From: Bacteroidaceae bacterium
Lineage (GTDB): Bacteria; Bacteroidota; Bacteroidia; Bacteroidales; Bacteroidaceae
Direction: 5' to 3'
NCBI GenBank assembly: GCA_024699495.1
Contig: JAILPK010000011.1
Coordinates: 1 to 64,000 of the forward strand
DNA: 64,000 nt
The position numbers and the translations under genes are program-made. Shown here piece by piece: positions 1-64,000 of the stretch. Numbering within the stretch: position 1 is the stretch's first letter; each line of letters opens with the position of its first letter. The notes beneath the pieces were generated by a model. The model was not told where the DNA came from, searched no databases, and worked only from the letters and a program-made list of their open reading frames with translations.

Positions 1-26
1 AGCGCTGCACCTCACTCCTTCAACGT

Positions 27-137
27 CAATATTCAATTGCCGTTTTGTAGTGACCTCTTCCATCCCGAACAGAGAAGTTAAGCCCGCTTGCGCCGATGGT
101 ACTGCGAAAGTGGGAGAGTAGGTAGCCGCCACCTTTT
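27..137 (+). rRNA. rrf: 5S ribosomal RNA (3' two thirds canonical; 5' part atypical)
   Basis: cctcttccatcccgaacagagaagttaagcccgc..gccgatggtactgcgaaagtgggagagtaggtagccgccacc is a classic 5S core. The first ~30 nt do not complement the 3' end. Confidence 0.8.
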
Positions 138-142
138 CATAA

Positions 143-175
143 AGGCCCCGAGTTTCATTTAGAATCTCGGGGCCT
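143..175 (+). terminator. Rho-independent terminator after 5S rRNA
   Basis: Perfect 10-bp stem aggccccgag/ctcggggcct followed by attttgtt. Confidence 0.85.
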
Positions 176-193
176 ATTTTGTTGTATGCTCAA

Positions 194-1090
194 TCAAACA
201 TAAGAGCGTTGCCTTACAGCTTCAAATAAAAGGATTGCGGCAGAAACAGACACGTTCAATGAGTCAAGTTTCCCGAGCATTGGAATCCTAATGTGAACGT
301 TGGCTTCTTCTCGCCAGATATCAGTTAATCCTGTTGATTCAGTACCCATAACTATAGCTGTAGGGCGCTTCATATCTGTGTTGTAATACAGTTCTGAATC
401 TTGTAATTGTGCTGTACATATTTGTATTCCTGCGTTTTTTAGGAATCTTATACATTCTTCTGACGAGCAGGCAATTAAAGGTACAGTAAAACAGGCTCCA
501 ATTGATGCTCGAATGAGGTTCGGGTTGTATAGATCAGTCAGAGGATCACAGATAATTACGGCATCTGCATTTGCTGCATCGGCAGAACGCAGTATGGCTC
601 CAAGATTACCTGGCTTCTCAACGCTTTCCAAAACAACTATCAGAGGTGTCTTTTCAAATGTGGCTTTTCTTTTCTCCTGGGAAATTGCCTTAACTTTCTT
701 TTCTATATCAGGGCTTTCATTCACTTTACGTTCCTTCGCAAGAAGAGTTTCTTCAAGTTCTGCAAGAGTATATCCCTTTGTTTTTACAATGGCAACCATC
801 CCTTCGGTGCTGCCCCTATATGCAATACGTTCATAAACATTATCAGATACAGTGAAAATGTGTGGTTTGGCTGCCAAAGGAGGAATCCTTATCCCCTCTA
901 ACACAAAAATGCTTTCAATTTCATATCCGGCATTTATGCAATGACCTATTTCGCGTTGACCTTCAACTACGAATTGCCCGTACTTACGTCTTTCTGAGGC
1001 TTTTTGCTGCAGAAGTATCAAATGGCGTATCTGGGGATTATGTGTACTTGTTATCTGGGGATTCGTATTTGTCATAAAATGTTCAGTCAT
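194..1090 (-). CDS. TrmH/SpoU-family RNA 2'-O-methyltransferase
   Basis: SPOUT motifs: VLESVEKPGNLGAILRSADAANADAVI, NPNLIRASIGACFTVPL, IVMGTESTGLTDIW, IPMLGKLDSLNVSVSAAILLFEAVRQR. Confidence 0.9.
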   Translation of the reverse strand: MTEHFMTNTNPQITSTHNPQIRHLILLQQKASERRKYGQFVVEGQREIGHCINAGYEIESIFVLEGIRIPPLAAKPHIFTVSDNVYERIAYRGSTEGMVAIVKTKGYTLAELEETLLAKERKVNESPDIEKKVKAISQEKRKATFEKTPLIVVLESVEKPGNLGAILRSADAANADAVIICDPLTDLYNPNLIRASIGACFTVPLIACSSEECIRFLKNAGIQICTAQLQDSELYYNTDMKRPTAIVMGTESTGLTDIWREEANVHIRIPMLGKLDSLNVSVSAAILLFEAVRQRSYV

Positions 1091-1241
1091 AGTTATATTT
1101 CGTTTTTATAATGTGCGAAGTCGAGAATTACACACAATAACATTCTTACTATGGAATTTGGCACAAAGATACTGAATCTATGCTTATTTTATACTTTAAA
1201 CAGCCACATTTTTCGACTTGTTTTGTTTTTAGAGTTAAATC

Positions 1242-1274
1242 TTTGGCCAAATAATAAAAGATATATACCTTTGC
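1242..1274 (+). promoter_or_regulatory. Bacteroidetes-type promoter for the porP-gldKLMN run
   Basis: TTTG (1242-1245), 20-bp spacer, TACCTTTGC (1266-1274), matching the TTTG/TAnnTTTG consensus. Confidence 0.55.
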
Positions 1275-1342
1275 AAGCGTATCAAAAGGAGTATAGAACA
1301 ATAAACACAGGATATTACGCGTTATTTATTTAAGGAAAGGCG

Positions 1343-2284
1343 ATGAGATTGAGGCAAGCTTTGTTGATTATTCTTTTGGGCTTCTGTGTTAAGGCAGTTG
1401 CCCAATATGATGCGGCGTTTAACCACTACTGGACGCTGCAGTCTTTCTTTAACCCTGCAGCTACAGGACTTGAGGGGCAAGTCAACATACAGGGAGCATA
1501 TTCTATGCAGATGTTGGGTTACACCCATGCCCCAGCAACTATGGTTCTAACCGCTGATATCCCAGTATGGTTTATAGGTCCTGCACATGGCATAGGAGCA
1601 GGTTTTCTTAATGATAAAATAGGACTTTTTGCTCACAAGAAGTTTTTTATTCAATATGCATACCACCAGAAGCTCTGGGGCGGAAGGCTCAGTTTTGGAA
1701 CACGCGTGGGGATGTTGTCTGAAACCTTTGATGGCAGTGGGGTTGATGTGGAAGAAAGCGGTGATCCGGCATTTGTTACCTCCCAGGCAGACGGCACAGC
1801 TTTTGATTTAGATTTTGGTCTCAGATACGATGGGAAAGTATGGTACGCCGGTTTTTCCGCTATCCATTTATTAGCTCCTACAATAGAGCTTGGCGAAGCA
1901 AAAGCCAACTATTTTGATGTGCCTGCAACATTTTATTTAACTGGAGGATACAATATTCAACTAAGAAATCCGTTATTTAAATTGCAGACCTCTGCTATTT
2001 TGCGCACAGACCTTGCCGCCTGGAGAGGCGATGTGACAGCAAGACTGGCATATAATGGCCCAAGGGGGAAGTTTTACGGAGGTCTCGCATATAGTCCGAC
2101 TAATTCAGTGAGTGTGCTTCTTGGTGGAATGTTCCACGGGATACAATTAGGCTACTGCTACGAGATTTACACTGGTGGAGTGGGTATATGGCAGGGCACA
2201 CATGAGCTGACCATCGGTTATTTGACCGAGCTTAATCTTTTCAAGAAAGGTCGTAACAGACACCAGAGTGTGCGTATATTATAG
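1343..2284 (+). CDS. porP: PorP/SprF family type IX secretion system membrane protein
   Basis: Signal peptide, QYDAAFNHYWTLQSFFNPAATGLEGQVNIQGAYSMQ (PorP/SprF N-terminal pattern), directly upstream of gldK. Confidence 0.9.
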   Translation: MRLRQALLIILLGFCVKAVAQYDAAFNHYWTLQSFFNPAATGLEGQVNIQGAYSMQMLGYTHAPATMVLTADIPVWFIGPAHGIGAGFLNDKIGLFAHKKFFIQYAYHQKLWGGRLSFGTRVGMLSETFDGSGVDVEESGDPAFVTSQADGTAFDLDFGLRYDGKVWYAGFSAIHLLAPTIELGEAKANYFDVPATFYLTGGYNIQLRNPLFKLQTSAILRTDLAAWRGDVTARLAYNGPRGKFYGGLAYSPTNSVSVLLGGMFHGIQLGYCYEIYTGGVGIWQGTHELTIGYLTELNLFKKGRNRHQSVRIL

Positions 2285-2309
2285 ACGTAATATCATAAAC
2301 ATAAAATAA

Positions 2310-3803
2310 ATGATGAATAGAAACAATAATGACACGTCGCGTAGGTTGCTTCCCATCAAGTATGGGACAGGGCTCGTGATGAGTCTGTTATTACTGCTCA
2401 CATTATCCCTCACATCTTGTATGGGGTCTTCATCCAATGCAATGGCAACAGGTGGTGAAATCACAGGCATCAGAGGAAGTTCATTCTCCGAGCCCACTCC
2501 TTATGGAATGGTTGCCGTGCCAAAAGGCTCATTGAAAGTGGGAATGGAAGAAAATGATACCCTTTGGGGGGCTGGCTTTCCAGCACGCGAAATCAGTGTA
2601 GATGGTTTTTGGATGGATCAGACAGAGGTGTCAAATGCCAAATATCGTCAGTTTGTGTTTTGGGTACGTGACAGCATTATCCGCGAGCGTTTAGCTGACC
2701 CCGCTTATGGAGGTGATGAAACTTACAAGATAGAGGAGGATAAGGAAGGCAATCCTATTACGCCGCGTTTGAATTGGAACAAGCCAATTCCTTGGAAGAA
2801 GGCCAATGAGGATGAGCAGCGTGCAATTGAAAGTGTGTATGTCATTCATCCTGTAGATGGGACAAAGATGCTTGATGCTACTCAGATGAACTACCGATAT
2901 GAGGTTTATGACTATGCAGCTGCCGCTCTTCGGAAATATCGTTTGGACCCTGTTGAGAGGGATTTGAATACAGACAATACCGTGAGCGATGATGATGTGA
3001 TGATATCCAAGGATACAGCATATATAAATGATGAAGGTAAGGTTATCCGCCAGACCATCACACGCAAGCTGTCGGGCCCTTGGGATTTCCTTAACACTTA
3101 TATCATTAATGTTTATCCCGACACAACGTGCTGGGTAAATGATTTCCGCAATGCGGAGAACGAGCGCTACCTGCGTCTCTATTTTTCCAGTCCTGCATAT
3201 GATGATTATCCTGTAGTCGGCGTATCTTGGGAACAAGCAACAGCTTTTTGCCGCTGGCGTACGGAGTTCCTTGTTAAGGGCTTAGGTCAAAATGTCGCTG
3301 ACATCCAACCCTATCGTCTCCCTACAGAAATCGAATGGGAGTATGCGGCCCGCGGCAAGGAGGGCAATCCGTTCCCGTGGGATTCCAAGGAGGTGAAAAG
3401 CGACCAGGGCTGCTACTATGCAAACTTTAAGCCCGATAGAGGAAATTATACTAAGGATGGGTCTCTTATCACATCGAAATGCGGTATATTCAGTGCCAAC
3501 AGTAATGGTCTCTATGATATGGCAGGAAATGTTGCTGAGTGGACGAGTACAGTTTATACTGAAGCCGGCGTTGAAAGTATGAGTGACATGAATCCTGAGC
3601 TGCGTTACAATGCAGCCATAGAAGACCCCTACCGTCTGAAAAAGAAAAGCGTTCGTGGCGGCTCATGGAAAGACCCCGAAAGTATGATTCGTTCTGCTTG
3701 GCGCTCTTATGAATATCAGAATCAACCTCGTTCCTATATTGGCTTCCGCTGTGTCCGTTCTATGATGACAGATGGTGGCTCAAGGAATAAAGGAAAAAGA
3801 TAA
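2310..3803 (+). CDS. gldK: Gliding motility/T9SS lipoprotein GldK (FGE-sulfatase fold)
   Basis: Lipobox LTSC, FGE-like GFWMDQTEVSNAKYRQFV, YRLPTEIEWEYAARG, GNVAEWTSTVY, RGGSWKDP; synteny with gldLMN. Confidence 0.93.
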   Translation: MMNRNNNDTSRRLLPIKYGTGLVMSLLLLLTLSLTSCMGSSSNAMATGGEITGIRGSSFSEPTPYGMVAVPKGSLKVGMEENDTLWGAGFPAREISVDGFWMDQTEVSNAKYRQFVFWVRDSIIRERLADPAYGGDETYKIEEDKEGNPITPRLNWNKPIPWKKANEDEQRAIESVYVIHPVDGTKMLDATQMNYRYEVYDYAAAALRKYRLDPVERDLNTDNTVSDDDVMISKDTAYINDEGKVIRQTITRKLSGPWDFLNTYIINVYPDTTCWVNDFRNAENERYLRLYFSSPAYDDYPVVGVSWEQATAFCRWRTEFLVKGLGQNVADIQPYRLPTEIEWEYAARGKEGNPFPWDSKEVKSDQGCYYANFKPDRGNYTKDGSLITSKCGIFSANSNGLYDMAGNVAEWTSTVYTEAGVESMSDMNPELRYNAAIEDPYRLKKKSVRGGSWKDPESMIRSAWRSYEYQNQPRSYIGFRCVRSMMTDGGSRNKGKR

Positions 3804-3814
3804 AAACATATAAT

Positions 3815-4783
3815 ATGTCCAAATTTTCTCTCATAGCCCGTTTGCAGCATTGGATGGATTCCGTGCCGGGCCAGACATTTATGAATTACGCCTACTCGTG
3901 GGGCGCAGCAGTTGTTATTCTTGGAACGCTGTTTAAGCTAACCCATATTCCTGGCGCCAATGCAATGCTTTTTATTGGAATGGGCACAGAGGTATTTGTG
4001 TTTTTTATCTCTGGTTTCGACCGTCCATTTGATTCCAAGACCGACACCCAGTTAGCCGATGAGTTTATAGACTTAGAGGATATGGAGGCAGTAAAGGAAG
4101 CGGCCCAGGCTGCTGCAGCTGCAGCTGGGAGTATTGCTTCCTCAGGCATCGGTGCATCTTCTGTGCCAGGTTCTGCAGAACACTCCAGTACGGTAATTTC
4201 TGGTGGAGGTGGTGGAGGAACCGTCATCATCGGTGGCGGCGCATCCGGAGCTCCTTCTGGAACAGTTGTTGTAGGTGGAGGCACTCCTGCCTCTGGCGAT
4301 GTCTCCGGTTCCGAAGGCCCCGTGGTTATTGGCGGTGGTGCTGGAATTTCCGACGATGCGGCAGCCAATCTTGCGGCAGCAGCAGCGGCCGTGGCCCAAA
4401 TTGGGAATAACGTGGGAGGCAATGACCCTCAAAGCGCTATGGATTCTGCCAAGGTAATAGGTACTCCGGAAGTGGAGGATGCCATCACAGCTTATGTCGA
4501 GCAGCTGACAGAACTCACAGAGGTTCTTAACCGGGTTAAGGAGCAGGCTGACCGCATGACACAAGACAGTTTGGAAATGGAGAACCTTAACCGTACGCTT
4601 ACTGGCATAAATACGATTTATGAGATGCAGCTAAAGAGTATAAGCCAGCAAGTAGGGACTATAGATAACATAAATGAGCAGACACGCCGAATGGCCCAGC
4701 AGATAGAGGAACTCAACTCCATCTACGCACGCATGATAGAGGCCATGACGGTGAATATGCCTGGCGCCGCTCCCAAGGTTTGA
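3815..4783 (+). CDS. gldL: T9SS inner-membrane motor protein GldL (with long Gly-rich insertion)
   Basis: Two N-terminal TM helices (NYAYSWGAAVVILGTLFKLTHIPGANAMLFIGMGTEVFVFFISGFD), C-terminal coiled coil; synteny. Confidence 0.92.
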   Translation: MSKFSLIARLQHWMDSVPGQTFMNYAYSWGAAVVILGTLFKLTHIPGANAMLFIGMGTEVFVFFISGFDRPFDSKTDTQLADEFIDLEDMEAVKEAAQAAAAAAGSIASSGIGASSVPGSAEHSSTVISGGGGGGTVIIGGGASGAPSGTVVVGGGTPASGDVSGSEGPVVIGGGAGISDDAAANLAAAAAAVAQIGNNVGGNDPQSAMDSAKVIGTPEVEDAITAYVEQLTELTEVLNRVKEQADRMTQDSLEMENLNRTLTGINTIYEMQLKSISQQVGTIDNINEQTRRMAQQIEELNSIYARMIEAMTVNMPGAAPKV

Positions 4784-4841
4784 TTATTTACTCTCAACCA
4801 GTACGGCGGTAAATCAAAAAGTTTAATTCTAAAATTAGAAT

Positions 4842-6407
4842 ATGCCTGTTAGGAAAAGACCAGTTTCTCCGCGTCAGAAGATGATAAATCTTATGTACGT
4901 TGTGCTGATGGCTATGCTTGCTCTTAATGTGTCAAGCGAAGTCCTCAACGGTTTCTCGCTGGTGGATGAGAGCCTTTCCCGCTCAACAGCCAACGCCTCT
5001 CAGACCAATGAGGCTATTTATGCGGACTTTGACGAGCAGATGAAGGCAAATCCGAAGAAGGTAAAGGAATGGTATGACAAGGCGCAGAATGTTCGCCAGA
5101 TGTCCGACTCCTTATACAACCTAGCCGAGGAGCTCAAGGTTGCCATTGTCCGTAAGAGCGATGGTGAAGAAGCTGATGTTCACAATATCAAAAACCGTGA
5201 AGACCTTGAAGCAGCTTCGTCAGTGATGCTTGCACCAGGAACCGGTCGCGGCCGCGAACTTTATCGTGGAATCAACAGCTACCGTGAGCGCATTATTAAG
5301 ATGGTCACTGACCCGGCTCAACAAAAGATTATATCCAGCAATTTATCTACGACAGTGCCTAAGAGTGTGCGCACGCTCGGCAAGAACTGGCAGGAGTATA
5401 TGTTCGAATCGATGCCTACAGCTGCTGCCGTTACCCTGCTTACCAAACTTCAGAGCGATGTGCGGTATGCAGAAGGCGAAGTGCTGCATGGCCTATCAGC
5501 AAATATCGGCTTGAAAGATATCCATGTCAATCAGCTTAATGCCTATGTAATCCCCAATGCCCAGACTATAGTCCAGGGAGGCCGCTTCTCTGCACAGATT
5601 CTTATGGCAGCGGTAGATACTACCAATCGCCCGAAGATAGTTATTGGAGGGCGTGAGATACAGTCAGACCGTGGCATCTATGAAACAGTCTGTAGCCGAA
5701 CTGGCGACTTCACCCTCAATGGCTATATCGAGATGCTGAATGCCCAGGGAGAGCAGGTACGCCGTAACTTTGAACAAAAATATACCGTTGTAGCGCCCTC
5801 GGCCACAGTAAGCGCCGATTTGATGAATGTCCTCTATGCAGGTTATGACAACCCGATGAGTGTCAGCGTCCCCGGTGTAGCTACCAATCTCATTTCCGCC
5901 TCAATGACTGGCGGTGCGTTTACTTCCCAGGGAAATGGTAAGTTTGTAGCTCGTCCTTCAACCCCGGGTGGGGAGGCTGTCATCACCGTGTCGGCAAAGA
6001 CAGAAGGGCGTGTGCAGGAGATGGGCAAATTCACCTTCCGTGTCCGTAAATTGCCCGATCCTACGGCATTCATCGATTATACAGATGCCAATGGGTCGCC
6101 CAATCGTTTCAAGGGAGGCAAACTGCCCAAGCAGATTCTGGTTAATACAGATGGTATTGGAGCAGCCGTAGATGACGGTTTATTGAATATCCCCTTCCGT
6201 GTAAAAGGCTTTGAGACAGTGTTCTTCGATAATATGGGCAATGCTATTCCATACGTCAGCAGTGATTCGCATTTCTCGTCGCAGCAGAAGAGCATGTTCC
6301 GCAGTCTTGGGCGCGGCAAACGCTTCTACATTTCTAAAATCCATGCGATTGGCCCTGATGGTGTTGAACGTACACTTGACGGGGCGATGGAAATAATCGT
6401 AAATTAA
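4842..6407 (+). CDS. gldM: T9SS motor protein GldM
   Basis: RKRPVSPRQKMINLMYVVLMAMLALNVSSEVLNGFSLVDESL N-terminus typical of GldM; synteny. Confidence 0.95.
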   Translation: MPVRKRPVSPRQKMINLMYVVLMAMLALNVSSEVLNGFSLVDESLSRSTANASQTNEAIYADFDEQMKANPKKVKEWYDKAQNVRQMSDSLYNLAEELKVAIVRKSDGEEADVHNIKNREDLEAASSVMLAPGTGRGRELYRGINSYRERIIKMVTDPAQQKIISSNLSTTVPKSVRTLGKNWQEYMFESMPTAAAVTLLTKLQSDVRYAEGEVLHGLSANIGLKDIHVNQLNAYVIPNAQTIVQGGRFSAQILMAAVDTTNRPKIVIGGREIQSDRGIYETVCSRTGDFTLNGYIEMLNAQGEQVRRNFEQKYTVVAPSATVSADLMNVLYAGYDNPMSVSVPGVATNLISASMTGGAFTSQGNGKFVARPSTPGGEAVITVSAKTEGRVQEMGKFTFRVRKLPDPTAFIDYTDANGSPNRFKGGKLPKQILVNTDGIGAAVDDGLLNIPFRVKGFETVFFDNMGNAIPYVSSDSHFSSQQKSMFRSLGRGKRFYISKIHAIGPDGVERTLDGAMEIIVN

Positions 6408-6434
6408 ACTAACGAAAAAAGAAATAAATAGAAT

Positions 6435-7499
6435 ATGAAAACTATTCTTCTGCCCTCTATAACATGCATCTTGCTTTGTCTGCCGCTGATGCTCAGTGCG
6501 CAGCCGAAGAAGAGTCGCGTAACCAGACTTGCAACAAAAACAGTTTCTCCGGTGGCATCAAAGGCTAAAGAAACGCCTAAGAAGGTCACAAGCGACCGAG
6601 CTGCCTTGCAGTTTCCCACGTCCGACGAGATGCCTGAGGATGTTGTATGGCGTCGTGATATTTATCGTCAGCTTGACCTGATGAAGGATGCCAATGCACC
6701 TCTCTATTATCCTGTCGAGCCCAACGGCAAAAACCAGAATCTTTTTACCTACCTCTTCCGTCTGATACTCTCCGAACGCCTTACTGCCTATCAGTATAAA
6801 TTGGATGGAAATGAATCCTTTGATGCAAAGGACAAGTTGGATCTGAAGGATTTGCTGGATCGTTATTATATATTATATGAGGAGAAGAACGGCAAATATT
6901 CGGTTTCGGCTACCGATATCCCGTCGGCTGAAGTTACCCGATATTATATAAAGGAGAGCAATTATTTCGACCAGCGTAGCGCCACCTTCAAGAGAAAGGT
7001 GACAGCTATCTGTCCCGTTCTGATGAGAGGCGAGGATGAGTTTGGCGGCGAGGCCACTCCTTATCCCCTATTCTGGGTGAATTATGATGATGTGGCCGGG
7101 TATCTCAACAAGATGCCGATGATGGCTTCAAATCTGAATAATGTTACGAATATGACTGCCGACGACTATTTCACCATGAATAAGTACGAAGGCAAAATCT
7201 ATAAGACTAACAACCTTCAGGGCAAGGTGTTGGCAAATTATTGTAAGACAGACAGCGCGATGAAAGCCGAACAAAAACGCATTGAAGATGAGTTGGCCGA
7301 GTTTGAGCGCAGTATCTGGGAAATCACTTCTGCCAAGTCCGACTCTGTAGCTGTTGATTCAACCGCTGTTGCAGACAAAAAGGAAAAGAAGGTAAAGGCA
7401 AAGGCTAAGTCAGAAACGCGTCGCAGCAAAGCCGCTGTGTCCGAAAAGCCCCAAACTACCAGCACTCCGCGTGTCAGCGTTCGCCGGCAGCGCAGATAA
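6435..7499 (+). CDS. gldN: T9SS protein GldN/PorN
   Basis: DVVWRRDIYRQLDLMKDANAPLYYPVEP..NLFTYLFRLILSERLTAYQY; last gene of gldKLMN. Confidence 0.93.
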   Translation: MKTILLPSITCILLCLPLMLSAQPKKSRVTRLATKTVSPVASKAKETPKKVTSDRAALQFPTSDEMPEDVVWRRDIYRQLDLMKDANAPLYYPVEPNGKNQNLFTYLFRLILSERLTAYQYKLDGNESFDAKDKLDLKDLLDRYYILYEEKNGKYSVSATDIPSAEVTRYYIKESNYFDQRSATFKRKVTAICPVLMRGEDEFGGEATPYPLFWVNYDDVAGYLNKMPMMASNLNNVTNMTADDYFTMNKYEGKIYKTNNLQGKVLANYCKTDSAMKAEQKRIEDELAEFERSIWEITSAKSDSVAVDSTAVADKKEKKVKAKAKSETRRSKAAVSEKPQTTSTPRVSVRRQRR

Positions 7500-7579
7500 T
7501 GATTCTTTGATTATAATCCCCAAACAGGCCTTTCGCGAGGGCCTGCGAATTAATTTATCAACCAAAAAATTAAGCGCTT

Positions 7580-8245
7580 ATGAAAAGAATTTACTCAATC
7601 ATTGTGGCTCTTGTAGCAATCACAGTGACGGCTAATGCCCAGTTGAAATTTGGTGCAGAAGCAGGTTTGAACATTAACAAACTCAGTTTGGACAAGGATA
7701 TTGTCAGCGCAAGTAATCGTGCTGGATTCTTCCTCGGCCCGAAGGTTCGTTTCACAGTTCCTATCATCGGAGTTGGCGCAGACGCAGCAATCCTCTATTC
7801 CAATCGTTCTGCTTCATTGGAAGATGCTAATGGTGACATGCAGCATAAGGCAATGCATTATATCGAGTTGCCTGTGAATCTCCGTTATCAGTTGGAATTC
7901 ACCTCTCTCATCGGTATTTATGTTACAGCAGGTCCCCAGTGGAGTTGGAATCTGAGTGACAAAGAGTGGAATTTAGGTTCTGTTACAGATGCAGTAACCG
8001 GCTCAGTCACGAATCTCTCTTCTACATTTGAGAAGAGCTCCATGAGCATCAACGTGGGGGCTGGTGTCCTTCTTTTCAGCCATCTCCAAATAGGTGCATC
8101 CTATAATATTCCTGTTGGAAACGATGGAGTCCTGAGCACTATCGTCAGCAATGCAACAGCAGCTGCAAGCACTGCTGTCACAGGCGGTGAGAGCACCAAA
8201 CTGAAGAACAATACCTGGCAGATTCGGGCTACTTATTGGTTCTAA
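7580..8245 (+). CDS. Outer-membrane beta-barrel (porin-family) protein
   Basis: Signal peptide, KFGAEAGLNINKLS.., terminal IRATYWF aromatic beta-signal. Confidence 0.75.
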   Translation: MKRIYSIIVALVAITVTANAQLKFGAEAGLNINKLSLDKDIVSASNRAGFFLGPKVRFTVPIIGVGADAAILYSNRSASLEDANGDMQHKAMHYIELPVNLRYQLEFTSLIGIYVTAGPQWSWNLSDKEWNLGSVTDAVTGSVTNLSSTFEKSSMSINVGAGVLLFSHLQIGASYNIPVGNDGVLSTIVSNATAAASTAVTGGESTKLKNNTWQIRATYWF

Positions 8246-8251
8246 GCCAGC

Positions 8252-10336
8252 ATGGCTGAATTTGTTGACGTAATTCTCCCCGTGCCGCTTCCCGGCACAT
8301 TCACTTACGCCCTGCCTCCCCAACTGCAGTCCGCAGCAGAGGCAGGGTGCCGCATCGTTGTGCCCTTTGGCGCCAAGAAGACCGCTGTGGGCCTTATTGT
8401 CCGCATTCATGACAATCAGCCCAAAGGCATAAAGGTTAAGGATGCGATAGAGGTGGTAGATGCGTCACCGATTATATTCCCCCATCAGTTAGTTTTTTGG
8501 CGATGGCTCTCTTCCTATTATCTCTGTCATTTGGGTGAGGTGTATAAGGCCGCATTGCCAGGCCCGATGAAAAAGAAAAAAGTTCATCGCGGTTCCCGCT
8601 CAAGTCAGGAAGAGCAGTCATTGCGTCTGTCGGCGCAGACCCTGCCTCTTTCACAGAGTCAAGGAGATGAGGCAATCCTCTTTGGAGGTCAGGACGCATT
8701 GGATTTAGGTGAGCTGCCCTCCCTCTCCTCCGCCCAGTCTTCAGCTCTCGCATCAATTCATAACCAGTGGGAGAAACATCCTGTATGTCTCCTTCATGGT
8801 GTCACCTCCAGCGGAAAGACAGAGATATATATTCATCTGATTGCCGAGGCAATCAAATCGGGCAAGCAAGTCCTTTACCTCTTGCCGGAGATAGTCCTCA
8901 CCACCCAGCTTACTGACCGCTTAAGACGAGTTTTCGGCCATCGCCTCGGCATATATCATAGCAAATACAGCGACCGCCAACGTGAAGATGTTTGGCTTCG
9001 CCAGCTATCCGACACCCCGTATGATATCATAGTCGGCGTGCGTTCAAGTATCTTCCTCCCCTTTGACCGCCTTGGGCTTGTTATTGTGGATGAGGAACAT
9101 GAAGTGACATTCAAGCAGCAAGATCCGGCGCCACGTTATCATGCGCGGAATGCAGCTATAATGTTAGCCTCGCGTGCCGGTGCCCGCACACTTCTCGGCA
9201 CAGCGACCCCATCCTTCGAAAGCTATTTCAATGCCCGCACAGGAAAATATGGTCTTGTGACTCTTACGGAGCGTTATGGTCAGGTGCGTCTTCCTGAGAT
9301 AGAGGTGGTTGATGTTAGTGAAATGAAACGCAAGAAACTGATGAAGGGCATCTTCTCCCCCCGTTTACTCGAGGCCATCAGAGAAGCCCTGCAAGCTCAT
9401 GAGCAGGTTATTCTGTTCCAAAACAGACGCGGCTACGCCCCGATGATGGAGTGTGATATCTGCGGTTGGGTTCCCAGTTGTCCGCATTGCGATGTCAGAC
9501 TCACTTACCACCGTCGTAATCGCCTTGTTACATGTCATTACTGCGGCTTCAGCTCACAGATCCCTACAGAATGCCCTTCCTGCGGAAATACCCATTTGCG
9601 TCAGCGTGGTTTTGGCACCGAGCGTATAGAAGCCGAGATAGCAGAGATGTTCCCCGAGGCTTCTGTAGCCCGCATGGATCTTGATACGACACGCACACGC
9701 ACAGCCTATGAGAGCATCATATCCGACTTCGAGCACGAGAAGACAGATATACTTGTAGGCACCCAGATGGTGACCAAGGGTTTGGATTTTGGCCGAGTTA
9801 GCCTTGTCGGAATTCTTGATGCAGATACTATGCTCTTGCAACCAGATTTCCGCGCTTATGAGAGAGCCTATCAGATGATGGCCCAGGTTGCGGGCCGTGC
9901 TGGCCGGCGTCAAAGCCAGGGGCGCGTAATCCTGCAGACACGCCAGGCTGCCCTTCCTCTTATCGCTCAGGTCACAGAGGGCAATTACGATGCCATGTAT
10001 GCCGAGCAGATGGAGGAGCGCCGAGCCTTTGCCTATCCCCCCTTTGTTCGCCTCATTGTTGTTTATGTGAAACACCGCCAGGCTGATATTGCCGACCATC
10101 TGATCATAGAGGCCACCAAAGCCCTGCGCCAGCTATTCGGTTCGCGAGTCCTTGGTCCTGACGAACCTGTGGTGTCGCGCGTATCTGGTCTTTTCATCCG
10201 CAAGGCTATTGTAAAACTCGAGAGCAAAATTCCCATATCCAAGGCCCATCTCATGCTTATGGATATGCGAACATCCCTCCTTGCCGACAAGACATTCAGC
10301 TCCGCGCACATCTATTTTGATGTTGATCCCCTTTAA
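8252..10336 (+). CDS. priA: Primosomal protein N' (replication restart helicase PriA)
   Basis: LLHGVTSSGKTEIYIHL Walker A, DEEHEVTFKQQDPAPRYHARN, zinc-binding CDICGWVPSCPHCDVRLTYHRRNRLVTCHYCG..CPSCG, GTQMVTKGLDF. Confidence 0.97.
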   Translation: MAEFVDVILPVPLPGTFTYALPPQLQSAAEAGCRIVVPFGAKKTAVGLIVRIHDNQPKGIKVKDAIEVVDASPIIFPHQLVFWRWLSSYYLCHLGEVYKAALPGPMKKKKVHRGSRSSQEEQSLRLSAQTLPLSQSQGDEAILFGGQDALDLGELPSLSSAQSSALASIHNQWEKHPVCLLHGVTSSGKTEIYIHLIAEAIKSGKQVLYLLPEIVLTTQLTDRLRRVFGHRLGIYHSKYSDRQREDVWLRQLSDTPYDIIVGVRSSIFLPFDRLGLVIVDEEHEVTFKQQDPAPRYHARNAAIMLASRAGARTLLGTATPSFESYFNARTGKYGLVTLTERYGQVRLPEIEVVDVSEMKRKKLMKGIFSPRLLEAIREALQAHEQVILFQNRRGYAPMMECDICGWVPSCPHCDVRLTYHRRNRLVTCHYCGFSSQIPTECPSCGNTHLRQRGFGTERIEAEIAEMFPEASVARMDLDTTRTRTAYESIISDFEHEKTDILVGTQMVTKGLDFGRVSLVGILDADTMLLQPDFRAYERAYQMMAQVAGRAGRRQSQGRVILQTRQAALPLIAQVTEGNYDAMYAEQMEERRAFAYPPFVRLIVVYVKHRQADIADHLIIEATKALRQLFGSRVLGPDEPVVSRVSGLFIRKAIVKLESKIPISKAHLMLMDMRTSLLADKTFSSAHIYFDVDPL

Positions 10337-10566
10337 ACCTCTTACTGCGGCTTTTCTATATCTCTTTCTTTTTGTGACCTTATTGTGATTACCGCTGCAA
10401 ATAGTGAGCGGTAAGATTTATTCGTTGGTGTCCAATAAACCACATGTTCACATGTTCGTTAAGTTAGCTTTTTGTTCTACACATGAATGGTTAGATAACT
10501 CTGTTTCGAACGGCTTCCACGACCTCATTGAACGGGAGTGAAGTGACAGTGAGTCGAGGTATATTC

Positions 10567-10656
10567 AATCTGAGACGGCCGTCTCAGATTCAGGTGACGG
10601 CCGTCTCAGATTCAGGTGACGGCTGTCTCAGATTCAGGTGACGGCTGTCTCAGATT
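10567..10656 (+). repeat. 22-bp tandem array (acggcYgtctcagattcaggtg, ~3.7 copies) seeded by a 24-bp perfect palindrome
   Basis: aatctgagacggccgtctcagatt is self-complementary (10567-10590); unit starts at 10575, 10597, 10619, 10641. Confidence 0.95.
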
Positions 10657-10663
10657 AAATTAA

Positions 10664-10839
10664 TGCTGATACATGAAGAGTTGATAGTCGTTCAAAGTGG
10701 AGTTGTGAGTCGTTCAAAGTGGTGTTGTGATATGTGATAAGTGGAGTTGTGAGTAGTTCCAAGTGGAGCAGGGATACGTCGGAAATACATCTGTGATTAG
10801 TCAAACTTGCAGCTGTCATACAGTATGGGGGCGGTAGTG
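10664..10839 (+). repeat. Second, diverged 22-bp tandem array (agtcgttcaaagtggagttgtg)
   Basis: Unit starts at 10686, 10708, 10730, 10752, with weaker units at 10664, 10774, 10796, 10818 in the same phase. Confidence 0.8.
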
Positions 10840-10898
10840 TGTCATCTGCTTTCGAAACGGTTAATTGCTTTCTCAATAATTATTGGGGCTTCTCAGAT

Positions 10899-10915
10899 GG
10901 TTAAAGCATTTAACC
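10899..10915. terminator. Small hairpin ggttaaa-gca-tttaacc in the priA/gltX convergent spacer
   Basis: Perfect 7-bp inverted repeat. Confidence 0.4.
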
Positions 10916-11040
10916 AGGGCTTTATATTGCAAAAAGAATACCCCTGAGCCAAACTTTACAAGCTTTCGGGGCAGGAATATATTGCATTCTGAGTTTTGCC
11001 GGACAGCGGTAATATTTAATCTTTCCCTTTATCTAAGATA

Positions 11041-11072
11041 AACCCAGTCCGGGATGGTGACCGAACTGGGTT
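11041..11072 (-). terminator. Hairpin downstream of gltX
   Basis: aacccagtccgg..ccgaactgggtt inverted repeat just 3' of the gltX stop codon (minus strand). Confidence 0.5.
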
Positions 11073-11104
11073 ATGATCTTATGAGGAGTAAGGTTGGAGG
11101 ATTG

Positions 11105-12655
11105 TTATTTCAGGGTGTCGATGGCAAACTTCATCCGGCGCAGAGTCTCCTCTTTGCCTAAGAATTGGGCCAGCTCATTCATGTCGGGGCCCTGGCCTTC
11201 ACCGACAAGACATACTCGCCATACATTCCACGGGCGACACCCGGAGTTCTCGACCCAAGGGTCAATAACTGCTTTCAGGTGGCTGATGTCCCAAGTGGTG
11301 ACTGAGCTAAGCAAATCATGCATCTCGCTCATTAGAGCAGCTGCATCCCCGTTCCAGTTCTTTCGGATAAATTTGTCCTCGCGGTTGAATGAGGTAGGAG
11401 CTACAAAGAAGAAGCGACACAGAGGCCACAAGTCAGAGATGAAGGATACGTTACGTTTTTTCAGTCCGTCATTAGTCTGATACTCTATCACCTTCATCTT
11501 CATCATTGCCACGACTTGGGCAGCGCGCTCCTCGCTGGTCTGGATGCCGTTTTGAGCCAGAATGGCCACTAACTGAGGAGCCCATTCGGAATCAGGCTTC
11601 TGCAATAGGTATTCACGGTTAAACCATTGCCCTTTAACATAGTCAAAGCGAGCCCCGCTCTTTGAGCATTTGGTCAGGTCAAACTTCTCTATAAGCTGCT
11701 CCATAGAGAGAATTTCCTGATCTCCACCCGGGTTCCATCCGAGCAGCGCAAGGAAGTTGATTACAGCTTCGGGCAGATAACCGCTTTCGCGGTAGCCGCT
11801 GCTCACCTCGCCAGACTTCGGGTCATGCCACTCCAGCGGGAACACCGGGAACCCCAGACGGTCACCGTCGCGTTTGCTCAGTTTGCCTTTCCCGTCGGGC
11901 TTTAGCAGCAGGGGAAGATGTGCGAAACGCGGCATCGAGTCAGCCCATCCGAAAGCCCGATAGAGAAGGACATGGAGCGGAGCGCTTGGTAGCCATTCCT
12001 CACCACGTATCACGTGGGTGATTTCCATCAGGTGGTCATCAACTATATTTGCCAAATGGTATGTAGGCAGTTGGTCGGCACTTTTCCAAAGCACCTTGTC
12101 GTCAAGGATAGAAGAGTTTATGGTGACATCGCCGCGGATGATGTCATCCACATGCACATCCTCGCCGGGCTGGATAAGGAAGCGAACCACGTATAGGTGG
12201 CCTGAGTCAATTAGACGCTGCACCTCATCGGCGGCGAGTGTAAGTGAGTTACGCATAGACATGCGTGTGCTGGCGTCATATTGGAAATTGGGCGTAGTAG
12301 AGCGCTTGGCTTCCAGTTCCTCAGGTGTGTCAAAGGCGATATAAGCCTTTCCGGCTTTAAGCAACTGATCTACATATTCCTTGTAGATCTCGCGCCGCTC
12401 ACTTTGGCGATAGGGGCCATGAGGTCCTCCGAATGAAACCCCCTCGTCGAATTTTATGCCGAGCCACCGGAACGACTCAATTATATACTCCTCTGCTCCG
12501 GGCACAAAACGTGTGGAGTCTGTGTCCTCGATACGGAAGATCAGTTTGCCGCCATTCTGACGTGCAAAAAGATAGTTGTATAGGGCGGTGCGGACACCCC
12601 CGATATGCAATGCTCCAGTAGGTGATGGAGCGAAACGAACTCTTACTTTATCCAT
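11105..12655 (-). CDS. gltX: Glutamyl-tRNA synthetase
   Basis: [29 protein letters not shown] (HIGH) and [10 protein letters not shown] (KMSKS-like). Confidence 0.97.
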
Positions 12656-12674
12656 AATTATGTGTTTTTGTGGC

Positions 12675-12683
12675 GCAAAAGTA
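12675..12683 (-). promoter_or_regulatory. -7 element for gltX
   Basis: Reverse complement reads TACTTTTGC (TAnnTTTG). Confidence 0.4.
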
Positions 12684-12756
12684 CAAAAAAGATTGAAGAT
12701 GGAGGCTTATCATACGATTAATTTGATTCCAGAACACTAATGAACGAATATTTTTG

Positions 12757-12764
12757 TACTTTTG
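12757..12764 (+). promoter_or_regulatory. -7 element upstream of the 7TM-HD gene
   Basis: TACTTTTG (TAnnTTTG) 150 bp upstream of the CDS. Confidence 0.4.
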
Positions 12765-12790
12765 TCCCACAAAAGATTCAGCAAAGTCTT

Positions 12791-12886
12791 GCGAGTAAAC
12801 AAGTTGACAAGTTGATACTTGAGTTCTTGAGTTCTTAAGGTTTTGAGGAGTTGACAAGTAGATGAGTAAACGGGTAGATAGCTTAA
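12791..12886 (+). repeat. Octamer-phase word array (acaagttg / gttcttga / ggagttga family)
   Basis: Twelve consecutive 8-mers in one phase: gcgagtaa acaagttg acaagttg atacttga gttcttga gttcttaa ggttttga ggagttga caagtaga tgagtaaa cgggtaga tagcttaa. Confidence 0.8.
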
Positions 12887-12913
12887 TCGCAGAATTTTTC
12901 ATTTAAAAAGCTT

Positions 12914-15001
12914 ATGAGCCGATATAACAGAGAAAGAAAGATAACAGTGCGCGAACATCTCCTGCAGGCAGTTGTTCTTATATTCAGCATTGTGTTGTTG
13001 GTGTGGAATCTGCCGCGAACAGACAACACGTCATTCCATATAGAGATGGGGCGCCCATGGCCTTACGGACAGTTTATAGCGCCTTATGACTTCTCTATAT
13101 TCAAGACTGAGGAGCAGATGAGTCTCGAAATGGATAGTGTCCACCGCCTCTATGAGCCCTATTTCGAACTGCTTCCAGGTACATCGGCGATTACCAAATT
13201 CAGGGAAGACCAGTTGCCAAAAGTGGGAGCAGGCGATATGCCAATGAATCTCTATGGGCGCCTCCTGGCGGCCGTTGAATCGGTATATAAGCGTGGCATC
13301 CTGTCTGTGCACGACCAGAAACAGCTGACGAACGACAGCATACGATTTGTCCGCATTTATTATGGCATGGAGGCTTATACACTCCCTGTAGATGAGCTCT
13401 TCACGGAGAAGACGGCATACGAGTATGTCTTCTCTCAAGTCGATAGCATCGGTCTGAGTCGCTCGCGGGTCAAACAGATAAACCTCAATACTTATCTGAC
13501 TCCCAACCTGCGCTACGACTCCAAAAAGAGCGATGCAGAAATGGAGGACCTTGAAGCCTCAATCACCGACAGGCATGGTATGGTTCAAGCAGGCCAGAAT
13601 GTTATAGGCCGCGGAGATATCGTTGACGAGGAAACTTATAATATATTGCGCAGCTATGAACTGGAGAACAAATCAAGGAACAAGGACCGCAATGTGCAGA
13701 ATCACCCGAGGCTTATAGGGCAGACCATCTATGTGGCAATGATCTTGCTGAGCCTCACGGTTTATTTCATCCTCTTCCGTCTTGACTATATGGGAAGCAT
13801 AAGGACTATGTCGTTGCTGCTCACGCTCTGCCTGTCCTTCCCGCTGATTACTTGCTTCATGGTGCGCCACAGTCTGCTGTCGGTGTATATCATTCCATAC
13901 TCGATGTTGCCGATTTTCGTGCGTGTTTTCATGGATTCCCGAACGGCATTCATCACGCATGCTGCCACAATTATGCTTTGTGCTGTAGCTCTTAAATATC
14001 CATTTGAGTTCATTACCACCCAGTGCGTAGCGGGTCTGATATCCATTTATACTCTGCGCGAACTCTCCGAACGCTCGCAGATTATCAAGACCGCTTTCAT
14101 GGTCACAGCTGCTTCTCTGCTGTTTTACCTTAGTCTCGAACTTATCAACGGGAAACTTGTTTTCGGGGACAACTCCATGAACACCGTTGATTACAATATT
14201 TACCGCCACATCCTGGTCAGCGGCCTTCTGCTCCTGTTCTCCTATCCGCTGATGTATGCTCTTGAAAGAGTGTTCGGCTTCACCAGTAACGTTACGCTTG
14301 TCGAACTGTCAAACATAAACAGCGACTTGCTGAGACGTCTGTCGGAAGTGGCACCCGGCACATTCCAGCACTCAATGCAGGTAAGTAATCTTGCAGCAGA
14401 AGCCGCGCGCCGCATAGGAGCCAAGAGCCAGCTCGTACGAACCGGAGCCCTGTATCATGATATCGGCAAGATGTACAACCCGCCCTTCTTCACTGAGAAC
14501 CAGACCGGAGGCGTAAATCCGCACGAGCAACTGGATGAGGCCGAGAGCGCCCGCATCATAATCCGCCACGTCACAGAGGGCCTGAGCATGGCTGAGCGCA
14601 ATAGGCTTCCGGAGCAGATCCGCGAATTCATTTCCACACACCACGGACGTGGATTAGTAAAATACTTCTATATCTCAGCAAAAAACAAATACCCGAATAA
14701 AGAAATCAGCGAGGATGATTTCAGATACCCGGGGCCAAATCCGCATACTACAGAGCAGGCTATTCTGATGATGGCAGATGCTGTTGAGGCCTCGTCGCGT
14801 TCCCTGAAAGAATATACAGAAGAAAGCATAGGAAACCTCGTAGATAAGATTATCAACGGGCAGATGGAAGACGGCTTCTTCAGCGAGTGTCCCATCACAT
14901 TCCTTGATATCCAGACGGTGAAGGAAGTGTTTAAGGAGAAACTGAAGATTATCTACCACACCCGCATCCAATATCCGGAGCTGAACGAGGAGAAGGCGTG
15001 A
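12914..15001 (+). CDS. 7TM-HD family phosphohydrolase (HDIG domain, PgpH-like)
   Basis: N-terminal extracellular domain, seven TM helices, HSMQVSNLAAEAARRIGAKSQLVRTGALYHDIGKMYNP, THHGRG. Confidence 0.92.
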   Translation: MSRYNRERKITVREHLLQAVVLIFSIVLLVWNLPRTDNTSFHIEMGRPWPYGQFIAPYDFSIFKTEEQMSLEMDSVHRLYEPYFELLPGTSAITKFREDQLPKVGAGDMPMNLYGRLLAAVESVYKRGILSVHDQKQLTNDSIRFVRIYYGMEAYTLPVDELFTEKTAYEYVFSQVDSIGLSRSRVKQINLNTYLTPNLRYDSKKSDAEMEDLEASITDRHGMVQAGQNVIGRGDIVDEETYNILRSYELENKSRNKDRNVQNHPRLIGQTIYVAMILLSLTVYFILFRLDYMGSIRTMSLLLTLCLSFPLITCFMVRHSLLSVYIIPYSMLPIFVRVFMDSRTAFITHAATIMLCAVALKYPFEFITTQCVAGLISIYTLRELSERSQIIKTAFMVTAASLLFYLSLELINGKLVFGDNSMNTVDYNIYRHILVSGLLLLFSYPLMYALERVFGFTSNVTLVELSNINSDLLRRLSEVAPGTFQHSMQVSNLAAEAARRIGAKSQLVRTGALYHDIGKMYNPPFFTENQTGGVNPHEQLDEAESARIIIRHVTEGLSMAERNRLPEQIREFISTHHGRGLVKYFYISAKNKYPNKEISEDDFRYPGPNPHTTEQAILMMADAVEASSRSLKEYTEESIGNLVDKIINGQMEDGFFSECPITFLDIQTVKEVFKEKLKIIYHTRIQYPELNEEKA

Positions 15002-15167
15002 TTATCAGTCTTCTCCTTTGGAATAACAATCCTCCAGTGATTCCCTTTCCACGGCATAATCCACCACAATGATGTGGTAGGTAACTCGAGTCTATCCTCA
15101 CTGACTTCCCGATCGGATTACGCCCTTAAGGATAAATTCCAACCGGCTCAATTTGCCTGCCGGGAAG

Positions 15168-15905
15168 TTAGAGTTTCATTCTCCTCCAAATACAGTTGGG
15201 GATGAGTCTCCAAAAGAAGGTGAGGAGTCTGTAGCGCCAGTCAATGATGCGGATGTGTCTGCGTTGACGTATGCTTCTGACGATGTCTTTGGCAACAGAA
15301 TCCGGTTTCATTATCATAGGGTAGTGGAAACTGCCTTTTAGAAGAGCGGTGTCAACGAAACCGGGTCGGATGTCGGTGAAGCGGATGTTCAGTTTGCGTT
15401 GATGCGCTTGTTGTTCAAGTGCCTGCAGGTAGTTTGCCTGCAGCGCTTTTGTGGCCGAGTAGGCGGGTGCAGGCCCTAGTCCCATAGTCCCTGCGATAGA
15501 TGTAATTGCAGCGATATGCCCTTCACCCCGCTCCGCGAAATAGCGGAAAGCGGCGGTGATCATCCGTGTGAAACCTACGGCATTTGTTTCCATCGTTTGG
15601 AGTTCTGTCTCCATCTCCAGCTGGCGGTTCTGTTTCCCGATTCCTGAGGCGTGGAAATAGAGATCCATTCCACCGATGGCGTCAATCAGGCTAAGCAGAC
15701 GGCTTTCGGCATCTGCGGAGGTGACATCGATTTTCATCACCTCCACCCGCTCCGGCGCCAAGGCCTTAAGTTCCATCAGAGGTTCCTCTCTGCGTGCTGC
15801 AATGCCGAGTTGCCAGCCTTCAGATATCAGAAGGCGCGTCACCTCACGTCCGATGCCGGAACTCGCTCCGACGACAATAGCTTTCCTGTTCATAATTCGG
15901 GCCAT
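15168..15905 (-). CDS. SDR family NAD(P)-dependent oxidoreductase
   Basis: AIVVGASSGIGREV (TGxxxGIG), YSATKALQANYLQALEQQ (YxxxK). Confidence 0.9.
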   Translation of the reverse strand: MARIMNRKAIVVGASSGIGREVTRLLISEGWQLGIAARREEPLMELKALAPERVEVMKIDVTSADAESRLLSLIDAIGGMDLYFHASGIGKQNRQLEMETELQTMETNAVGFTRMITAAFRYFAERGEGHIAAITSIAGTMGLGPAPAYSATKALQANYLQALEQQAHQRKLNIRFTDIRPGFVDTALLKGSFHYPMIMKPDSVAKDIVRSIRQRRHIRIIDWRYRLLTFFWRLIPNCIWRRMKL

Positions 15906-16624
15906 GATTCTGCAAGAGCTTCCATAGAGGGGAATACGCGGTTAGCTCCGGCGACATATAGGGCGCTGTCAGACAGCGGACCTGTGTTGACTGCAACCGT
16001 ATAGATTCCGGCTGCCCGGGCTGCCTCTACTCCCAGAGGGGCATTCTCGATGACAACAGCCTCCCCGGCTTCCACTTGCGCCTTCTTCAATCCCATAAGA
16101 TAAGGCTCTGGATGCGGTTTCCCTTTTTTCACGTCGAACGCGGTGACCATCAGTTCTGGTGTAAAGATGCCAGGGAAGTGGCGGTTGAGGTTGTCCAGCA
16201 GCGAGTGCTGTCCCGAGCCGGTTACGATCACTCGCTTCAGTCCTTGCGCGCGAACCTTATTTAAAAGAGTTAAGACTCCGGGCATCACAGGTGCTTCGTC
16301 GCGCTCACGAAAATACGTGTTGAATATCTCGCTCTTTGCAGCATAAATTTCCTGAATCTCCTGCTCGGTGGCGTCGCGTCCCCAGGTGCGCTGTGCCAGC
16401 GCATTGATAGTGCCAGCTCCTGTCCGTCCCTCGTTCATATAAACTTCTTCGGCAGTCATGTGGAGGCCATAGCGTTCCACGGCCTTTACCCACGCATAAG
16501 CATGTCCGGGCATGCTGTCGAACAGCACTCCATCCATGTCAAACAAAACAGCTCTTATAGTAAACTCTCTCCCCGACTTCCCTGTCAGGAAGTGAGAAGA
16601 GAGAGTCTGAGATGATATATCCAT
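15890..16624 (-). CDS. HAD-family hydrolase (beta-phosphoglucomutase-like)
   Basis: VLFDMDGVLFDSMPGH, VTGSGQHSLL, GKPHPEPYLMGLKKA, VIENAPLGVEAARAAG. Confidence 0.92.
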   Translation of the reverse strand: MDISSQTLSSHFLTGKSGREFTIRAVLFDMDGVLFDSMPGHAYAWVKAVERYGLHMTAEEVYMNEGRTGAGTINALAQRTWGRDATEQEIQEIYAAKSEIFNTYFRERDEAPVMPGVLTLLNKVRAQGLKRVIVTGSGQHSLLDNLNRHFPGIFTPELMVTAFDVKKGKPHPEPYLMGLKKAQVEAGEAVVIENAPLGVEAARAAGIYTVAVNTGPLSDSALYVAGANRVFPSMEALAESWPEL

Positions 16625-16678
16625 TCCTCGATCTGTAAGCGCTCCTCCCCATAAAAACGATGGGGGAGAAGAGTATCT

Positions 16679-18022
16679 TTATTTATTCAGACGCTGTTTG
16701 ATGGCTTCTGTTTCAGCCTCGTAGCCAGGCTTGCCGAGCAGGGCAAACATATTTTTCTTGTATGCTTCCACACCAGGCTGGTTGAAGGCGTTTACGCCGA
16801 GCAGCTGGCAGTGGAGACCGCAGGCGCGCTCGAAGAAATAGATAAGCTGTCCGAGATGGTAAGCGTCGAGGCAGTCGATGGTGATGCGGATGTTTGGCAC
16901 TCCGCCATCCACATGAGCCAGTTGGGTGCCCAGCTCAGCCATCTTGTTCACTTCGTCAACACGTTTGCCGGCGAGGAAATTCAGTCCGTCGAGATTCTCT
17001 TCGTCAGATGGGAAGAGGAGAGAGTGGTTGGGCTTAAGCACGCTGATTACGGTCTCGAATATACTGCGCTCGCCGTCCTGAATCCACTGCCCCATGGAGT
17101 GGAGGTCTGTGGTGAGGTCCACGCTTGCGGGATATACACCTTTCTTGTCCTTGCCCTCGCTCTCGCCGAAGAGCTGTTTCCACCATTCGGCAATAAAGTG
17201 GAGCTTTGGCTGGTAGTTAGCGAGGATTTCAATCTTCTTGCCTGAGGCATAGAGGGCATAGCGTGTAGCAGCATATATAGCTGCCGGGTTCTCGGCGAAG
17301 GGCTTGGAGGCCGCAGTCTGCGCCTCCATATCCTGTGCTCCCTTGACCAGCGCGTCGATGTCGAATCCGGCCACAGCGATGGGCAGCAGTCCCACTGGAG
17401 TCAGCACGGAGAAGCGTCCGCCGACGTTGTCAGGAATAACAAAGCTCTTATATCCTTCCTTGTCGGCGCAGGTGCGGGCAGCCCCGCGCTTGGCGTCGGT
17501 GATGGCAACGATGACCTTGCGGGCAGTCTCTTTTCCCATCTGCTCCTCGCATTGCTTTTTCAGAAGGCGGAAGGCCAGGGCCGTTTCTGTTGTGGTGCCG
17601 CTCTTGGATATGTTTATGACACCGAATTTCTTACCTTTGAGATAAGATGTCAGTTCGTAGAGATAATCCTCTCCGATGTTGTTTCCGGCAAAGAGGATTA
17701 CGGGGTTCTTGCCGTCGGCCAGGAGCCATTGGAAACTGTTGGACAGGGCTTCAATCACGGCTTTGGCGCCGAGGTAAGAGCCTCCGATTCCGGCTACTAC
17801 CACAGCCTCACATTCGGCGCGGAGGGTAGCAGCAGCGTTTTTGACCTCTGCGAGGAACTCCGGAGAGATGGATGATGGCAGATGCAGCCATCCAAGATAG
17901 TCATTGCCCGGGCATGTGCCAGCCTCCAGAGCATTCTGTGCTTCAGCTATGCTGTCAGCATAGCCGTTGATAGTCTCTTTGCTCACGAACGGAGCTACTT
18001 TGGTGATGTCTAAATTAAGCAT
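16679..18022 (-). CDS. pgi: Glucose-6-phosphate isomerase
   Basis: [57 protein letters not shown]. Confidence 0.97.
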
Positions 18023-18180
18023 TCTAAGTTATGTTTTTTGTGATTCTTTTTTTTACTGTCTTGGTTCGTTTATTTATTGCCGTTCGGCTTTTATATATGC
18101 CTTCAAAAGTCTGTATGCCTCTGCATCTCTTCACATCTCAGCTACCACCTGCATCTTATTGCATCTCTGCATGTTCCTGC

Positions 18181-19242
18181 TTACCTGAAGGAGTCGGTCA
18201 GCAGCTTTATCTCTATTGCGGGAGAGATCCTTTCATATAGGATGTTATAAACGGCGTCGAGGATAGGCATATTCACGTGCATGTGTCGGTTGATTTCCTT
18301 CATGCATTTGCATCCGAAATATCCCTCGGCAATCATTTCCATCTCTATTTGTGCTGATTTCACGCTGTATCCGCGTCCTATCATTGTTCCGAAGATGCGG
18401 TTGCGGGAGAAATTAGAGTAGCCGGTAACGATGAGGTCTCCCATGTAAGCAGAGTCAAAGATGCTTCGCTCGATAGGGTGAACAGTGGTGAGGAATCGAT
18501 TCATCTCCTGCAGGGCATTGGAGATGAGCACCGCTTGGAAATTGTCTCCGTACTTGAGTCCGTTGCAGATGCCTGAAGCGATGGCATATACATTCTTCAG
18601 CACAGAAGCATATTCGATGCCAATGACGTCGCGTGAGGTCTTTGTCTTAACGTATTCGGAGCCCATCATGTCGGAGAAGGCGCGTGCTTTTTCCTGGTCT
18701 GTGCAGCCTACAGTGAGGTATGTCAGACGTCCGAGAGCCACCTCTTCGGCATGTGACGGTCCGGCGATTACTGACAGGTTGTCGTCGGGCACGCCATAGA
18801 CCTGATGGAAGTACTCCGAGCAAACCAGGTTCTCGTCTGGCACAATGCCCTTGATTGCCGTGATGTTGAATTTATCTCGCAGGCGCACCTTGAGCTTTTT
18901 CAGATGTCCCTTGAGGTAAGGCGAGGGCGTCACCCAAACGAGAGTATTGGAGTTCTCCACAATCTCATTTATGTCCGAAGAGAAATGAATCCGGTCAACG
19001 TCAAAATGCACGCTGGTGAGATATGCGGGGTTGTGCCCGAGTTTCTTGAAATCCTCAATCCGGTCGTCGCGGCGCAGATACCACCATATCTCATCGTTCT
19101 TCTCCAGCATCATCTTGGCGATGGCGGTGGCCCACGAGCCGCTGCCCATCACGGCGATATTGCCGATGGACCAAGGCGCGGACTTGTCGGTGAGGACCTT
19201 TTCGTCCGGCGTGTTCTTGGAAGAAGAGAAGATATTAAACAC
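18181..19242 (-). CDS. gpsA: NAD(P)H-dependent glycerol-3-phosphate dehydrogenase
   Basis: IAVMGSGSWATAIAKML, TAIKGIVPDENLVCSEYFHQV, VIAGPSHAEEVALGRLT, ALKNVYAIASGICNGLKYGDN-like core. Confidence 0.95.
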   Translation of the reverse strand: MFNIFSSSKNTPDEKVLTDKSAPWSIGNIAVMGSGSWATAIAKMMLEKNDEIWWYLRRDDRIEDFKKLGHNPAYLTSVHFDVDRIHFSSDINEIVENSNTLVWVTPSPYLKGHLKKLKVRLRDKFNITAIKGIVPDENLVCSEYFHQVYGVPDDNLSVIAGPSHAEEVALGRLTYLTVGCTDQEKARAFSDMMGSEYVKTKTSRDVIGIEYASVLKNVYAIASGICNGLKYGDNFQAVLISNALQEMNRFLTTVHPIERSIFDSAYMGDLIVTGYSNFSRNRIFGTMIGRGYSVKSAQIEMEMIAEGYFGCKCMKEINRHMHVNMPILDAVYNILYERISPAIEIKLLTDSFR

Positions 19243-21031
19243 AGGCCTCGAGTATTTGCTCTAATTCAGCCACAGAGGGCTTTACAATATTGAGTTTGTA
19301 TTTCTTTATTACTTCGCCGATTTGCTGTTGCAGCTTCTGCGCTTTCACTCCGGCGAGGTCGCTTACCAGATTGTAGCCGCATTTGTTCAGCACCGGAACG
19401 ATGTCTTCGGCAAAACCGAGGGCCACGAAGGCCTCGGGCTTGTCCTTGGGAATGCGCTTCTCGGGTTTCATCTGCGGGAAGAGCATTATCTCGCCGATGG
19501 CAAACTTGCCCGTCATCAGCATCGTGAGGCGGTCTATGCCGATTCCGATTCCAGAGGTGGGAGGCATTCCATATTGCAGCGCACGCAGGAAATCGTGGTC
19601 GATGATCATAGCTTCGTCATCGCCCTTGTCTGCCAGACGCATCTGGTCCACGAAGCGCTCTTCCTGGTCTATGGGGTCGTTGAGCTCGCTGTAGGCATTT
19701 GCCAGCTCTTTGCCGTTGACCATCAGTTCGAAGCGCTCGGTCAGTCCGGGTTTGGAGCGGTGCATTTTAGTCAGCGGTGACATCTCTACCGGGTAGTCGA
19801 TGATGAATGTGGGTTGGATGAATGTGCCCTCGCAGAATTCGCCGAAGAGCTCGTCGATGAGTTTCCCCTTGCCCATGGTCTCATCCACTTCCATCCCCTT
19901 CTCCTTGCAGAATGCGCGTATTTCCTCTTCGCTCTTTCCGTCGCAGTCGAAGCCGGTCTTTTCTTTGATGGCATCCAATATAGGCAGACGGCGGTATGGG
20001 GCTTTGAAGGAAACCACTGTGCCGTCGATCTCCACTTCCGGTTTGCCGTTTACTGCGATGCAAATCTCCTCCAGCATCTTCTCAGTGAAGGACATCATCC
20101 AGTTGTAATCCTTGTATGAGACATACAGCTCCATGCATGTGAATTCCGGGTTGTGGGTCTTGTCCATGCCCTCGTTGCGGAAGTTCTTGCCCATCTCATA
20201 CACGCCTTCAAAACCGCCCACGATGAGGCGTTTCAGATACAGCTCCGTAGCGATGCGCATATACATGTCCTGATTCAGGGCGTTGAAGTGGGTGATGAAC
20301 GGACGCGCTGAGGCTCCGCCGGCTATCATCTGCAGAATGGGAGTCTCCACTTCTGTGTAGCCTGCTTCGTCAAGAATCCGGCGCATCGTGCGCACGATGA
20401 TGGCGCGTTTCTCGAATGTCTCCTTGACGCCGGCGTTGACTATCAGATCGACATAGCGCTGGCGATAACGCAGTTCGGGGTCGTCGAAAGAGTCATATAC
20501 CTGCCCATCCTTTTCCTTGACTATAGGCAGCGGCTTCAGGCTCTTCGACAATAGAGTCAGTTCCTTGGCATGAACACTTATCTCACCGGTCTGCGTGCGG
20601 AAAACAAATCCTTTGACTCCGACGAAATCGCCCAGGTCGAGCAACTTCTTGAATACCACATTATACATGTCCTTGTCTTCGCCCGGGCAGATGTCGTCGC
20701 GGGTGACATAGACCTGAATCTTGCCTTTGGAGTCTTTCAGCTCGAAGAATGAGGCCTTGCCCATAATGCGCTGGCTCATCATGCGGCCGGCGATGCATAC
20801 CTCATCCCCTTCCCTGAAAACCCTTGTGTTTCCGCAGGCGCTCACTTGCTCCCCGCAGGGCTCCCCGTTCCCGCAGTCGTCTGCCGAGGGGATGAACCCT
20901 TCGCGTATTTCACTGGAGAATGCATTGGTGGGGTATTCGGCAGCGGGGTAGGGGGCTATCCCCATCTGTTTCAGCTGCTCAAGATTGTTTCTGCGAACAA
21001 TCTCCTGTTCGCTCAATTCGAGTATATTCAT
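19235..21031 (-). CDS. lysS: Lysyl-tRNA synthetase (class II)
   Basis: FRNEGMDKTHNPEFTCMELYVSY, ELNDPIDQEERF, GMPPTSGIGIGIDRLTMLMTG; overlaps gpsA by 8 bp. Confidence 0.97.
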   Translation of the reverse strand: MNILELSEQEIVRRNNLEQLKQMGIAPYPAAEYPTNAFSSEIREGFIPSADDCGNGEPCGEQVSACGNTRVFREGDEVCIAGRMMSQRIMGKASFFELKDSKGKIQVYVTRDDICPGEDKDMYNVVFKKLLDLGDFVGVKGFVFRTQTGEISVHAKELTLLSKSLKPLPIVKEKDGQVYDSFDDPELRYRQRYVDLIVNAGVKETFEKRAIIVRTMRRILDEAGYTEVETPILQMIAGGASARPFITHFNALNQDMYMRIATELYLKRLIVGGFEGVYEMGKNFRNEGMDKTHNPEFTCMELYVSYKDYNWMMSFTEKMLEEICIAVNGKPEVEIDGTVVSFKAPYRRLPILDAIKEKTGFDCDGKSEEEIRAFCKEKGMEVDETMGKGKLIDELFGEFCEGTFIQPTFIIDYPVEMSPLTKMHRSKPGLTERFELMVNGKELANAYSELNDPIDQEERFVDQMRLADKGDDEAMIIDHDFLRALQYGMPPTSGIGIGIDRLTMLMTGKFAIGEIMLFPQMKPEKRIPKDKPEAFVALGFAEDIVPVLNKCGYNLVSDLAGVKAQKLQQQIGEVIKKYKLNIVKPSVAELEQILEACV

Positions 21032-21094
21032 CTTATTTGTGTAGATTGCTTTTTATTTTGCGCGGCAAAGGTAGATAAAAAAATCGAATTCAGA

Positions 21095-21922
21095 CTAATA
21101 ATTACCGAGCCATTTTTCGTAAAGGGCCGGCCAAATCAGTCCGGCACCCTCGCGCATACCGTATCCGTGGCCGCCTTTGGGCAGATAATGCAATTCCACA
21201 GGTGCTCCGGCCCGGCGCATGGCATCAGTAATAGTGAGAGCCGACGGCCCGCTGTATTTCACATCATCCTGAGTGCCGAAGATGAATATGGGCGGAGTCT
21301 CGCGTGTGACCATGAGCTCCGGCGTGAGAGTGCCGTTGGGCCCCTCGTCGAGGTAGGCGGGATAGATGAGGCCTGCGAAGTCGGGTCGGCAGGAGAGGGT
21401 GTCTGTCTCATCCTGCGGCGGATATGTCTGAACGCTGAACCTTGTTGCGGCTCTGCACGATAGGCTGCCTCCGGCGGAGAAGCCCATGATGCCCACGGTG
21501 CTGTATCCCTCGGAGCGCACTATGCGAATGGCTCTTTGGGCGTCTTGCAAAGCGCCTTCGCGGTTGTTGGGCACGCGGTAGGCCAGAACGTAGGCTGCAT
21601 AACCCAGGCTGTTGAGCCAGGTAGCAATCTCCTGCCCCTCCTTGTTGTATGAGAGCACGGAATAAGCTCCGCCCGGACATACCACAATTGCCTTGCCGTT
21701 GGCTTTCGATGCCTGGGGCTTGAATATCTCGAGGGTCGGGTTAGTGACCTTGTCGAAATAGAAGGTGTTGCTGCGCCCGTTGCGTGACACATGGGCTGAT
21801 TTCGGTTCGGTGGCTCCGGGCACCCGCTGCTGCCATAATTCGCGGGTCGGATTGGTGATTTGTGCCTGCGCTGCAGAAGCCGTGGCAATAAGTGCCAGAA
21901 GCAAAAATAAATAGTGTTTCAT
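21095..21922 (-). CDS. Secreted alpha/beta hydrolase (esterase/acetylxylan-esterase-like)
   Basis: Start chosen at MKHYLFLLLALIATASAAQAQ (signal peptide); KAIVVCPGGAYSVLSYNKEG, VGIMGFSAGGSLSC, HYLPKGGHGYGM. Confidence 0.85.
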   Translation of the reverse strand: MKHYLFLLLALIATASAAQAQITNPTRELWQQRVPGATEPKSAHVSRNGRSNTFYFDKVTNPTLEIFKPQASKANGKAIVVCPGGAYSVLSYNKEGQEIATWLNSLGYAAYVLAYRVPNNREGALQDAQRAIRIVRSEGYSTVGIMGFSAGGSLSCRAATRFSVQTYPPQDETDTLSCRPDFAGLIYPAYLDEGPNGTLTPELMVTRETPPIFIFGTQDDVKYSGPSALTITDAMRRAGAPVELHYLPKGGHGYGMREGAGLIWPALYEKWLGNY

Positions 21923-22091
21923 GAAAGCATAAATTATTTCATCCACAAAGGTACAACAAAAAATAAAAGTAGGGGTATAAATACAGAGCATTTTACACTT
22001 TTTATTTGATAATCCTTCGATTTGTTAATCTGTACATTAAACCTTAGTGAGCCAAATCCGTCAATATTAACAAATCTATTTCGTTAATAAA

Positions 22092-25037
22092 ATGAGCAGA
22101 GCTATCCAAACACTCACAATCCTGACGTTATTGTTTTTTGCTGTTCCCGCCAGTGCACAGTTCTATAATGTGCGCGGGACAGTGTATGAGAACAGCACTC
22201 TCAAAGCTCTGCCCGGTGCCTCCGTGAAACTGACTGATGCCGAGGGGAAAATCGTTGCCGGGAAGCAGACACAGCAAAACGGGCAGTTCCTCCTCTCTGG
22301 CATCTCGCTCGGCAATTATACCCTGACCGTGAGCTTTGTCGGCTTCAAGACTCAGAACTTCTCTCTCAAACTCGATGGCAAAGGGGGTAACAAGAAGGTT
22401 GCTGACGTGCTGATGCGCGAGGATGCCCAGCTCATGAAGGAGGCTGTAGTAGAGGGTAAGATGCCGGAGATGGTTGTAGTTGAAGACACGGTGCTGTATA
22501 ATGCTTCTGCATTCACTCTGCCCACCGGCTCTATGGTGGAGGAACTGATAAAGAAACTGCCCGGAATCGTGGTTGACGACAACGGAAATATCACGCACAA
22601 CGGCAAAACAGTTACGCAGATTCTGGTGGACGGCAAAGAGTTCTTCGGGCGCAACCGCGAGACGGTGATGAAGAATATCCCCGCGGAAATAGTGGATAAG
22701 GTCAAGGCATACGACAAACAGAGCGAACTGACCCGCGTCACGGGCATTGACGACGGAGAGGAACAGACGGTGCTGGATCTTGAGATCAAGAAAGATAAAC
22801 GCCGCGGATGGTTCGGCAACCTGACTGCCGGCTATGGCACCCACGACCGCTATTCAGGGCGTGCCAATATCAACCGCTTTGCAGACAAACAGAAATTCTC
22901 CGTCGTCGGCAATGCCAACAACACTCAGGGCAGTGGTATGAGTGATAATCAGACGGCGGCTGCATCGATGAATCTGGAGTGGAGCAAACTGGAACTGAAC
23001 GGCGGCGTGAACGCCAACTTCAACCAGCAGAGCGGCGCTTCGTGGAGCAATAGCCAGAGCTTTGAGAACCGCAATGCTGCCTACTCCAACCGCAGAAACA
23101 ACAACAACTCCAACGGGAAGGGCATTACCACAACCTGGCGCATAGAATGGAAGCCGGACAGCATGACCAATATACAGCTGCGCCCCGAATTCCGGTGGAA
23201 CACGAGCCGCTCCAACTCCACCAGCGAGAGCGCCACATTCAATGACGATCCATACGAAATAACCGCCAACCCGCTCGACGCGTTCAGAGCTTCCCAGGGG
23301 CTGCCCGCCGGCTCGGCGATGCGCGCCATTGCCGTCAACCACAATATCGGAGCCAACCGGAATGCGTCTGACCAGATCAGCGGAAACCTCTCCCTGCAGT
23401 TCAATCGCCGTCTGAAGAAAAAAGGGCGCAACATAACCTTCAATTTCGGTGGCGGACTGAACCAGAATGAAGGCAACAGCAGCAACTACTCCCAGATTGA
23501 CTACTATCAGATTCTCGCATACACTGGCCTTGACTCTGTTTACCATAAAGTGCAGTACGACGACTCACGTAATATAGGGCGGAATATGAATGCGCGTTTC
23601 AGCTACTCGGAGCCGATTGCCGACGGGCAGTTCCTGCAGTTCTCTTATAACTACTCTTATCGTTTCAACGACCGGGACCGCACCGTATCCAGCATCTTCG
23701 ACCCTCAGGTGGGGCTGTATGGCCTGGGCATAGACAACTATGACGGACATCTGGACTGGGCTGCGCGGGACACCGCTCAGTGCAACTACACAGAAAACCA
23801 TTATCAGAACCATGACCTGCGATTCCAATACAGGCTGGTAGATACCAAATGGCGTTTCAATGTCGGATTTAATGTGCAGCCGCAGGTGAATTCAGTCAAT
23901 TATACCAAGGGACTGAAACACTATGATGTGTCGCGCACCGTGGTCAACTGGAGCCCCACACTGAATCTCCGCTACCGCTTCACGAAACAGGAGCAGATTC
24001 AGGTGCGCTATGGAGGACAGAGCGGACAGCCCTCTATCACAGACCTCATCCCCGACACCCTCTCCAACGCCAACCCGCTGAATATCCGCTTGGGTAATCC
24101 GGCTCTGAAACCCTCATTCACACATTCGCTTAATGCCAGCTACCGGAAGAGCATACCCGACCTGCAACGCTCTTACAACCTCAACATCCAAGCACGCGCA
24201 ACACAGAATTCCGTTTCCAACCGCACTGAATATATAGAGGAGACCGGCGGACGAATCAGCCGGCCGGAGAACATCAACGGCAACTGGAACGCAAACGGAA
24301 ATTTCAATTTCAACACTGCCTTTGCCGACCAGCGCTTCCGCATCAACAGTGGAACAAACGCCAGATACACTAATGCAGTGAGCTATGTTTACCTCAGTGC
24401 CAGTCATGAGACGGTGAAGAACACCACGCGTAGCAGCTCCTTCGGTGAAGACCTCCGCTTTTCCTTCCGTCATGAGTGGCTTGATGTGTCGGCCTTCGGC
24501 TCATTCAATTACAACCATGCCCGCAGCACTGCCACGGCAGCTTCGAATCTCGACACCTACAACTTCAGTTATGGAGCGTCAACTGTGATGAACTGGCAGG
24601 ATATCGGCCTCAACTTTTCCACAGACATCCGCCAATACAGCCGACGGGGATACAGCGATGCTGCGATGAACACCAACCAGTGGCTTTGGAACGCCCAGCT
24701 CTCGTGGTCTTTCCTCAGCCGCAAGCAGGCAATTCTCACTCTGCGATGGCAGGACATCCTCGGACAGAGGGATATGGTCAACCGCAATATCAGCAGCACC
24801 GCCCGCACAGACTCCGACTCTGAGCGCGTAGTCAGTTATGTGATGCTCTCCTTCACCTACAGAATCAATGTCTTCGGAGGCCGTAACCGTGATAAGAAAG
24901 TGCGTGACGGTGAGGGTGGTGAACGCGGTGGTGAACGCGGCGGTGAGCGCGGTGGCGACAGAGGCGGACGTGGAGGCGGCTTCGGTGGTCCTGGTGGCGG
25001 CGGCGGCTTCGGCGGCGGAGGTGGTTTCGGCGGTTAA
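22092..25037 (+). CDS. Outer-membrane beta-barrel protein with carboxypeptidase-regulatory-like and plug domains (TonB-receptor-like), Gly/Arg-rich C-terminus
   Basis: Signal peptide, NVRGTVYENSTLKALPGASVKLTDAEGK, TGSMVEELIKKLPGIVVDDNGNITHNGKTVTQILVDGKEFFG plug, barrel strands; C-terminal GGERGGERGGERGGDRGGRGGG. Confidence 0.88.
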   Translation: MSRAIQTLTILTLLFFAVPASAQFYNVRGTVYENSTLKALPGASVKLTDAEGKIVAGKQTQQNGQFLLSGISLGNYTLTVSFVGFKTQNFSLKLDGKGGNKKVADVLMREDAQLMKEAVVEGKMPEMVVVEDTVLYNASAFTLPTGSMVEELIKKLPGIVVDDNGNITHNGKTVTQILVDGKEFFGRNRETVMKNIPAEIVDKVKAYDKQSELTRVTGIDDGEEQTVLDLEIKKDKRRGWFGNLTAGYGTHDRYSGRANINRFADKQKFSVVGNANNTQGSGMSDNQTAAASMNLEWSKLELNGGVNANFNQQSGASWSNSQSFENRNAAYSNRRNNNNSNGKGITTTWRIEWKPDSMTNIQLRPEFRWNTSRSNSTSESATFNDDPYEITANPLDAFRASQGLPAGSAMRAIAVNHNIGANRNASDQISGNLSLQFNRRLKKKGRNITFNFGGGLNQNEGNSSNYSQIDYYQILAYTGLDSVYHKVQYDDSRNIGRNMNARFSYSEPIADGQFLQFSYNYSYRFNDRDRTVSSIFDPQVGLYGLGIDNYDGHLDWAARDTAQCNYTENHYQNHDLRFQYRLVDTKWRFNVGFNVQPQVNSVNYTKGLKHYDVSRTVVNWSPTLNLRYRFTKQEQIQVRYGGQSGQPSITDLIPDTLSNANPLNIRLGNPALKPSFTHSLNASYRKSIPDLQRSYNLNIQARATQNSVSNRTEYIEETGGRISRPENINGNWNANGNFNFNTAFADQRFRINSGTNARYTNAVSYVYLSASHETVKNTTRSSSFGEDLRFSFRHEWLDVSAFGSFNYNHARSTATAASNLDTYNFSYGASTVMNWQDIGLNFSTDIRQYSRRGYSDAAMNTNQWLWNAQLSWSFLSRKQAILTLRWQDILGQRDMVNRNISSTARTDSDSERVVSYVMLSFTYRINVFGGRNRDKKVRDGEGGERGGERGGERGGDRGGRGGGFGGPGGGGGFGGGGGFGG

Positions 25038-25059
25038 CGGGCGGGAGCCGTTTTTGGGG

Positions 25060-25141
25060 GTACAGAGAGTATAGATGGTACAGGGAGTATAGAGAGTATA
25101 GAAGGTATAGAAGGCATAGAAGGTATAGAGGGGTATAGAGG
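25060..25141 (+). repeat. 9-bp tandem word array (gtatagaag family)
   Basis: gtacagaga gtatagatg gtacaggga gtatagaga gtatagaag gtatagaag gcatagaag gtatagagg g gtatagagg. Confidence 0.92.
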
Positions 25142-25594
25142 GTAAGAGAGTACAGAGCGGTTAAGGCTTTGGCCGCTATCCGTTTTTGGGCCGCAAGTCA
25201 AGAAAGTTTATAGACGTTGGCTATTCATCGCGCCAGCCAAAGGTCTTCCCACTTGGGGAGCGGGTAGAGGGCTCCCATTGAGGGGACGGGGATGGGCTGC
25301 AGTCAAGAGTCAAGGGCTATTATGGGTTAAGGGTAAAGGGCCGGCTGCATGCAGCTGCCGAGACTCTGAGTTCAAATTTTTTATATAAGCGACTGGGCTT
25401 TTTAAGCATTTTGTAATGTTTTCCCTTACATCTGTTATAGTGTAAAAGTGTTCAAAAAGTACGTTTTTGCACAGAACAAATCGAACACTTTTTTGCCATT
25501 CCGAGGCGATAAAACGGGATAAAATATTCAATCAACAGCGGAATATCGGCCGATTTATCGAGGGAAAGGGGCGTTTTCAATTAAATGGAGGAGC

Positions 25595-25680
25595 AAATAC
25601 ATCGAGGCTTACAAGCCGATACATCGAGGTGTAATCATTAATACACCTTGATGTATCTGACAATAGACCTTGATGTATTT
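25595..25680. repeat. Nested inverted repeats built from four copies of atacatcRagg
   Basis: Outer arms aaatacatcgagg (25595-25607) / ccttgatgtattt (25668-25680); inner arms atacatcgaggtgta (25619-25633) / tacaccttgatgtat (25642-25656). Confidence 0.9.
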
Positions 25681-26040
25681 GGATGTGTGGATTGATACAC
25701 AGGGATTTAGCCCTTTTTGTATCAGATGAGGAGCCTAAAGCTAATGTGTTCTTCTAGATTGTCCATTCAGATGTCACAGTGAAATGGTGGTAATGGATTG
25801 TATATCATGAAGTTATGCGGAAAATTACCTCTTGAGAATCGCTTATTTTCAACCCATGGGCAGTAAAGTTGCATCTACGGAATTCTCGCGGGGCAAGAGT
25901 GTTCTATTTTTACGATGAAAATTGGTCGATTTGTATTCTTAAGGTAAGTGGGCTATGCAGATTCTATGACGGATATGATGTCGGCTAAAGGACTGGGACA
26001 GTGTCTTTATTTTTCATCGATATGTTTTTCGATGAAGATG

Positions 26041-26095
26041 CTACAAAACTAAAAATGCCTCTGAAAGCATTGTAACTTCCAGGGGTGTTTTGTAG
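26041..26095. repeat. Long bulged hairpin
   Basis: ctacaaaac (26041-26049) pairs with gttttgtag (26087-26095); cctctgaaa (26058-26066) pairs imperfectly with ttccagggg (26077-26085). Confidence 0.7.
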
Positions 26096-26168
26096 TGGTT
26101 GTTTGTCTTCAATTGTTTCGATTCGTATCATAAACTACTTGCACGAACTTTAATGCCCAAGCCGTAAG

Positions 26169-27033
26169 TTATTCAGATTTAACCCACAGACCATCATTGT
26201 CCTTACCTTCACGCTTCAAAACACCAAGCTTTTGCAAGGCAGAGAGGTCGCGCTCGATGGTGCGCTGGCTCACCGACAAAGTCTCCGACATTTGTTTGCC
26301 GGTGATTGTCGGAGACTCTTTGATAAGAGTGAGTATTTTCTGCTGACGCTCAGTGAGTTTCGTCTCCGACATGTCTCCGTCATGGTCTCCGACATTCGGG
26401 GTGTCGGATGAGGCAAAAATGATGGTTAGGAATTGGGTTGGAGTTGATTTGAACACAGGCTTCAGCTCGTCCTTATAACCTTCCAAGGCTTTGGTCTCAT
26501 TACAGATACGTGTGAGTCCGCTACCACGCTTCTCCATGTAGTCAAGCTGAGCCATCACATTCGCAAGGATAGGATTGCGTCTTTCAGAAGAAACGTCTGC
26601 AATGTCTAAGTCCTGTATCAACATGCCATTGTACATTCCTCCAGGGGATGTAACGGTGAGACGGTCATCGTAGATGTCAAGATGTACCTCGCCACCCATA
26701 ACGGTATAGTCGCGATGGATGAAATGGTTAACCATAGCTTCAAGAACGGGACGTTCCGCATACTCTGGTTTGTTCTTTCGTCCATCAGGCAGTTTCTCCC
26801 AACCTCTCTTGGTGTTTGACTTCACAAAATTCATGGCTTCACGAAGCAACATGAGGACATTGCCTGTAAACTCCGCATCATTGATGGCGTCGTCCTTTTC
26901 CGTTCCATCCCATCGGGTACAATAAAGACGAGACAGCCAGACAGTGACGTGGGGAATATCGGTTAGGTTTTCTATTTGTGTATTTGTAAGGCCGATGCTT
27001 AGCAGGTAGCAGACTTGTTGCTGTAGCTCTGTT
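26169..27033 (-). pseudogene. 5'-truncated ATP-binding (AlbA/Schlafen-type, GHKL-like C-terminal part) wHTH regulator, fused in frame to an HTH-like remnant
   Basis: RLYCTRWDGTEKDDAINDAEFTGNVLMLLREAMNFVKSNTKRGWEKLPDGR..ALVNHFIHRDY-type..SPGGMYNG, C-terminal wHTH. The expected N-terminal AlbA domain is missing. In frame upstream the sequence reads *LTELQQQVCYLLSIGLTNTQIENLTDIPHVTVWLS. Confidence 0.75.
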
Positions 27034-27089
27034 AATCAACTTGTCAACTATAAAACAAACTTAAAAACTTAAGAACCATCTCGTCAACT
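27034..27089 (-). repeat. Octamer-phase word array starting in the TAG stop of the threonine aldolase
   Basis: Minus strand: agttgacg agatggtt cttaagtt tttaagtt tgttttat agttgaca agttgatt. Confidence 0.8.
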
Positions 27090-28164
27090 AAAGAAACAAT
27101 CGCTCGATAGCATCTATTTCGTCTGTTGAGGTGGCCCAACTGGTGACGAAGCGGCAGGCTGTTTGTGTCGGAGAGACAGGGCACCAAGTCTCGAATCCGA
27201 TATGTTCGCGTAGAGAGGGCAGATCGGAGTTGGGGATGATGTAGAACTGCTGGTTGGTGGGGGAGTCTATGTATGGGGCGTAGCCGAGTTTTTCGGTGAA
27301 GAGGCGTCGCAGACGCATAGCGAGTTCGACTGCGTGTCTGCCGATAGACAGATAGATAATCTGGTTTTCGCCTTTTGTCTCCTTCGCAAGAGGGCTGTCA
27401 GCAGGAAGTCTGCTGAAGAGAGCCTCGAACTGAACGCCGACAACTCGGCTCTTGGCCAGAAGGGCGCCATGGCGTTTGATGCGGCTGAGCATGTGCTTGG
27501 GAATGTCTCCTTTGGGGAAGACTACTGCTTCGCCGCACAAAGTTCCGCATTTGGTGCCTCCGATATAGAAGATGTCTGCTGTCTGAGCCAGAAAGGGGAG
27601 CGTCACATCCCTGCTGGCTGCCAGGCCGTAGGCCAGGCGTGCCCCGTCAATATACAGCAGAAGTCCGTATTTGTGGCATATCTGGCTCAATGCCGTCAGT
27701 TCGTCTGCCGAGTAGAGGGTTCCGAGTTCGGTGGGGAAGGTGAGATATACGGCCCCCGGGCGCACCATGTGTTCCGCAGTTTCGTCGGCGAAATAAGCTT
27801 CGAGCCACTGGCTTAGCGTCTCGGCCGCCAGTTTGCCGTTCTGATTCGGCAGGGCAATCACTTTGTGGCCTGTGAATTCCACCGCCCCGGACTCGTGGAC
27901 GTTGATATGGGCTGTGTCGCAGCAGAGTACCCCCTCGTAGGACTGCAGGACGCAATCGAGGATGGTGGCGTTGGTCTGTGTGCCTCCGGTCAGGAAAAAG
28001 ACCTCCGCCTCAGGTGCCTCGCATGCTTCGCGAATAAGGCGGCGTGCGTTGTCGCTGAAGCAGTCGTCGCCATAGCTCTGTGTGCGCTCGTCGTTGGTCT
28101 CAGTTAAATGTCGGAGCACAGCTTCGTGTGCCCCGTTGTTATAATCGCTTTCTAAATGGAACAT
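27088..28164 (-). CDS. Low-specificity L-threonine aldolase / beta-eliminating lyase family
   Basis: Start chosen at MFHLESDYNNGAHEAVL; FFLTGGTQTNATILDCVL, LLLYIDGARLAYGLA, DIFYIGGTKCGTLCGEAVVF (PLP Lys). Confidence 0.92.
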   Translation of the reverse strand: MFHLESDYNNGAHEAVLRHLTETNDERTQSYGDDCFSDNARRLIREACEAPEAEVFFLTGGTQTNATILDCVLQSYEGVLCCDTAHINVHESGAVEFTGHKVIALPNQNGKLAAETLSQWLEAYFADETAEHMVRPGAVYLTFPTELGTLYSADELTALSQICHKYGLLLYIDGARLAYGLAASRDVTLPFLAQTADIFYIGGTKCGTLCGEAVVFPKGDIPKHMLSRIKRHGALLAKSRVVGVQFEALFSRLPADSPLAKETKGENQIIYLSIGRHAVELAMRLRRLFTEKLGYAPYIDSPTNQQFYIIPNSDLPSLREHIGFETWCPVSPTQTACRFVTSWATSTDEIDAIERLFL

Positions 28165-28184
28165 GATAACAGTTTGGGAGGCTT

Positions 28185-29474
28185 CTACATTCTGATGGTC
28201 TGCTCTCTGTCCGGTCCGACGGACACAATTGTGATAGGCGTTGCCAGTTCGCTTTCGAGGAAGGCGATGTAATCCTTGAAAGTCTGCGGGAACTCCTCTT
28301 TGGAAGTCATAGAAGACAGGTTCTGGTCCCAGCCAGGGAGGTCGCGATAGACGGGTTCCCAACCCTCGGTGTCAAACGGCATGTCGGTGACGCGTTCGCC
28401 GTCCTTCTCATAGGCGATGCAGGCCCGAATGGTCTTGAAGCCGTCGAGCACATCCCCCTTCATCATAATCAACTGAGTGACGCCGTTGATCATGATTGCA
28501 TACTTGAGGGCAACGAGGTCAACCCATCCGCATCTGCGGTTGCGGCCAGTGACGGCCCCGTACTCATGTCCCACCTCGCGGATGAGGTCGCCCGTCTCGT
28601 CGAAGAGTTCCACCGGGAACGGGCCGGACCCGACGCGGGTGGAATAAGCTTTGAAAATCCCGAATATCTCTCCGATGCGGTTTGGGGCGACGCCGAGGCC
28701 TGTGCATACTCCGCCGGTGGTGGTGGAAGAGGAGGATACAAAGGGATATGTGCCATGGTCGATGTCCAACATAGTGCCCTGTGCCCCTTCGGCAAGGACA
28801 TTTTTTCCCTGCTCCAGCATGCGGTTTATCTCTGTGGCTGTGTCAGTGATCACGAACTGCCGGAGATAATCTATCCCCTGGAGCCAGCGCTTCTCTTCCT
28901 CTGTGATGTCGTAGTCGGTGTAATTCAGGTCGGCAAGGATCTGTTCGTGGCGGGCTTTCAGCGCAGCGTATTTAGCTTCGAACCCCTCCATGATGTCACC
29001 AACGCGCAGGCCGGTGCGACTGGCTTTCTCGCTGTAGGTGGGGCCTATGCCCTTGCCGGTGGTTCCCACTTTGTTTTTCCCTTTCGCGGCTTCGTATGCG
29101 CGGTCCAACACACGGTGTGTGGGCAGGATGAGATGGGCGCGGTTGCTTATGTGGAGCCGGCTGCGCAGGTCGTATCCGTTGGACTCCAGTTCGCGTGCTT
29201 CATCCATAAACAGGTCCGGTGCGATTACGCATCCGTTTCCGATGATGTTAAGTTTGCCCTCGTCAAAAATACCTGAAGGGATGCTTCGCAGGACGAACTT
29301 CTTTCCGTCGAAGATTATGGTGTGCCCTGCGTTCGGTCCGCCGGCAAAGCGGGCTACGACATCGTAGTGAGGTGTGAATACGTCAACGACTTTTCCCTTG
29401 CCCTCGTCTCCGAAGACGATTCCGAGCAGAGCATCCACCTGCCCTCTGTGTGTCTTATTAGCTGTAGAATTCAT
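28185..29474 (-). CDS. purA: Adenylosuccinate synthetase
   Basis: VDALLGIVFGDEGKGKVVDVFTPHYDVVARFAGGPNAGHTI, GTTGKGIGPTYSEKASR, GAQGTMLDIDHGTYPFVSSS. Confidence 0.98.
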   Translation of the reverse strand: MNSTANKTHRGQVDALLGIVFGDEGKGKVVDVFTPHYDVVARFAGGPNAGHTIIFDGKKFVLRSIPSGIFDEGKLNIIGNGCVIAPDLFMDEARELESNGYDLRSRLHISNRAHLILPTHRVLDRAYEAAKGKNKVGTTGKGIGPTYSEKASRTGLRVGDIMEGFEAKYAALKARHEQILADLNYTDYDITEEEKRWLQGIDYLRQFVITDTATEINRMLEQGKNVLAEGAQGTMLDIDHGTYPFVSSSSTTTGGVCTGLGVAPNRIGEIFGIFKAYSTRVGSGPFPVELFDETGDLIREVGHEYGAVTGRNRRCGWVDLVALKYAIMINGVTQLIMMKGDVLDGFKTIRACIAYEKDGERVTDMPFDTEGWEPVYRDLPGWDQNLSSMTSKEEFPQTFKDYIAFLESELATPITIVSVGPDREQTIRM

Positions 29475-29476
29475 TT

Positions 29477-29977
29477 TTATGTATGTTTTTGATTTTTTTG
29501 TTTTATGGAAGGCCTCTTCTTATAGCGCAGACTGCGTTGACATTTGGAGCAAAAGCCGTAAATATAAGCTATGCGGTGGGTCGTCGTGAAGCGCGGTGTT
29601 CGGGTCTGCTCGAAGACATTCAGGAGTTCTTTGTTTTTCAGTTGGGATATATTGCCGCATTTGCCGCATACGAGATAGACACGCGGATACGGGTCGATGA
29701 TGCGCTCAAAGAGAGCCGATGCGGAGTTGTAGGGATGGCGCATCAGAAGGTTGGCCTCAACGAGCAGACGGGTTGTGGCATATACAGTGGCGATGCTTAC
29801 GGGGAATCTCTTCTTTTCCATAATCTCCCTGAGCTGCTCGGCGGTGAATGTCCCCTCGGTCTCATATATGGCTTCGAGGATGGCAAACCGCTCGGGCGTA
29901 TGTCTGAGTTTGCGGGCTTTCAGGTATGCCTGCAGTCTCTCGGCAACTATTTCCTGGAGATTATTCTGCTCGCTCAT
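29477..29977 (-). CDS. Fur-family transcriptional regulator
   Basis: RHTPERFAILEAIYETEGTFTAEQLREIM..FPVSIATVYATTRLLVEANLL; CGKCG and CSKC zinc sites. Confidence 0.9.
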   Translation of the reverse strand: MSEQNNLQEIVAERLQAYLKARKLRHTPERFAILEAIYETEGTFTAEQLREIMEKKRFPVSIATVYATTRLLVEANLLMRHPYNSASALFERIIDPYPRVYLVCGKCGNISQLKNKELLNVFEQTRTPRFTTTHRIAYIYGFCSKCQRSLRYKKRPSIKQKNQKHT

Positions 29978-30561
29978 TTGAAGATATATTCGGGGTTATA
30001 AGCCAGAAGGGCATTCTGAACAGCCTTTTGCAAAGGGGTAAAGGGCGATTTCAGCGAGGCTTCGGCCTGGTCGAGAAATTCAGCTTCGGCATCAGGTGAC
30101 AGTTGCATCCCCTGTCTGAGCAGACGGGTTATAAGCAGGAATCCGAGTAACTGCGGAATCGGTTCGTCTGCAGCCATCCACACAAAAGCTTTGTCTGAAG
30201 CGTAAGAGGTGCGGCATAGAAGATTGGCAACGAGATAACCCGCCAGTTCTGCCTGCGACGGTTTTATGCTCTCAGCCCACAAATCAGCCAGCTCGGGGAA
30301 GAAATCCTCCACGGGCATGAGCAGGGTGGCGAGGATTCGGCTCTCACGCACATTCTCCTGCCAAAGGGCCTGCGCCAGATGGCGGTCGGGGGTAAATTCC
30401 GCGGCTATCGACTGCAGTCGCGGATATTCCACTCCGAAGACCAGATGATAGTCCATTCCGCTCTCGCGGATGCGGGCGGCTGTTACTCCGTTCATCGCGG
30501 AGCGCAAGTCGGCTTTGATGGCCGAAAGCTGTTGGCTGATTGCCGGCAATTGAGTGGACAT
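29974..30561 (-). CDS. AlkD-like DNA alkylation repair / HEAT-repeat protein
   Basis: SGMDYHLVFGVEYPRLQSIAAEFTPDRHLAQALWQENVRESRILATLLMPVEDF, AlkD-like alpha-helical repeats; overlaps fur by 4 bp. Confidence 0.6.
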   Translation of the reverse strand: MSTQLPAISQQLSAIKADLRSAMNGVTAARIRESGMDYHLVFGVEYPRLQSIAAEFTPDRHLAQALWQENVRESRILATLLMPVEDFFPELADLWAESIKPSQAELAGYLVANLLCRTSYASDKAFVWMAADEPIPQLLGFLLITRLLRQGMQLSPDAEAEFLDQAEASLKSPFTPLQKAVQNALLAYNPEYIFK

Positions 30562-30775
30562 TTCGTTTCTTGTTTATATTACTAAGGCTTTGCCTACTTA
30601 TCGGCCTTGCGGCCTAAATATCGCTTCGCTATTTAACGCTTGGTGAGCCGGAGGCTTAGGTGGCCGAAGGGCTTCGCTTAGAGTTTACGGCTTACAGGTT
30701 GGCTGACGGCAAGCGGCCGAAGTCTGACGACTAAAGACTGACGACTAAAGACTTCTTTTGTGAAAGACTTTATTT

Positions 30776-32833
30776 CTAATCATTGACAAGCGGCAGGAAG
30801 CTGTAGTCACGGCTGTAGCGGAGCATCTGCTGGTCATAGTGCTCTCCGTAGGATACACGCACGTCAGTAATCTCTCCGTCGCTGTCTGTCACAGCCTCAT
30901 ATCTTGGATTGATAAAACCCTTGTATGGGGCAATATTCAGTGCTTTATATCGTTCCAGCACCTCTCTGTGGAGCGTGGAATCTACCTTTACGCCAAAGGT
31001 CTCCACAAGGCGGCGGGCTGCATCAAAGTCTCCCTCGCTCTTGATTCGCTGCACCTCTGCCAGCAGGGAACCGAAGAGATTTCGTAATGCAGGGTAGTCG
31101 TTGATTTGCACGAATGTCTTGCCGTCGCGTTTCACGAGAGCAACCACATCCGAACCACCGGCGCCTTTCCCGCGCCCGTTTTCCAGCACCCAGTGGGAGA
31201 TGAAAGAGCGGTTGCGCATGTGGGCCTCCTCAATGTCTTTCCCCGGCTCGATGCGCACGAGCTGGGTCATCAGACCATTCATCAGATAAGTGTAGAACTG
31301 GCTCTTGTAAGCATCGGCAGAGGGGGTGAGTCCCAACTCAACCAACTTCGGGTCGGCCAGATAGTAGAGGGCAAAGAGGTCTGCGCGCCCCTCCTCGATG
31401 GTGCTCCCATAGGCTTTCAGAGAGTCTGCATCGACTCCGGGAAGCAGTTTTCCGCTTCCGTGTCCGAGGCATTCATGGAGGTCGGTGTGCAGGTCGTCGC
31501 AATAATCCCCGTAGTCGTCTATAAGTTTTTGAGTAGAAGCATCAATTACGAACTCGGCTTGAAAACCATTTCCGTGGGCGGCTTTGTTGTATGCATCAGT
31601 AAGGTTCCCGATGGTGACGCTTTTTGAACCGTGCTCGGCCCGCACCCAGTTGCTGTTGGGCAGGTTGATGCCGATAGCTGTGCTTGGGTAGAGGTCTCCG
31701 CCGAGAATCGCGGCCACAATGACCTTGGCTGAGATGCCTTTTACGCGGTCTTTCCTGAAACGGGCATCCACAGGCGAATGGTCTTCAAACCACTGCGCGT
31801 TGGAACTCAGTTTGTTGGTGCGCTCTGTGGCCTTCTTGTCTTTGAAGTTCGCTATGGCCTCCCACGAGGCTTTCATCCCGAGGGGATCTCCGTAGCTCTC
31901 AGTGAAGTAATTGGTGAAGTCGATGTCGTCCCCGGTGTTGGCGACCCATAGAATAGAGTATTCGTCAAAGGCTTTCAGGTCGCCGGTGCGATAGACATCG
32001 ATGAGTTTTTCTATTACGGCCTGCTGCTTGTCGCTCTCAGCCACGTCGCGCGCTTTCTGCAACCAGAAGACAATCCGGTCTATGGCTTGCCCATATAGCC
32101 CGCCGCAGCGCCACACGCGCTCGCGAATCTTGCCCTGTTCCTTTACCAGGCGGCTGTTCATTCCGAACATGACGGGGCGTTGGGGGTCTGGGGCGGCGTT
32201 TTTCATCTTGGAGTAGAATTCTTCTGCTTCGGCCTGGCTGACGCCCTCGCCATAGTAGTTTTCGGCGCTTGTCAGAATGAGGTCTTCTCCATCTGCCTGG
32301 TTTACGCGTTTGGGCATAACGGCAGGATTGAAAATCACAGGGAATAGTTCGGCGCAGAGAGCGTCTGATGTCTGTCCGTCGGCCCATGTCAGCAGGCTTA
32401 AATCTGACTGCCTGACGGCCTCGCGCAGGAACTGCTCGCTGAATTCAGGCTGAAATTTGTCGCTGCCGTAGTGATGATGGATGCCGTTGCTGAACCAGAC
32501 CCGTTTCAGATATGTCACAAATGCTTGCCACTCAGCTGTTGAGCGGTCTCCCCGGTAGGATGTATATATCCCTTCGAGTAGGTGGCGTATGCGCAGGTTA
32601 TAGCGCCCGTTCTGGTCCCAGAGAATATCCCGTCCGCACAGGGCGGCCTCGCTGAGGTAATAGATGAGTTTCTTTTGTCTCAGGGTCAACTGTTCGAAGC
32701 CCGTGACCTGATAGCGCAGCATCTGCAGGTCTGCAAACCGCTCGTCGCTATATGAAAAAGTTTCGGCTACTGCCTTGTGGGCAGCAGCCGCAGTAAATAC
32801 TGTCATGAATAGAATAATCCGTTTGAGGAACAT
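30776..32833 (-). CDS. Dipeptidyl peptidase III family metallopeptidase (M49)
   Basis: Zinc motif HECLGHGSGK and EEGRADLFALYYL. Confidence 0.93.
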   Translation of the reverse strand: MFLKRIILFMTVFTAAAAHKAVAETFSYSDERFADLQMLRYQVTGFEQLTLRQKKLIYYLSEAALCGRDILWDQNGRYNLRIRHLLEGIYTSYRGDRSTAEWQAFVTYLKRVWFSNGIHHHYGSDKFQPEFSEQFLREAVRQSDLSLLTWADGQTSDALCAELFPVIFNPAVMPKRVNQADGEDLILTSAENYYGEGVSQAEAEEFYSKMKNAAPDPQRPVMFGMNSRLVKEQGKIRERVWRCGGLYGQAIDRIVFWLQKARDVAESDKQQAVIEKLIDVYRTGDLKAFDEYSILWVANTGDDIDFTNYFTESYGDPLGMKASWEAIANFKDKKATERTNKLSSNAQWFEDHSPVDARFRKDRVKGISAKVIVAAILGGDLYPSTAIGINLPNSNWVRAEHGSKSVTIGNLTDAYNKAAHGNGFQAEFVIDASTQKLIDDYGDYCDDLHTDLHECLGHGSGKLLPGVDADSLKAYGSTIEEGRADLFALYYLADPKLVELGLTPSADAYKSQFYTYLMNGLMTQLVRIEPGKDIEEAHMRNRSFISHWVLENGRGKGAGGSDVVALVKRDGKTFVQINDYPALRNLFGSLLAEVQRIKSEGDFDAARRLVETFGVKVDSTLHREVLERYKALNIAPYKGFINPRYEAVTDSDGEITDVRVSYGEHYDQQMLRYSRDYSFLPLVND

Positions 32834-32837
32834 TATC

Positions 32838-33341
32838 TCATGCTTTAGTAGCCTTTTGCTCTTTAGGCTCTTTGGAAGTTGCCTTCATCTTCTCGAAGAA
32901 AACCTGTTGGTATTCTCTCGGTGTCTGTTTTTGGATGTGGTAGAAAGAAGAGTAAAACGACTGCCTGTTGGAGAAGCCTACAGCCGATGCAACTTCCCCC
33001 ATGGTGAGGTTGCGGTTGCGCCGGTCGGTGAGCATATACATCGCATCGCGGATGCGATAGCCGTTGACCAGTTCCGAGTAGTTCATCTGAAAACGCAGAT
33101 TTACTGTGGCGCTGATGTAGCGGGTGTTCGTTCCTATTTCGTTTGCAAGCTGTTTTGCAGAATAGTTCGGGTCACGGTATTTCTTTTCTACGATCATCTT
33201 TTTTAAGATCTGCTCGTATATTTCGTCCATAACCTCGGGCTTTACCAAAGTGCGATAGGCAGCTACCTTATCCTTCTTCTGATGATAATTATACTTTTCC
33301 ATAATGCTGTGAATATATTTGAGGAATGATTGCTTGTGCAA
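32838..33341 (-). CDS. AraC-type helix-turn-helix regulator (short, DNA-binding domain only)
   Basis: SAKQLANEIGTNTRYISATVNLRFQMNYSELVNGYRIRDAMYML..MGEVASAVGFSNRQSFYSSFYHIQKQTPREYQ. Confidence 0.88.
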   Translation of the reverse strand: MHKQSFLKYIHSIMEKYNYHQKKDKVAAYRTLVKPEVMDEIYEQILKKMIVEKKYRDPNYSAKQLANEIGTNTRYISATVNLRFQMNYSELVNGYRIRDAMYMLTDRRNRNLTMGEVASAVGFSNRQSFYSSFYHIQKQTPREYQQVFFEKMKATSKEPKEQKATKA

Positions 33342-33612
33342 TTAAGTGGCGCAAAGATATGAAAAAGTAGTGAATTATAATGTCGCTCTTGTCTGCTTTT
33401 TTGATATTTTTTGATTATTTAAGTTTTTAACTTACTTTTTGGGCTTTTTGAGGGGATTTTACCACGCTAATCCTCTCTCCTGTGGGCGGGGGATGAGGTA
33501 CAAGAATGCAGTGAAAGAAGATGGAAGATGGTGGCCGCAGAGCGGCGTTTACATCTTACGGCTTTCTGCTTTGCTGCTCGCTGTGCGAGAGCGGCCTTAG
33601 GGAAATAAAAAT

Positions 33613-33638
33613 CGGCCGCCCTCTAAGCGGGGCGACCG
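33613..33638 (-). terminator. Terminator of the SbcC-like gene
   Basis: Minus strand: cggtcgccc-cgcttaga-gggcggccg followed by atttttattt. Confidence 0.7.
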
Positions 33639-33639
33639 G

Positions 33640-33664
33640 AAAAAACTCACGAACTTAAAAACTC
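33640..33664 (-). repeat. Short octamer-phase word array starting in the TAG stop
   Basis: Minus strand: agttgagt ttttaagt tcgtgagt directly after/within TAG. Confidence 0.6.
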
Positions 33665-36332
33665 AACTAGTAGCCTTCTGATGCGCATTTAACAATTCGT
33701 CGTAGTGGGCTATCTGCATCAAAATGTCGCGACGCTGGAGTTCCAGTTCTGCCAGTTGGGAACGCAGGGAATCCTGCTCTGCGCTACCGTCGTCTGCCAC
33801 TGGCTGCATTCCTTCAGCCTGAAGGGCAATGATCTCTGCGCGCAGGTCGTCCACACGAGCCTGAGTCAGCGCATGCTCCAGAGATATAGAGCGGATTTGT
33901 CTGCGCAGTTCGCCCCACTCTTTGCCGTCGGCAAGCAGACGTTCCAGTTCGCCCATTTGAACTGGCGGGTTGTTGGCGTTGTAGCTATGCATCCACACGT
34001 CAAGCCTCTGCTGTTCGGAGGCCGCATCGGACTCGGCACGGTGGATCTGATACTCGGTAAAAGCGAATTGGGCCCTTGCGTCAGAAAGAGCGGCAAGGCA
34101 TAACTTGTAGTCATCAGCAGCCTTGCGGTATGTCTCATGCTGTGTCTTAATTGCGTCGTAAGAAAGCTGGAGGGGGATGTGTCCGTCGCCTCCGTCAAAC
34201 AGCTTCTTGGCAGCGTCTTCCCATTTGGAGACCTGCTCGTCGGCCTTCCGCCAAAACGTCCTCGTGTCGGCAATACTTGCCGAGGTGGAGGCTATGGTCC
34301 GCTTGAGTATCTCGATGGCAGTCTTGACGCGCGCCAGTTCGGCTTCGTATTTTGAAATCTCAGCATTTACAGTGTGCCATTTATTAACCATTTCGGCTAT
34401 GCGCAGTTTGACCCCCTCAGATGAGTCTTTCCACATGCGCAGTAAATCGGGGATGGTAAGTTGCTTGTCTATGGCCTCGTATCTGTGTCTGAAGTTCTGG
34501 GTGGCTGACGAGAGGCTGCTGTTTAGGCGTTCCACCTGTCTTGCCATAACCTGGCAGGCAGTGTTTACCTCGTTTAAGCGTACGGCCAGGTCGTTGGCTT
34601 CCATCTGGCTTTTTTGTATGTCGTCTCCGAGCCTGCTTATGGTATCCATGTGGAAGTTGAACATGTCCAGCTCCTTCTGTGCGGTCTCTTCATCTACGGC
34701 AGTTTTTTCTATCAGTTGCCTGATCATTGACGTGCGTGCCTCGCGGTTGGTTGTAGGCGAACATTCGTTGAGCGAACGGTCGAGCTGACTGAACGTTGCC
34801 CACTCGTCCGTATCTTTGTTCTGACGTTCACGCAGCATGTCAATATTGCCAGATTCTGTTTGAATTTTTCCTCGGACCGATGTCAGTTGCATCTGTAAGT
34901 CCTGAAGGCGCCTCGTTTTTGCTTCCACTTCAGAGGTGAGCATCTCGCAGTCGGCCCTCATCGATGCAATAAGAGCATTCTGCTGTGTCACGGTCTCGCT
35001 ATGCCATGGGTGGTGTGTGGCTCCGCATACGGGGCATGGGCTTGCCTCCTTGAGATCCTGGCGCATGGAGACGACATTCTGGCTTTTGGAGAGAGTCCAA
35101 TGGTAAGTCTTGTCTTCCGACTGGCTCCTCAGCATTCTTACCTCCGCGGCGAGGGAGTCTATAGTCTTGTTCAGGTGCTCAGCTTCCAGACGCAGCTGTG
35201 CAATCAGATGCTCTTTGGTCTCTATCTGTTCGTATCCGGCTGCAATCGTTTTCCATAGCGAGAGTCCGGCTTTCAGCATCAGGTGTCTGCTGCGCAGCTC
35301 CATGACTCGCTGCTGCAGCGAGTAGTTATTCAATCCGGCTATGCTGCGGCGGTGGGCATTGATTTCCTCGCGCATCGTCTGCATGTTGGCTTCTATGTTC
35401 TGACTCTCGGTGAAGAGGCGGCTCAGTTGTTCGTTGCGCTCGTTCTGGCTGAGCGAGGCCTGGTGCAGTTGCTGCTGTAAGTTGTCACGCAGTTGCATGG
35501 AGACAAGCAACTCATCCAGTTGTATCTGAAGAGAGTCACCGTGGTCAAGCATTTCCTGATGGGCTGCGAGCATCTGCTGCTCTTTGCACAGGGCATCGAG
35601 ATGTTCCTGCAGCGATGCCTGGGTAGCCTCGTATTCCTTAAGCTCCTTGGTCAGGGAACTGAGATATTCCTCCTCGGAAGCGCTCAACCCCGAGAAGTCT
35701 TTCTCATAAGTCTGCAATGTGGAAATAGAGGCGTGGAGACGTTCGCTTTCGCTCAACGAGAGGGCCGTCTGCATCATGACCTCCTGCAGTTCTATCTCTT
35801 TCTGCTTTTCTATATTCAGCACTCTCTCAGCCTCGTCGGCATGCCGTTTGGCGTTCTCTATTTCTACCGACAGGCGGCTTTGCTCTGTGCGGGCGCTGTT
35901 TATGGTTCGGGTGAGCATCTGCAGGCGCTGAAAACGTCCGCTTATAGCCTCGAAGGTCTCAAAACGCTCCAGTTCGTGCTCTTCTGCGACAATACTCGCC
36001 TTGCGCTTGTTTACGTCGTACAGTTTCTGTGTCTGCTCGCGCAGTTCGGTGTTTATCCGGACAAAGCGGTGTAGCTTCTCCTGCTGCTCGTGGATGTGTG
36101 AAATCTGATCTTCGATATTTGTCAAATGGGTGGTGCTGAGTCGGCGCCCCTCCTGAGTCTTCATCAGCGTATCGTCATCAAGAACATGTTCCAGGCGGGT
36201 TGCGCGTTGGACTTCCAGACGAGACATGCTTCGCAACCAACTGCGCACTTCATCGGGCAACGGCGTCCCATATCTGCTCATCCACCATTGCTTTGTGGCC
36301 TCTTCGGCATTTTCAATCTCTACAAAAGGCAT
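33663..36332 (-). CDS. SbcC/Rad50-like coiled-coil zinc-hook protein lacking recognisable ATPase head halves
   Basis: 889 aa, mostly coiled coil; LKEASPCPVCGATHHPW zinc hook at residues 433-436, the exact middle. No Walker A in the N-terminus and no LSGGE/Walker B in the C-terminus. Confidence 0.7.
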   Translation of the reverse strand: MPFVEIENAEEATKQWWMSRYGTPLPDEVRSWLRSMSRLEVQRATRLEHVLDDDTLMKTQEGRRLSTTHLTNIEDQISHIHEQQEKLHRFVRINTELREQTQKLYDVNKRKASIVAEEHELERFETFEAISGRFQRLQMLTRTINSARTEQSRLSVEIENAKRHADEAERVLNIEKQKEIELQEVMMQTALSLSESERLHASISTLQTYEKDFSGLSASEEEYLSSLTKELKEYEATQASLQEHLDALCKEQQMLAAHQEMLDHGDSLQIQLDELLVSMQLRDNLQQQLHQASLSQNERNEQLSRLFTESQNIEANMQTMREEINAHRRSIAGLNNYSLQQRVMELRSRHLMLKAGLSLWKTIAAGYEQIETKEHLIAQLRLEAEHLNKTIDSLAAEVRMLRSQSEDKTYHWTLSKSQNVVSMRQDLKEASPCPVCGATHHPWHSETVTQQNALIASMRADCEMLTSEVEAKTRRLQDLQMQLTSVRGKIQTESGNIDMLRERQNKDTDEWATFSQLDRSLNECSPTTNREARTSMIRQLIEKTAVDEETAQKELDMFNFHMDTISRLGDDIQKSQMEANDLAVRLNEVNTACQVMARQVERLNSSLSSATQNFRHRYEAIDKQLTIPDLLRMWKDSSEGVKLRIAEMVNKWHTVNAEISKYEAELARVKTAIEILKRTIASTSASIADTRTFWRKADEQVSKWEDAAKKLFDGGDGHIPLQLSYDAIKTQHETYRKAADDYKLCLAALSDARAQFAFTEYQIHRAESDAASEQQRLDVWMHSYNANNPPVQMGELERLLADGKEWGELRRQIRSISLEHALTQARVDDLRAEIIALQAEGMQPVADDGSAEQDSLRSQLAELELQRRDILMQIAHYDELLNAHQKATS

Positions 36333-36424
36333 GATTTTCTGTTTTTGAGGCTGCAAAATTACATTAAAGGAAGGGCACAGGCAAAAAAAAAGGTGCAAAA
36401 GTTTTCTGTAATAACAGCTTTTTG

Positions 36425-36433
36425 TATATTTGC
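36425..36433 (+). promoter_or_regulatory. -7 element for the GH51 gene
   Basis: TATATTTGC (TAnnTTTG) about 90 bp upstream of the CDS. Confidence 0.5.
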
Positions 36434-36522
36434 ACCAACTTAGCAACTATTCGAAGCACAGCTTAGGCTGATTCAGTTATAAAAGCGGTCATAACAGATT
36501 CAACAAAATAAAATACGAAGCA

Positions 36523-39033
36523 ATGCGCAAACTTTTCTTTCCCCTTATCTTTTTCGCTTTTACTCTCACAGTAAGTGCGCAGCAGACTCTTACCGTCGAT
36601 GTGGCGCAGAAGGGCGCTCCCATAGGAAATCTCTATGGGATTTTCTTTGAGGAAATCAATCACGCAGGAGACGGAGGCCTTTATGCAGAACTGGTCCGCA
36701 ACCGTTCGTTTGAGGACGATGATGCCTGGGGACCCAATTCTCCTCGCCGCGGAGGCCGTGTGCGTCCCGGCGGTCGCCGTGTCATGGGGCCACGCAACAT
36801 GATAACCGGCTGGCATGCGGTTAAGGCAGAGATGATGCTTGACTCGGTCAATTTGCTGAACAAGATTCAGACCCGCTCGTTGAAGCTGAATGTAAGCGAG
36901 GCAGGCGGCGGCGCCCGCAACGAAGGCTTCTGGGGAATGAATGTAACGGCTGGAACCCGTTATCATTTTTCTGCTTGGATAAAGACAGACAAAAAGTTTA
37001 CGCCTAAGATGACGGTCTCACTGAGGAACAGCGATGATCCAAACGATATCCTCGGTTCTGCAGATGTCTTGGTTAAGACCAAGGGTAAATGGACAAAGGT
37101 GGAGACAGACATCACAGCAGACAAATCCAATGCCCAGGCCAATCTGTATCTGACATTCGACCGCCCGGGGACGTTGCTGATGGATGTTGTAAGCCTCTTC
37201 CCGCCCACTTTCCGCGACCGTCCTAACGGCTGCAGAAAAGACCTCGCACAACTGCTGCTCGACTTGCACCCGCGCTTTATGCGTTTCCCCGGTGGCTGTT
37301 ACGTGGAAGGACAGGCTGCAGGCAACGGCAAGGAAAACCGCTTTGTGTGGTATAACACTGTAGGTCCGATAGAACAGCGGCCGGGACATCTGAATGTCAA
37401 CTGGCGCTATAATGTCAGCGATGGAATGGGCTATCATGAGATGCTGCAGCTCTCGGAAGACCTCGGCGCAGAGCCTCTCTTCGTGGTGAATGTTGGTATT
37501 GGACATGGATGGATGGCGCCTCTGGACAGTCTGCAGCCTTACATTCAGGAGGCTCTTGATGCCATCGAGTATGCCAACGGCGATGCCAAGAAGACCAAAT
37601 GGGGCAAGAAGCGCGCTGCCAACGGGCATCCGGCTCCTTTCGGACTCCGGTTGCTGGAGGTGGGCAACGAGAATGCCAACTTCCATTTCGACGATAACAG
37701 CGACCAGAGCCATAAGTATTTTGAGCGCTACAAGTTATTCTACGATGCTATAAAGAAAAAATATCCTGAAATACAAATTATCGGAAATGTGGAGTCCTGG
37801 GGCACCGACGAGCCGTCGTGGAGAAGCCAGTTGCCGGTGGATCTCCTTGACGAGCATTACTATCGCAGCCCTTCATGGTTCGCAGCCCGATATGAGAAAT
37901 ATGACTCTTATGACCGCAAGGGACCGAAAATCTATGTCGGAGAATACGCTGTGACGAGCGATTTCGGCACCAACGGACATCTGACTGCCGGCCTCGGAGA
38001 GGCGATTTACATGTTGGGCATGGAGCGGAATGCCGATATTGTGGCGCATGCGTCTTATGCTCCCATCTTTGTGCATGAGGAGGATCAGGCATGGCGGCCG
38101 GATATGATCCGCTTCAATTCAGCCAAGAGCTTCGGAACCCCTTCCTATTGGGTGCAGAACCTGATGGCCAATAACGTCGGAACGCAGAACGTCTCATTCA
38201 ATATTACCAATAACATTTTGCCGGCACGCATCGGACATCAGATGGGCGTCTCCTCTTGGGGAACCAAGGTGTCTTATTCAGACCTGCGCGTAACAGATCT
38301 CGACAGCGGACAGCCCTATGCCGTCACCAGTGACTGGACTGCACAGGCAGGGCAGCGCGGCAGCAAGGGGGAGTGGACTCTGAACGGAGGCTCAATAACC
38401 CAAAACGACCAACGCAGTGAGGGCTCTGTATTCCTTAATTCCACCCGTTTCGGCGATAATTATGCCATAGACATTACTTTCACCCGCATAGAAGGAGCCG
38501 AGGGCGCAATCATAGTCTTTGGCTACGAAGACGCTGACAATTATCTATGGTGGAATCTCGGCGGATGGGGAAACGGTCAGCATGCCATAGAACAGATCTC
38601 TTCCGGTTCAAAAAGCACAATAAAGACTATTCGGGGTTCTCTTGAGAGCGGCCGCCCGTATAAGGCTCATATTGAGGTGCGCGGCACTCACGTGACATGC
38701 TCCCTGGACGGAAAGCAGATGTTTGATTTCTCTTTGCCACAACAGCAGCATATCTACACCGCATCGGAGATGAATGGCGCTGATGAACTCATCATAAAAC
38801 TCGTCAACCCAACTGCTGAGGCTGCAGCCCTTAATTTAGACATTCGCGGCTTCAAACCTTCATCAGCTCGCCTTATTCGTCTGTCTTCTGGAAACGGCAA
38901 GGATGAGAACACGATGGAGAAACCTATGAATGTATCACCTGCAGAAAGCACTCTCACCATCGGATCACCTTTCCTCTTCGCCGCACAACCTTATTCTCTG
39001 AATATAATAAGGATGAAGGGCCTCGTTCCCTAA
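36523..39033 (+). CDS. Alpha-L-arabinofuranosidase (GH51-like) with C-terminal LamG/GH59-like domain
   Basis: Signal peptide, IGNLYGIFFEEINHAGDGGLYAELVRNRSFE, RFPGGCYVEG, LLEVGNENANFHF (acid/base), KIYVGEYAVTS (nucleophile). Confidence 0.9.
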   Translation: MRKLFFPLIFFAFTLTVSAQQTLTVDVAQKGAPIGNLYGIFFEEINHAGDGGLYAELVRNRSFEDDDAWGPNSPRRGGRVRPGGRRVMGPRNMITGWHAVKAEMMLDSVNLLNKIQTRSLKLNVSEAGGGARNEGFWGMNVTAGTRYHFSAWIKTDKKFTPKMTVSLRNSDDPNDILGSADVLVKTKGKWTKVETDITADKSNAQANLYLTFDRPGTLLMDVVSLFPPTFRDRPNGCRKDLAQLLLDLHPRFMRFPGGCYVEGQAAGNGKENRFVWYNTVGPIEQRPGHLNVNWRYNVSDGMGYHEMLQLSEDLGAEPLFVVNVGIGHGWMAPLDSLQPYIQEALDAIEYANGDAKKTKWGKKRAANGHPAPFGLRLLEVGNENANFHFDDNSDQSHKYFERYKLFYDAIKKKYPEIQIIGNVESWGTDEPSWRSQLPVDLLDEHYYRSPSWFAARYEKYDSYDRKGPKIYVGEYAVTSDFGTNGHLTAGLGEAIYMLGMERNADIVAHASYAPIFVHEEDQAWRPDMIRFNSAKSFGTPSYWVQNLMANNVGTQNVSFNITNNILPARIGHQMGVSSWGTKVSYSDLRVTDLDSGQPYAVTSDWTAQAGQRGSKGEWTLNGGSITQNDQRSEGSVFLNSTRFGDNYAIDITFTRIEGAEGAIIVFGYEDADNYLWWNLGGWGNGQHAIEQISSGSKSTIKTIRGSLESGRPYKAHIEVRGTHVTCSLDGKQMFDFSLPQQQHIYTASEMNGADELIIKLVNPTAEAAALNLDIRGFKPSSARLIRLSSGNGKDENTMEKPMNVSPAESTLTIGSPFLFAAQPYSLNIIRMKGLVP

Positions 39034-39074
39034 GAGAAAGTTGCCTTCGGGCGTTTACAGCCTACAGGAGCGGC

Positions 39075-39164
39075 TTATAGAAGCTATAGAAGCTATAGAA
39101 GCTATAGAAGTTATAGAAGCTATAGAGACTATAGATGCTATAGAAAAGATAGATGCTATAGGGC
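39075..39164 (+). repeat. 9-bp tandem word array (ctatagaag family), 10 units
   Basis: ttatagaag ctatagaag x3 ttatagaag ctatagaga ctatagatg ctatagaaa agatagatg ctatagggc. Confidence 0.95.
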
Positions 39165-39186
39165 CGCAGGAGGCTAGCCGCTCTTA

Positions 39187-39242
39187 GATGAGCGATTAGT
39201 GATGAGCGATTAGTGATGAGCGATAAGTGATGAGCGATTAGT
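39187..39242 (+). repeat. 14-bp tandem array gatgagcgattagt x4
   Basis: Unit starts at 39187, 39201, 39215, 39229; one mismatch in unit 3. Confidence 0.95.
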
Positions 39243-39337
39243 GATTAGAGACAGATGAGCGCATCGCGCAGATGAGAGATGTGCGATTGGAGACAATTTG
39301 TCTGAGCATTAATAAAAGTATTGAAATTGAAAGAAAA

Positions 39338-41395
39338 ATGAGAAATATGGAAAAAAGACTAACAAGCGCATTGCACCATCTTACTCAGGGCATTTCCTTC
39401 AGCCTTGTGTGTATTAGCCTTTTTGCGGTCACGACTGCTTCGGCTCAGAAAACCATGAAAGCCCCATCGGGCGGAAAACCAATTAGTGACGAACTCATAG
39501 GTATTTTCTTTGAGGATATCAGTTCCAGCGCTGACGGAGGCCTCTGTGCAGAGCTTATTCAAAACGGCTCATTCGAATTCAATGCCAACGAGAGAGATGG
39601 TTGGGGGCCGAGCACTGCGTGGCGTGTTATCCGTCCGGGACATTCACTTGGTTTCCTTCAGTCCCAGATGTCGAGCCCCATCCATCCTAACAACCCGACA
39701 TATATGCATCTGCATACGGAGCGCGTAAAAGAATATTATGACTATAACGGATGGAAGGGATTCGGTCTGCAAAACGACGGCTTTGGTGGAATCAATGTCA
39801 AGGCTGGCGCAAAATACAATTTCTCTGCTTTTTTCCGCAATTGCTCTGAAGGGCAGAAGGATGTTTATATAGCTCTCGTAGAACCCCAAGGTAGGGGAAA
39901 ATCCCCCAAACTCCTGTCTGAAGCTATCGCTTTCGTGTCTTCAACAAGTTGGGAGAAGACAGAAGCTCTGCTTGTGCCCTCAGAGTCATCTGCTAAGGCA
40001 GCGTTGCAAATTCTGGTACAAACTCCCGGCGATCTCGATATCGACATGGTGTCTCTTATGCCAGAAGATACTTATAAAGGCCATGGCCTGCGCAAAGATC
40101 TTGTTCAGGCTCTTGCCGACCTGAAACCAAAGTTCATGCGCTTCCCCGGAGGATGTGTTGTTCATGGGGGCGGGGATGGCTTTTGGAACACTTATCGCTG
40201 GAAGACTACGATAGGTCCCAAAGAATATCGTTATCAGATGAAGAATACCTGGGGCTATCATCAGAGCATGGGACTGGGGTATTTTGAGTATTTCCAGTTA
40301 TGCGAGGATTTGGGCATGCAACCCCTTCCCATTTTGCCTTGTGGAGTCAGTTGTCAAGGAGCCAACGGCGGTTGGAATATGCGTGGTCAGGCCCAGGATG
40401 CTGTTCCGATGTCTGAGATGGATGAGTGGGTGAGCGAGGCGCTTGACCTGATTGAATGGGCCAACGGCGACCCCGCCACAAGTGCGTGGGCCCGTTTGCG
40501 TGCCCAGGCGGGACATCCGGCTCCTTTTAATCTGAAATATCTGGGCATTGGAAACGAGGAGAAAATCTCTCCCGAATTCTCCGAGCGCTTCCGGTATATT
40601 TACAAGAAGGTGGTGGAGAAATATCCTGATATCGTAATCGTTGGCACTGCAGGCCCAGGCTCTCATCCGGGCAATCCTGACTTGGAAAACGGATGGAAAC
40701 TTGCCGAAGAACTCGGCATGCCTATTATAGACGAACACTATTACGAACCGCGCGACTATTTTCTGCGCAGCCGCCAATATGACAAATACCCTCGCAGCCG
40801 CAAGACAAAAGTCTATCTTGGAGAGTATGCCTCAAAAGACAAAAAACTCATTGATGCTTTGGCCGAGGGCCTTTATCTCCTGCATGTGGAGCGCAATGGT
40901 GATATTGTTTCAATGACATCCTATGCTCCTCTCTTCGCCAAGAAAAATGCCACCAACTGGAATCCGGATCTGATTTATTTCGACAATGAACGTCTCTATC
41001 TTACCTGCAGTTATTACATTCAGCAGATGTTCGGCCAGAGTTCGGGACAATATTATTATGGTAATTGTGTCCGCTTTGACGGTGACGCCGCAGGCATTCA
41101 GCAACCGCAGGAGGGTGTCCATTATGGGCAGTCGGTGGTTTTGAACGTCCGTTCGCGCCAGCTTTTCGTCAAACTCTGCAATGCAAGTTCCGAGCCAAAG
41201 ACGGCTTCAGTTGACATATCGAAGTTCGGAAGTGCAAAGAGCGCTACGAAGACCATTCTCGCAGGTCAGCCGGAGGACGAAAATAATTTTGATGCCCAGC
41301 CAGTTTCACCGAAGACAGAGACTTTCAAACCGAAGAAGAAGTTCAATATCACGTTGGAACCCTATTCGTTTGTGATGCTCAGCTATAATCTCTGA
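39338..41395 (+). CDS. Alpha-L-arabinofuranosidase (GH51)
   Basis: PISDELIGIFFEDISSSADGGLCAELIQNGSFEF, RFPGGCVVHG, YLGIGNEEKISPEF, KVYLGEYASKDK. Confidence 0.93.
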   Translation: MRNMEKRLTSALHHLTQGISFSLVCISLFAVTTASAQKTMKAPSGGKPISDELIGIFFEDISSSADGGLCAELIQNGSFEFNANERDGWGPSTAWRVIRPGHSLGFLQSQMSSPIHPNNPTYMHLHTERVKEYYDYNGWKGFGLQNDGFGGINVKAGAKYNFSAFFRNCSEGQKDVYIALVEPQGRGKSPKLLSEAIAFVSSTSWEKTEALLVPSESSAKAALQILVQTPGDLDIDMVSLMPEDTYKGHGLRKDLVQALADLKPKFMRFPGGCVVHGGGDGFWNTYRWKTTIGPKEYRYQMKNTWGYHQSMGLGYFEYFQLCEDLGMQPLPILPCGVSCQGANGGWNMRGQAQDAVPMSEMDEWVSEALDLIEWANGDPATSAWARLRAQAGHPAPFNLKYLGIGNEEKISPEFSERFRYIYKKVVEKYPDIVIVGTAGPGSHPGNPDLENGWKLAEELGMPIIDEHYYEPRDYFLRSRQYDKYPRSRKTKVYLGEYASKDKKLIDALAEGLYLLHVERNGDIVSMTSYAPLFAKKNATNWNPDLIYFDNERLYLTCSYYIQQMFGQSSGQYYYGNCVRFDGDAAGIQQPQEGVHYGQSVVLNVRSRQLFVKLCNASSEPKTASVDISKFGSAKSATKTILAGQPEDENNFDAQPVSPKTETFKPKKKFNITLEPYSFVMLSYNL

Positions 41396-41476
41396 GCATT
41401 GGCTTCTCAGATTGGTAATCCCTGGACTTTGCTTTCTCAGACAGGGAATCTCTGAGCATCTGTTTCTCAGACCGGG
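41387..41476 (+). repeat. 30-bp tandem array x3 that includes the GH51 stop codon
   Basis: aatctctgagcattggcttctcagattggt / aatccctggactttgctttctcagacaggg / aatctctgagcatctgtttctcagaccggg. Confidence 0.95.
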
Positions 41477-41484
41477 CATAAAAA

Positions 41485-41510
41485 ATAGGCGGCAGAATTC
41501 TGTCGCCTAT
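41485..41510. terminator. Bidirectional terminator between GH51 and rplS
   Basis: Near-perfect palindrome ataggcggcagaattctgtcgcctat flanked by A and T rich tracts. Confidence 0.75.
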
Positions 41511-41554
41511 ATTTAATAAGATACTGTTTGTGTCTTATTTGTTTGCGCTGCTCT

Positions 41555-41926
41555 TTAATCTTCAGCCTTCTTTGCTACGGAACGCTTCTCGGGGATGCGT
41601 GCCTTCTTACCGGTGAGGTTACGGAGATAATAGAGTTTTGCGCGACGCACCTTACCGACTTTGTTCACGGTGATGCTGTCGATGTTCGGGCTTTCGATGG
41701 GGAATATGCGCTCCACACCAACAGTGCCGCTCATCTTGCGAACGGTGAAGCGCTTCTTCTCGCCGTGACCGCAGATCTTTATTACCACGCCACGATAGAG
41801 CTGGATGCGCTCCTTGTTACCCTCGACAATTTTGTAAGCTACGGTTACGGTGTCACCAGCCTTGAATGAGGGGTGGCTCTTGCCCGTTGCAAATGCTTCT
41901 TCAGCAATTTTAAGTAAGTCTGCCAT
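41555..41926 (-). CDS. rplS: 50S ribosomal protein L19
   Basis: Start at [76 protein letters not shown]. Confidence 0.97.
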
Positions 41927-42191
41927 TTTGATTATGGTTTTATAAAATTGTTTGTCGATCAAGTATGGGCATAACAGGCAACTCAAGCCTTCCTGCCAGC
42001 GACCCATACCGAAAGCGGGCGCAAAGGTATAAAAAATTTTAGAGTTGAAACTTGAAACCCCAAACTTTTTTTCATTTAGGGCATAAAAAAGTTGTTTTGG
42101 GGACTTATTTCACTTATTTAACCTAAACTGCTCACCCCTTTTGCAACTTTTACGTATCTTTGCGCATCGAATAAGTAATAAGAATGTAATT

Positions 42192-43064
42192 ATGGATGTA
42201 TTTCCGACAAAATCATATAAAAAATCATCTTTGATCCCAGGTGCCCAGGTAAATAAACTCCATGTGGCGGAGATTGGCAGGTTAGTGAGGTTTTCAGTGT
42301 TTTTGTTTCTCTTCTCCGTGGTGTCTTCCGTTGACCTTCAGGCCCAGACATACCGCCTGAGCAGGGTGCGTCCATCACGCTATGAGGTGACGAAGAGGCT
42401 GGACGCCAATCTTCCGCGCGAGGCTGAGGAGTTCTTGGCGTCATATAAGTCTTGCGTGGATTCCCTGCGCCTTCCTTTTGTTGGCATGAGCGAGTCATTC
42501 ATGTATGCTTATAGGCCCGAGAGCCCGCTGTCAAACTGGGTGGCAGACGTGCTTAAATGGGCCGGCGAGCAGCAGGGATTCAAGATAGACATGGGCCTCT
42601 GCAATATCGGAGGGCTGCGGGCTGCGATGCCCAAAGACACTGTGCGTATTGGAGATATTATGGCAATAACCCCGTTTGAGAATGTGCTGAGCATAGTGAA
42701 GATGAGAGGGAGCGACCTGACTCATCTCTTTGAGAATATTGCCTATGCCGGAGGCGAGGGTGTGAGTCGCGGAGTTTGCCTCGTAATAAATACGAAGTCC
42801 CGCTCGCTTGTGTCTGCTGAAATCAACGGTAATGCTGTTGATCCCAATGCTTTCTACGTTATCGCCACGTTGGATTATCTCTCTGACGGGAATGATAAGA
42901 TGATAGCTTTGAAGAATGCAGTGGAGCGAAAGGATATACGCATTCCCGTTCGTGATTTGACACGTTCTTACTTCGCTTATCTGAATGCCAGGGGAGAGAA
43001 GGCTTCGGCCTGCGTAGAGGGCAGAGTGAAGGATGAGGCGGGCGCTGCATCAAAAGCACATTGA
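42192..43064 (+). CDS. 5'-nucleotidase C-terminal-domain protein (UshA C-domain as a separate polypeptide)
   Basis: SPLSNWVADVLKWAG, DMGLCNIGGLRAAMPKDTVRIGDIMAITPFENVLSIVKMRGSDL. Confidence 0.88.
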   Translation: MDVFPTKSYKKSSLIPGAQVNKLHVAEIGRLVRFSVFLFLFSVVSSVDLQAQTYRLSRVRPSRYEVTKRLDANLPREAEEFLASYKSCVDSLRLPFVGMSESFMYAYRPESPLSNWVADVLKWAGEQQGFKIDMGLCNIGGLRAAMPKDTVRIGDIMAITPFENVLSIVKMRGSDLTHLFENIAYAGGEGVSRGVCLVINTKSRSLVSAEINGNAVDPNAFYVIATLDYLSDGNDKMIALKNAVERKDIRIPVRDLTRSYFAYLNARGEKASACVEGRVKDEAGAASKAH

Positions 43065-43089
43065 TATAACGGATTAACCTGAAAATCAG

Positions 43090-44022
43090 ATGCATTCATA
43101 CCCAAATATAATCTGTTTAAGCCTGCAGGTCGAAGCAGTTCCTGCTGCTATGTGTTCAGAGCGGTCTCTGTGGAAAACATTGATACTCCACTGCTCTGTG
43201 TTGCTGCTTTTGCTACTGTTCCCGGTCTCTGTCAGTTCAGAGGAACGCGAGCTGTTGTTGGTTCACACAAATGATACACACTCGTGTGTGGAACCGCTAA
43301 ATCCCAACCTTTCTGACACTGCCCAGGCTGATAAAGGCGGTTATCTGCGCCGCGCTGCATTCATCCGTGATTTGCGCAAGAAGAATCCCGATCTGTTGCT
43401 GTTCGACTGTGGCGACTTCTCTCAGGGCTCAACTTATTATACCCTATATCACGGCGATGTGGAAATAGGGCTGATGAACCAGATGAATTATGATGCTGCA
43501 ACAATAGGAAACCACGAGTTTGACTTCGGAGTGGAAAACATGGCACGTATTTTCCGCATGGCGAAATTCCCTATCGTATGTTGCAACTACGACTTCACAG
43601 GCACTCCCTGTGAGGGATTGGTGAAGCCATATATTATAATGAACCGCTCTGGTGTCAAAATCGGTGTTTTGGGCGTTGGCGCAAAGTTGGAAGGGCTCGT
43701 CTCGGCAACTACATCCAAGGGCGTGAAATATACAGATCCCATTACAGCTGCCCAGCCTGTTGCTGACTATCTGCGCAACGTGGAGAAATGCGATCTTGTC
43801 GTTTGCCTCAGTCATCTTGGATGGAATTTGGACGGGGTGAGTGACGAGGATTTTATTCCCTCAACCCGCAACATAGATATAGTGCTTGGCGGACATAGTC
43901 ACACATACTTCTCGCGCCCCGAGGTGTTGCAGAATCTCGACGGACAGAATATCATAGATAACCAAATGGGCAAGAACGGACGGTTTATAGGTCTCTTACG
44001 CCTCACAATGACACCGAAATGA
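43090..44022 (+). CDS. Metallophosphatase (5'-nucleotidase N-terminal catalytic domain)
   Basis: LLLVHTNDTHSCVEPL, DCGDFSQGSTYYTLYHGDVE, ATIGNHEFDFG, DIVLGGHSHTYF. Confidence 0.93.
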   Translation: MHSYPNIICLSLQVEAVPAAMCSERSLWKTLILHCSVLLLLLLFPVSVSSEERELLLVHTNDTHSCVEPLNPNLSDTAQADKGGYLRRAAFIRDLRKKNPDLLLFDCGDFSQGSTYYTLYHGDVEIGLMNQMNYDAATIGNHEFDFGVENMARIFRMAKFPIVCCNYDFTGTPCEGLVKPYIIMNRSGVKIGVLGVGAKLEGLVSATTSKGVKYTDPITAAQPVADYLRNVEKCDLVVCLSHLGWNLDGVSDEDFIPSTRNIDIVLGGHSHTYFSRPEVLQNLDGQNIIDNQMGKNGRFIGLLRLTMTPK

Positions 44023-44687
44023 TTAAACTTCGCGATATAAACAAGACGTATGCCGGAGCGCAGCCTCTGCATGTCCTGAAGGGAATAAATCTGGATATAG
44101 AAGAGGGGGAGCTGGTCAGTATTATGGGCGCGTCAGGTTCGGGGAAAAGCACATTGCTAAATATCCTTGGAATCCTTGATGACTATGACAGCGGCACTTA
44201 CCATCTGAATGGCACTCTTATCCAAAACCTGAGCGAGACGCGAGCGGCACATTATCGCAATCGCATGATAGGCTTCATATTCCAAAGCTTTAATCTCATC
44301 AACTTCAAGACCGCAGTGGAGAACGTGGAACTGCCACTCTTCTATCAGGGCCTTTCCAAGCGCAAGAGGCATGCTTTGGCTATGCAGCAGCTTGAATATA
44401 TGGGGCTCACTGACTGGAGCGAGCACTACCCGGCTGAGATGAGTGGGGGACAGAGACAGCGTGTTGCAATAGCCCGTGCGCTGATTACGCGACCGCAGAT
44501 TATTCTTGCTGACGAACCGACCGGCGCTCTGGATTCGGCCACGGGAGTAGAAGTGATGGAATTGCTTAAACGCCTGAATCGCGAAGAGCATATTACGATG
44601 ATTATAGTCACACATGATCCGGGTGTTGCAGCCCAGACCAACCGCATCATCAGGATTAAGGATGGAGTTATAGAGTCTCCTCTATAA
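44019..44687 (+). CDS. ABC transporter ATP-binding protein (MacB/LolD-like)
   Basis: MGASGSGKSTLLNILGILD, EMSGGQRQRVAIARALITRPQIILADEPTGALDS; ATGA overlap with the upstream gene. Confidence 0.96.
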   Translation: MIKLRDINKTYAGAQPLHVLKGINLDIEEGELVSIMGASGSGKSTLLNILGILDDYDSGTYHLNGTLIQNLSETRAAHYRNRMIGFIFQSFNLINFKTAVENVELPLFYQGLSKRKRHALAMQQLEYMGLTDWSEHYPAEMSGGQRQRVAIARALITRPQIILADEPTGALDSATGVEVMELLKRLNREEHITMIIVTHDPGVAAQTNRIIRIKDGVIESPL

Positions 44688-44833
44688 GTGCTTCATGAGC
44701 AGAATGCTTCTCAGCCAGTTCGCCAAGATGTCTGTAAATCTGTCGTCTATCTGCAGCCTGCGCTATGAGAGCCAATTCCTGTAATACTGTAGCTGAACCG
44801 AAATAAAATACAAGCAAAATATAAACTCGACAA

Positions 44834-46090
44834 GTGTTTGAACTGCTAAGGGAAATATCGCAGACAGTGAGGCGCAACCGCCTTCGCACCGCTCTTACGG
44901 GGTTCGCTGTGGCATGGGGCATATTCATGCTTATTGTGCTGCTTGGGGCAGGCAATGGCCTAATCAATGCCCAGGAGAAGAACAACGACCGTTGGGTGGA
45001 CAACTCGATGATGGTGTTCGGAGGGCAGACATCAAAGGGCTATAACGGATTGAGAGAAGGGCGCTACATTGGCCTCAATGATGCAGACCTGTTGATTACG
45101 AATACCCGTTTCAAGGAGAACATAGACCAGGTCGGTGGCATCATTCTGCAGGGCGGAGCGGTAATCACCTATGGGGAGAATTATGTGAGCGGAAGTCTGC
45201 GCGGCGTTTACCCGATAAATGCTGAAATAAGCAAGACGAAAATCGCAGCTGGCCGTTTCATCAATGACTTGGACATACGCGAGCAGCGCAAGGTCCTTGT
45301 GCTTCCGGAGAATCTGGCACGGGAGCTTCAGCCCCGCGCCCCGCGCTCTATGATAGGCAAGAATGTGAAGGTAGGCTCAATGATTTTCACCGTAGTAGGT
45401 ATTGAGCAGGAAGACAAGAGCCGCAGCAACACTGACGTCAGCGCTCCCTTCACAACGATGCGCTCCATATATAACCGGGGTGACCGGACAGACCGGATCA
45501 CATTTACTTTCCATGGGCTTGCCACTGAAAAGGAAAACGAGGATTTTGAAGGACGTTATCGGACTGCGTTGAACCATAATCACCAGGCGGCTCCTGATGA
45601 CGGGGAGGCCATTTGGATCTGGAACCGCTTCACTCAGGCTATGCAGATGGCAACAGGCATGAGCATAATTCGCACGTCGCTGTGGATTATAGGCCTCTTT
45701 ACCCTCCTCAGTGGTATTGTGGGTGTCTCTAATATCATGCTGATCACAGTCCGTGAGCGTACGCGCGAGTTCGGCATCCGCAAGGCTATCGGCGCGACCC
45801 CGGCTTCCATCTTGCGAATTATCATAACCGAAAGTATTATTATTACTGCGTTCTTCGGTTATGTGGGTATGTTGCTGGGGGTCATTGTGAATTTATATAT
45901 GGATGCTACCCTTGGCAGCCGAGTCATAGATACAGGCCTTTTCCAAACTACGATGTTCGTTGACCCCACCGTGGGGATTGGCACGAGCATAGGCGTCACC
46001 ATAGTTCTGATTATTGCAGGCACACTTGCCGGTCTTGTTCCGGCTCTTAAGGCCGCACGCATCCGTCCGATAGTTGCGCTCAACAGTTGA
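44834..46090 (+). CDS. ABC transporter permease (MacB-like), GTG start
   Basis: N-terminal MacB periplasmic core and C-terminal FtsX-type TM region VSNIMLITVRERTREFGIRKAIGATPASILRII. Confidence 0.92.
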   Translation: MFELLREISQTVRRNRLRTALTGFAVAWGIFMLIVLLGAGNGLINAQEKNNDRWVDNSMMVFGGQTSKGYNGLREGRYIGLNDADLLITNTRFKENIDQVGGIILQGGAVITYGENYVSGSLRGVYPINAEISKTKIAAGRFINDLDIREQRKVLVLPENLARELQPRAPRSMIGKNVKVGSMIFTVVGIEQEDKSRSNTDVSAPFTTMRSIYNRGDRTDRITFTFHGLATEKENEDFEGRYRTALNHNHQAAPDDGEAIWIWNRFTQAMQMATGMSIIRTSLWIIGLFTLLSGIVGVSNIMLITVRERTREFGIRKAIGATPASILRIIITESIIITAFFGYVGMLLGVIVNLYMDATLGSRVIDTGLFQTTMFVDPTVGIGTSIGVTIVLIIAGTLAGLVPALKAARIRPIVALNS

Positions 46091-46132
46091 TCACTTAGCC
46101 ATGGGGGCTGATGTCCCCACATAATAAGAAAT

Positions 46133-47380
46133 ATGAATTTCTTTGATACAGATTCCATACGCGAGATTACGGAGACTCTGCTCCGCAACAAGACACGCTC
46201 ATTCCTCACTGGCTTTGGCGTGTTTTGGGGTGTCTTCATGCTTGTGGCTCTTATCGGTGGAGGAAACGGACTGCAGGAGACGCTCGAGAATAACTTCGAG
46301 GGGTTTGCTACCAATTCAGCTCTTATCTGGTCACAGAATACTACCCGCCCCTACCACGGCTTCCGCAAAGGACGCCGGTGGAGTATGCTCCGTCAGGATG
46401 TAGGGCGGCTGCAGGCCCAGGTGCCTGGTTTGGATATTGTTTCTCCAGTGCTGTCTCATTGGGGCGCTGGAGCGGTCTATGGCGATCATCGAGTCTCATG
46501 CAATGTGAAAGGCCTGCAGCCAGACTATGCAAAGGTAGATGCGCCGCGCATGCGCTATGGGCGTTATCTGAATGATATGGATATGATGCAAAACCGCAAG
46601 GTCTGTGTCATCGGGAAGAAAATATACAAGACGCTGTTCCCTAAAGGCGGCAATCCTGTCGGGGAATTGGTGAGGATAGATTCGACATATTACCGCATCA
46701 TAGGGGTTGATTATGCTGAGGGTAACATGAATATCAACGGTTCTGCAGATGAGAGCGTATGCATCCCATTCACTCTTATGCAGCAGGCTTATAATATGGG
46801 GGATTCGCTCGAACTGATTGCAGTAACGGGTAAGCCTGGCGTCACGATAAGTGAGATTACCCCGCGAATCAGGGAGGTTATAGCCCGCGCCCATGATGTT
46901 GACCCGGCAGACGAGAAGGCGGTTATGGTTTTCAATACCGAAGTCCTGTTCGGAGTTCTTGACAACCTCTTTAGCGGTGTCGATTTCCTGATTTGGCTGG
47001 TGGGCATTGGCACGCTTTTGGCTGGAGCTATAGGCGTCTCAAATATAATGATGGTTACAGTGCGCGAACGGACTACTGAGATAGGTATTCGCCGTGCTAT
47101 CGGAGCCACCCCGATAAGAATTCTGAGTCAGATCATCAGTGAGAGCATTGTGCTTACGTCTGTTGCGGGCATGTTCGGAATACTTTTCGCGGTGATGATA
47201 TTGCAGATGTTGCAGCTCGCAAACACCGAAGAAGGAATAGTGAAAGCACATTTCCAGGTGGCAGTGTGGACAGCCATCGGGGCTGTTGCGCTGCTTGCCG
47301 TCTTGGGCATCCTGTCAGGGTTGCCTCCTGCCCTGCGTGCTATGAAAATCAAACCAGTTGAGGCTATGCATGAAGACTGA
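46133..47380 (+). CDS. ABC transporter permease (MacB-like)
   Basis: VSNIMMVTVRERTTEIGIRRAIGATPIRILSQII; paralogous to the preceding gene. Confidence 0.92.
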   Translation: MNFFDTDSIREITETLLRNKTRSFLTGFGVFWGVFMLVALIGGGNGLQETLENNFEGFATNSALIWSQNTTRPYHGFRKGRRWSMLRQDVGRLQAQVPGLDIVSPVLSHWGAGAVYGDHRVSCNVKGLQPDYAKVDAPRMRYGRYLNDMDMMQNRKVCVIGKKIYKTLFPKGGNPVGELVRIDSTYYRIIGVDYAEGNMNINGSADESVCIPFTLMQQAYNMGDSLELIAVTGKPGVTISEITPRIREVIARAHDVDPADEKAVMVFNTEVLFGVLDNLFSGVDFLIWLVGIGTLLAGAIGVSNIMMVTVRERTTEIGIRRAIGATPIRILSQIISESIVLTSVAGMFGILFAVMILQMLQLANTEEGIVKAHFQVAVWTAIGAVALLAVLGILSGLPPALRAMKIKPVEAMHED

Positions 47381-47534
47381 TGCTGAATGCCCGATAATAG
47401 TTTCAGAACTCTATGATTCACTACTTCCCGCTCTTGCATATATTAATTAATGTATTAGCATAAGTATTCCCTTCGTGAGAGAACATGGTTAACCAACGTA
47501 AATAATCAAGATAAAATAAAAAGTTGAAGATATA

Positions 47535-48653
47535 ATGAAAAAGATTATTCGCCCAATCCTCATTCTGCTGGTCGTGCTGCTTTTCATCGGAACATTTGTA
47601 TTCCTCTGGTGGCAGTCCCGTCCGACTCCTGTAACTTTCGAAACGGTCATTCCTATTCGTTGCGACATTCAGAAAACCACTGTCATCACCGGTAAGATAG
47701 AACCGCGTGATGAGGTGAATGTGAAACCTCAAATGAGCGGTATTATAGCTGAGTTGCTTAAGGAGGCCGGCGACCGCGTCGAAAAAGGCGAGGTCATAGC
47801 GCGCCTGAAGGTTATTCCTGACATGAATCAGTTGAGCAGCGCCGAAGCGCGAGTGCGCCTGGCTAACATCAATGCCAATCAGGCCCGCACTGACTACGAG
47901 CGTCAGCAGCGTCTTTATGACAAAGGGCTGATATCGGCAAATGAGTTCGAGAAATCGAAGCAGGCTTTTGACCAGTCGCGTGAGGAGGTTCTGGCTGCCC
48001 AGGACCAGTTGGAGGTTATCCGTGATGGCGTCTCCTCGTCCAACGCCTCTTCCTCCAACACTCTTGTCCGCAGCACTATCAGCGGCCGAATCCTGAATAT
48101 TCCGGTTAAAGTCGGTAACTCGGTAATTCTCAGCAACACTTTCAACGATGGCACCACCATAGCCTCTGTTGCCGACATGTCTGACCTTATATTTAGGGGT
48201 AACATAGACGAGACAGAGGTCGGGCGTCTATCCGTAGGGATGCCTATGCAAATAACCATCGGCGCCTTGCAGAATATGCGGTTTGAGGCTCGTCTTGAAT
48301 ATATCAGTCCGAAGGCAACGGAAGCCAGCGGTGTGAATCAGTTCGAGATAAAAGCCGCCGTGAAAATCCCTGCTTCTGAGGATGGGACCACCCCTGAAAT
48401 CCGAAGCGGCTACAGTGCAACGGCAAACATCGTTTTGGCTGAAGCCAAGCAGGTTCTATCTATTCCTGAGGGGGCAATCACATTCAGCGGCGACACCGCC
48501 TTTGTCCAGGTGATTCATGAGGAAGATGGCAATCAGACATACGAGCGCAGAGCCGTGGTCACCGGCCTGTCTGATGGCATAAATATAGAGATCAAAAGCG
48601 GGCTGAAAGCCGGGGAGAAACTACGCGGTTTGGAGATAATGCCTGAGAAATAA
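47535..48653 (+). CDS. Periplasmic adaptor (membrane fusion) protein, MacA/HlyD-like
   Basis: TGKIEPRDEVNVKPQMSGIIAELLKEAGDRVEKGEVIARL lipoyl motif, coiled coil, VKVGNSVILSNTFNDGTTIASVADMSDLIFRGNIDETEVGRL. Confidence 0.93.
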   Translation: MKKIIRPILILLVVLLFIGTFVFLWWQSRPTPVTFETVIPIRCDIQKTTVITGKIEPRDEVNVKPQMSGIIAELLKEAGDRVEKGEVIARLKVIPDMNQLSSAEARVRLANINANQARTDYERQQRLYDKGLISANEFEKSKQAFDQSREEVLAAQDQLEVIRDGVSSSNASSSNTLVRSTISGRILNIPVKVGNSVILSNTFNDGTTIASVADMSDLIFRGNIDETEVGRLSVGMPMQITIGALQNMRFEARLEYISPKATEASGVNQFEIKAAVKIPASEDGTTPEIRSGYSATANIVLAEAKQVLSIPEGAITFSGDTAFVQVIHEEDGNQTYERRAVVTGLSDGINIEIKSGLKAGEKLRGLEIMPEK

Positions 48654-48654
48654 T

Positions 48655-50295
48655 ATGAACCGCTTTATATTATCCATATTCCTACTGCTGCTCGCTGTGG
48701 TGGCCTCTGCGCAGAATGCTTCCCATGCGCGCTATGCACATTCTGCAGTGTGGTCGCCCGACAATGGAAACGGCACATATTCCAATCCTGTTCTCTTTGC
48801 TGATTACAGCGACCCGGACGTGTGTGCGGTTGGGGAAGACTATTATCTTACAGCCAGTTCTTTCAACTGCATACCTGGCCTTCCTGTCTTGCATTCCAAG
48901 GATTTGGTTAATTGGGAGATAATTGGTCATGCGCTTAGGGAGCAACTGCCTCGCGATGTCTTTGACTTGCCTGCACATGGCAAGGGGGTGTGGGCTCCGT
49001 CAATTCGTTATCACGAGGGGCATTTGTATATTTATTGGGGAGACCCTGACCAGGGTATTTTCATGGTGAGTGCAGAGCGTGCTGAAGGGCCGTGGTCTGC
49101 CCCTGTGTGTGTCTTACGAGGCCGTGGCATGATAGACCCTTGCCCGCTTTGGGATGACGACGGGCGTTGCTACCTCGTCAACGGATGGGCCAAATCCCGC
49201 TCTGGCTTCAATTCTGTGCTCAGCGTGCGGGAACTGAGTGCCGATGGCACTACAGTGATTGGCCAGCCTCATATCGTATTTGACGGCGGACAGGAGAATC
49301 ACACTGTCGAGGGCCCAAAATTCTACAAACGTGGTGAGTATTATTGGATACTTGCCCCCGCCGGCGGTGTGGAACAGGGCTGGCAACTTGCTATGCGCTC
49401 CCGCTCTGTCTATGGCCCTTACGAATGGAAGAAGGTTATGTGGCAGGGGCATACTGATATCAACGGGCCTCATCAGGGAGGCTTGATTCATACCTCCTCC
49501 GATGAGGATTGGTTTATGCATTTCAATGACCGGGGAGCTTATGGCAGAGTTGTTTATCTTCAGCCCGTGGATTGGAGTAGCGGCTGGCCTGTGATGGGTC
49601 GTAATGGAGAACCTGTTGCGGCATATCGAAAGCCCAAAAGCAAGAGCACAGATATATTCAATCCGCAGGAGAATGATGAGTTTGACAACTCCCTGGGGCT
49701 GCAATGGCAGTGGCATGCCAATTATAATCAGTTCTTTGGCCAGCCTACGGCCTACGGCGTTTATCGTCTTTTCACAATCTCCCACACAGCCCCTTTCATT
49801 AGTTTGTGGCAGACCCCGAACCTCCTGTTGCAGAAACCCACTGCCTCACGCTTTACAGCCACGTCCAAGGTGTGTTTTGCCTCAAAGGAAGATGGGCAGT
49901 ATGGCGGATTAGTGATGATGGGACGTGACTATAGCGCTTTGGTAGTTTGTCGCGAGGGTGACCATTTCCTCCTTCAGCGTCATACTTGCAAGAGTGCTGA
50001 CGAGGGACAGAGTGAGACGCGGGAGACATTGGCAACACTTCAACCCTCCAATCATGACACCATTCCTTATTCCCCTGCAATCTATATAGACTTGTATATT
50101 CGCCTGTCGGTAAGAGACGGTATAGTCAAATTCTTCTACAGCACAGATAACAAGCATTTCAAGTCTGCCGGCCGTCAGTTCACGATGCGCGAAGGCAAGT
50201 GGATAGGAGCCAAATACGGCTTTGTTGCGGCTTCCGACACCCTGCAGAGTTCTCGTGGATGGCTTGACTTGGACTGGATACGAATATCAGAATAA
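48655..50295 (+). CDS. Glycoside hydrolase family 43 (beta-xylosidase/alpha-L-arabinofuranosidase-like)
   Basis: YSNPVLFADYSDPDVCAVGEDYYLTASSFNCIPGLPVLHSKDLVNW, GMIDPCPLWDDDGRCYLVNGWAKS, HTVEGPKFYKRGEYYW; C-terminal beta-sandwich. Confidence 0.94.
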   Translation: MNRFILSIFLLLLAVVASAQNASHARYAHSAVWSPDNGNGTYSNPVLFADYSDPDVCAVGEDYYLTASSFNCIPGLPVLHSKDLVNWEIIGHALREQLPRDVFDLPAHGKGVWAPSIRYHEGHLYIYWGDPDQGIFMVSAERAEGPWSAPVCVLRGRGMIDPCPLWDDDGRCYLVNGWAKSRSGFNSVLSVRELSADGTTVIGQPHIVFDGGQENHTVEGPKFYKRGEYYWILAPAGGVEQGWQLAMRSRSVYGPYEWKKVMWQGHTDINGPHQGGLIHTSSDEDWFMHFNDRGAYGRVVYLQPVDWSSGWPVMGRNGEPVAAYRKPKSKSTDIFNPQENDEFDNSLGLQWQWHANYNQFFGQPTAYGVYRLFTISHTAPFISLWQTPNLLLQKPTASRFTATSKVCFASKEDGQYGGLVMMGRDYSALVVCREGDHFLLQRHTCKSADEGQSETRETLATLQPSNHDTIPYSPAIYIDLYIRLSVRDGIVKFFYSTDNKHFKSAGRQFTMREGKWIGAKYGFVAASDTLQSSRGWLDLDWIRISE

Positions 50296-50326
50296 ATAAA
50301 ATAATTTTACACCATATTCCTGAGAT

Positions 50327-51319
50327 ATGAAACCATATAAATTTGAACCATTCCTAAAAACTACCCTTTGGGGCGGTTATCAGATTGCACCATTCAAGGG
50401 TATCTTCACAGCCCAGCCCAATATCGGAGAGAGTTGGGAGGTGAGCGGCGTGGCCGGGCATGAGAGCGTGGCAATTGAACGTGGTATTATTGATGACGTC
50501 GATGTGGGTCTCACCCTCACCCAGCTCATAGACAAATACAAGGGCCTGCTTGTGGGAGAGAAGGTTTATAAGAAATATGGTAACAGATTCCCGCTTCTTG
50601 TGAAGTTTATCGACTCGCGTCAGGACCTCAGTGTTCAGGTGCATCCAGATGACAAACTGGCAATGGAAAGGCATGGATGTGCTGGAAAGACAGAGATGTG
50701 GTATGTGATCAAGAGTGATATCGGCAGCAAGATTTACGCCGGTCTATCAAAAAATATAGGTCCGGAAGATTATGAGCGCCTGGCCACAGCAGAACCGGTG
50801 AATGGCCATTCCCCTATGCAGGATGTTATAGCGACACATGAGGCACATGATGGCGACCTCTTCTTCCTGCCTGCCGGACGCCTTCATGCCATCGGCGCGG
50901 GTAACTTCCTGGCAGAAATTCAGGAGACAAGTGATATCACATATCGGGTCTATGACTTCGGGCGCAAGGATGCCAGCGGCAAACCAAGGGAATTGCATAT
51001 AGAGCAGGCCCGTGATGCTATAGACTATCGTGTGTGGCCTGAATACCGAAGCAGTTACGACAGCACAAAGCCCATTTCCCAACTGGTTAACTGCTCACAT
51101 TTCGTGGTTCATCGTGTTGTGGTTCAGGTTGCCTCACAAGTGGATTTCCATTGCGACTCCTTTGTGGTCGTGATGTGTCTCTGGGGAAAGGCAAATATCA
51201 ATGGCATCAGCATTCGCCAGGGAGAAACAATTCTTGTCCCTGCCAGTGAAAACGTGCTTTATATCTTTGGCAATGCCTCATTCCTCACTGCAACAATCGG
51301 GGGAGGCATGCAACTGTGA
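50327..51319 (+). CDS. manA: Type I mannose-6-phosphate isomerase
   Basis: LLVKFIDSRQDLSVQVHPDDKLA, KTEMWYVI, FFLPAGRLHAIGAGNFLAEIQETSDITYRVYDF. Confidence 0.93.
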   Translation: MKPYKFEPFLKTTLWGGYQIAPFKGIFTAQPNIGESWEVSGVAGHESVAIERGIIDDVDVGLTLTQLIDKYKGLLVGEKVYKKYGNRFPLLVKFIDSRQDLSVQVHPDDKLAMERHGCAGKTEMWYVIKSDIGSKIYAGLSKNIGPEDYERLATAEPVNGHSPMQDVIATHEAHDGDLFFLPAGRLHAIGAGNFLAEIQETSDITYRVYDFGRKDASGKPRELHIEQARDAIDYRVWPEYRSSYDSTKPISQLVNCSHFVVHRVVVQVASQVDFHCDSFVVVMCLWGKANINGISIRQGETILVPASENVLYIFGNASFLTATIGGGMQL

Positions 51320-51388
51320 ATGTGAGTTTTTAAGTTGGTTCTTTAGTTGACGAGTTGACGAGTAGATTCGGAAGTTGACAAGTTGATA
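51317..51388 (+). repeat. Octamer-phase word array starting at the manA TGA stop
   Basis: tgaatgtg agttttta agttggtt ctttagtt gacgagtt gacgagta gattcgga agttgaca agttgata. Confidence 0.8.
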
Positions 51389-51439
51389 GCTTTGCGGGCT
51401 GTTTTCGAATAGTTGGTCCGACGATGTTGCATCCCATGT

Positions 51440-51503
51440 TTACGAACTTACGAACTCACGAACTTAAAAGCTTACGAACCTAAGAACTAAAAAACTCACA
51501 AAC
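51440..51503 (-). repeat. 8-bp tandem word array (ttacgaac family), 8 units
   Basis: ttacgaac ttacgaac tcacgaac ttaaaagc ttacgaac ctaagaac taaaaaac tcacaaac. Confidence 0.92.
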
Positions 51504-51514
51504 TTACTACGCTA

Positions 51515-52633
51515 TCAGTGTGTTTGCACTACCTTTGTGCGTCCCTGTTCTGCGTTGCGTTTGTCTGTTTGAGTGACGACGCGGGCAGCAAGTTGGAGGA
51601 AGGCGTTGCCTGTGGGTGTGGAGGGGTCGAGCACGGCAGGAGTTCCAGCATCTCCGCTCTCGCATAGGCCCTGAACGAGAGGAATCTGTGCCAGAAGTGG
51701 CACATTCATCTCTTCGGCCAGGCGTTTCACGCCCTCACGTCCGAAAATATAATAGCGGTTTTCGGGCAGTTCTGCCGGGGTAAACCATGCCATGTTCTCA
51801 ACCAGTCCGAGGATAGGCACATTCACCTTGTCGTTAGCATACATATTTATGCCCTTGCGCGCGTCAGCGAGGGCCACCTCCTGCGGGGTTGAAACGATGA
51901 CAGCTCCAGTTATGGGGAGAGTCTGCACTAGTGTGAGATGGATGTCTGAGGTGCCCGGAGGCGTGTCGAGAATGAAGTAGTCAAGGTCGCCCCAAAGAGC
52001 CTCCCCGATTAGTTGTTTCAAGGCGTTGGATGCCATGCCACCGCGCCAGAGGGTGGGTGTGTCCGGATTAACGAAGAAGCCAATACTCAACATCTTCACT
52101 CCGTATTTCTCTATGGGGACAATCATCTGTTTCCCGTCCACCTCGTCTGCATAGGGGCGCTCGTCCTCCACCTGAAACATTTTCGGCATAGACGGGCCGA
52201 AGATATCGCAGTCGAGGAGTCCCACCCTGTGCCCGAGACGGGCCAGTCCGATTGCCAGATTGGCCGCTACGGTGCTCTTGCCCACGCCGCCCTTACCGGA
52301 TGAAACGGCAATTATGTTTGGCGAAGCGTCAGCGCTACCTCCCCCAAGTGGATTTGTCGGGGTCTCGTTGGCTGCGGCTTTGGCCACCACCTTGGTTTTG
52401 ACTTCTACCTCGATATCTTTAGAAACGAAAGCGTGAATAGCAGCTTCTGACGCTTTGACGAGTGATTTGAGGAAGGGGTTGGTTGGTTTGTCGAAGATGA
52501 GGGAAAAGGATACATGCATACCGCTGATGCGCATGTCATCTTCGAGCATTTCCATCTCTATGATGTTTTTGCCTGTACCAGGGTAGCGAACGGTCTTGAG
52601 TGCGTCAATTATGAGTTGGGGATATATTTCCAT
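51515..52633 (-). CDS. Mrp/NBP35-family iron-sulfur cluster carrier ATPase
   Basis: N-terminal MIP18-like domain, AVSSGKGGVGKSTVAANLAIGLA, GLLDCDIFGPSMPKMF, DYFILDTPPGTSDIHLTL. Confidence 0.96.
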   Translation of the reverse strand: MEIYPQLIIDALKTVRYPGTGKNIIEMEMLEDDMRISGMHVSFSLIFDKPTNPFLKSLVKASEAAIHAFVSKDIEVEVKTKVVAKAAANETPTNPLGGGSADASPNIIAVSSGKGGVGKSTVAANLAIGLARLGHRVGLLDCDIFGPSMPKMFQVEDERPYADEVDGKQMIVPIEKYGVKMLSIGFFVNPDTPTLWRGGMASNALKQLIGEALWGDLDYFILDTPPGTSDIHLTLVQTLPITGAVIVSTPQEVALADARKGINMYANDKVNVPILGLVENMAWFTPAELPENRYYIFGREGVKRLAEEMNVPLLAQIPLVQGLCESGDAGTPAVLDPSTPTGNAFLQLAARVVTQTDKRNAEQGRTKVVQTH

Positions 52634-52814
52634 ATATAAATTTATTGTTTTAGTTCTATATCTGCGTGCAAAGATACAAATTTAATACTACTCTTCCCTT
52701 GATTTTTATCTTCTTAACTTCAATTTTTGCTTTATTCTTCTTCATTTCCCCGTAAAGTCGCTATCTTTGCGCTGAAAACAGGAGCATATTTATTAACCAG
52801 CAAATATTAAAACT

Positions 52815-53366
52815 ATGAAAAAGAACATGTTCTCCGTTGCCATCCTGCTTATGGCCGGCTCTCTTCTGACTACTTCTTGCATCGGCTCATTTGCCCTCTT
52901 CAACAAATATGAGAAGTGGCAGTGTAATATGACTAAAAGCAAAATCGTAAATGGCATCGTGGGCCTTATCCTGCAGCCTATTTGCGCGCCAGTGTGTTGC
53001 ACAGTTGACGCTCTTATCCTGAACACTATCGAGTTCTGGAGTGGCAACAATCCCCTCTCTGCCAGTGTCACACGCGAGGTGATGGGAAGCGACGGCCGTT
53101 ATTATGCCATTACGAAGAGCTCCAAGGGATATGAAATCACTGACCCCGAGGGCGTGAAGACAATGCTTACCCACAACGAAGAGACCGACACGTGGTCAAT
53201 GACCCTTAACGGAGAGACTCGCCAACTGTTTCGTTTCAAGGAAGATGGCTCGATTGAAGCCATTTTAAATGATGGTAAGATTGTCAACGTCACCAACGAC
53301 GAGTCTGGCCTGCAGGCAATGCGTGAGGCTGTCTGGGAAGGCAATTTCTTCGCAATGAATTTTTAG
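52815..53366 (+). CDS. DUF3332 domain-containing lipoprotein
   Basis: Lipobox LTTSCIGSFALFNKYEKWQCNMTKSKIVNGIVGLILQPICAPVCCTVDALILNTIEFWSGNNP. Confidence 0.85.
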   Translation: MKKNMFSVAILLMAGSLLTTSCIGSFALFNKYEKWQCNMTKSKIVNGIVGLILQPICAPVCCTVDALILNTIEFWSGNNPLSASVTREVMGSDGRYYAITKSSKGYEITDPEGVKTMLTHNEETDTWSMTLNGETRQLFRFKEDGSIEAILNDGKIVNVTNDESGLQAMREAVWEGNFFAMNF

Positions 53367-53420
53367 TTGACGAGTTGACAAGTTGATACTTTTAGTTGAT
53401 GAGTTGATACTCAAAAACTC
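53365..53420 (+). repeat. Octamer-phase word array starting inside the TAG stop of the DUF3332 gene
   Basis: agttgacg agttgaca agttgata cttttagt tgatgagt tgatactc aaaaactc. Confidence 0.85.
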
Positions 53421-53433
53421 ACTTCACAACTCA

Positions 53434-53466
53434 AAAAAAGAGCGACTCATGGAGCCGCTCTTTTTA
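53434..53466. terminator. Bidirectional terminator
   Basis: aaaaagagcgactc-atg-gagccgctcttttt. Confidence 0.85.
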
Positions 53467-53484
53467 GTTGGGAAGTGAATATGC

Positions 53485-54501
53485 TTACTTCTTGTTCAGT
53501 GCGAGGTCGATAGCAACGGCAATTGCTACTGTAGCGCCAACCATTGGGTTGTTGCCGATGCCGAGGAAGCCCATCATCTCTACGTGTGCAGGCACGCTGG
53601 ATGAACCGGCGAACTGAGCATCACTGTGCATGCGGCCCAGAGTGTCGGTCATGCCATAGGAAGCAGGACCTGCTGCCATGTTGTCCGGGTGCAAGGTGCG
53701 GCCTGTGCCACCACCGGAAGCTACGCTGAAGTAGGGTTTGCCAGCGAGCACGCGCTCCTTCTTGTATGTTCCGGCTACGGGATGCTGGAAGCGGGTTGGG
53801 TTGGTTGAGTTACCGGTGATGCTGACATCAACGTTCTCATGCCAGAGGATAGCCACGCCTTCGCGTACATCGTCTGCGCCATAGCACTTCACTTTCAGAC
53901 GGCTTGGGTTGTTGCCGTAAGCCACTTCCTTCACTATCTTCAGTTCTGAAGTATAATAGTCGAATTGAGTCTGCACATATGTGAAGCCGTTGATGCGGCT
54001 GATAATCTGTGCGGCATCCTTACCAAGACCATTGAGGATTACGCGGAGAGGTTTTTTGCGCACTTTGTTGGCCATCTCAGCAATCTTGATTGCGCCTTCA
54101 GCGGCAGCGAAGCTCTCGTGGCCGGCAAGGAAGGCGAAGCACTCGGTCTCCTCGCGGAGCAGACGGGCGGCGAGATTGCCGTGGCCCAGACCTACTTTGC
54201 GGTCGTCAGCCACAGAACCGGGGATGCAGAAGCTCTGCAGACCGATGCCGATAGCTTCGGCTGCATCAGCAGCTGTCTTCACGCCCTTCTTGATAGCGAT
54301 GGCAGCACCACATACGTATGCCCACTTGGCGTTCTCAAAGCAGATGCGCTGAGTCTCTTCGCACATCAGATATGGATCTACACCAGCCTTGTCACAAATC
54401 TCGTTGGCCTCTTCAATACTGGTGATGCCATTCTCTTTCAGAGCTGCCAGCACCTGCTCGATGCGACGCTCTTGACTTTCAAATTGAACTTTACGTATCA
54501 T
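53485..54501 (-). CDS. GGGtGRT family protein (function unknown)
   Basis: FSVASGGGTGRTLHPDNMAAGPASYGMTDTLGRMHSDAQFAGSSSVPAHVEMMGFLGIGNNPMVGATVA. Confidence 0.93.
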   Translation of the reverse strand: MIRKVQFESQERRIEQVLAALKENGITSIEEANEICDKAGVDPYLMCEETQRICFENAKWAYVCGAAIAIKKGVKTAADAAEAIGIGLQSFCIPGSVADDRKVGLGHGNLAARLLREETECFAFLAGHESFAAAEGAIKIAEMANKVRKKPLRVILNGLGKDAAQIISRINGFTYVQTQFDYYTSELKIVKEVAYGNNPSRLKVKCYGADDVREGVAILWHENVDVSITGNSTNPTRFQHPVAGTYKKERVLAGKPYFSVASGGGTGRTLHPDNMAAGPASYGMTDTLGRMHSDAQFAGSSSVPAHVEMMGFLGIGNNPMVGATVAIAVAIDLALNKK

Positions 54502-54513
54502 AGTCGTGCCTCC

Positions 54514-55215
54514 TTATTCTTTGCGTGGATCAATAGCTTTGACAGCTCCCTGCTCCTTCGAGGTGCGACCATAAGAGCCGGTAAACTTCTTAATAGCCTC
54601 GTTGGCGTCCATGCCACCCTTGATGGCTTCCATCATCTTGCCGAGATGCACATATTCGTAACCGCATACCTCGTTGTTCTCATCCAGGAACTGCTTGGTG
54701 ATGTAGCCCTCGGTGAGCTCCAGATAGCGGGTTCCCTTGGCAACAGTTCCATAGAGTGTGCCAGTCTGGGAGCGCAGGCCCTTGCCGAGGTCTTCCAGTC
54801 CGGCGCCGATGGCCAGACCACCCTCAGAGAAGGCGCTCTGTGTACGTCCATAGACAATCTGCAGGAACAGCTCGCGCATTGCGGTGTTGATGGCGTCGCA
54901 TACGAGGTCGGTGTTCAGAGCCTCGAGGATTGTCTTGCCTGGCAGGATTTCGCTTGCCATAGCTGCGGAGTGGGTCATGCCAGTGCAACCGATGGTCTCC
55001 ACGAGAGCTTCCTGAATAACTCCGTCCTTCACGTTCAGACTCAGTTTGCAGGCACCCTGCTGAGGAGCGCACCAACCAATGCCGTGAGTGTAGCCCGAAA
55101 TGTCCTTAATCTCTTTTGCCTGAATCCACTTGCCCTCTTCAGGGATTGGAGCAGGTCCATGATAAGCGCCTTTGCAAACGCTGCACATGTTTTTTACTTC
55201 AGTTGAATAAATCAT
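54514..55215 (-). CDS. NifU-like iron-sulfur cluster scaffold-type protein partnered with GGGtGRT
   Basis: IGCTGMTHSAAMASEILPGKTILEALNTDLVCDAIN (NifU/IscU-like core); C-terminal GYEYVHLGKMMEAIKGGMDANEAIKKFTGSYG. Confidence 0.85.
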   Translation of the reverse strand: MIYSTEVKNMCSVCKGAYHGPAPIPEEGKWIQAKEIKDISGYTHGIGWCAPQQGACKLSLNVKDGVIQEALVETIGCTGMTHSAAMASEILPGKTILEALNTDLVCDAINTAMRELFLQIVYGRTQSAFSEGGLAIGAGLEDLGKGLRSQTGTLYGTVAKGTRYLELTEGYITKQFLDENNEVCGYEYVHLGKMMEAIKGGMDANEAIKKFTGSYGRTSKEQGAVKAIDPRKE

Positions 55216-55350
55216 TTTGACTTTTTATGTTTAAAAATGAATTCTTAGGTGTTCATTCGTTGCAAAAATAAAGAGAAGTTGTGAAACAGCCAAATTAAAA
55301 CCTTTCTTTGCCCTACATTTAAGAACAATTAATAAAAAACACCTGCCACC

Positions 55351-55385
55351 TTTGCTCTTTATCAGAATAAAGTTCCTAACTTTGC
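55351..55385 (+). promoter_or_regulatory. Bacteroidetes promoter for the C_GCAxxG gene
   Basis: TTTG (55351-55354), 22-bp spacer, TAACTTTGC (55377-55385). Confidence 0.5.
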
Positions 55386-55532
55386 GCGAAACTTAGCTTC
55401 TGTCGTGAAGTGCAGCTGCGTATTTTCTCGTTGCCTCTTTTAGAGCCCTCTTTTAGAGCCCTCTTTATGTCAGAGCGCTTAGACAGGAAGAGCGCAAAAT
55501 ATAATCAAAACCAAAAAACTAATAATAAGAAT

Positions 55533-56051
55533 ATGGAACAAAATCATGTGCTTACAGAAAAGGATTTAGACGAAAGGGTAGCCTGTGCGGTGGAAAATTT
55601 TATGTCTGGCTATGGGTGCTGCCAGAGTGTGGTGGCAGCCTTTGCAGATATTTATGGTTTGGATGATGAGATAGCAAAGCGGATTGCAGCCGGTTTTGGC
55701 GGTGGGGTAGGTCGCATGAGAATGATGTGTGGTGCCGTCTCTGCCATTGTCATATTGGTCGGACTGGAGTGCGGACAGACCGAGGGCAGCGACCGCGCCG
55801 GCAAGTCGGCCTGCTACAAGGTTGTGCAGCAGCTTCTGGCTCAGTCGGCCGAGCAGAATGGCAGTCTGATATGTGCAGAAATTCTCGGCATCAAAGGGCA
55901 CGAGAAGGCGCACAGCTCCTATGAGGCTTCTCCGCGCACAGCTGAATATTATAAGACCCGCCCTTGTGCTGCAAAGGTGGAGAGTGCTGCCCGCATCTTC
56001 GCCAATTATCTGCGTGAAACCCGTTGCCAACAGCCGTCAGACAATTCCTAA
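55533..56051 (+). CDS. C_GCAxxG_C_C family putative redox protein
   Basis: YGCCQSVVAAF..GFGGGVGRMRMMCGAVSAIVILVGLECG. Confidence 0.92.
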   Translation: MEQNHVLTEKDLDERVACAVENFMSGYGCCQSVVAAFADIYGLDDEIAKRIAAGFGGGVGRMRMMCGAVSAIVILVGLECGQTEGSDRAGKSACYKVVQQLLAQSAEQNGSLICAEILGIKGHEKAHSSYEASPRTAEYYKTRPCAAKVESAARIFANYLRETRCQQPSDNS

Positions 56052-56170
56052 CCATAAGTTGCGGCAGGTGCAGTGTGCCCAAACATCTGCATATACTTCA
56101 CCGGGCTGTAAGCCCTTATGCCATCCTCACCCTTGGCCCTTCTGATTGTCCCTTCAAAAAAGCTTCGGGA

Positions 56171-57667
56171 ATGAACAGACTGATTTCAATTTGTGCCTTT
56201 ATGGCCTTGGTTGCGGGTCTTTGTGCCCAACAGCCTTTCGAGCCTGTTACAGAGACCTTCTGTTACGAGGACAACGAACCGGCGCCTGTGCATCCTGTGC
56301 CCAGCCGCCGTCAGTTGATGTGGCAGGAGACGGAGTTCTATGCATTCTTCCATTTTGGCATGAATACATGCACAGATGCAGAGTGGGGTAATGGGGGAGA
56401 GGCAGAGGCGATGTACGCTCCTTCTATGCTGCCAGACCCTAAGCAATGGCTCGCCGCAGTCAGGGAGGCCGGAATGAGAGGGGGTATTGCCGTGGCGAAG
56501 CATCACGACGGTTTTTGCTTATGGCCTACCGCAACCACATCTCACAGCGTAGTAAATGCGGGTAATGCTCAGGGCCGCGCCACAAATATCCCTGCCGCCT
56601 TTGCTGCCGCTGCCCGCGAACTGGGCATGAAATATGGCTTTTATGTTTCTCCCTGGGACCTCAGCAGCAGTTATTGGGGCGATGCCACCGGCAGGTATGT
56701 CGATTCGCTCTTCCTGCCACAATGCCTGGAACTGGCCCGATATGGCAGTGATCAGTTTGAGATGTGGTTCGACGGGGCTACGGGCAGCGATCATCCCGGA
56801 TTCTACGGCGGTGCAAATACCTCTCGTGCTATAGCCGTCCCCGCCACCTATTATGATATTCCGAACTTGCTCGACACAATCCACAAGATAGCGCCCAACT
56901 GCGTAATTTGGGGGTTGGGCGATGAGGCCCGGTGGATTGGCAACGAAGAGGGGTGGGCCGGAGAGACTAACTGGGCAATGGGCGACGGTGAGAGCGGTGA
57001 CATAAATGGTTGGAAGTGGAGAGCGGGCGAGAGTGATGCCAAAGCCACCGACAGGGGCTGGTTTTGGCATGAGGGGGAGAAGCCCAAGCCAGCAGAAGAG
57101 CTGTTTCGTATGTATCTCGAGACTGTGGGACGCAATGCCACATTCATCCTGAATTTCCCGCCTGACATCAGCGGACGTCTGCCTGAGGCCGACGTCGCGG
57201 TATTAAAGGAATTGGGCTCACTCCTCTCCCTACGTCTGGGCTCCGACAAAGCGATAACTGCCCATAGCATAACTGCCTCAGAGACGCGTCCCCGCGGCCG
57301 CAGCAGAGATTATGCAGTCAGCAATCTTACCGACGGTGACAAAGACACCTATTGGGCCACTTCAGACACGACGCTTTCCGCTACCATCACGCTGGAGTGG
57401 GAGCGGCCGCAGACTCTCACTTACCTGATGCTGATGGAATATATCAGACTGGGCCAGCGTATCAAACGCTTCTCCGTAGAGACGAGTATGGATGGCCGCT
57501 CATGGCAACGTAGGGCTGAAGGCTCAACGACAACAGTGGGCTACAAACGCATATTGCCACTCTGCGGAAACACATCCCAGCCCAAGCCAGTGGAAGCTAA
57601 ATACTTACGCGTCACCATCGATGATGCCCGAGGCTGTCCCACTCTTCATACGCTCTCTGTATTCTGA
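56171..57667 (+). CDS. Alpha-L-fucosidase (GH29) with C-terminal F5/8-type (CBM32-like) domain
   Basis: AFFHFGMNTCTDAEWGNG, GIAVAKHHDGFCLWPT, FEMWFDGATGS, NATFILNFPPDISGRL. Confidence 0.93.
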   Translation: MNRLISICAFMALVAGLCAQQPFEPVTETFCYEDNEPAPVHPVPSRRQLMWQETEFYAFFHFGMNTCTDAEWGNGGEAEAMYAPSMLPDPKQWLAAVREAGMRGGIAVAKHHDGFCLWPTATTSHSVVNAGNAQGRATNIPAAFAAAARELGMKYGFYVSPWDLSSSYWGDATGRYVDSLFLPQCLELARYGSDQFEMWFDGATGSDHPGFYGGANTSRAIAVPATYYDIPNLLDTIHKIAPNCVIWGLGDEARWIGNEEGWAGETNWAMGDGESGDINGWKWRAGESDAKATDRGWFWHEGEKPKPAEELFRMYLETVGRNATFILNFPPDISGRLPEADVAVLKELGSLLSLRLGSDKAITAHSITASETRPRGRSRDYAVSNLTDGDKDTYWATSDTTLSATITLEWERPQTLTYLMLMEYIRLGQRIKRFSVETSMDGRSWQRRAEGSTTTVGYKRILPLCGNTSQPKPVEAKYLRVTIDDARGCPTLHTLSVF

Positions 57668-57685
57668 ATTAATTATCCAGTTGCA

Positions 57686-58330
57686 ATGAAACACCATCTC
57701 TTATATCTGTTGCTGCCCTTGGTGCTCTGCCCCCTCTCTGTCTTTGCGCAGAAGATTGACTTCGGTCGCGACATAGGCTATCGCAGTATTGGGGTTTATG
57801 ACACCTGGGAGGAGTCGCCTTTCCGAACTGGAGCAATCGCCTCTCCACAGAGATATGTGGGTTTGGTTGCGAATCCCGACACTTCTGCCAGCAATCATGA
57901 GAGCAGACGCATGCCTCCTGGCACAAAGGTGTTGGCTCTTCAACGCTCACGCTTCGGCAGCAACACCTTCGGCGCACAGATAGACCTGAGCGACACACTG
58001 CGTCTCGGTAAGTCTGTGCGTTATGTTCATCTTTCGATTTGGAGACCGCAGGGTGAGACCTCCGACGTGATGGTTATTGGCCTTGGCAAACGTGGTAACT
58101 GGAAGAATCAGAGTTCGACAACTGAGCAGTTTTGGGTCACGTCCCCCCTCCCTTCGGGGAGCGGCCGTTGGTCAGACCTGACTTTCCCCGTTTCTGCAGG
58201 TGAATCAGTAGAAATCCACAGTCTGGTCGTTGTCCCCGACTTGTCTTCCCCTCACCTGCGCAAGGCAGACTTCATTGTTTATATCGGAAATATCGTTATT
58301 GACGAGGAAATGAAGAACTTAAGGAAATGA
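57686..58330 (+). CDS. Secreted hypothetical protein
   Basis: Clear signal peptide MKHHLLYLLLPLVLCPLSVFAQ; no family recognised; 18 bp after the GH29 gene. Confidence 0.65.
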   Translation: MKHHLLYLLLPLVLCPLSVFAQKIDFGRDIGYRSIGVYDTWEESPFRTGAIASPQRYVGLVANPDTSASNHESRRMPPGTKVLALQRSRFGSNTFGAQIDLSDTLRLGKSVRYVHLSIWRPQGETSDVMVIGLGKRGNWKNQSSTTEQFWVTSPLPSGSGRWSDLTFPVSAGESVEIHSLVVVPDLSSPHLRKADFIVYIGNIVIDEEMKNLRK

Positions 58331-58409
58331 AGAATGAAGAATCGAGTCGAAGTCTCAATTCTGCGAGTAAGCGAGTGCAGAGCCAAACGAGGTAGCAGCG
58401 AGCGCCACT

Positions 58410-58604
58410 CCTTAACCCTGCGGACGAAGACCGCTCAACTTGTTGACTCGTTGACTTGTTGACTCTGGCGTAGCCCTTAAACCCTTAAACCCTTAAACTT
58501 CTTGAACCCTTAACCCTGCGGACGGAGGCCGCTCAACTTGTTGACTTGTTGACTTGTTGACCTGTTGACTCTGGCGTAGCCCTTAAACCCTGAAACTTCT
58601 TAAC
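58410..58604 (-). repeat. Composite ~98-bp direct repeat x2 containing gttgactt and cccttaaa octamer arrays
   Basis: Both copies: ccttaaccctgcggacgRagRccgctcaac(ttgttgac)n tctggcgtagcccttaaa..; 3 vs 4 gttgac words. Confidence 0.92.
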
Positions 58605-58704
58605 CCCTTCCCCCCTTTGTCGCAGCCCAGGGCCGCCCTTACCTCACCCTCAGAGCTATCTACGCCCCTCGCCCTTCGGAGAGGGGTTGGGGGTGAGGCT
58701 TTTC

Positions 58705-59610
58705 TCAACAACTCACCTCCAGAGATGAGCGCTTGTCCCGGTTATAGCTGCGATAGTCGTCCATCTCAATTTCCACATTGGGTTCTGTCAGCGCGCCCTC
58801 CTGCGGCAGACGGAACCTCATATATTTGATGGTGAGCCCTCGCGATAACCACTGCTGCTCATAATAAGTGCGGATATTCAGGTCGAGAGAGGAGCAATTG
58901 CCGCTCTCATCCTTGTCTGAGCCCCTTAGTCCGCCCCCTGATTCGCTATTTGTTGCGCCCTGAACAGAGTCTCCATACAAATCCTCTGTGCACACTTCCA
59001 TGGGCAGTTTGTTCGTCTCCACCACATATCTTGTATATGTGAAGAGGAAATTGGAGTCGGTCTTCAGATGCACAGTTCCCCCGTCTTCCAAAAAACGGCG
59101 GTAACGCGCAAGAAAATAAGTGGAAGTGAGGCGTTTGGTGGGTTTCTTCATCTGCGGGTCGGAGAATGTGAGCCATATTTCTTTCACCTCGCCCGGGGCA
59201 AAGAACTGGTCAATAATCTCGATGTTTGTGCGCAGGAAAGCCACATTCTTCAGCCCTTCCTGCAGCGCTTCGGTGGCGCCGCTCCACATCCTCGCCCCCT
59301 TTATGTCAACACCTATGAAATTCTGTTCGGGGTATCGGCGTGCCAGCCCCACAGCATATTCGCCGCGGCCGCAGCCGAGCTCCAGAATAATAGGGTTGTC
59401 GTTTTTGAAGAAGTCCTCACGCCAGCGGCCCCGCAGTGGGAAATCCACTTCCATAATCTTTGCTGTGGCTGAGGGGGATGTGGCAGTCGAGGGTGCTGAT
59501 GTTGGTAATTCATCAGTTGCCCGCATGTCTTTGATATGCTTCATGGGGCATTCAAAAACATGCGGGTAAGAGGCCATGTCGGCAAACTTGGCTAACTTGC
59601 CTTTGCTCAT
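58705..59610 (-). CDS. trmB: tRNA (guanine-N7-)-methyltransferase
   Basis: [80 protein letters not shown]. Confidence 0.95.
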
Positions 59611-59613
59611 GGT

Positions 59614-60636
59614 TTAGTCTATAACCACAGTGGTCCATCCATGCACATCAGCCTCTCTTCCATACTGAATGTCAAGCAGTTTATGGTAGAGGCGGGTGCT
59701 TATCGGGCCTGGCTTGCCGTCTTTGGCAAACACATAGCTCTTGCCGGTCTCGGGGTCGTCGATGCGCTCTATCGGACTGATTACAGCTGCAGTGCCACAG
59801 GCTCCGGCCTCTTCGAATGTCTCCAGTTCTTCGATGGGGATTTGTCTGCGCTCAACGGTCATTCCCAGGTCCTCAGCCAGCTGCATAAGGCTCTTGTTGG
59901 TCACTGACGGCAAGATGCTTGTGCTCAGCGGGGTGACATATTTGTTCTCTTTGATGCCGAAGAAATTGGCAGCGCCGCACTCGTCGATGTATTTCTTCTC
60001 TTTTGCGTCAAGATAGAACTCGCAAGAGTAGCCCTGCTCGTGAGCCCATTGGTTGGCCCGCAGGCTCGCTGCATAGTTGCCGCCCACTTTGTAGCAGCCT
60101 GTGCCGAGAGGTGCTGAGCGGTCGTAGTCTCTGGTTACTACGTAGGGGGTGGTGGAGAAGCCGCCTTTGAAGTAAGGGCCTACCGGGGTGACGAAAACCA
60201 CAAACAGATAGTCCTTGGCGGGATGCACACCCACTTGGGCTGTGGTTCCGATGAGCAGGGGGCGCACATAGAGCGTGGCGCCGCTCTCGTAAGGCGGGAT
60301 AAAACGCTCGTTGAGACGCACCACCTTCTTCAGCATCTCCGTGAAGAGTTCTGTGGGCAGTTCAGGCATTACCAGACCGCGGCATGTCGATTGCAGACGG
60401 GCTGCATTCTCCTCGATGCGGAACATGCGCACCTTGCCGTCGGGGCAGCGGTAGGCTTTCAGTCCTTCGAAAGCCTCCTGTCCATAATGCAGGCATGTGG
60501 CGGCCATGCTCATGTTGATGTTTGGGTCTGACGAGATTTCAATCTCTCCCCATTTGCCGTCGTGGTATGCGCAGCGCACATTGTAGTCTGTCTGAATATA
60601 CCCGAACGACAGGTTTTTCCAATCTAATTCTTTCAT
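59614..60636 (-). CDS. ilvE: Branched-chain amino acid aminotransferase
   Basis: HYGQEAFEGLKAYR, YVRPLLIGTTAQVGVHPAKDYLFVVFVTPVGPYFKGG, DECGAANFFGIKENKYVTPL. Confidence 0.96.
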   Translation of the reverse strand: MKELDWKNLSFGYIQTDYNVRCAYHDGKWGEIEISSDPNINMSMAATCLHYGQEAFEGLKAYRCPDGKVRMFRIEENAARLQSTCRGLVMPELPTELFTEMLKKVVRLNERFIPPYESGATLYVRPLLIGTTAQVGVHPAKDYLFVVFVTPVGPYFKGGFSTTPYVVTRDYDRSAPLGTGCYKVGGNYAASLRANQWAHEQGYSCEFYLDAKEKKYIDECGAANFFGIKENKYVTPLSTSILPSVTNKSLMQLAEDLGMTVERRQIPIEELETFEEAGACGTAAVISPIERIDDPETGKSYVFAKDGKPGPISTRLYHKLLDIQYGREADVHGWTTVVID

Positions 60637-60801
60637 ATTATTATTAATTGAAGTTGCAAAAGTGATTAGTCAGTGTGCAAATCGGCTGCAAAGTTACTAT
60701 TATTATTCGAAATGACGAACATTATTCGCTTATTAATGCGGAATATGCATAAAAATAACAAAAAGCATGCAAATATATGCAAGATATTCATAATAAAGCC
60801 T

Positions 60802-60810
60802 TACCTTTGC
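60802..60810 (+). promoter_or_regulatory. -7 element of the argR-arg operon
   Basis: TACCTTTGC (TAnnTTTG). Confidence 0.5.
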
Positions 60811-60835
60811 CCCCGAATTAATCGCAAACTGCCAA

Positions 60836-61324
60836 ATGAGCAAGAAGAATACAAGACAGGAAGTCATCAAAATGATTTTGACCAGCCAGGCTGTCAGTAA
60901 TCAGGAGGAACTCTTGCAAGAGCTCTTTAGGGCTGGTTTTCCCACGACCCAGGCTACTCTGAGCCGTGACCTCAAGCAGATGCGCGTAGTTAAAGCGCAG
61001 ACCGACGACGGCAGATATACTTACCTGCTGCCGGGCGAGCAGCGCTTCCACCGCGTCAGCGACACCCACATCACAGCCAGTCGCATCAACCAACTGGGTA
61101 TGCTGAACATTCGCTTCAGCGGAAATATCGCTGTTATTCACACGCCGCCAGGACACGCCGCGCATGTGGCTTATGACATCGACCGCGCCGAAATTCACGA
61201 GGTGATGGGAACCATCGCCGGCGACGACACTATATTCATCGCCCTGAGTGAGAACGCAAGCCGCCCCGACGTGTTGGACAAGATATCTGCAATTATTCCT
61301 TATGGCCAGTTGAAAGTGGAGTAG
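60836..61324 (+). CDS. argR: Arginine repressor
   Basis: QELFRAGFPTTQATLSRDLKQMRVVK and C-terminal PPGHAAHVAYDIDRAEIHEVMGTIAGDDTIFIAL. Confidence 0.96.
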   Translation: MSKKNTRQEVIKMILTSQAVSNQEELLQELFRAGFPTTQATLSRDLKQMRVVKAQTDDGRYTYLLPGEQRFHRVSDTHITASRINQLGMLNIRFSGNIAVIHTPPGHAAHVAYDIDRAEIHEVMGTIAGDDTIFIALSENASRPDVLDKISAIIPYGQLKVE

Positions 61325-61426
61325 GTGCCCAACCTCATTCACTGCATATCAGACAATATCCCGAATCAACAAACAATTTTATCAGGACCTATCGCTCCAG
61401 TCCGGAATACAAAGGGAGCTTTTTCT

Positions 61427-62074
61427 ATGGAAACAAACAACGTGGAAATTCCACAAGATGATATACAGATTCTTGTTGCCGATGAGCAGCATGAGAAGTT
61501 TATCGACACCATTCTGAACACCATCGCCGAAGCTGCCAAGGACCGTGGCACGGGCATCGCCAAACGAACCCACGACTATCTGGCAACCAAGATGCGCGAA
61601 GCCAAGGCCGTCATTGCCCTCTCCAACGATGAGTTCGCCGGATTCAGCTATATTGAGACTTGGGGTAACAAGCAGTATGTGACCACCTCCGGTCTGATTG
61701 TGAGTCCGAAATTCCGGGGCCGCCACATTGCCAAGCGCATTAAAGACATGACATTCTCGCTGGCGCGAATACGTTGGCCTCACGCCAAGATATTCTCCCT
61801 CACCAGCGGAGCGGCCGTGATGAAGATGAACACCGAACTGGGCTACAAGCCTGTCACCTTCGCCGACCTCACCGACGACGAGGCTTTCTGGCGCGGCTGC
61901 GAGGGGTGCGTAAATGTGGATGTGCTTCATCGCACAGGCCGCAAATACTGTATTTGCACCGCCATGCTCTTCGACCCTCAGGAGAATCTGCCCGCAAAGA
62001 TTCCGCAGGATGTGATAGACCGCATCAACCGCCTCGAAGGGCGCCCCACGCATATCGCAGAAATCCACGACTAA
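61427..62074 (+). CDS. GNAT-family N-acyltransferase in the arginine operon
   Basis: TSGLIVSPKFRGRHIAKRIKDMTFSLAR (acyl-CoA site), NTELGYKPVTFADL; operon position. Confidence 0.87.
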   Translation: METNNVEIPQDDIQILVADEQHEKFIDTILNTIAEAAKDRGTGIAKRTHDYLATKMREAKAVIALSNDEFAGFSYIETWGNKQYVTTSGLIVSPKFRGRHIAKRIKDMTFSLARIRWPHAKIFSLTSGAAVMKMNTELGYKPVTFADLTDDEAFWRGCEGCVNVDVLHRTGRKYCICTAMLFDPQENLPAKIPQDVIDRINRLEGRPTHIAEIHD

Positions 62075-62106
62075 AAAAAACTGTAAAATCAAACATTATC
62101 ATAATC

Positions 62107-63306
62107 ATGGAAAAGAAAAAAGTAGTAGTAGCATTCTCAGGTGGTCTCGACACAAGCTATACCGTGATGTATCTGGCCAAGGAACTTGGCTACGAAGTGC
62201 ATGCAGCCTGCGCCAACACTGGCGGATTCAGCCCCGAACAGCTGCGTGTCAATGAAGAAAATGCTTACAAACTGGGTGCAGCGAAATATGTCACACTCGA
62301 CGTGACTCATGAGTATTACGAGAAGTCGCTGAAATATATGATTTTCGGCAACGTGATGCGTAACAACTGCTATCCTATCTCCGTCTCCAGCGAGCGCATC
62401 TTTCAGGCTATCGCCATCGCCCGCTATGCCAACGAGATAGGAGCTGACGCTATTGCTCATGGCTCTACGGGAGCTGGCAATGACCAGATTCGCTTCGATA
62501 TGACGTTCCTGGTGATGGCCCCCGGGGTGGAAATCATCACCCTCACACGCGACAAGAAACTAACCCGCAAAGAGGAGGTTGACTATCTGAATGCCCACGG
62601 CTTCAACGCCGACTTCGCCAAACTGAAATATTCCTATAACGTAGGCATCTGGGGCACAAGCATCTGCGGCGGCGAACTGCTTGACGCCACCCAGGGACTG
62701 CCCGAAGAGGCTTATCTCAAACATCCGACTCGCGCTGACGAGAGTCTGCTGCGCATCGAGTTTGAGAGGGGTGAGATCGTAGGCGTCAACGGAGAACATT
62801 TCGACGACCGCGTGAAAGCTATCCAGGCCATTGAGAATATCGGAGCCAGCTATGCCATCGGACGCGACGCCAACGTAGGTGACACCATAATCGGCATCAA
62901 GGGTCGGGTAGGGTTCGAGGCTGCCGCTCCGAAACTTATCATCGAGGCTCACCGCCTGCTGGAGAAATCCACTCTCTCCAAATGGCAGCAATATTGGAAG
63001 GACCAGGTAGCCAACTGGTATGGAATGTTCTTGCATGAGAGCCAGTATCTCGAGCCCGTCATGCCCGATATTGAGGCTATGCTCACCTCTTCCCAGCGCA
63101 ATGTGACTGGAACAGCCATTCTCAAACTACGTCCGCTGGGCTTCGAGACCGTGGGGGTTGACTCTGTCAATGACCTGACCAAATCCAAACTCGGAGAATA
63201 TGGTGAGACACAGACCGGTTGGACTGCCGATGAGGCCAAGGGCTTTATCAAAGTGCTCTCCACTCCGCTCCGCGTTTATTACGGAATCCACAAAGACGAG
63301 CGATAA
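62107..63306 (+). CDS. argG: Argininosuccinate synthase
   Basis: Start at MEKKKVVVAFSGGLDTSY; AHGSTGAGNDQIRFD. Confidence 0.97.
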   Translation: MEKKKVVVAFSGGLDTSYTVMYLAKELGYEVHAACANTGGFSPEQLRVNEENAYKLGAAKYVTLDVTHEYYEKSLKYMIFGNVMRNNCYPISVSSERIFQAIAIARYANEIGADAIAHGSTGAGNDQIRFDMTFLVMAPGVEIITLTRDKKLTRKEEVDYLNAHGFNADFAKLKYSYNVGIWGTSICGGELLDATQGLPEEAYLKHPTRADESLLRIEFERGEIVGVNGEHFDDRVKAIQAIENIGASYAIGRDANVGDTIIGIKGRVGFEAAAPKLIIEAHRLLEKSTLSKWQQYWKDQVANWYGMFLHESQYLEPVMPDIEAMLTSSQRNVTGTAILKLRPLGFETVGVDSVNDLTKSKLGEYGETQTGWTADEAKGFIKVLSTPLRVYYGIHKDER

Positions 63307-63346
63307 GCTCCTTACAACAAGACTTCACAAACCAAATCAAGACATA

Positions 63347-63547
63347 ATGGATAAGAGACTGTCACGCTCTACTGGCGATAAGTGGATTGCAGGCGTTTGC
63401 GGCGGGATTGCGCAGTATTTTGGTTGGAACGCCGACCTGCTGCGCCTCATCTGGGTGGTCCTCACCGTCAGCACCGCCTTCTGCGGAGGTATCATCTATT
63501 TGATTCTATGGATGATTATGCCTCAGGACCAAATTTATATTAAGTAA
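63347..63547 (+). CDS. PspC-domain small membrane protein
   Basis: KRLSRSTGDKWIAGVCGGIAQYFGWNADLLRLIWVVLTVSTAFCGGIIYLILWMIMP. Confidence 0.93.
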   Translation: MDKRLSRSTGDKWIAGVCGGIAQYFGWNADLLRLIWVVLTVSTAFCGGIIYLILWMIMPQDQIYIK

Positions 63548-63551
63548 AAAA

Positions 63552-64000
63552 ATGATAAAAGTAGGAATTCTTGGGGCTGCCGGTTACACAGGCGGCGAAC
63601 TGATTCGCCTCCTGATTAACCACCCTCAGGCTGAGATAGTATTTGCCAACAGCGAGTCCAATGCAGGCAATCCCGTGGCTGAGGTCCACGAGGGTCTGCT
63701 CGGAGAGACCAGTCTGCGCTTCTCGGCAGACATGCCTTTTGAAGATATTGATGTGCTCTTCTTCTGCTTCGGTCATGGTAAGAGCGAGCAGTTCCTTAGC
63801 GAACACAACATACCTGAGCGCGTCCGCATCATCGACCTCGCGCAGGATTTCAGAGTGAAGCAGCAGGCCCCCGACTGCCGCTGGTCTGACTTGGCTGTTT
63901 ATGGTCTTCCGGAAATCAACCGCGAAGCAATCCGCTCAGCGCATTTTGTGGCCAACCCCGGCTGCTTTGCCACTGCCATCCAGCTTGGCCTGCTCCCCTT
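63552..64000 (+). CDS. argC: N-acetyl-gamma-glutamyl-phosphate reductase (runs off the window)
   Basis: MIKVGILGAAGYTGGELIRLLINHPQAEIVFANSESNAGNPVAEVHEGLLGE.. NPGCFATAIQLGLLP. Confidence 0.95.
   Translation, partial: MIKVGILGAAGYTGGELIRLLINHPQAEIVFANSESNAGNPVAEVHEGLLGETSLRFSADMPFEDIDVLFFCFGHGKSEQFLSEHNIPERVRIIDLAQDFRVKQQAPDCRWSDLAVYGLPEINREAIRSAHFVANPGCFATAIQLGLLP

Follow-up and report, generated by a model that had tools for sequence, protein, structure and literature searches.

A headless SbcD–SbcC fusion with a zinc hook, very probably maintained under selection in one branch of the Bacteroidaceae

The locus and its signals

The window, i.e., the whole 64-kb stretch of DNA analyzed, contains an 889-residue open reading frame that the earlier note had described as an SbcC-like coiled-coil protein with a zinc hook and no ATPase heads. 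The frame is real. It lies on the minus strand, which the note had left unstated, with an ATG at 36332 and a stop at 33663–33665, and it is also open upstream to a TTG at 36446. The layout of the locus is as follows.

30776–32833, minus: family M49 peptidase (DPP III-like), given for context
32838–33302, minus: stand-alone AraC-type HTH protein, a separate transcription unit here, given for context
33613–33638, minus: intrinsic terminator, a 9-bp stem then ATTTTTATTT, 25–50 nt past the stop (simple consensus match)
33663–36332, minus: headless SbcD-tail/SbcC-coil gene, 889 aa, intact and of equal length in relatives
33669–34991, minus: residues 448–888, descending coil, the C-terminal head lobe being absent (alignment, model, conservation)
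35025–35036, minus: zinc hook CPVC, residues 433–436, the point of peak conservation
35085–36176, minus: residues 53–416, ascending coil, collinear with the SbcC coil (profile alignment and AlphaFold helices)
36186–36311, minus: residues 8–49, helix-loop-helix descended from the SbcD C-terminal tail, the Mre11 Rad50-binding domain (hhalign; two predicted helices)
36354–36385, minus: Bacteroides-type promoter TTTG-N20-TAATTTTG, about 20 nt before the ATG (motif scan)

The window has four TTTG-N20-TAATTTTG sites where 0.57 would be expected, a count not attained in any of 100 shuffles. Of 49 relatives, 12 have this motif upstream of the gene, compared with 0.1% of shuffles.

The order of neighbors is stable in relatives: AraC-type HTH protein, M49 peptidase, DNA-alkylation-repair-like protein, Fur, and purA. 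A functional link with the AraC-type protein and the peptidase was considered and set aside. The gene's own terminator intervenes, and in some relatives recQ does too; thus, the conserved neighbors are not evidence of function, and their conserved order probably reflects a shared locus history. As the earlier note had stated, no sbcD adjoins the gene in the window; all that is present of SbcD is its C-terminal tail, fused in frame.

Two further observations concern the neighbors. The M49 peptidase of the window opens with a signal-peptide-like stretch (MFLKRIILFMTVFTAAAA), and some relatives (e.g., L024) start without one. Divergent from the headless gene are two consecutive arabinofuranosidase-like genes (36523–39033 and 39272–41395, plus strand), the first of which has the same position in many relatives.

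Domain content and predicted structure

No Pfam family matches the protein, and no ABC or AAA domain is found; NCBIfam returns only coil matches below the cut-off. An AlphaFold model, run with 50 relatives, has a mean pLDDT of 83 and a pTM of 0.32, hence only its local structure is meaningful. It shows helices at residues 9–21 and 27–49, long helices up to residue 416, the hook loop, and helices from 448 to 888, the descending coil being broken at 517–529 and 788–792 (the YNANxPPVQ-ELE knuckle). There is no β-strand anywhere in the model, and it follows that there is no cryptic ABC head lobe, a possibility that the earlier note had raised. Foldseek against the PDB gives SMC-type coils only, none of whose TM-scores over the query exceeds 0.19.

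Sequence and predicted helices fit a putative coiled-coil hairpin with a CxxC hook at its apex. The hook proposed in the earlier note, CPVCG, holds up well: the C..CG motif is present in 78 of the 78 relatives read, mostly inside xCxVCGATHHPW/Y, so the hook is not a chance occurrence. Residues 406–450 form the most conserved stretch of the protein. At the other end of the coil, an N-terminal ABC lobe with Walker A is missing by Pfam, by the model, and by an alignment that begins past the N lobe; a C-terminal lobe with LSGGE signature and Walker B is missing by the same three approaches. The motif losses reported in the earlier note thus stand. With both ABC lobes absent there is no P-loop, Q-loop, signature, or Walker B, and ATP binding and hydrolysis would be impossible.

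Origin from an sbcD–sbcC pair

Three genera of the same family (g12, g15, and g26) have an SbcC of about 1250 residues, with an adjoining SbcD wherever the contig shows both genes. In a profile alignment, residues 45–888 of the headless protein correspond to SbcC residues 230–1072 of 1257, collinear throughout (E 5e-119) and essentially free of gaps except in the last ~45 residues. The cuts fall directly after the N-terminal lobe and directly before the C-terminal lobe of SbcC. Thus, both head lobes have been cleanly removed.

By hhalign, the N-terminal ~45 residues pair with the far C-terminal end of SbcD at scores of 38.8–43.2; the best score among 60 column shuffles against the canonical SbcD set was 17.5. 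The coil that the earlier note had seen on both sides of the hook is all-helical and collinear with that of SbcC, but its first ~45 residues are the helix-loop-helix of the SbcD C-terminus. Mre11 uses its C-terminal helix-loop-helix to contact Rad50 at the base of the coil (PMC7260605, PMC3175470). The SbcD helix-loop-helix and the base of the SbcC coil, both retained in the headless protein, would thus be expected to make contact.

A tree of the coil, built in quick mode from 57 SbcC-type proteins, places the headless proteins in a single clade (support 100), joined with the full-length SbcC of g12, g15, and g26 (support 99). The protein belongs to the SbcC lineage by descent, while by function it fails the defining tests of that family. 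As an SbcD tail and an SbcC coil share one frame, the gene is, on the evidence of the alignments, a collapsed sbcD–sbcC operon in which SbcD has lost its nuclease and capping parts and SbcC its two ATPase lobes. That it is a relic fusion maintained under selection we regard as very probable.

Two simpler origins were rejected. The tree rules out a duplicate of the SbcC encoded elsewhere in the same genome. A frameshifted copy of full-length SbcC, raised in the earlier note, is ruled out as well, as an intact frame of the same length is found across most of the genus and head coding is absent nearby.

Distribution and selection

Searches with the headless gene give a match in 93 of the 101 genomes of the genus, three of these in a shorter version that lacks the hook. 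When that version is used as the query, one more species is gained, which brings the carriers to 94 of 101, i.e., 90 with the long form and four with the hookless form. No match to either is found in the other seven genomes; many of the 101 are incomplete metagenome-assembled genomes (MAGs), and incompleteness inflates absences. When only genomes at least 90% complete are counted, the gene in one form or the other is present in 12 of 12, and sbcD in two of 12. Among the carriers are Bacteroidaceae MAGs from rumen and gut, and Paraprevotella, including P. xylaniphila YIT 11841. There is no match at E 1e-20 in 294 other genomes from the order. One record titled Clostridium sp. (L106, JAMPGY010000009.1) has the gene among its usual neighbors; since the corresponding genome, G240, is classified in the Bacteroidaceae, the title is probably wrong.

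dN/dS lies between 0.04 and 0.16 in close pairs of headless genes. These values and the distribution indicate that the gene is under purifying selection and inherited vertically down one clade.

True SbcCD in the genus

Full-length partners are scarce. sbcC (PF13558 over cut-off) and sbcD (TIGR00619 over cut-off) are each found in eight of the 101 genus genomes. One of the genomes with an intact pair is that of the window itself, where a search for a complete sbcCD, as advised in the earlier note, found sbcD–sbcC on contig C47 (L043, C47:1-8000). In the tree, the C47 SbcC clusters with g23, g24, and one other species, away from the headless clade, and its type is sporadic in the genus. Its different lineage and sporadic occurrence suggest acquisition from outside.

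The earlier note had offered, as one role, a paralogue that has lost catalysis. The loss of catalysis stands, and the protein is a headless SbcC, as judged by the end-to-end coil alignment, its place in the SbcC clade, and purifying selection. It is not, however, simply paralogous to the SbcC of the same genome, as the latter falls in another lineage and the headless gene descends from the sbcD–sbcC pair of the sister genera and contains a piece of SbcD.

The other role offered was that of a scaffold or modulator pairing through the zinc hook with true SbcC; such pairing would yield mixed dimers or a dominant-negative effect. The resident pair on C47, whose SbcC hook LKPDTPCPLCGAVHHPF resembles LKEASPCPVCGATHHPW, would permit such pairing in this genome, and sbcD is present in seven of the 11 genus g22 genomes of the sample. 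As a general role it is refuted by the counts, in which carriers of the headless or hookless gene far outnumber genomes with a possible partner, and the SbcCs present in the genus belong to several other lineages, mostly with different hooks. We therefore think modulation quite unlikely. A split SbcCD, in which separate genes supply ATPase lobes and nuclease in trans, would explain the retention of arm and SbcD helix-loop-helix but can hardly be right, as the five best non-SbcC AAA_23 matches in the genome are RecF, RecN, an OLD-like ATPase, an ABC transporter, and an ABC-F protein, with no head-only SbcC among them.

The arm is thus retained by selection where a working SbcCD is mostly absent. 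It follows that the arm must be useful without its engine.

Losses of motifs, tail, and hook

In the g12 and g15 genomes, the motifs of SbcC and SbcD are intact in most cases. The exceptions are instructive. In a g15 genome (G179), the SbcC motifs read GEPEGKQSL, LSSGE, and FVQSDFG, and SbcD shows changes of metal ligands in its motifs (DWYLG, GNVFD, GQRDS, and GMVD). In four g12 genomes (G111, G139, G176, and G206), Walker A, signature, or Walker B of SbcC is lost, and in G159 partly so; damage to SbcD is clear in G111 and partial in G206. No second SbcC or SbcD is reported in the genomes with decayed SbcC (G179, G111, G139, G176, and G206). Coil and hook are intact in every SbcC with decayed motifs. 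Pairwise similarities follow suit: pairs of intact SbcCs are more similar in their heads (0.53–0.82) than in their coils (0.27–0.63), and this excess is mostly gone when one member of the pair is decayed. The ATPase motifs have been lost independently in the full-length SbcC of two related lineages, with coil and hook kept.

Within the headless clade, several hook-bearing copies have no SbcD tail. The hookless form, of 612–615 residues and found in four species (L071 5105-6949 on the minus strand, L072 5657-7492, L073 5672-7507, and L202), has no CxxC, no heads, and no SbcD tail. Where inspected, it sits at the locus of the long form, with hisS and the M49 peptidase on either side (hisS / M49 peptidase / purA block). 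Thus, neither the hook nor the SbcD tail is indispensable everywhere. Segments equivalent to LERFETFE and YNANxPPVQ-ELE do persist in the hookless forms, so the base-proximal knuckle is a candidate functional site.

Such a succession of losses (ATPase motifs, heads, SbcD tail, and hook) is what a gene on its way out, with no present function, would display. Seven genomes without a match and a copy in two frames in G035 point the same way. The low dN/dS, however, is not that of a remnant, and frames are open in nearly all genomes, over the full 612–615 residues even in the four hookless species; the hook is universal in the long form, and the gene has its own promoter and terminator. Decay is accordingly an improbable account. 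The G035 copy (L074 5729-8463) is itself either a frameshift or an assembly error.

A proposed zinc-hook tether

In the usual account of SbcC/Rad50, the ATPase head drives the nuclease, and arm and hook are a passive linkage. Given that hook and coil persist, with the grip of SbcD still present at the base, the headless protein is most simply modeled as a Zn-linked double hairpin acting as a passive tether. In this model, the protein would double back at the hook, its two coil segments running antiparallel, and two molecules would join through one Zn at their CxxC hooks. The SbcD-derived helix-loop-helix would pack on the free coil base or cap it, as Mre11 does on Rad50. The product would be a long, ATP-independent rod, linking whatever binds its two bases, be it DNA or another protein. 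The Rad50 hook is known to be a stable dimerization module, interchangeable with the SMC hinge (PMC6969161). A collapsed sbcD–sbcC operon, retained and acting as a Zn-hook-dimerized tether, is the best explanation overall, and we consider it fairly likely. For the present function taken by itself, a tether free of nuclease and ATPase has about an even chance of being correct.

Comparison with known systems

The headless protein shares with SbcC/Rad50 (SbcCD of bacteria, Mre11–Rad50 of eukaryotes and archaea) the whole coil and the Zn hook, ~840 collinear residues that indicate common ancestry, and differs in having neither ABC lobe. Its likeness to SbcD/Mre11 is confined to the Rad50-binding helix-loop-helix; phosphodiesterase and capping domains are absent. 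The closest precedents in layout are the Mre11/Rad50 (SbcDC) fusions, such as Mimivirus R555 (PMC3175470), in which the SbcD part lies upstream of the SbcC part, the helix-loop-helix included. Those fusions keep nuclease and ATPase domains, two of them without one P-loop segment; they are sporadic, and viruses have been proposed as their origin (PMC3175470). In contrast, the headless gene is vertically inherited and has lost nuclease and ATPase domains alike (Pfam, model). In a literature search, no description was found of a headless, nuclease-free SbcD–SbcC fusion, nor of a headless or catalytically dead SbcC/Rad50.

The best PADLOC match is to LmuB of Lamassu, an SMC-like defense protein with a long coil and kinship to SMC/Rad50. 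The gene might then serve in phage conflict, either as an inactive imitation of SbcCD by which phage inhibitors of that complex are absorbed or detected, or as an LmuB-like SMC defense part. Repeated catalytic death with the outer shape kept would suit a decoy. The LmuB matches are weak, however (best 7.8e-15), and the ATPase head and effector neighbor that LmuB needs are both absent, there being neither LmuA nor LmuC. The gene sits among housekeeping neighbors in stable order and is near-universal and vertically inherited, unlike most defense genes; one scan of viral contigs gave just a 25-residue hook match and no real viral homologue, so that a phage origin was rejected as well. We give a decoy or sensor little credence.

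Most species of a large genus, together with Paraprevotella, have retained the arm, the hook, and the grip of SbcD after evolution removed head and nuclease. It may be, with the balance about level, that the coil-plus-hook of SbcCD has a conserved function independent of ATPase and nuclease in this Bacteroidaceae branch, that the heads were lost or killed at least three separate times, and that the headless fusion represents a stand-alone zinc-hook tether of a new class. Natural headless proteins, in place of truncation mutants, allow a direct test of the role of the Rad50 arm alone, and intermediate stages are seen in sister lineages.

The loci L060, L061, L162, L164, L165, and L168, each with a full-length SbcC of decayed motifs and, in G179, G111, and partly G206, a decayed SbcD as well, form a natural pseudoenzyme series.
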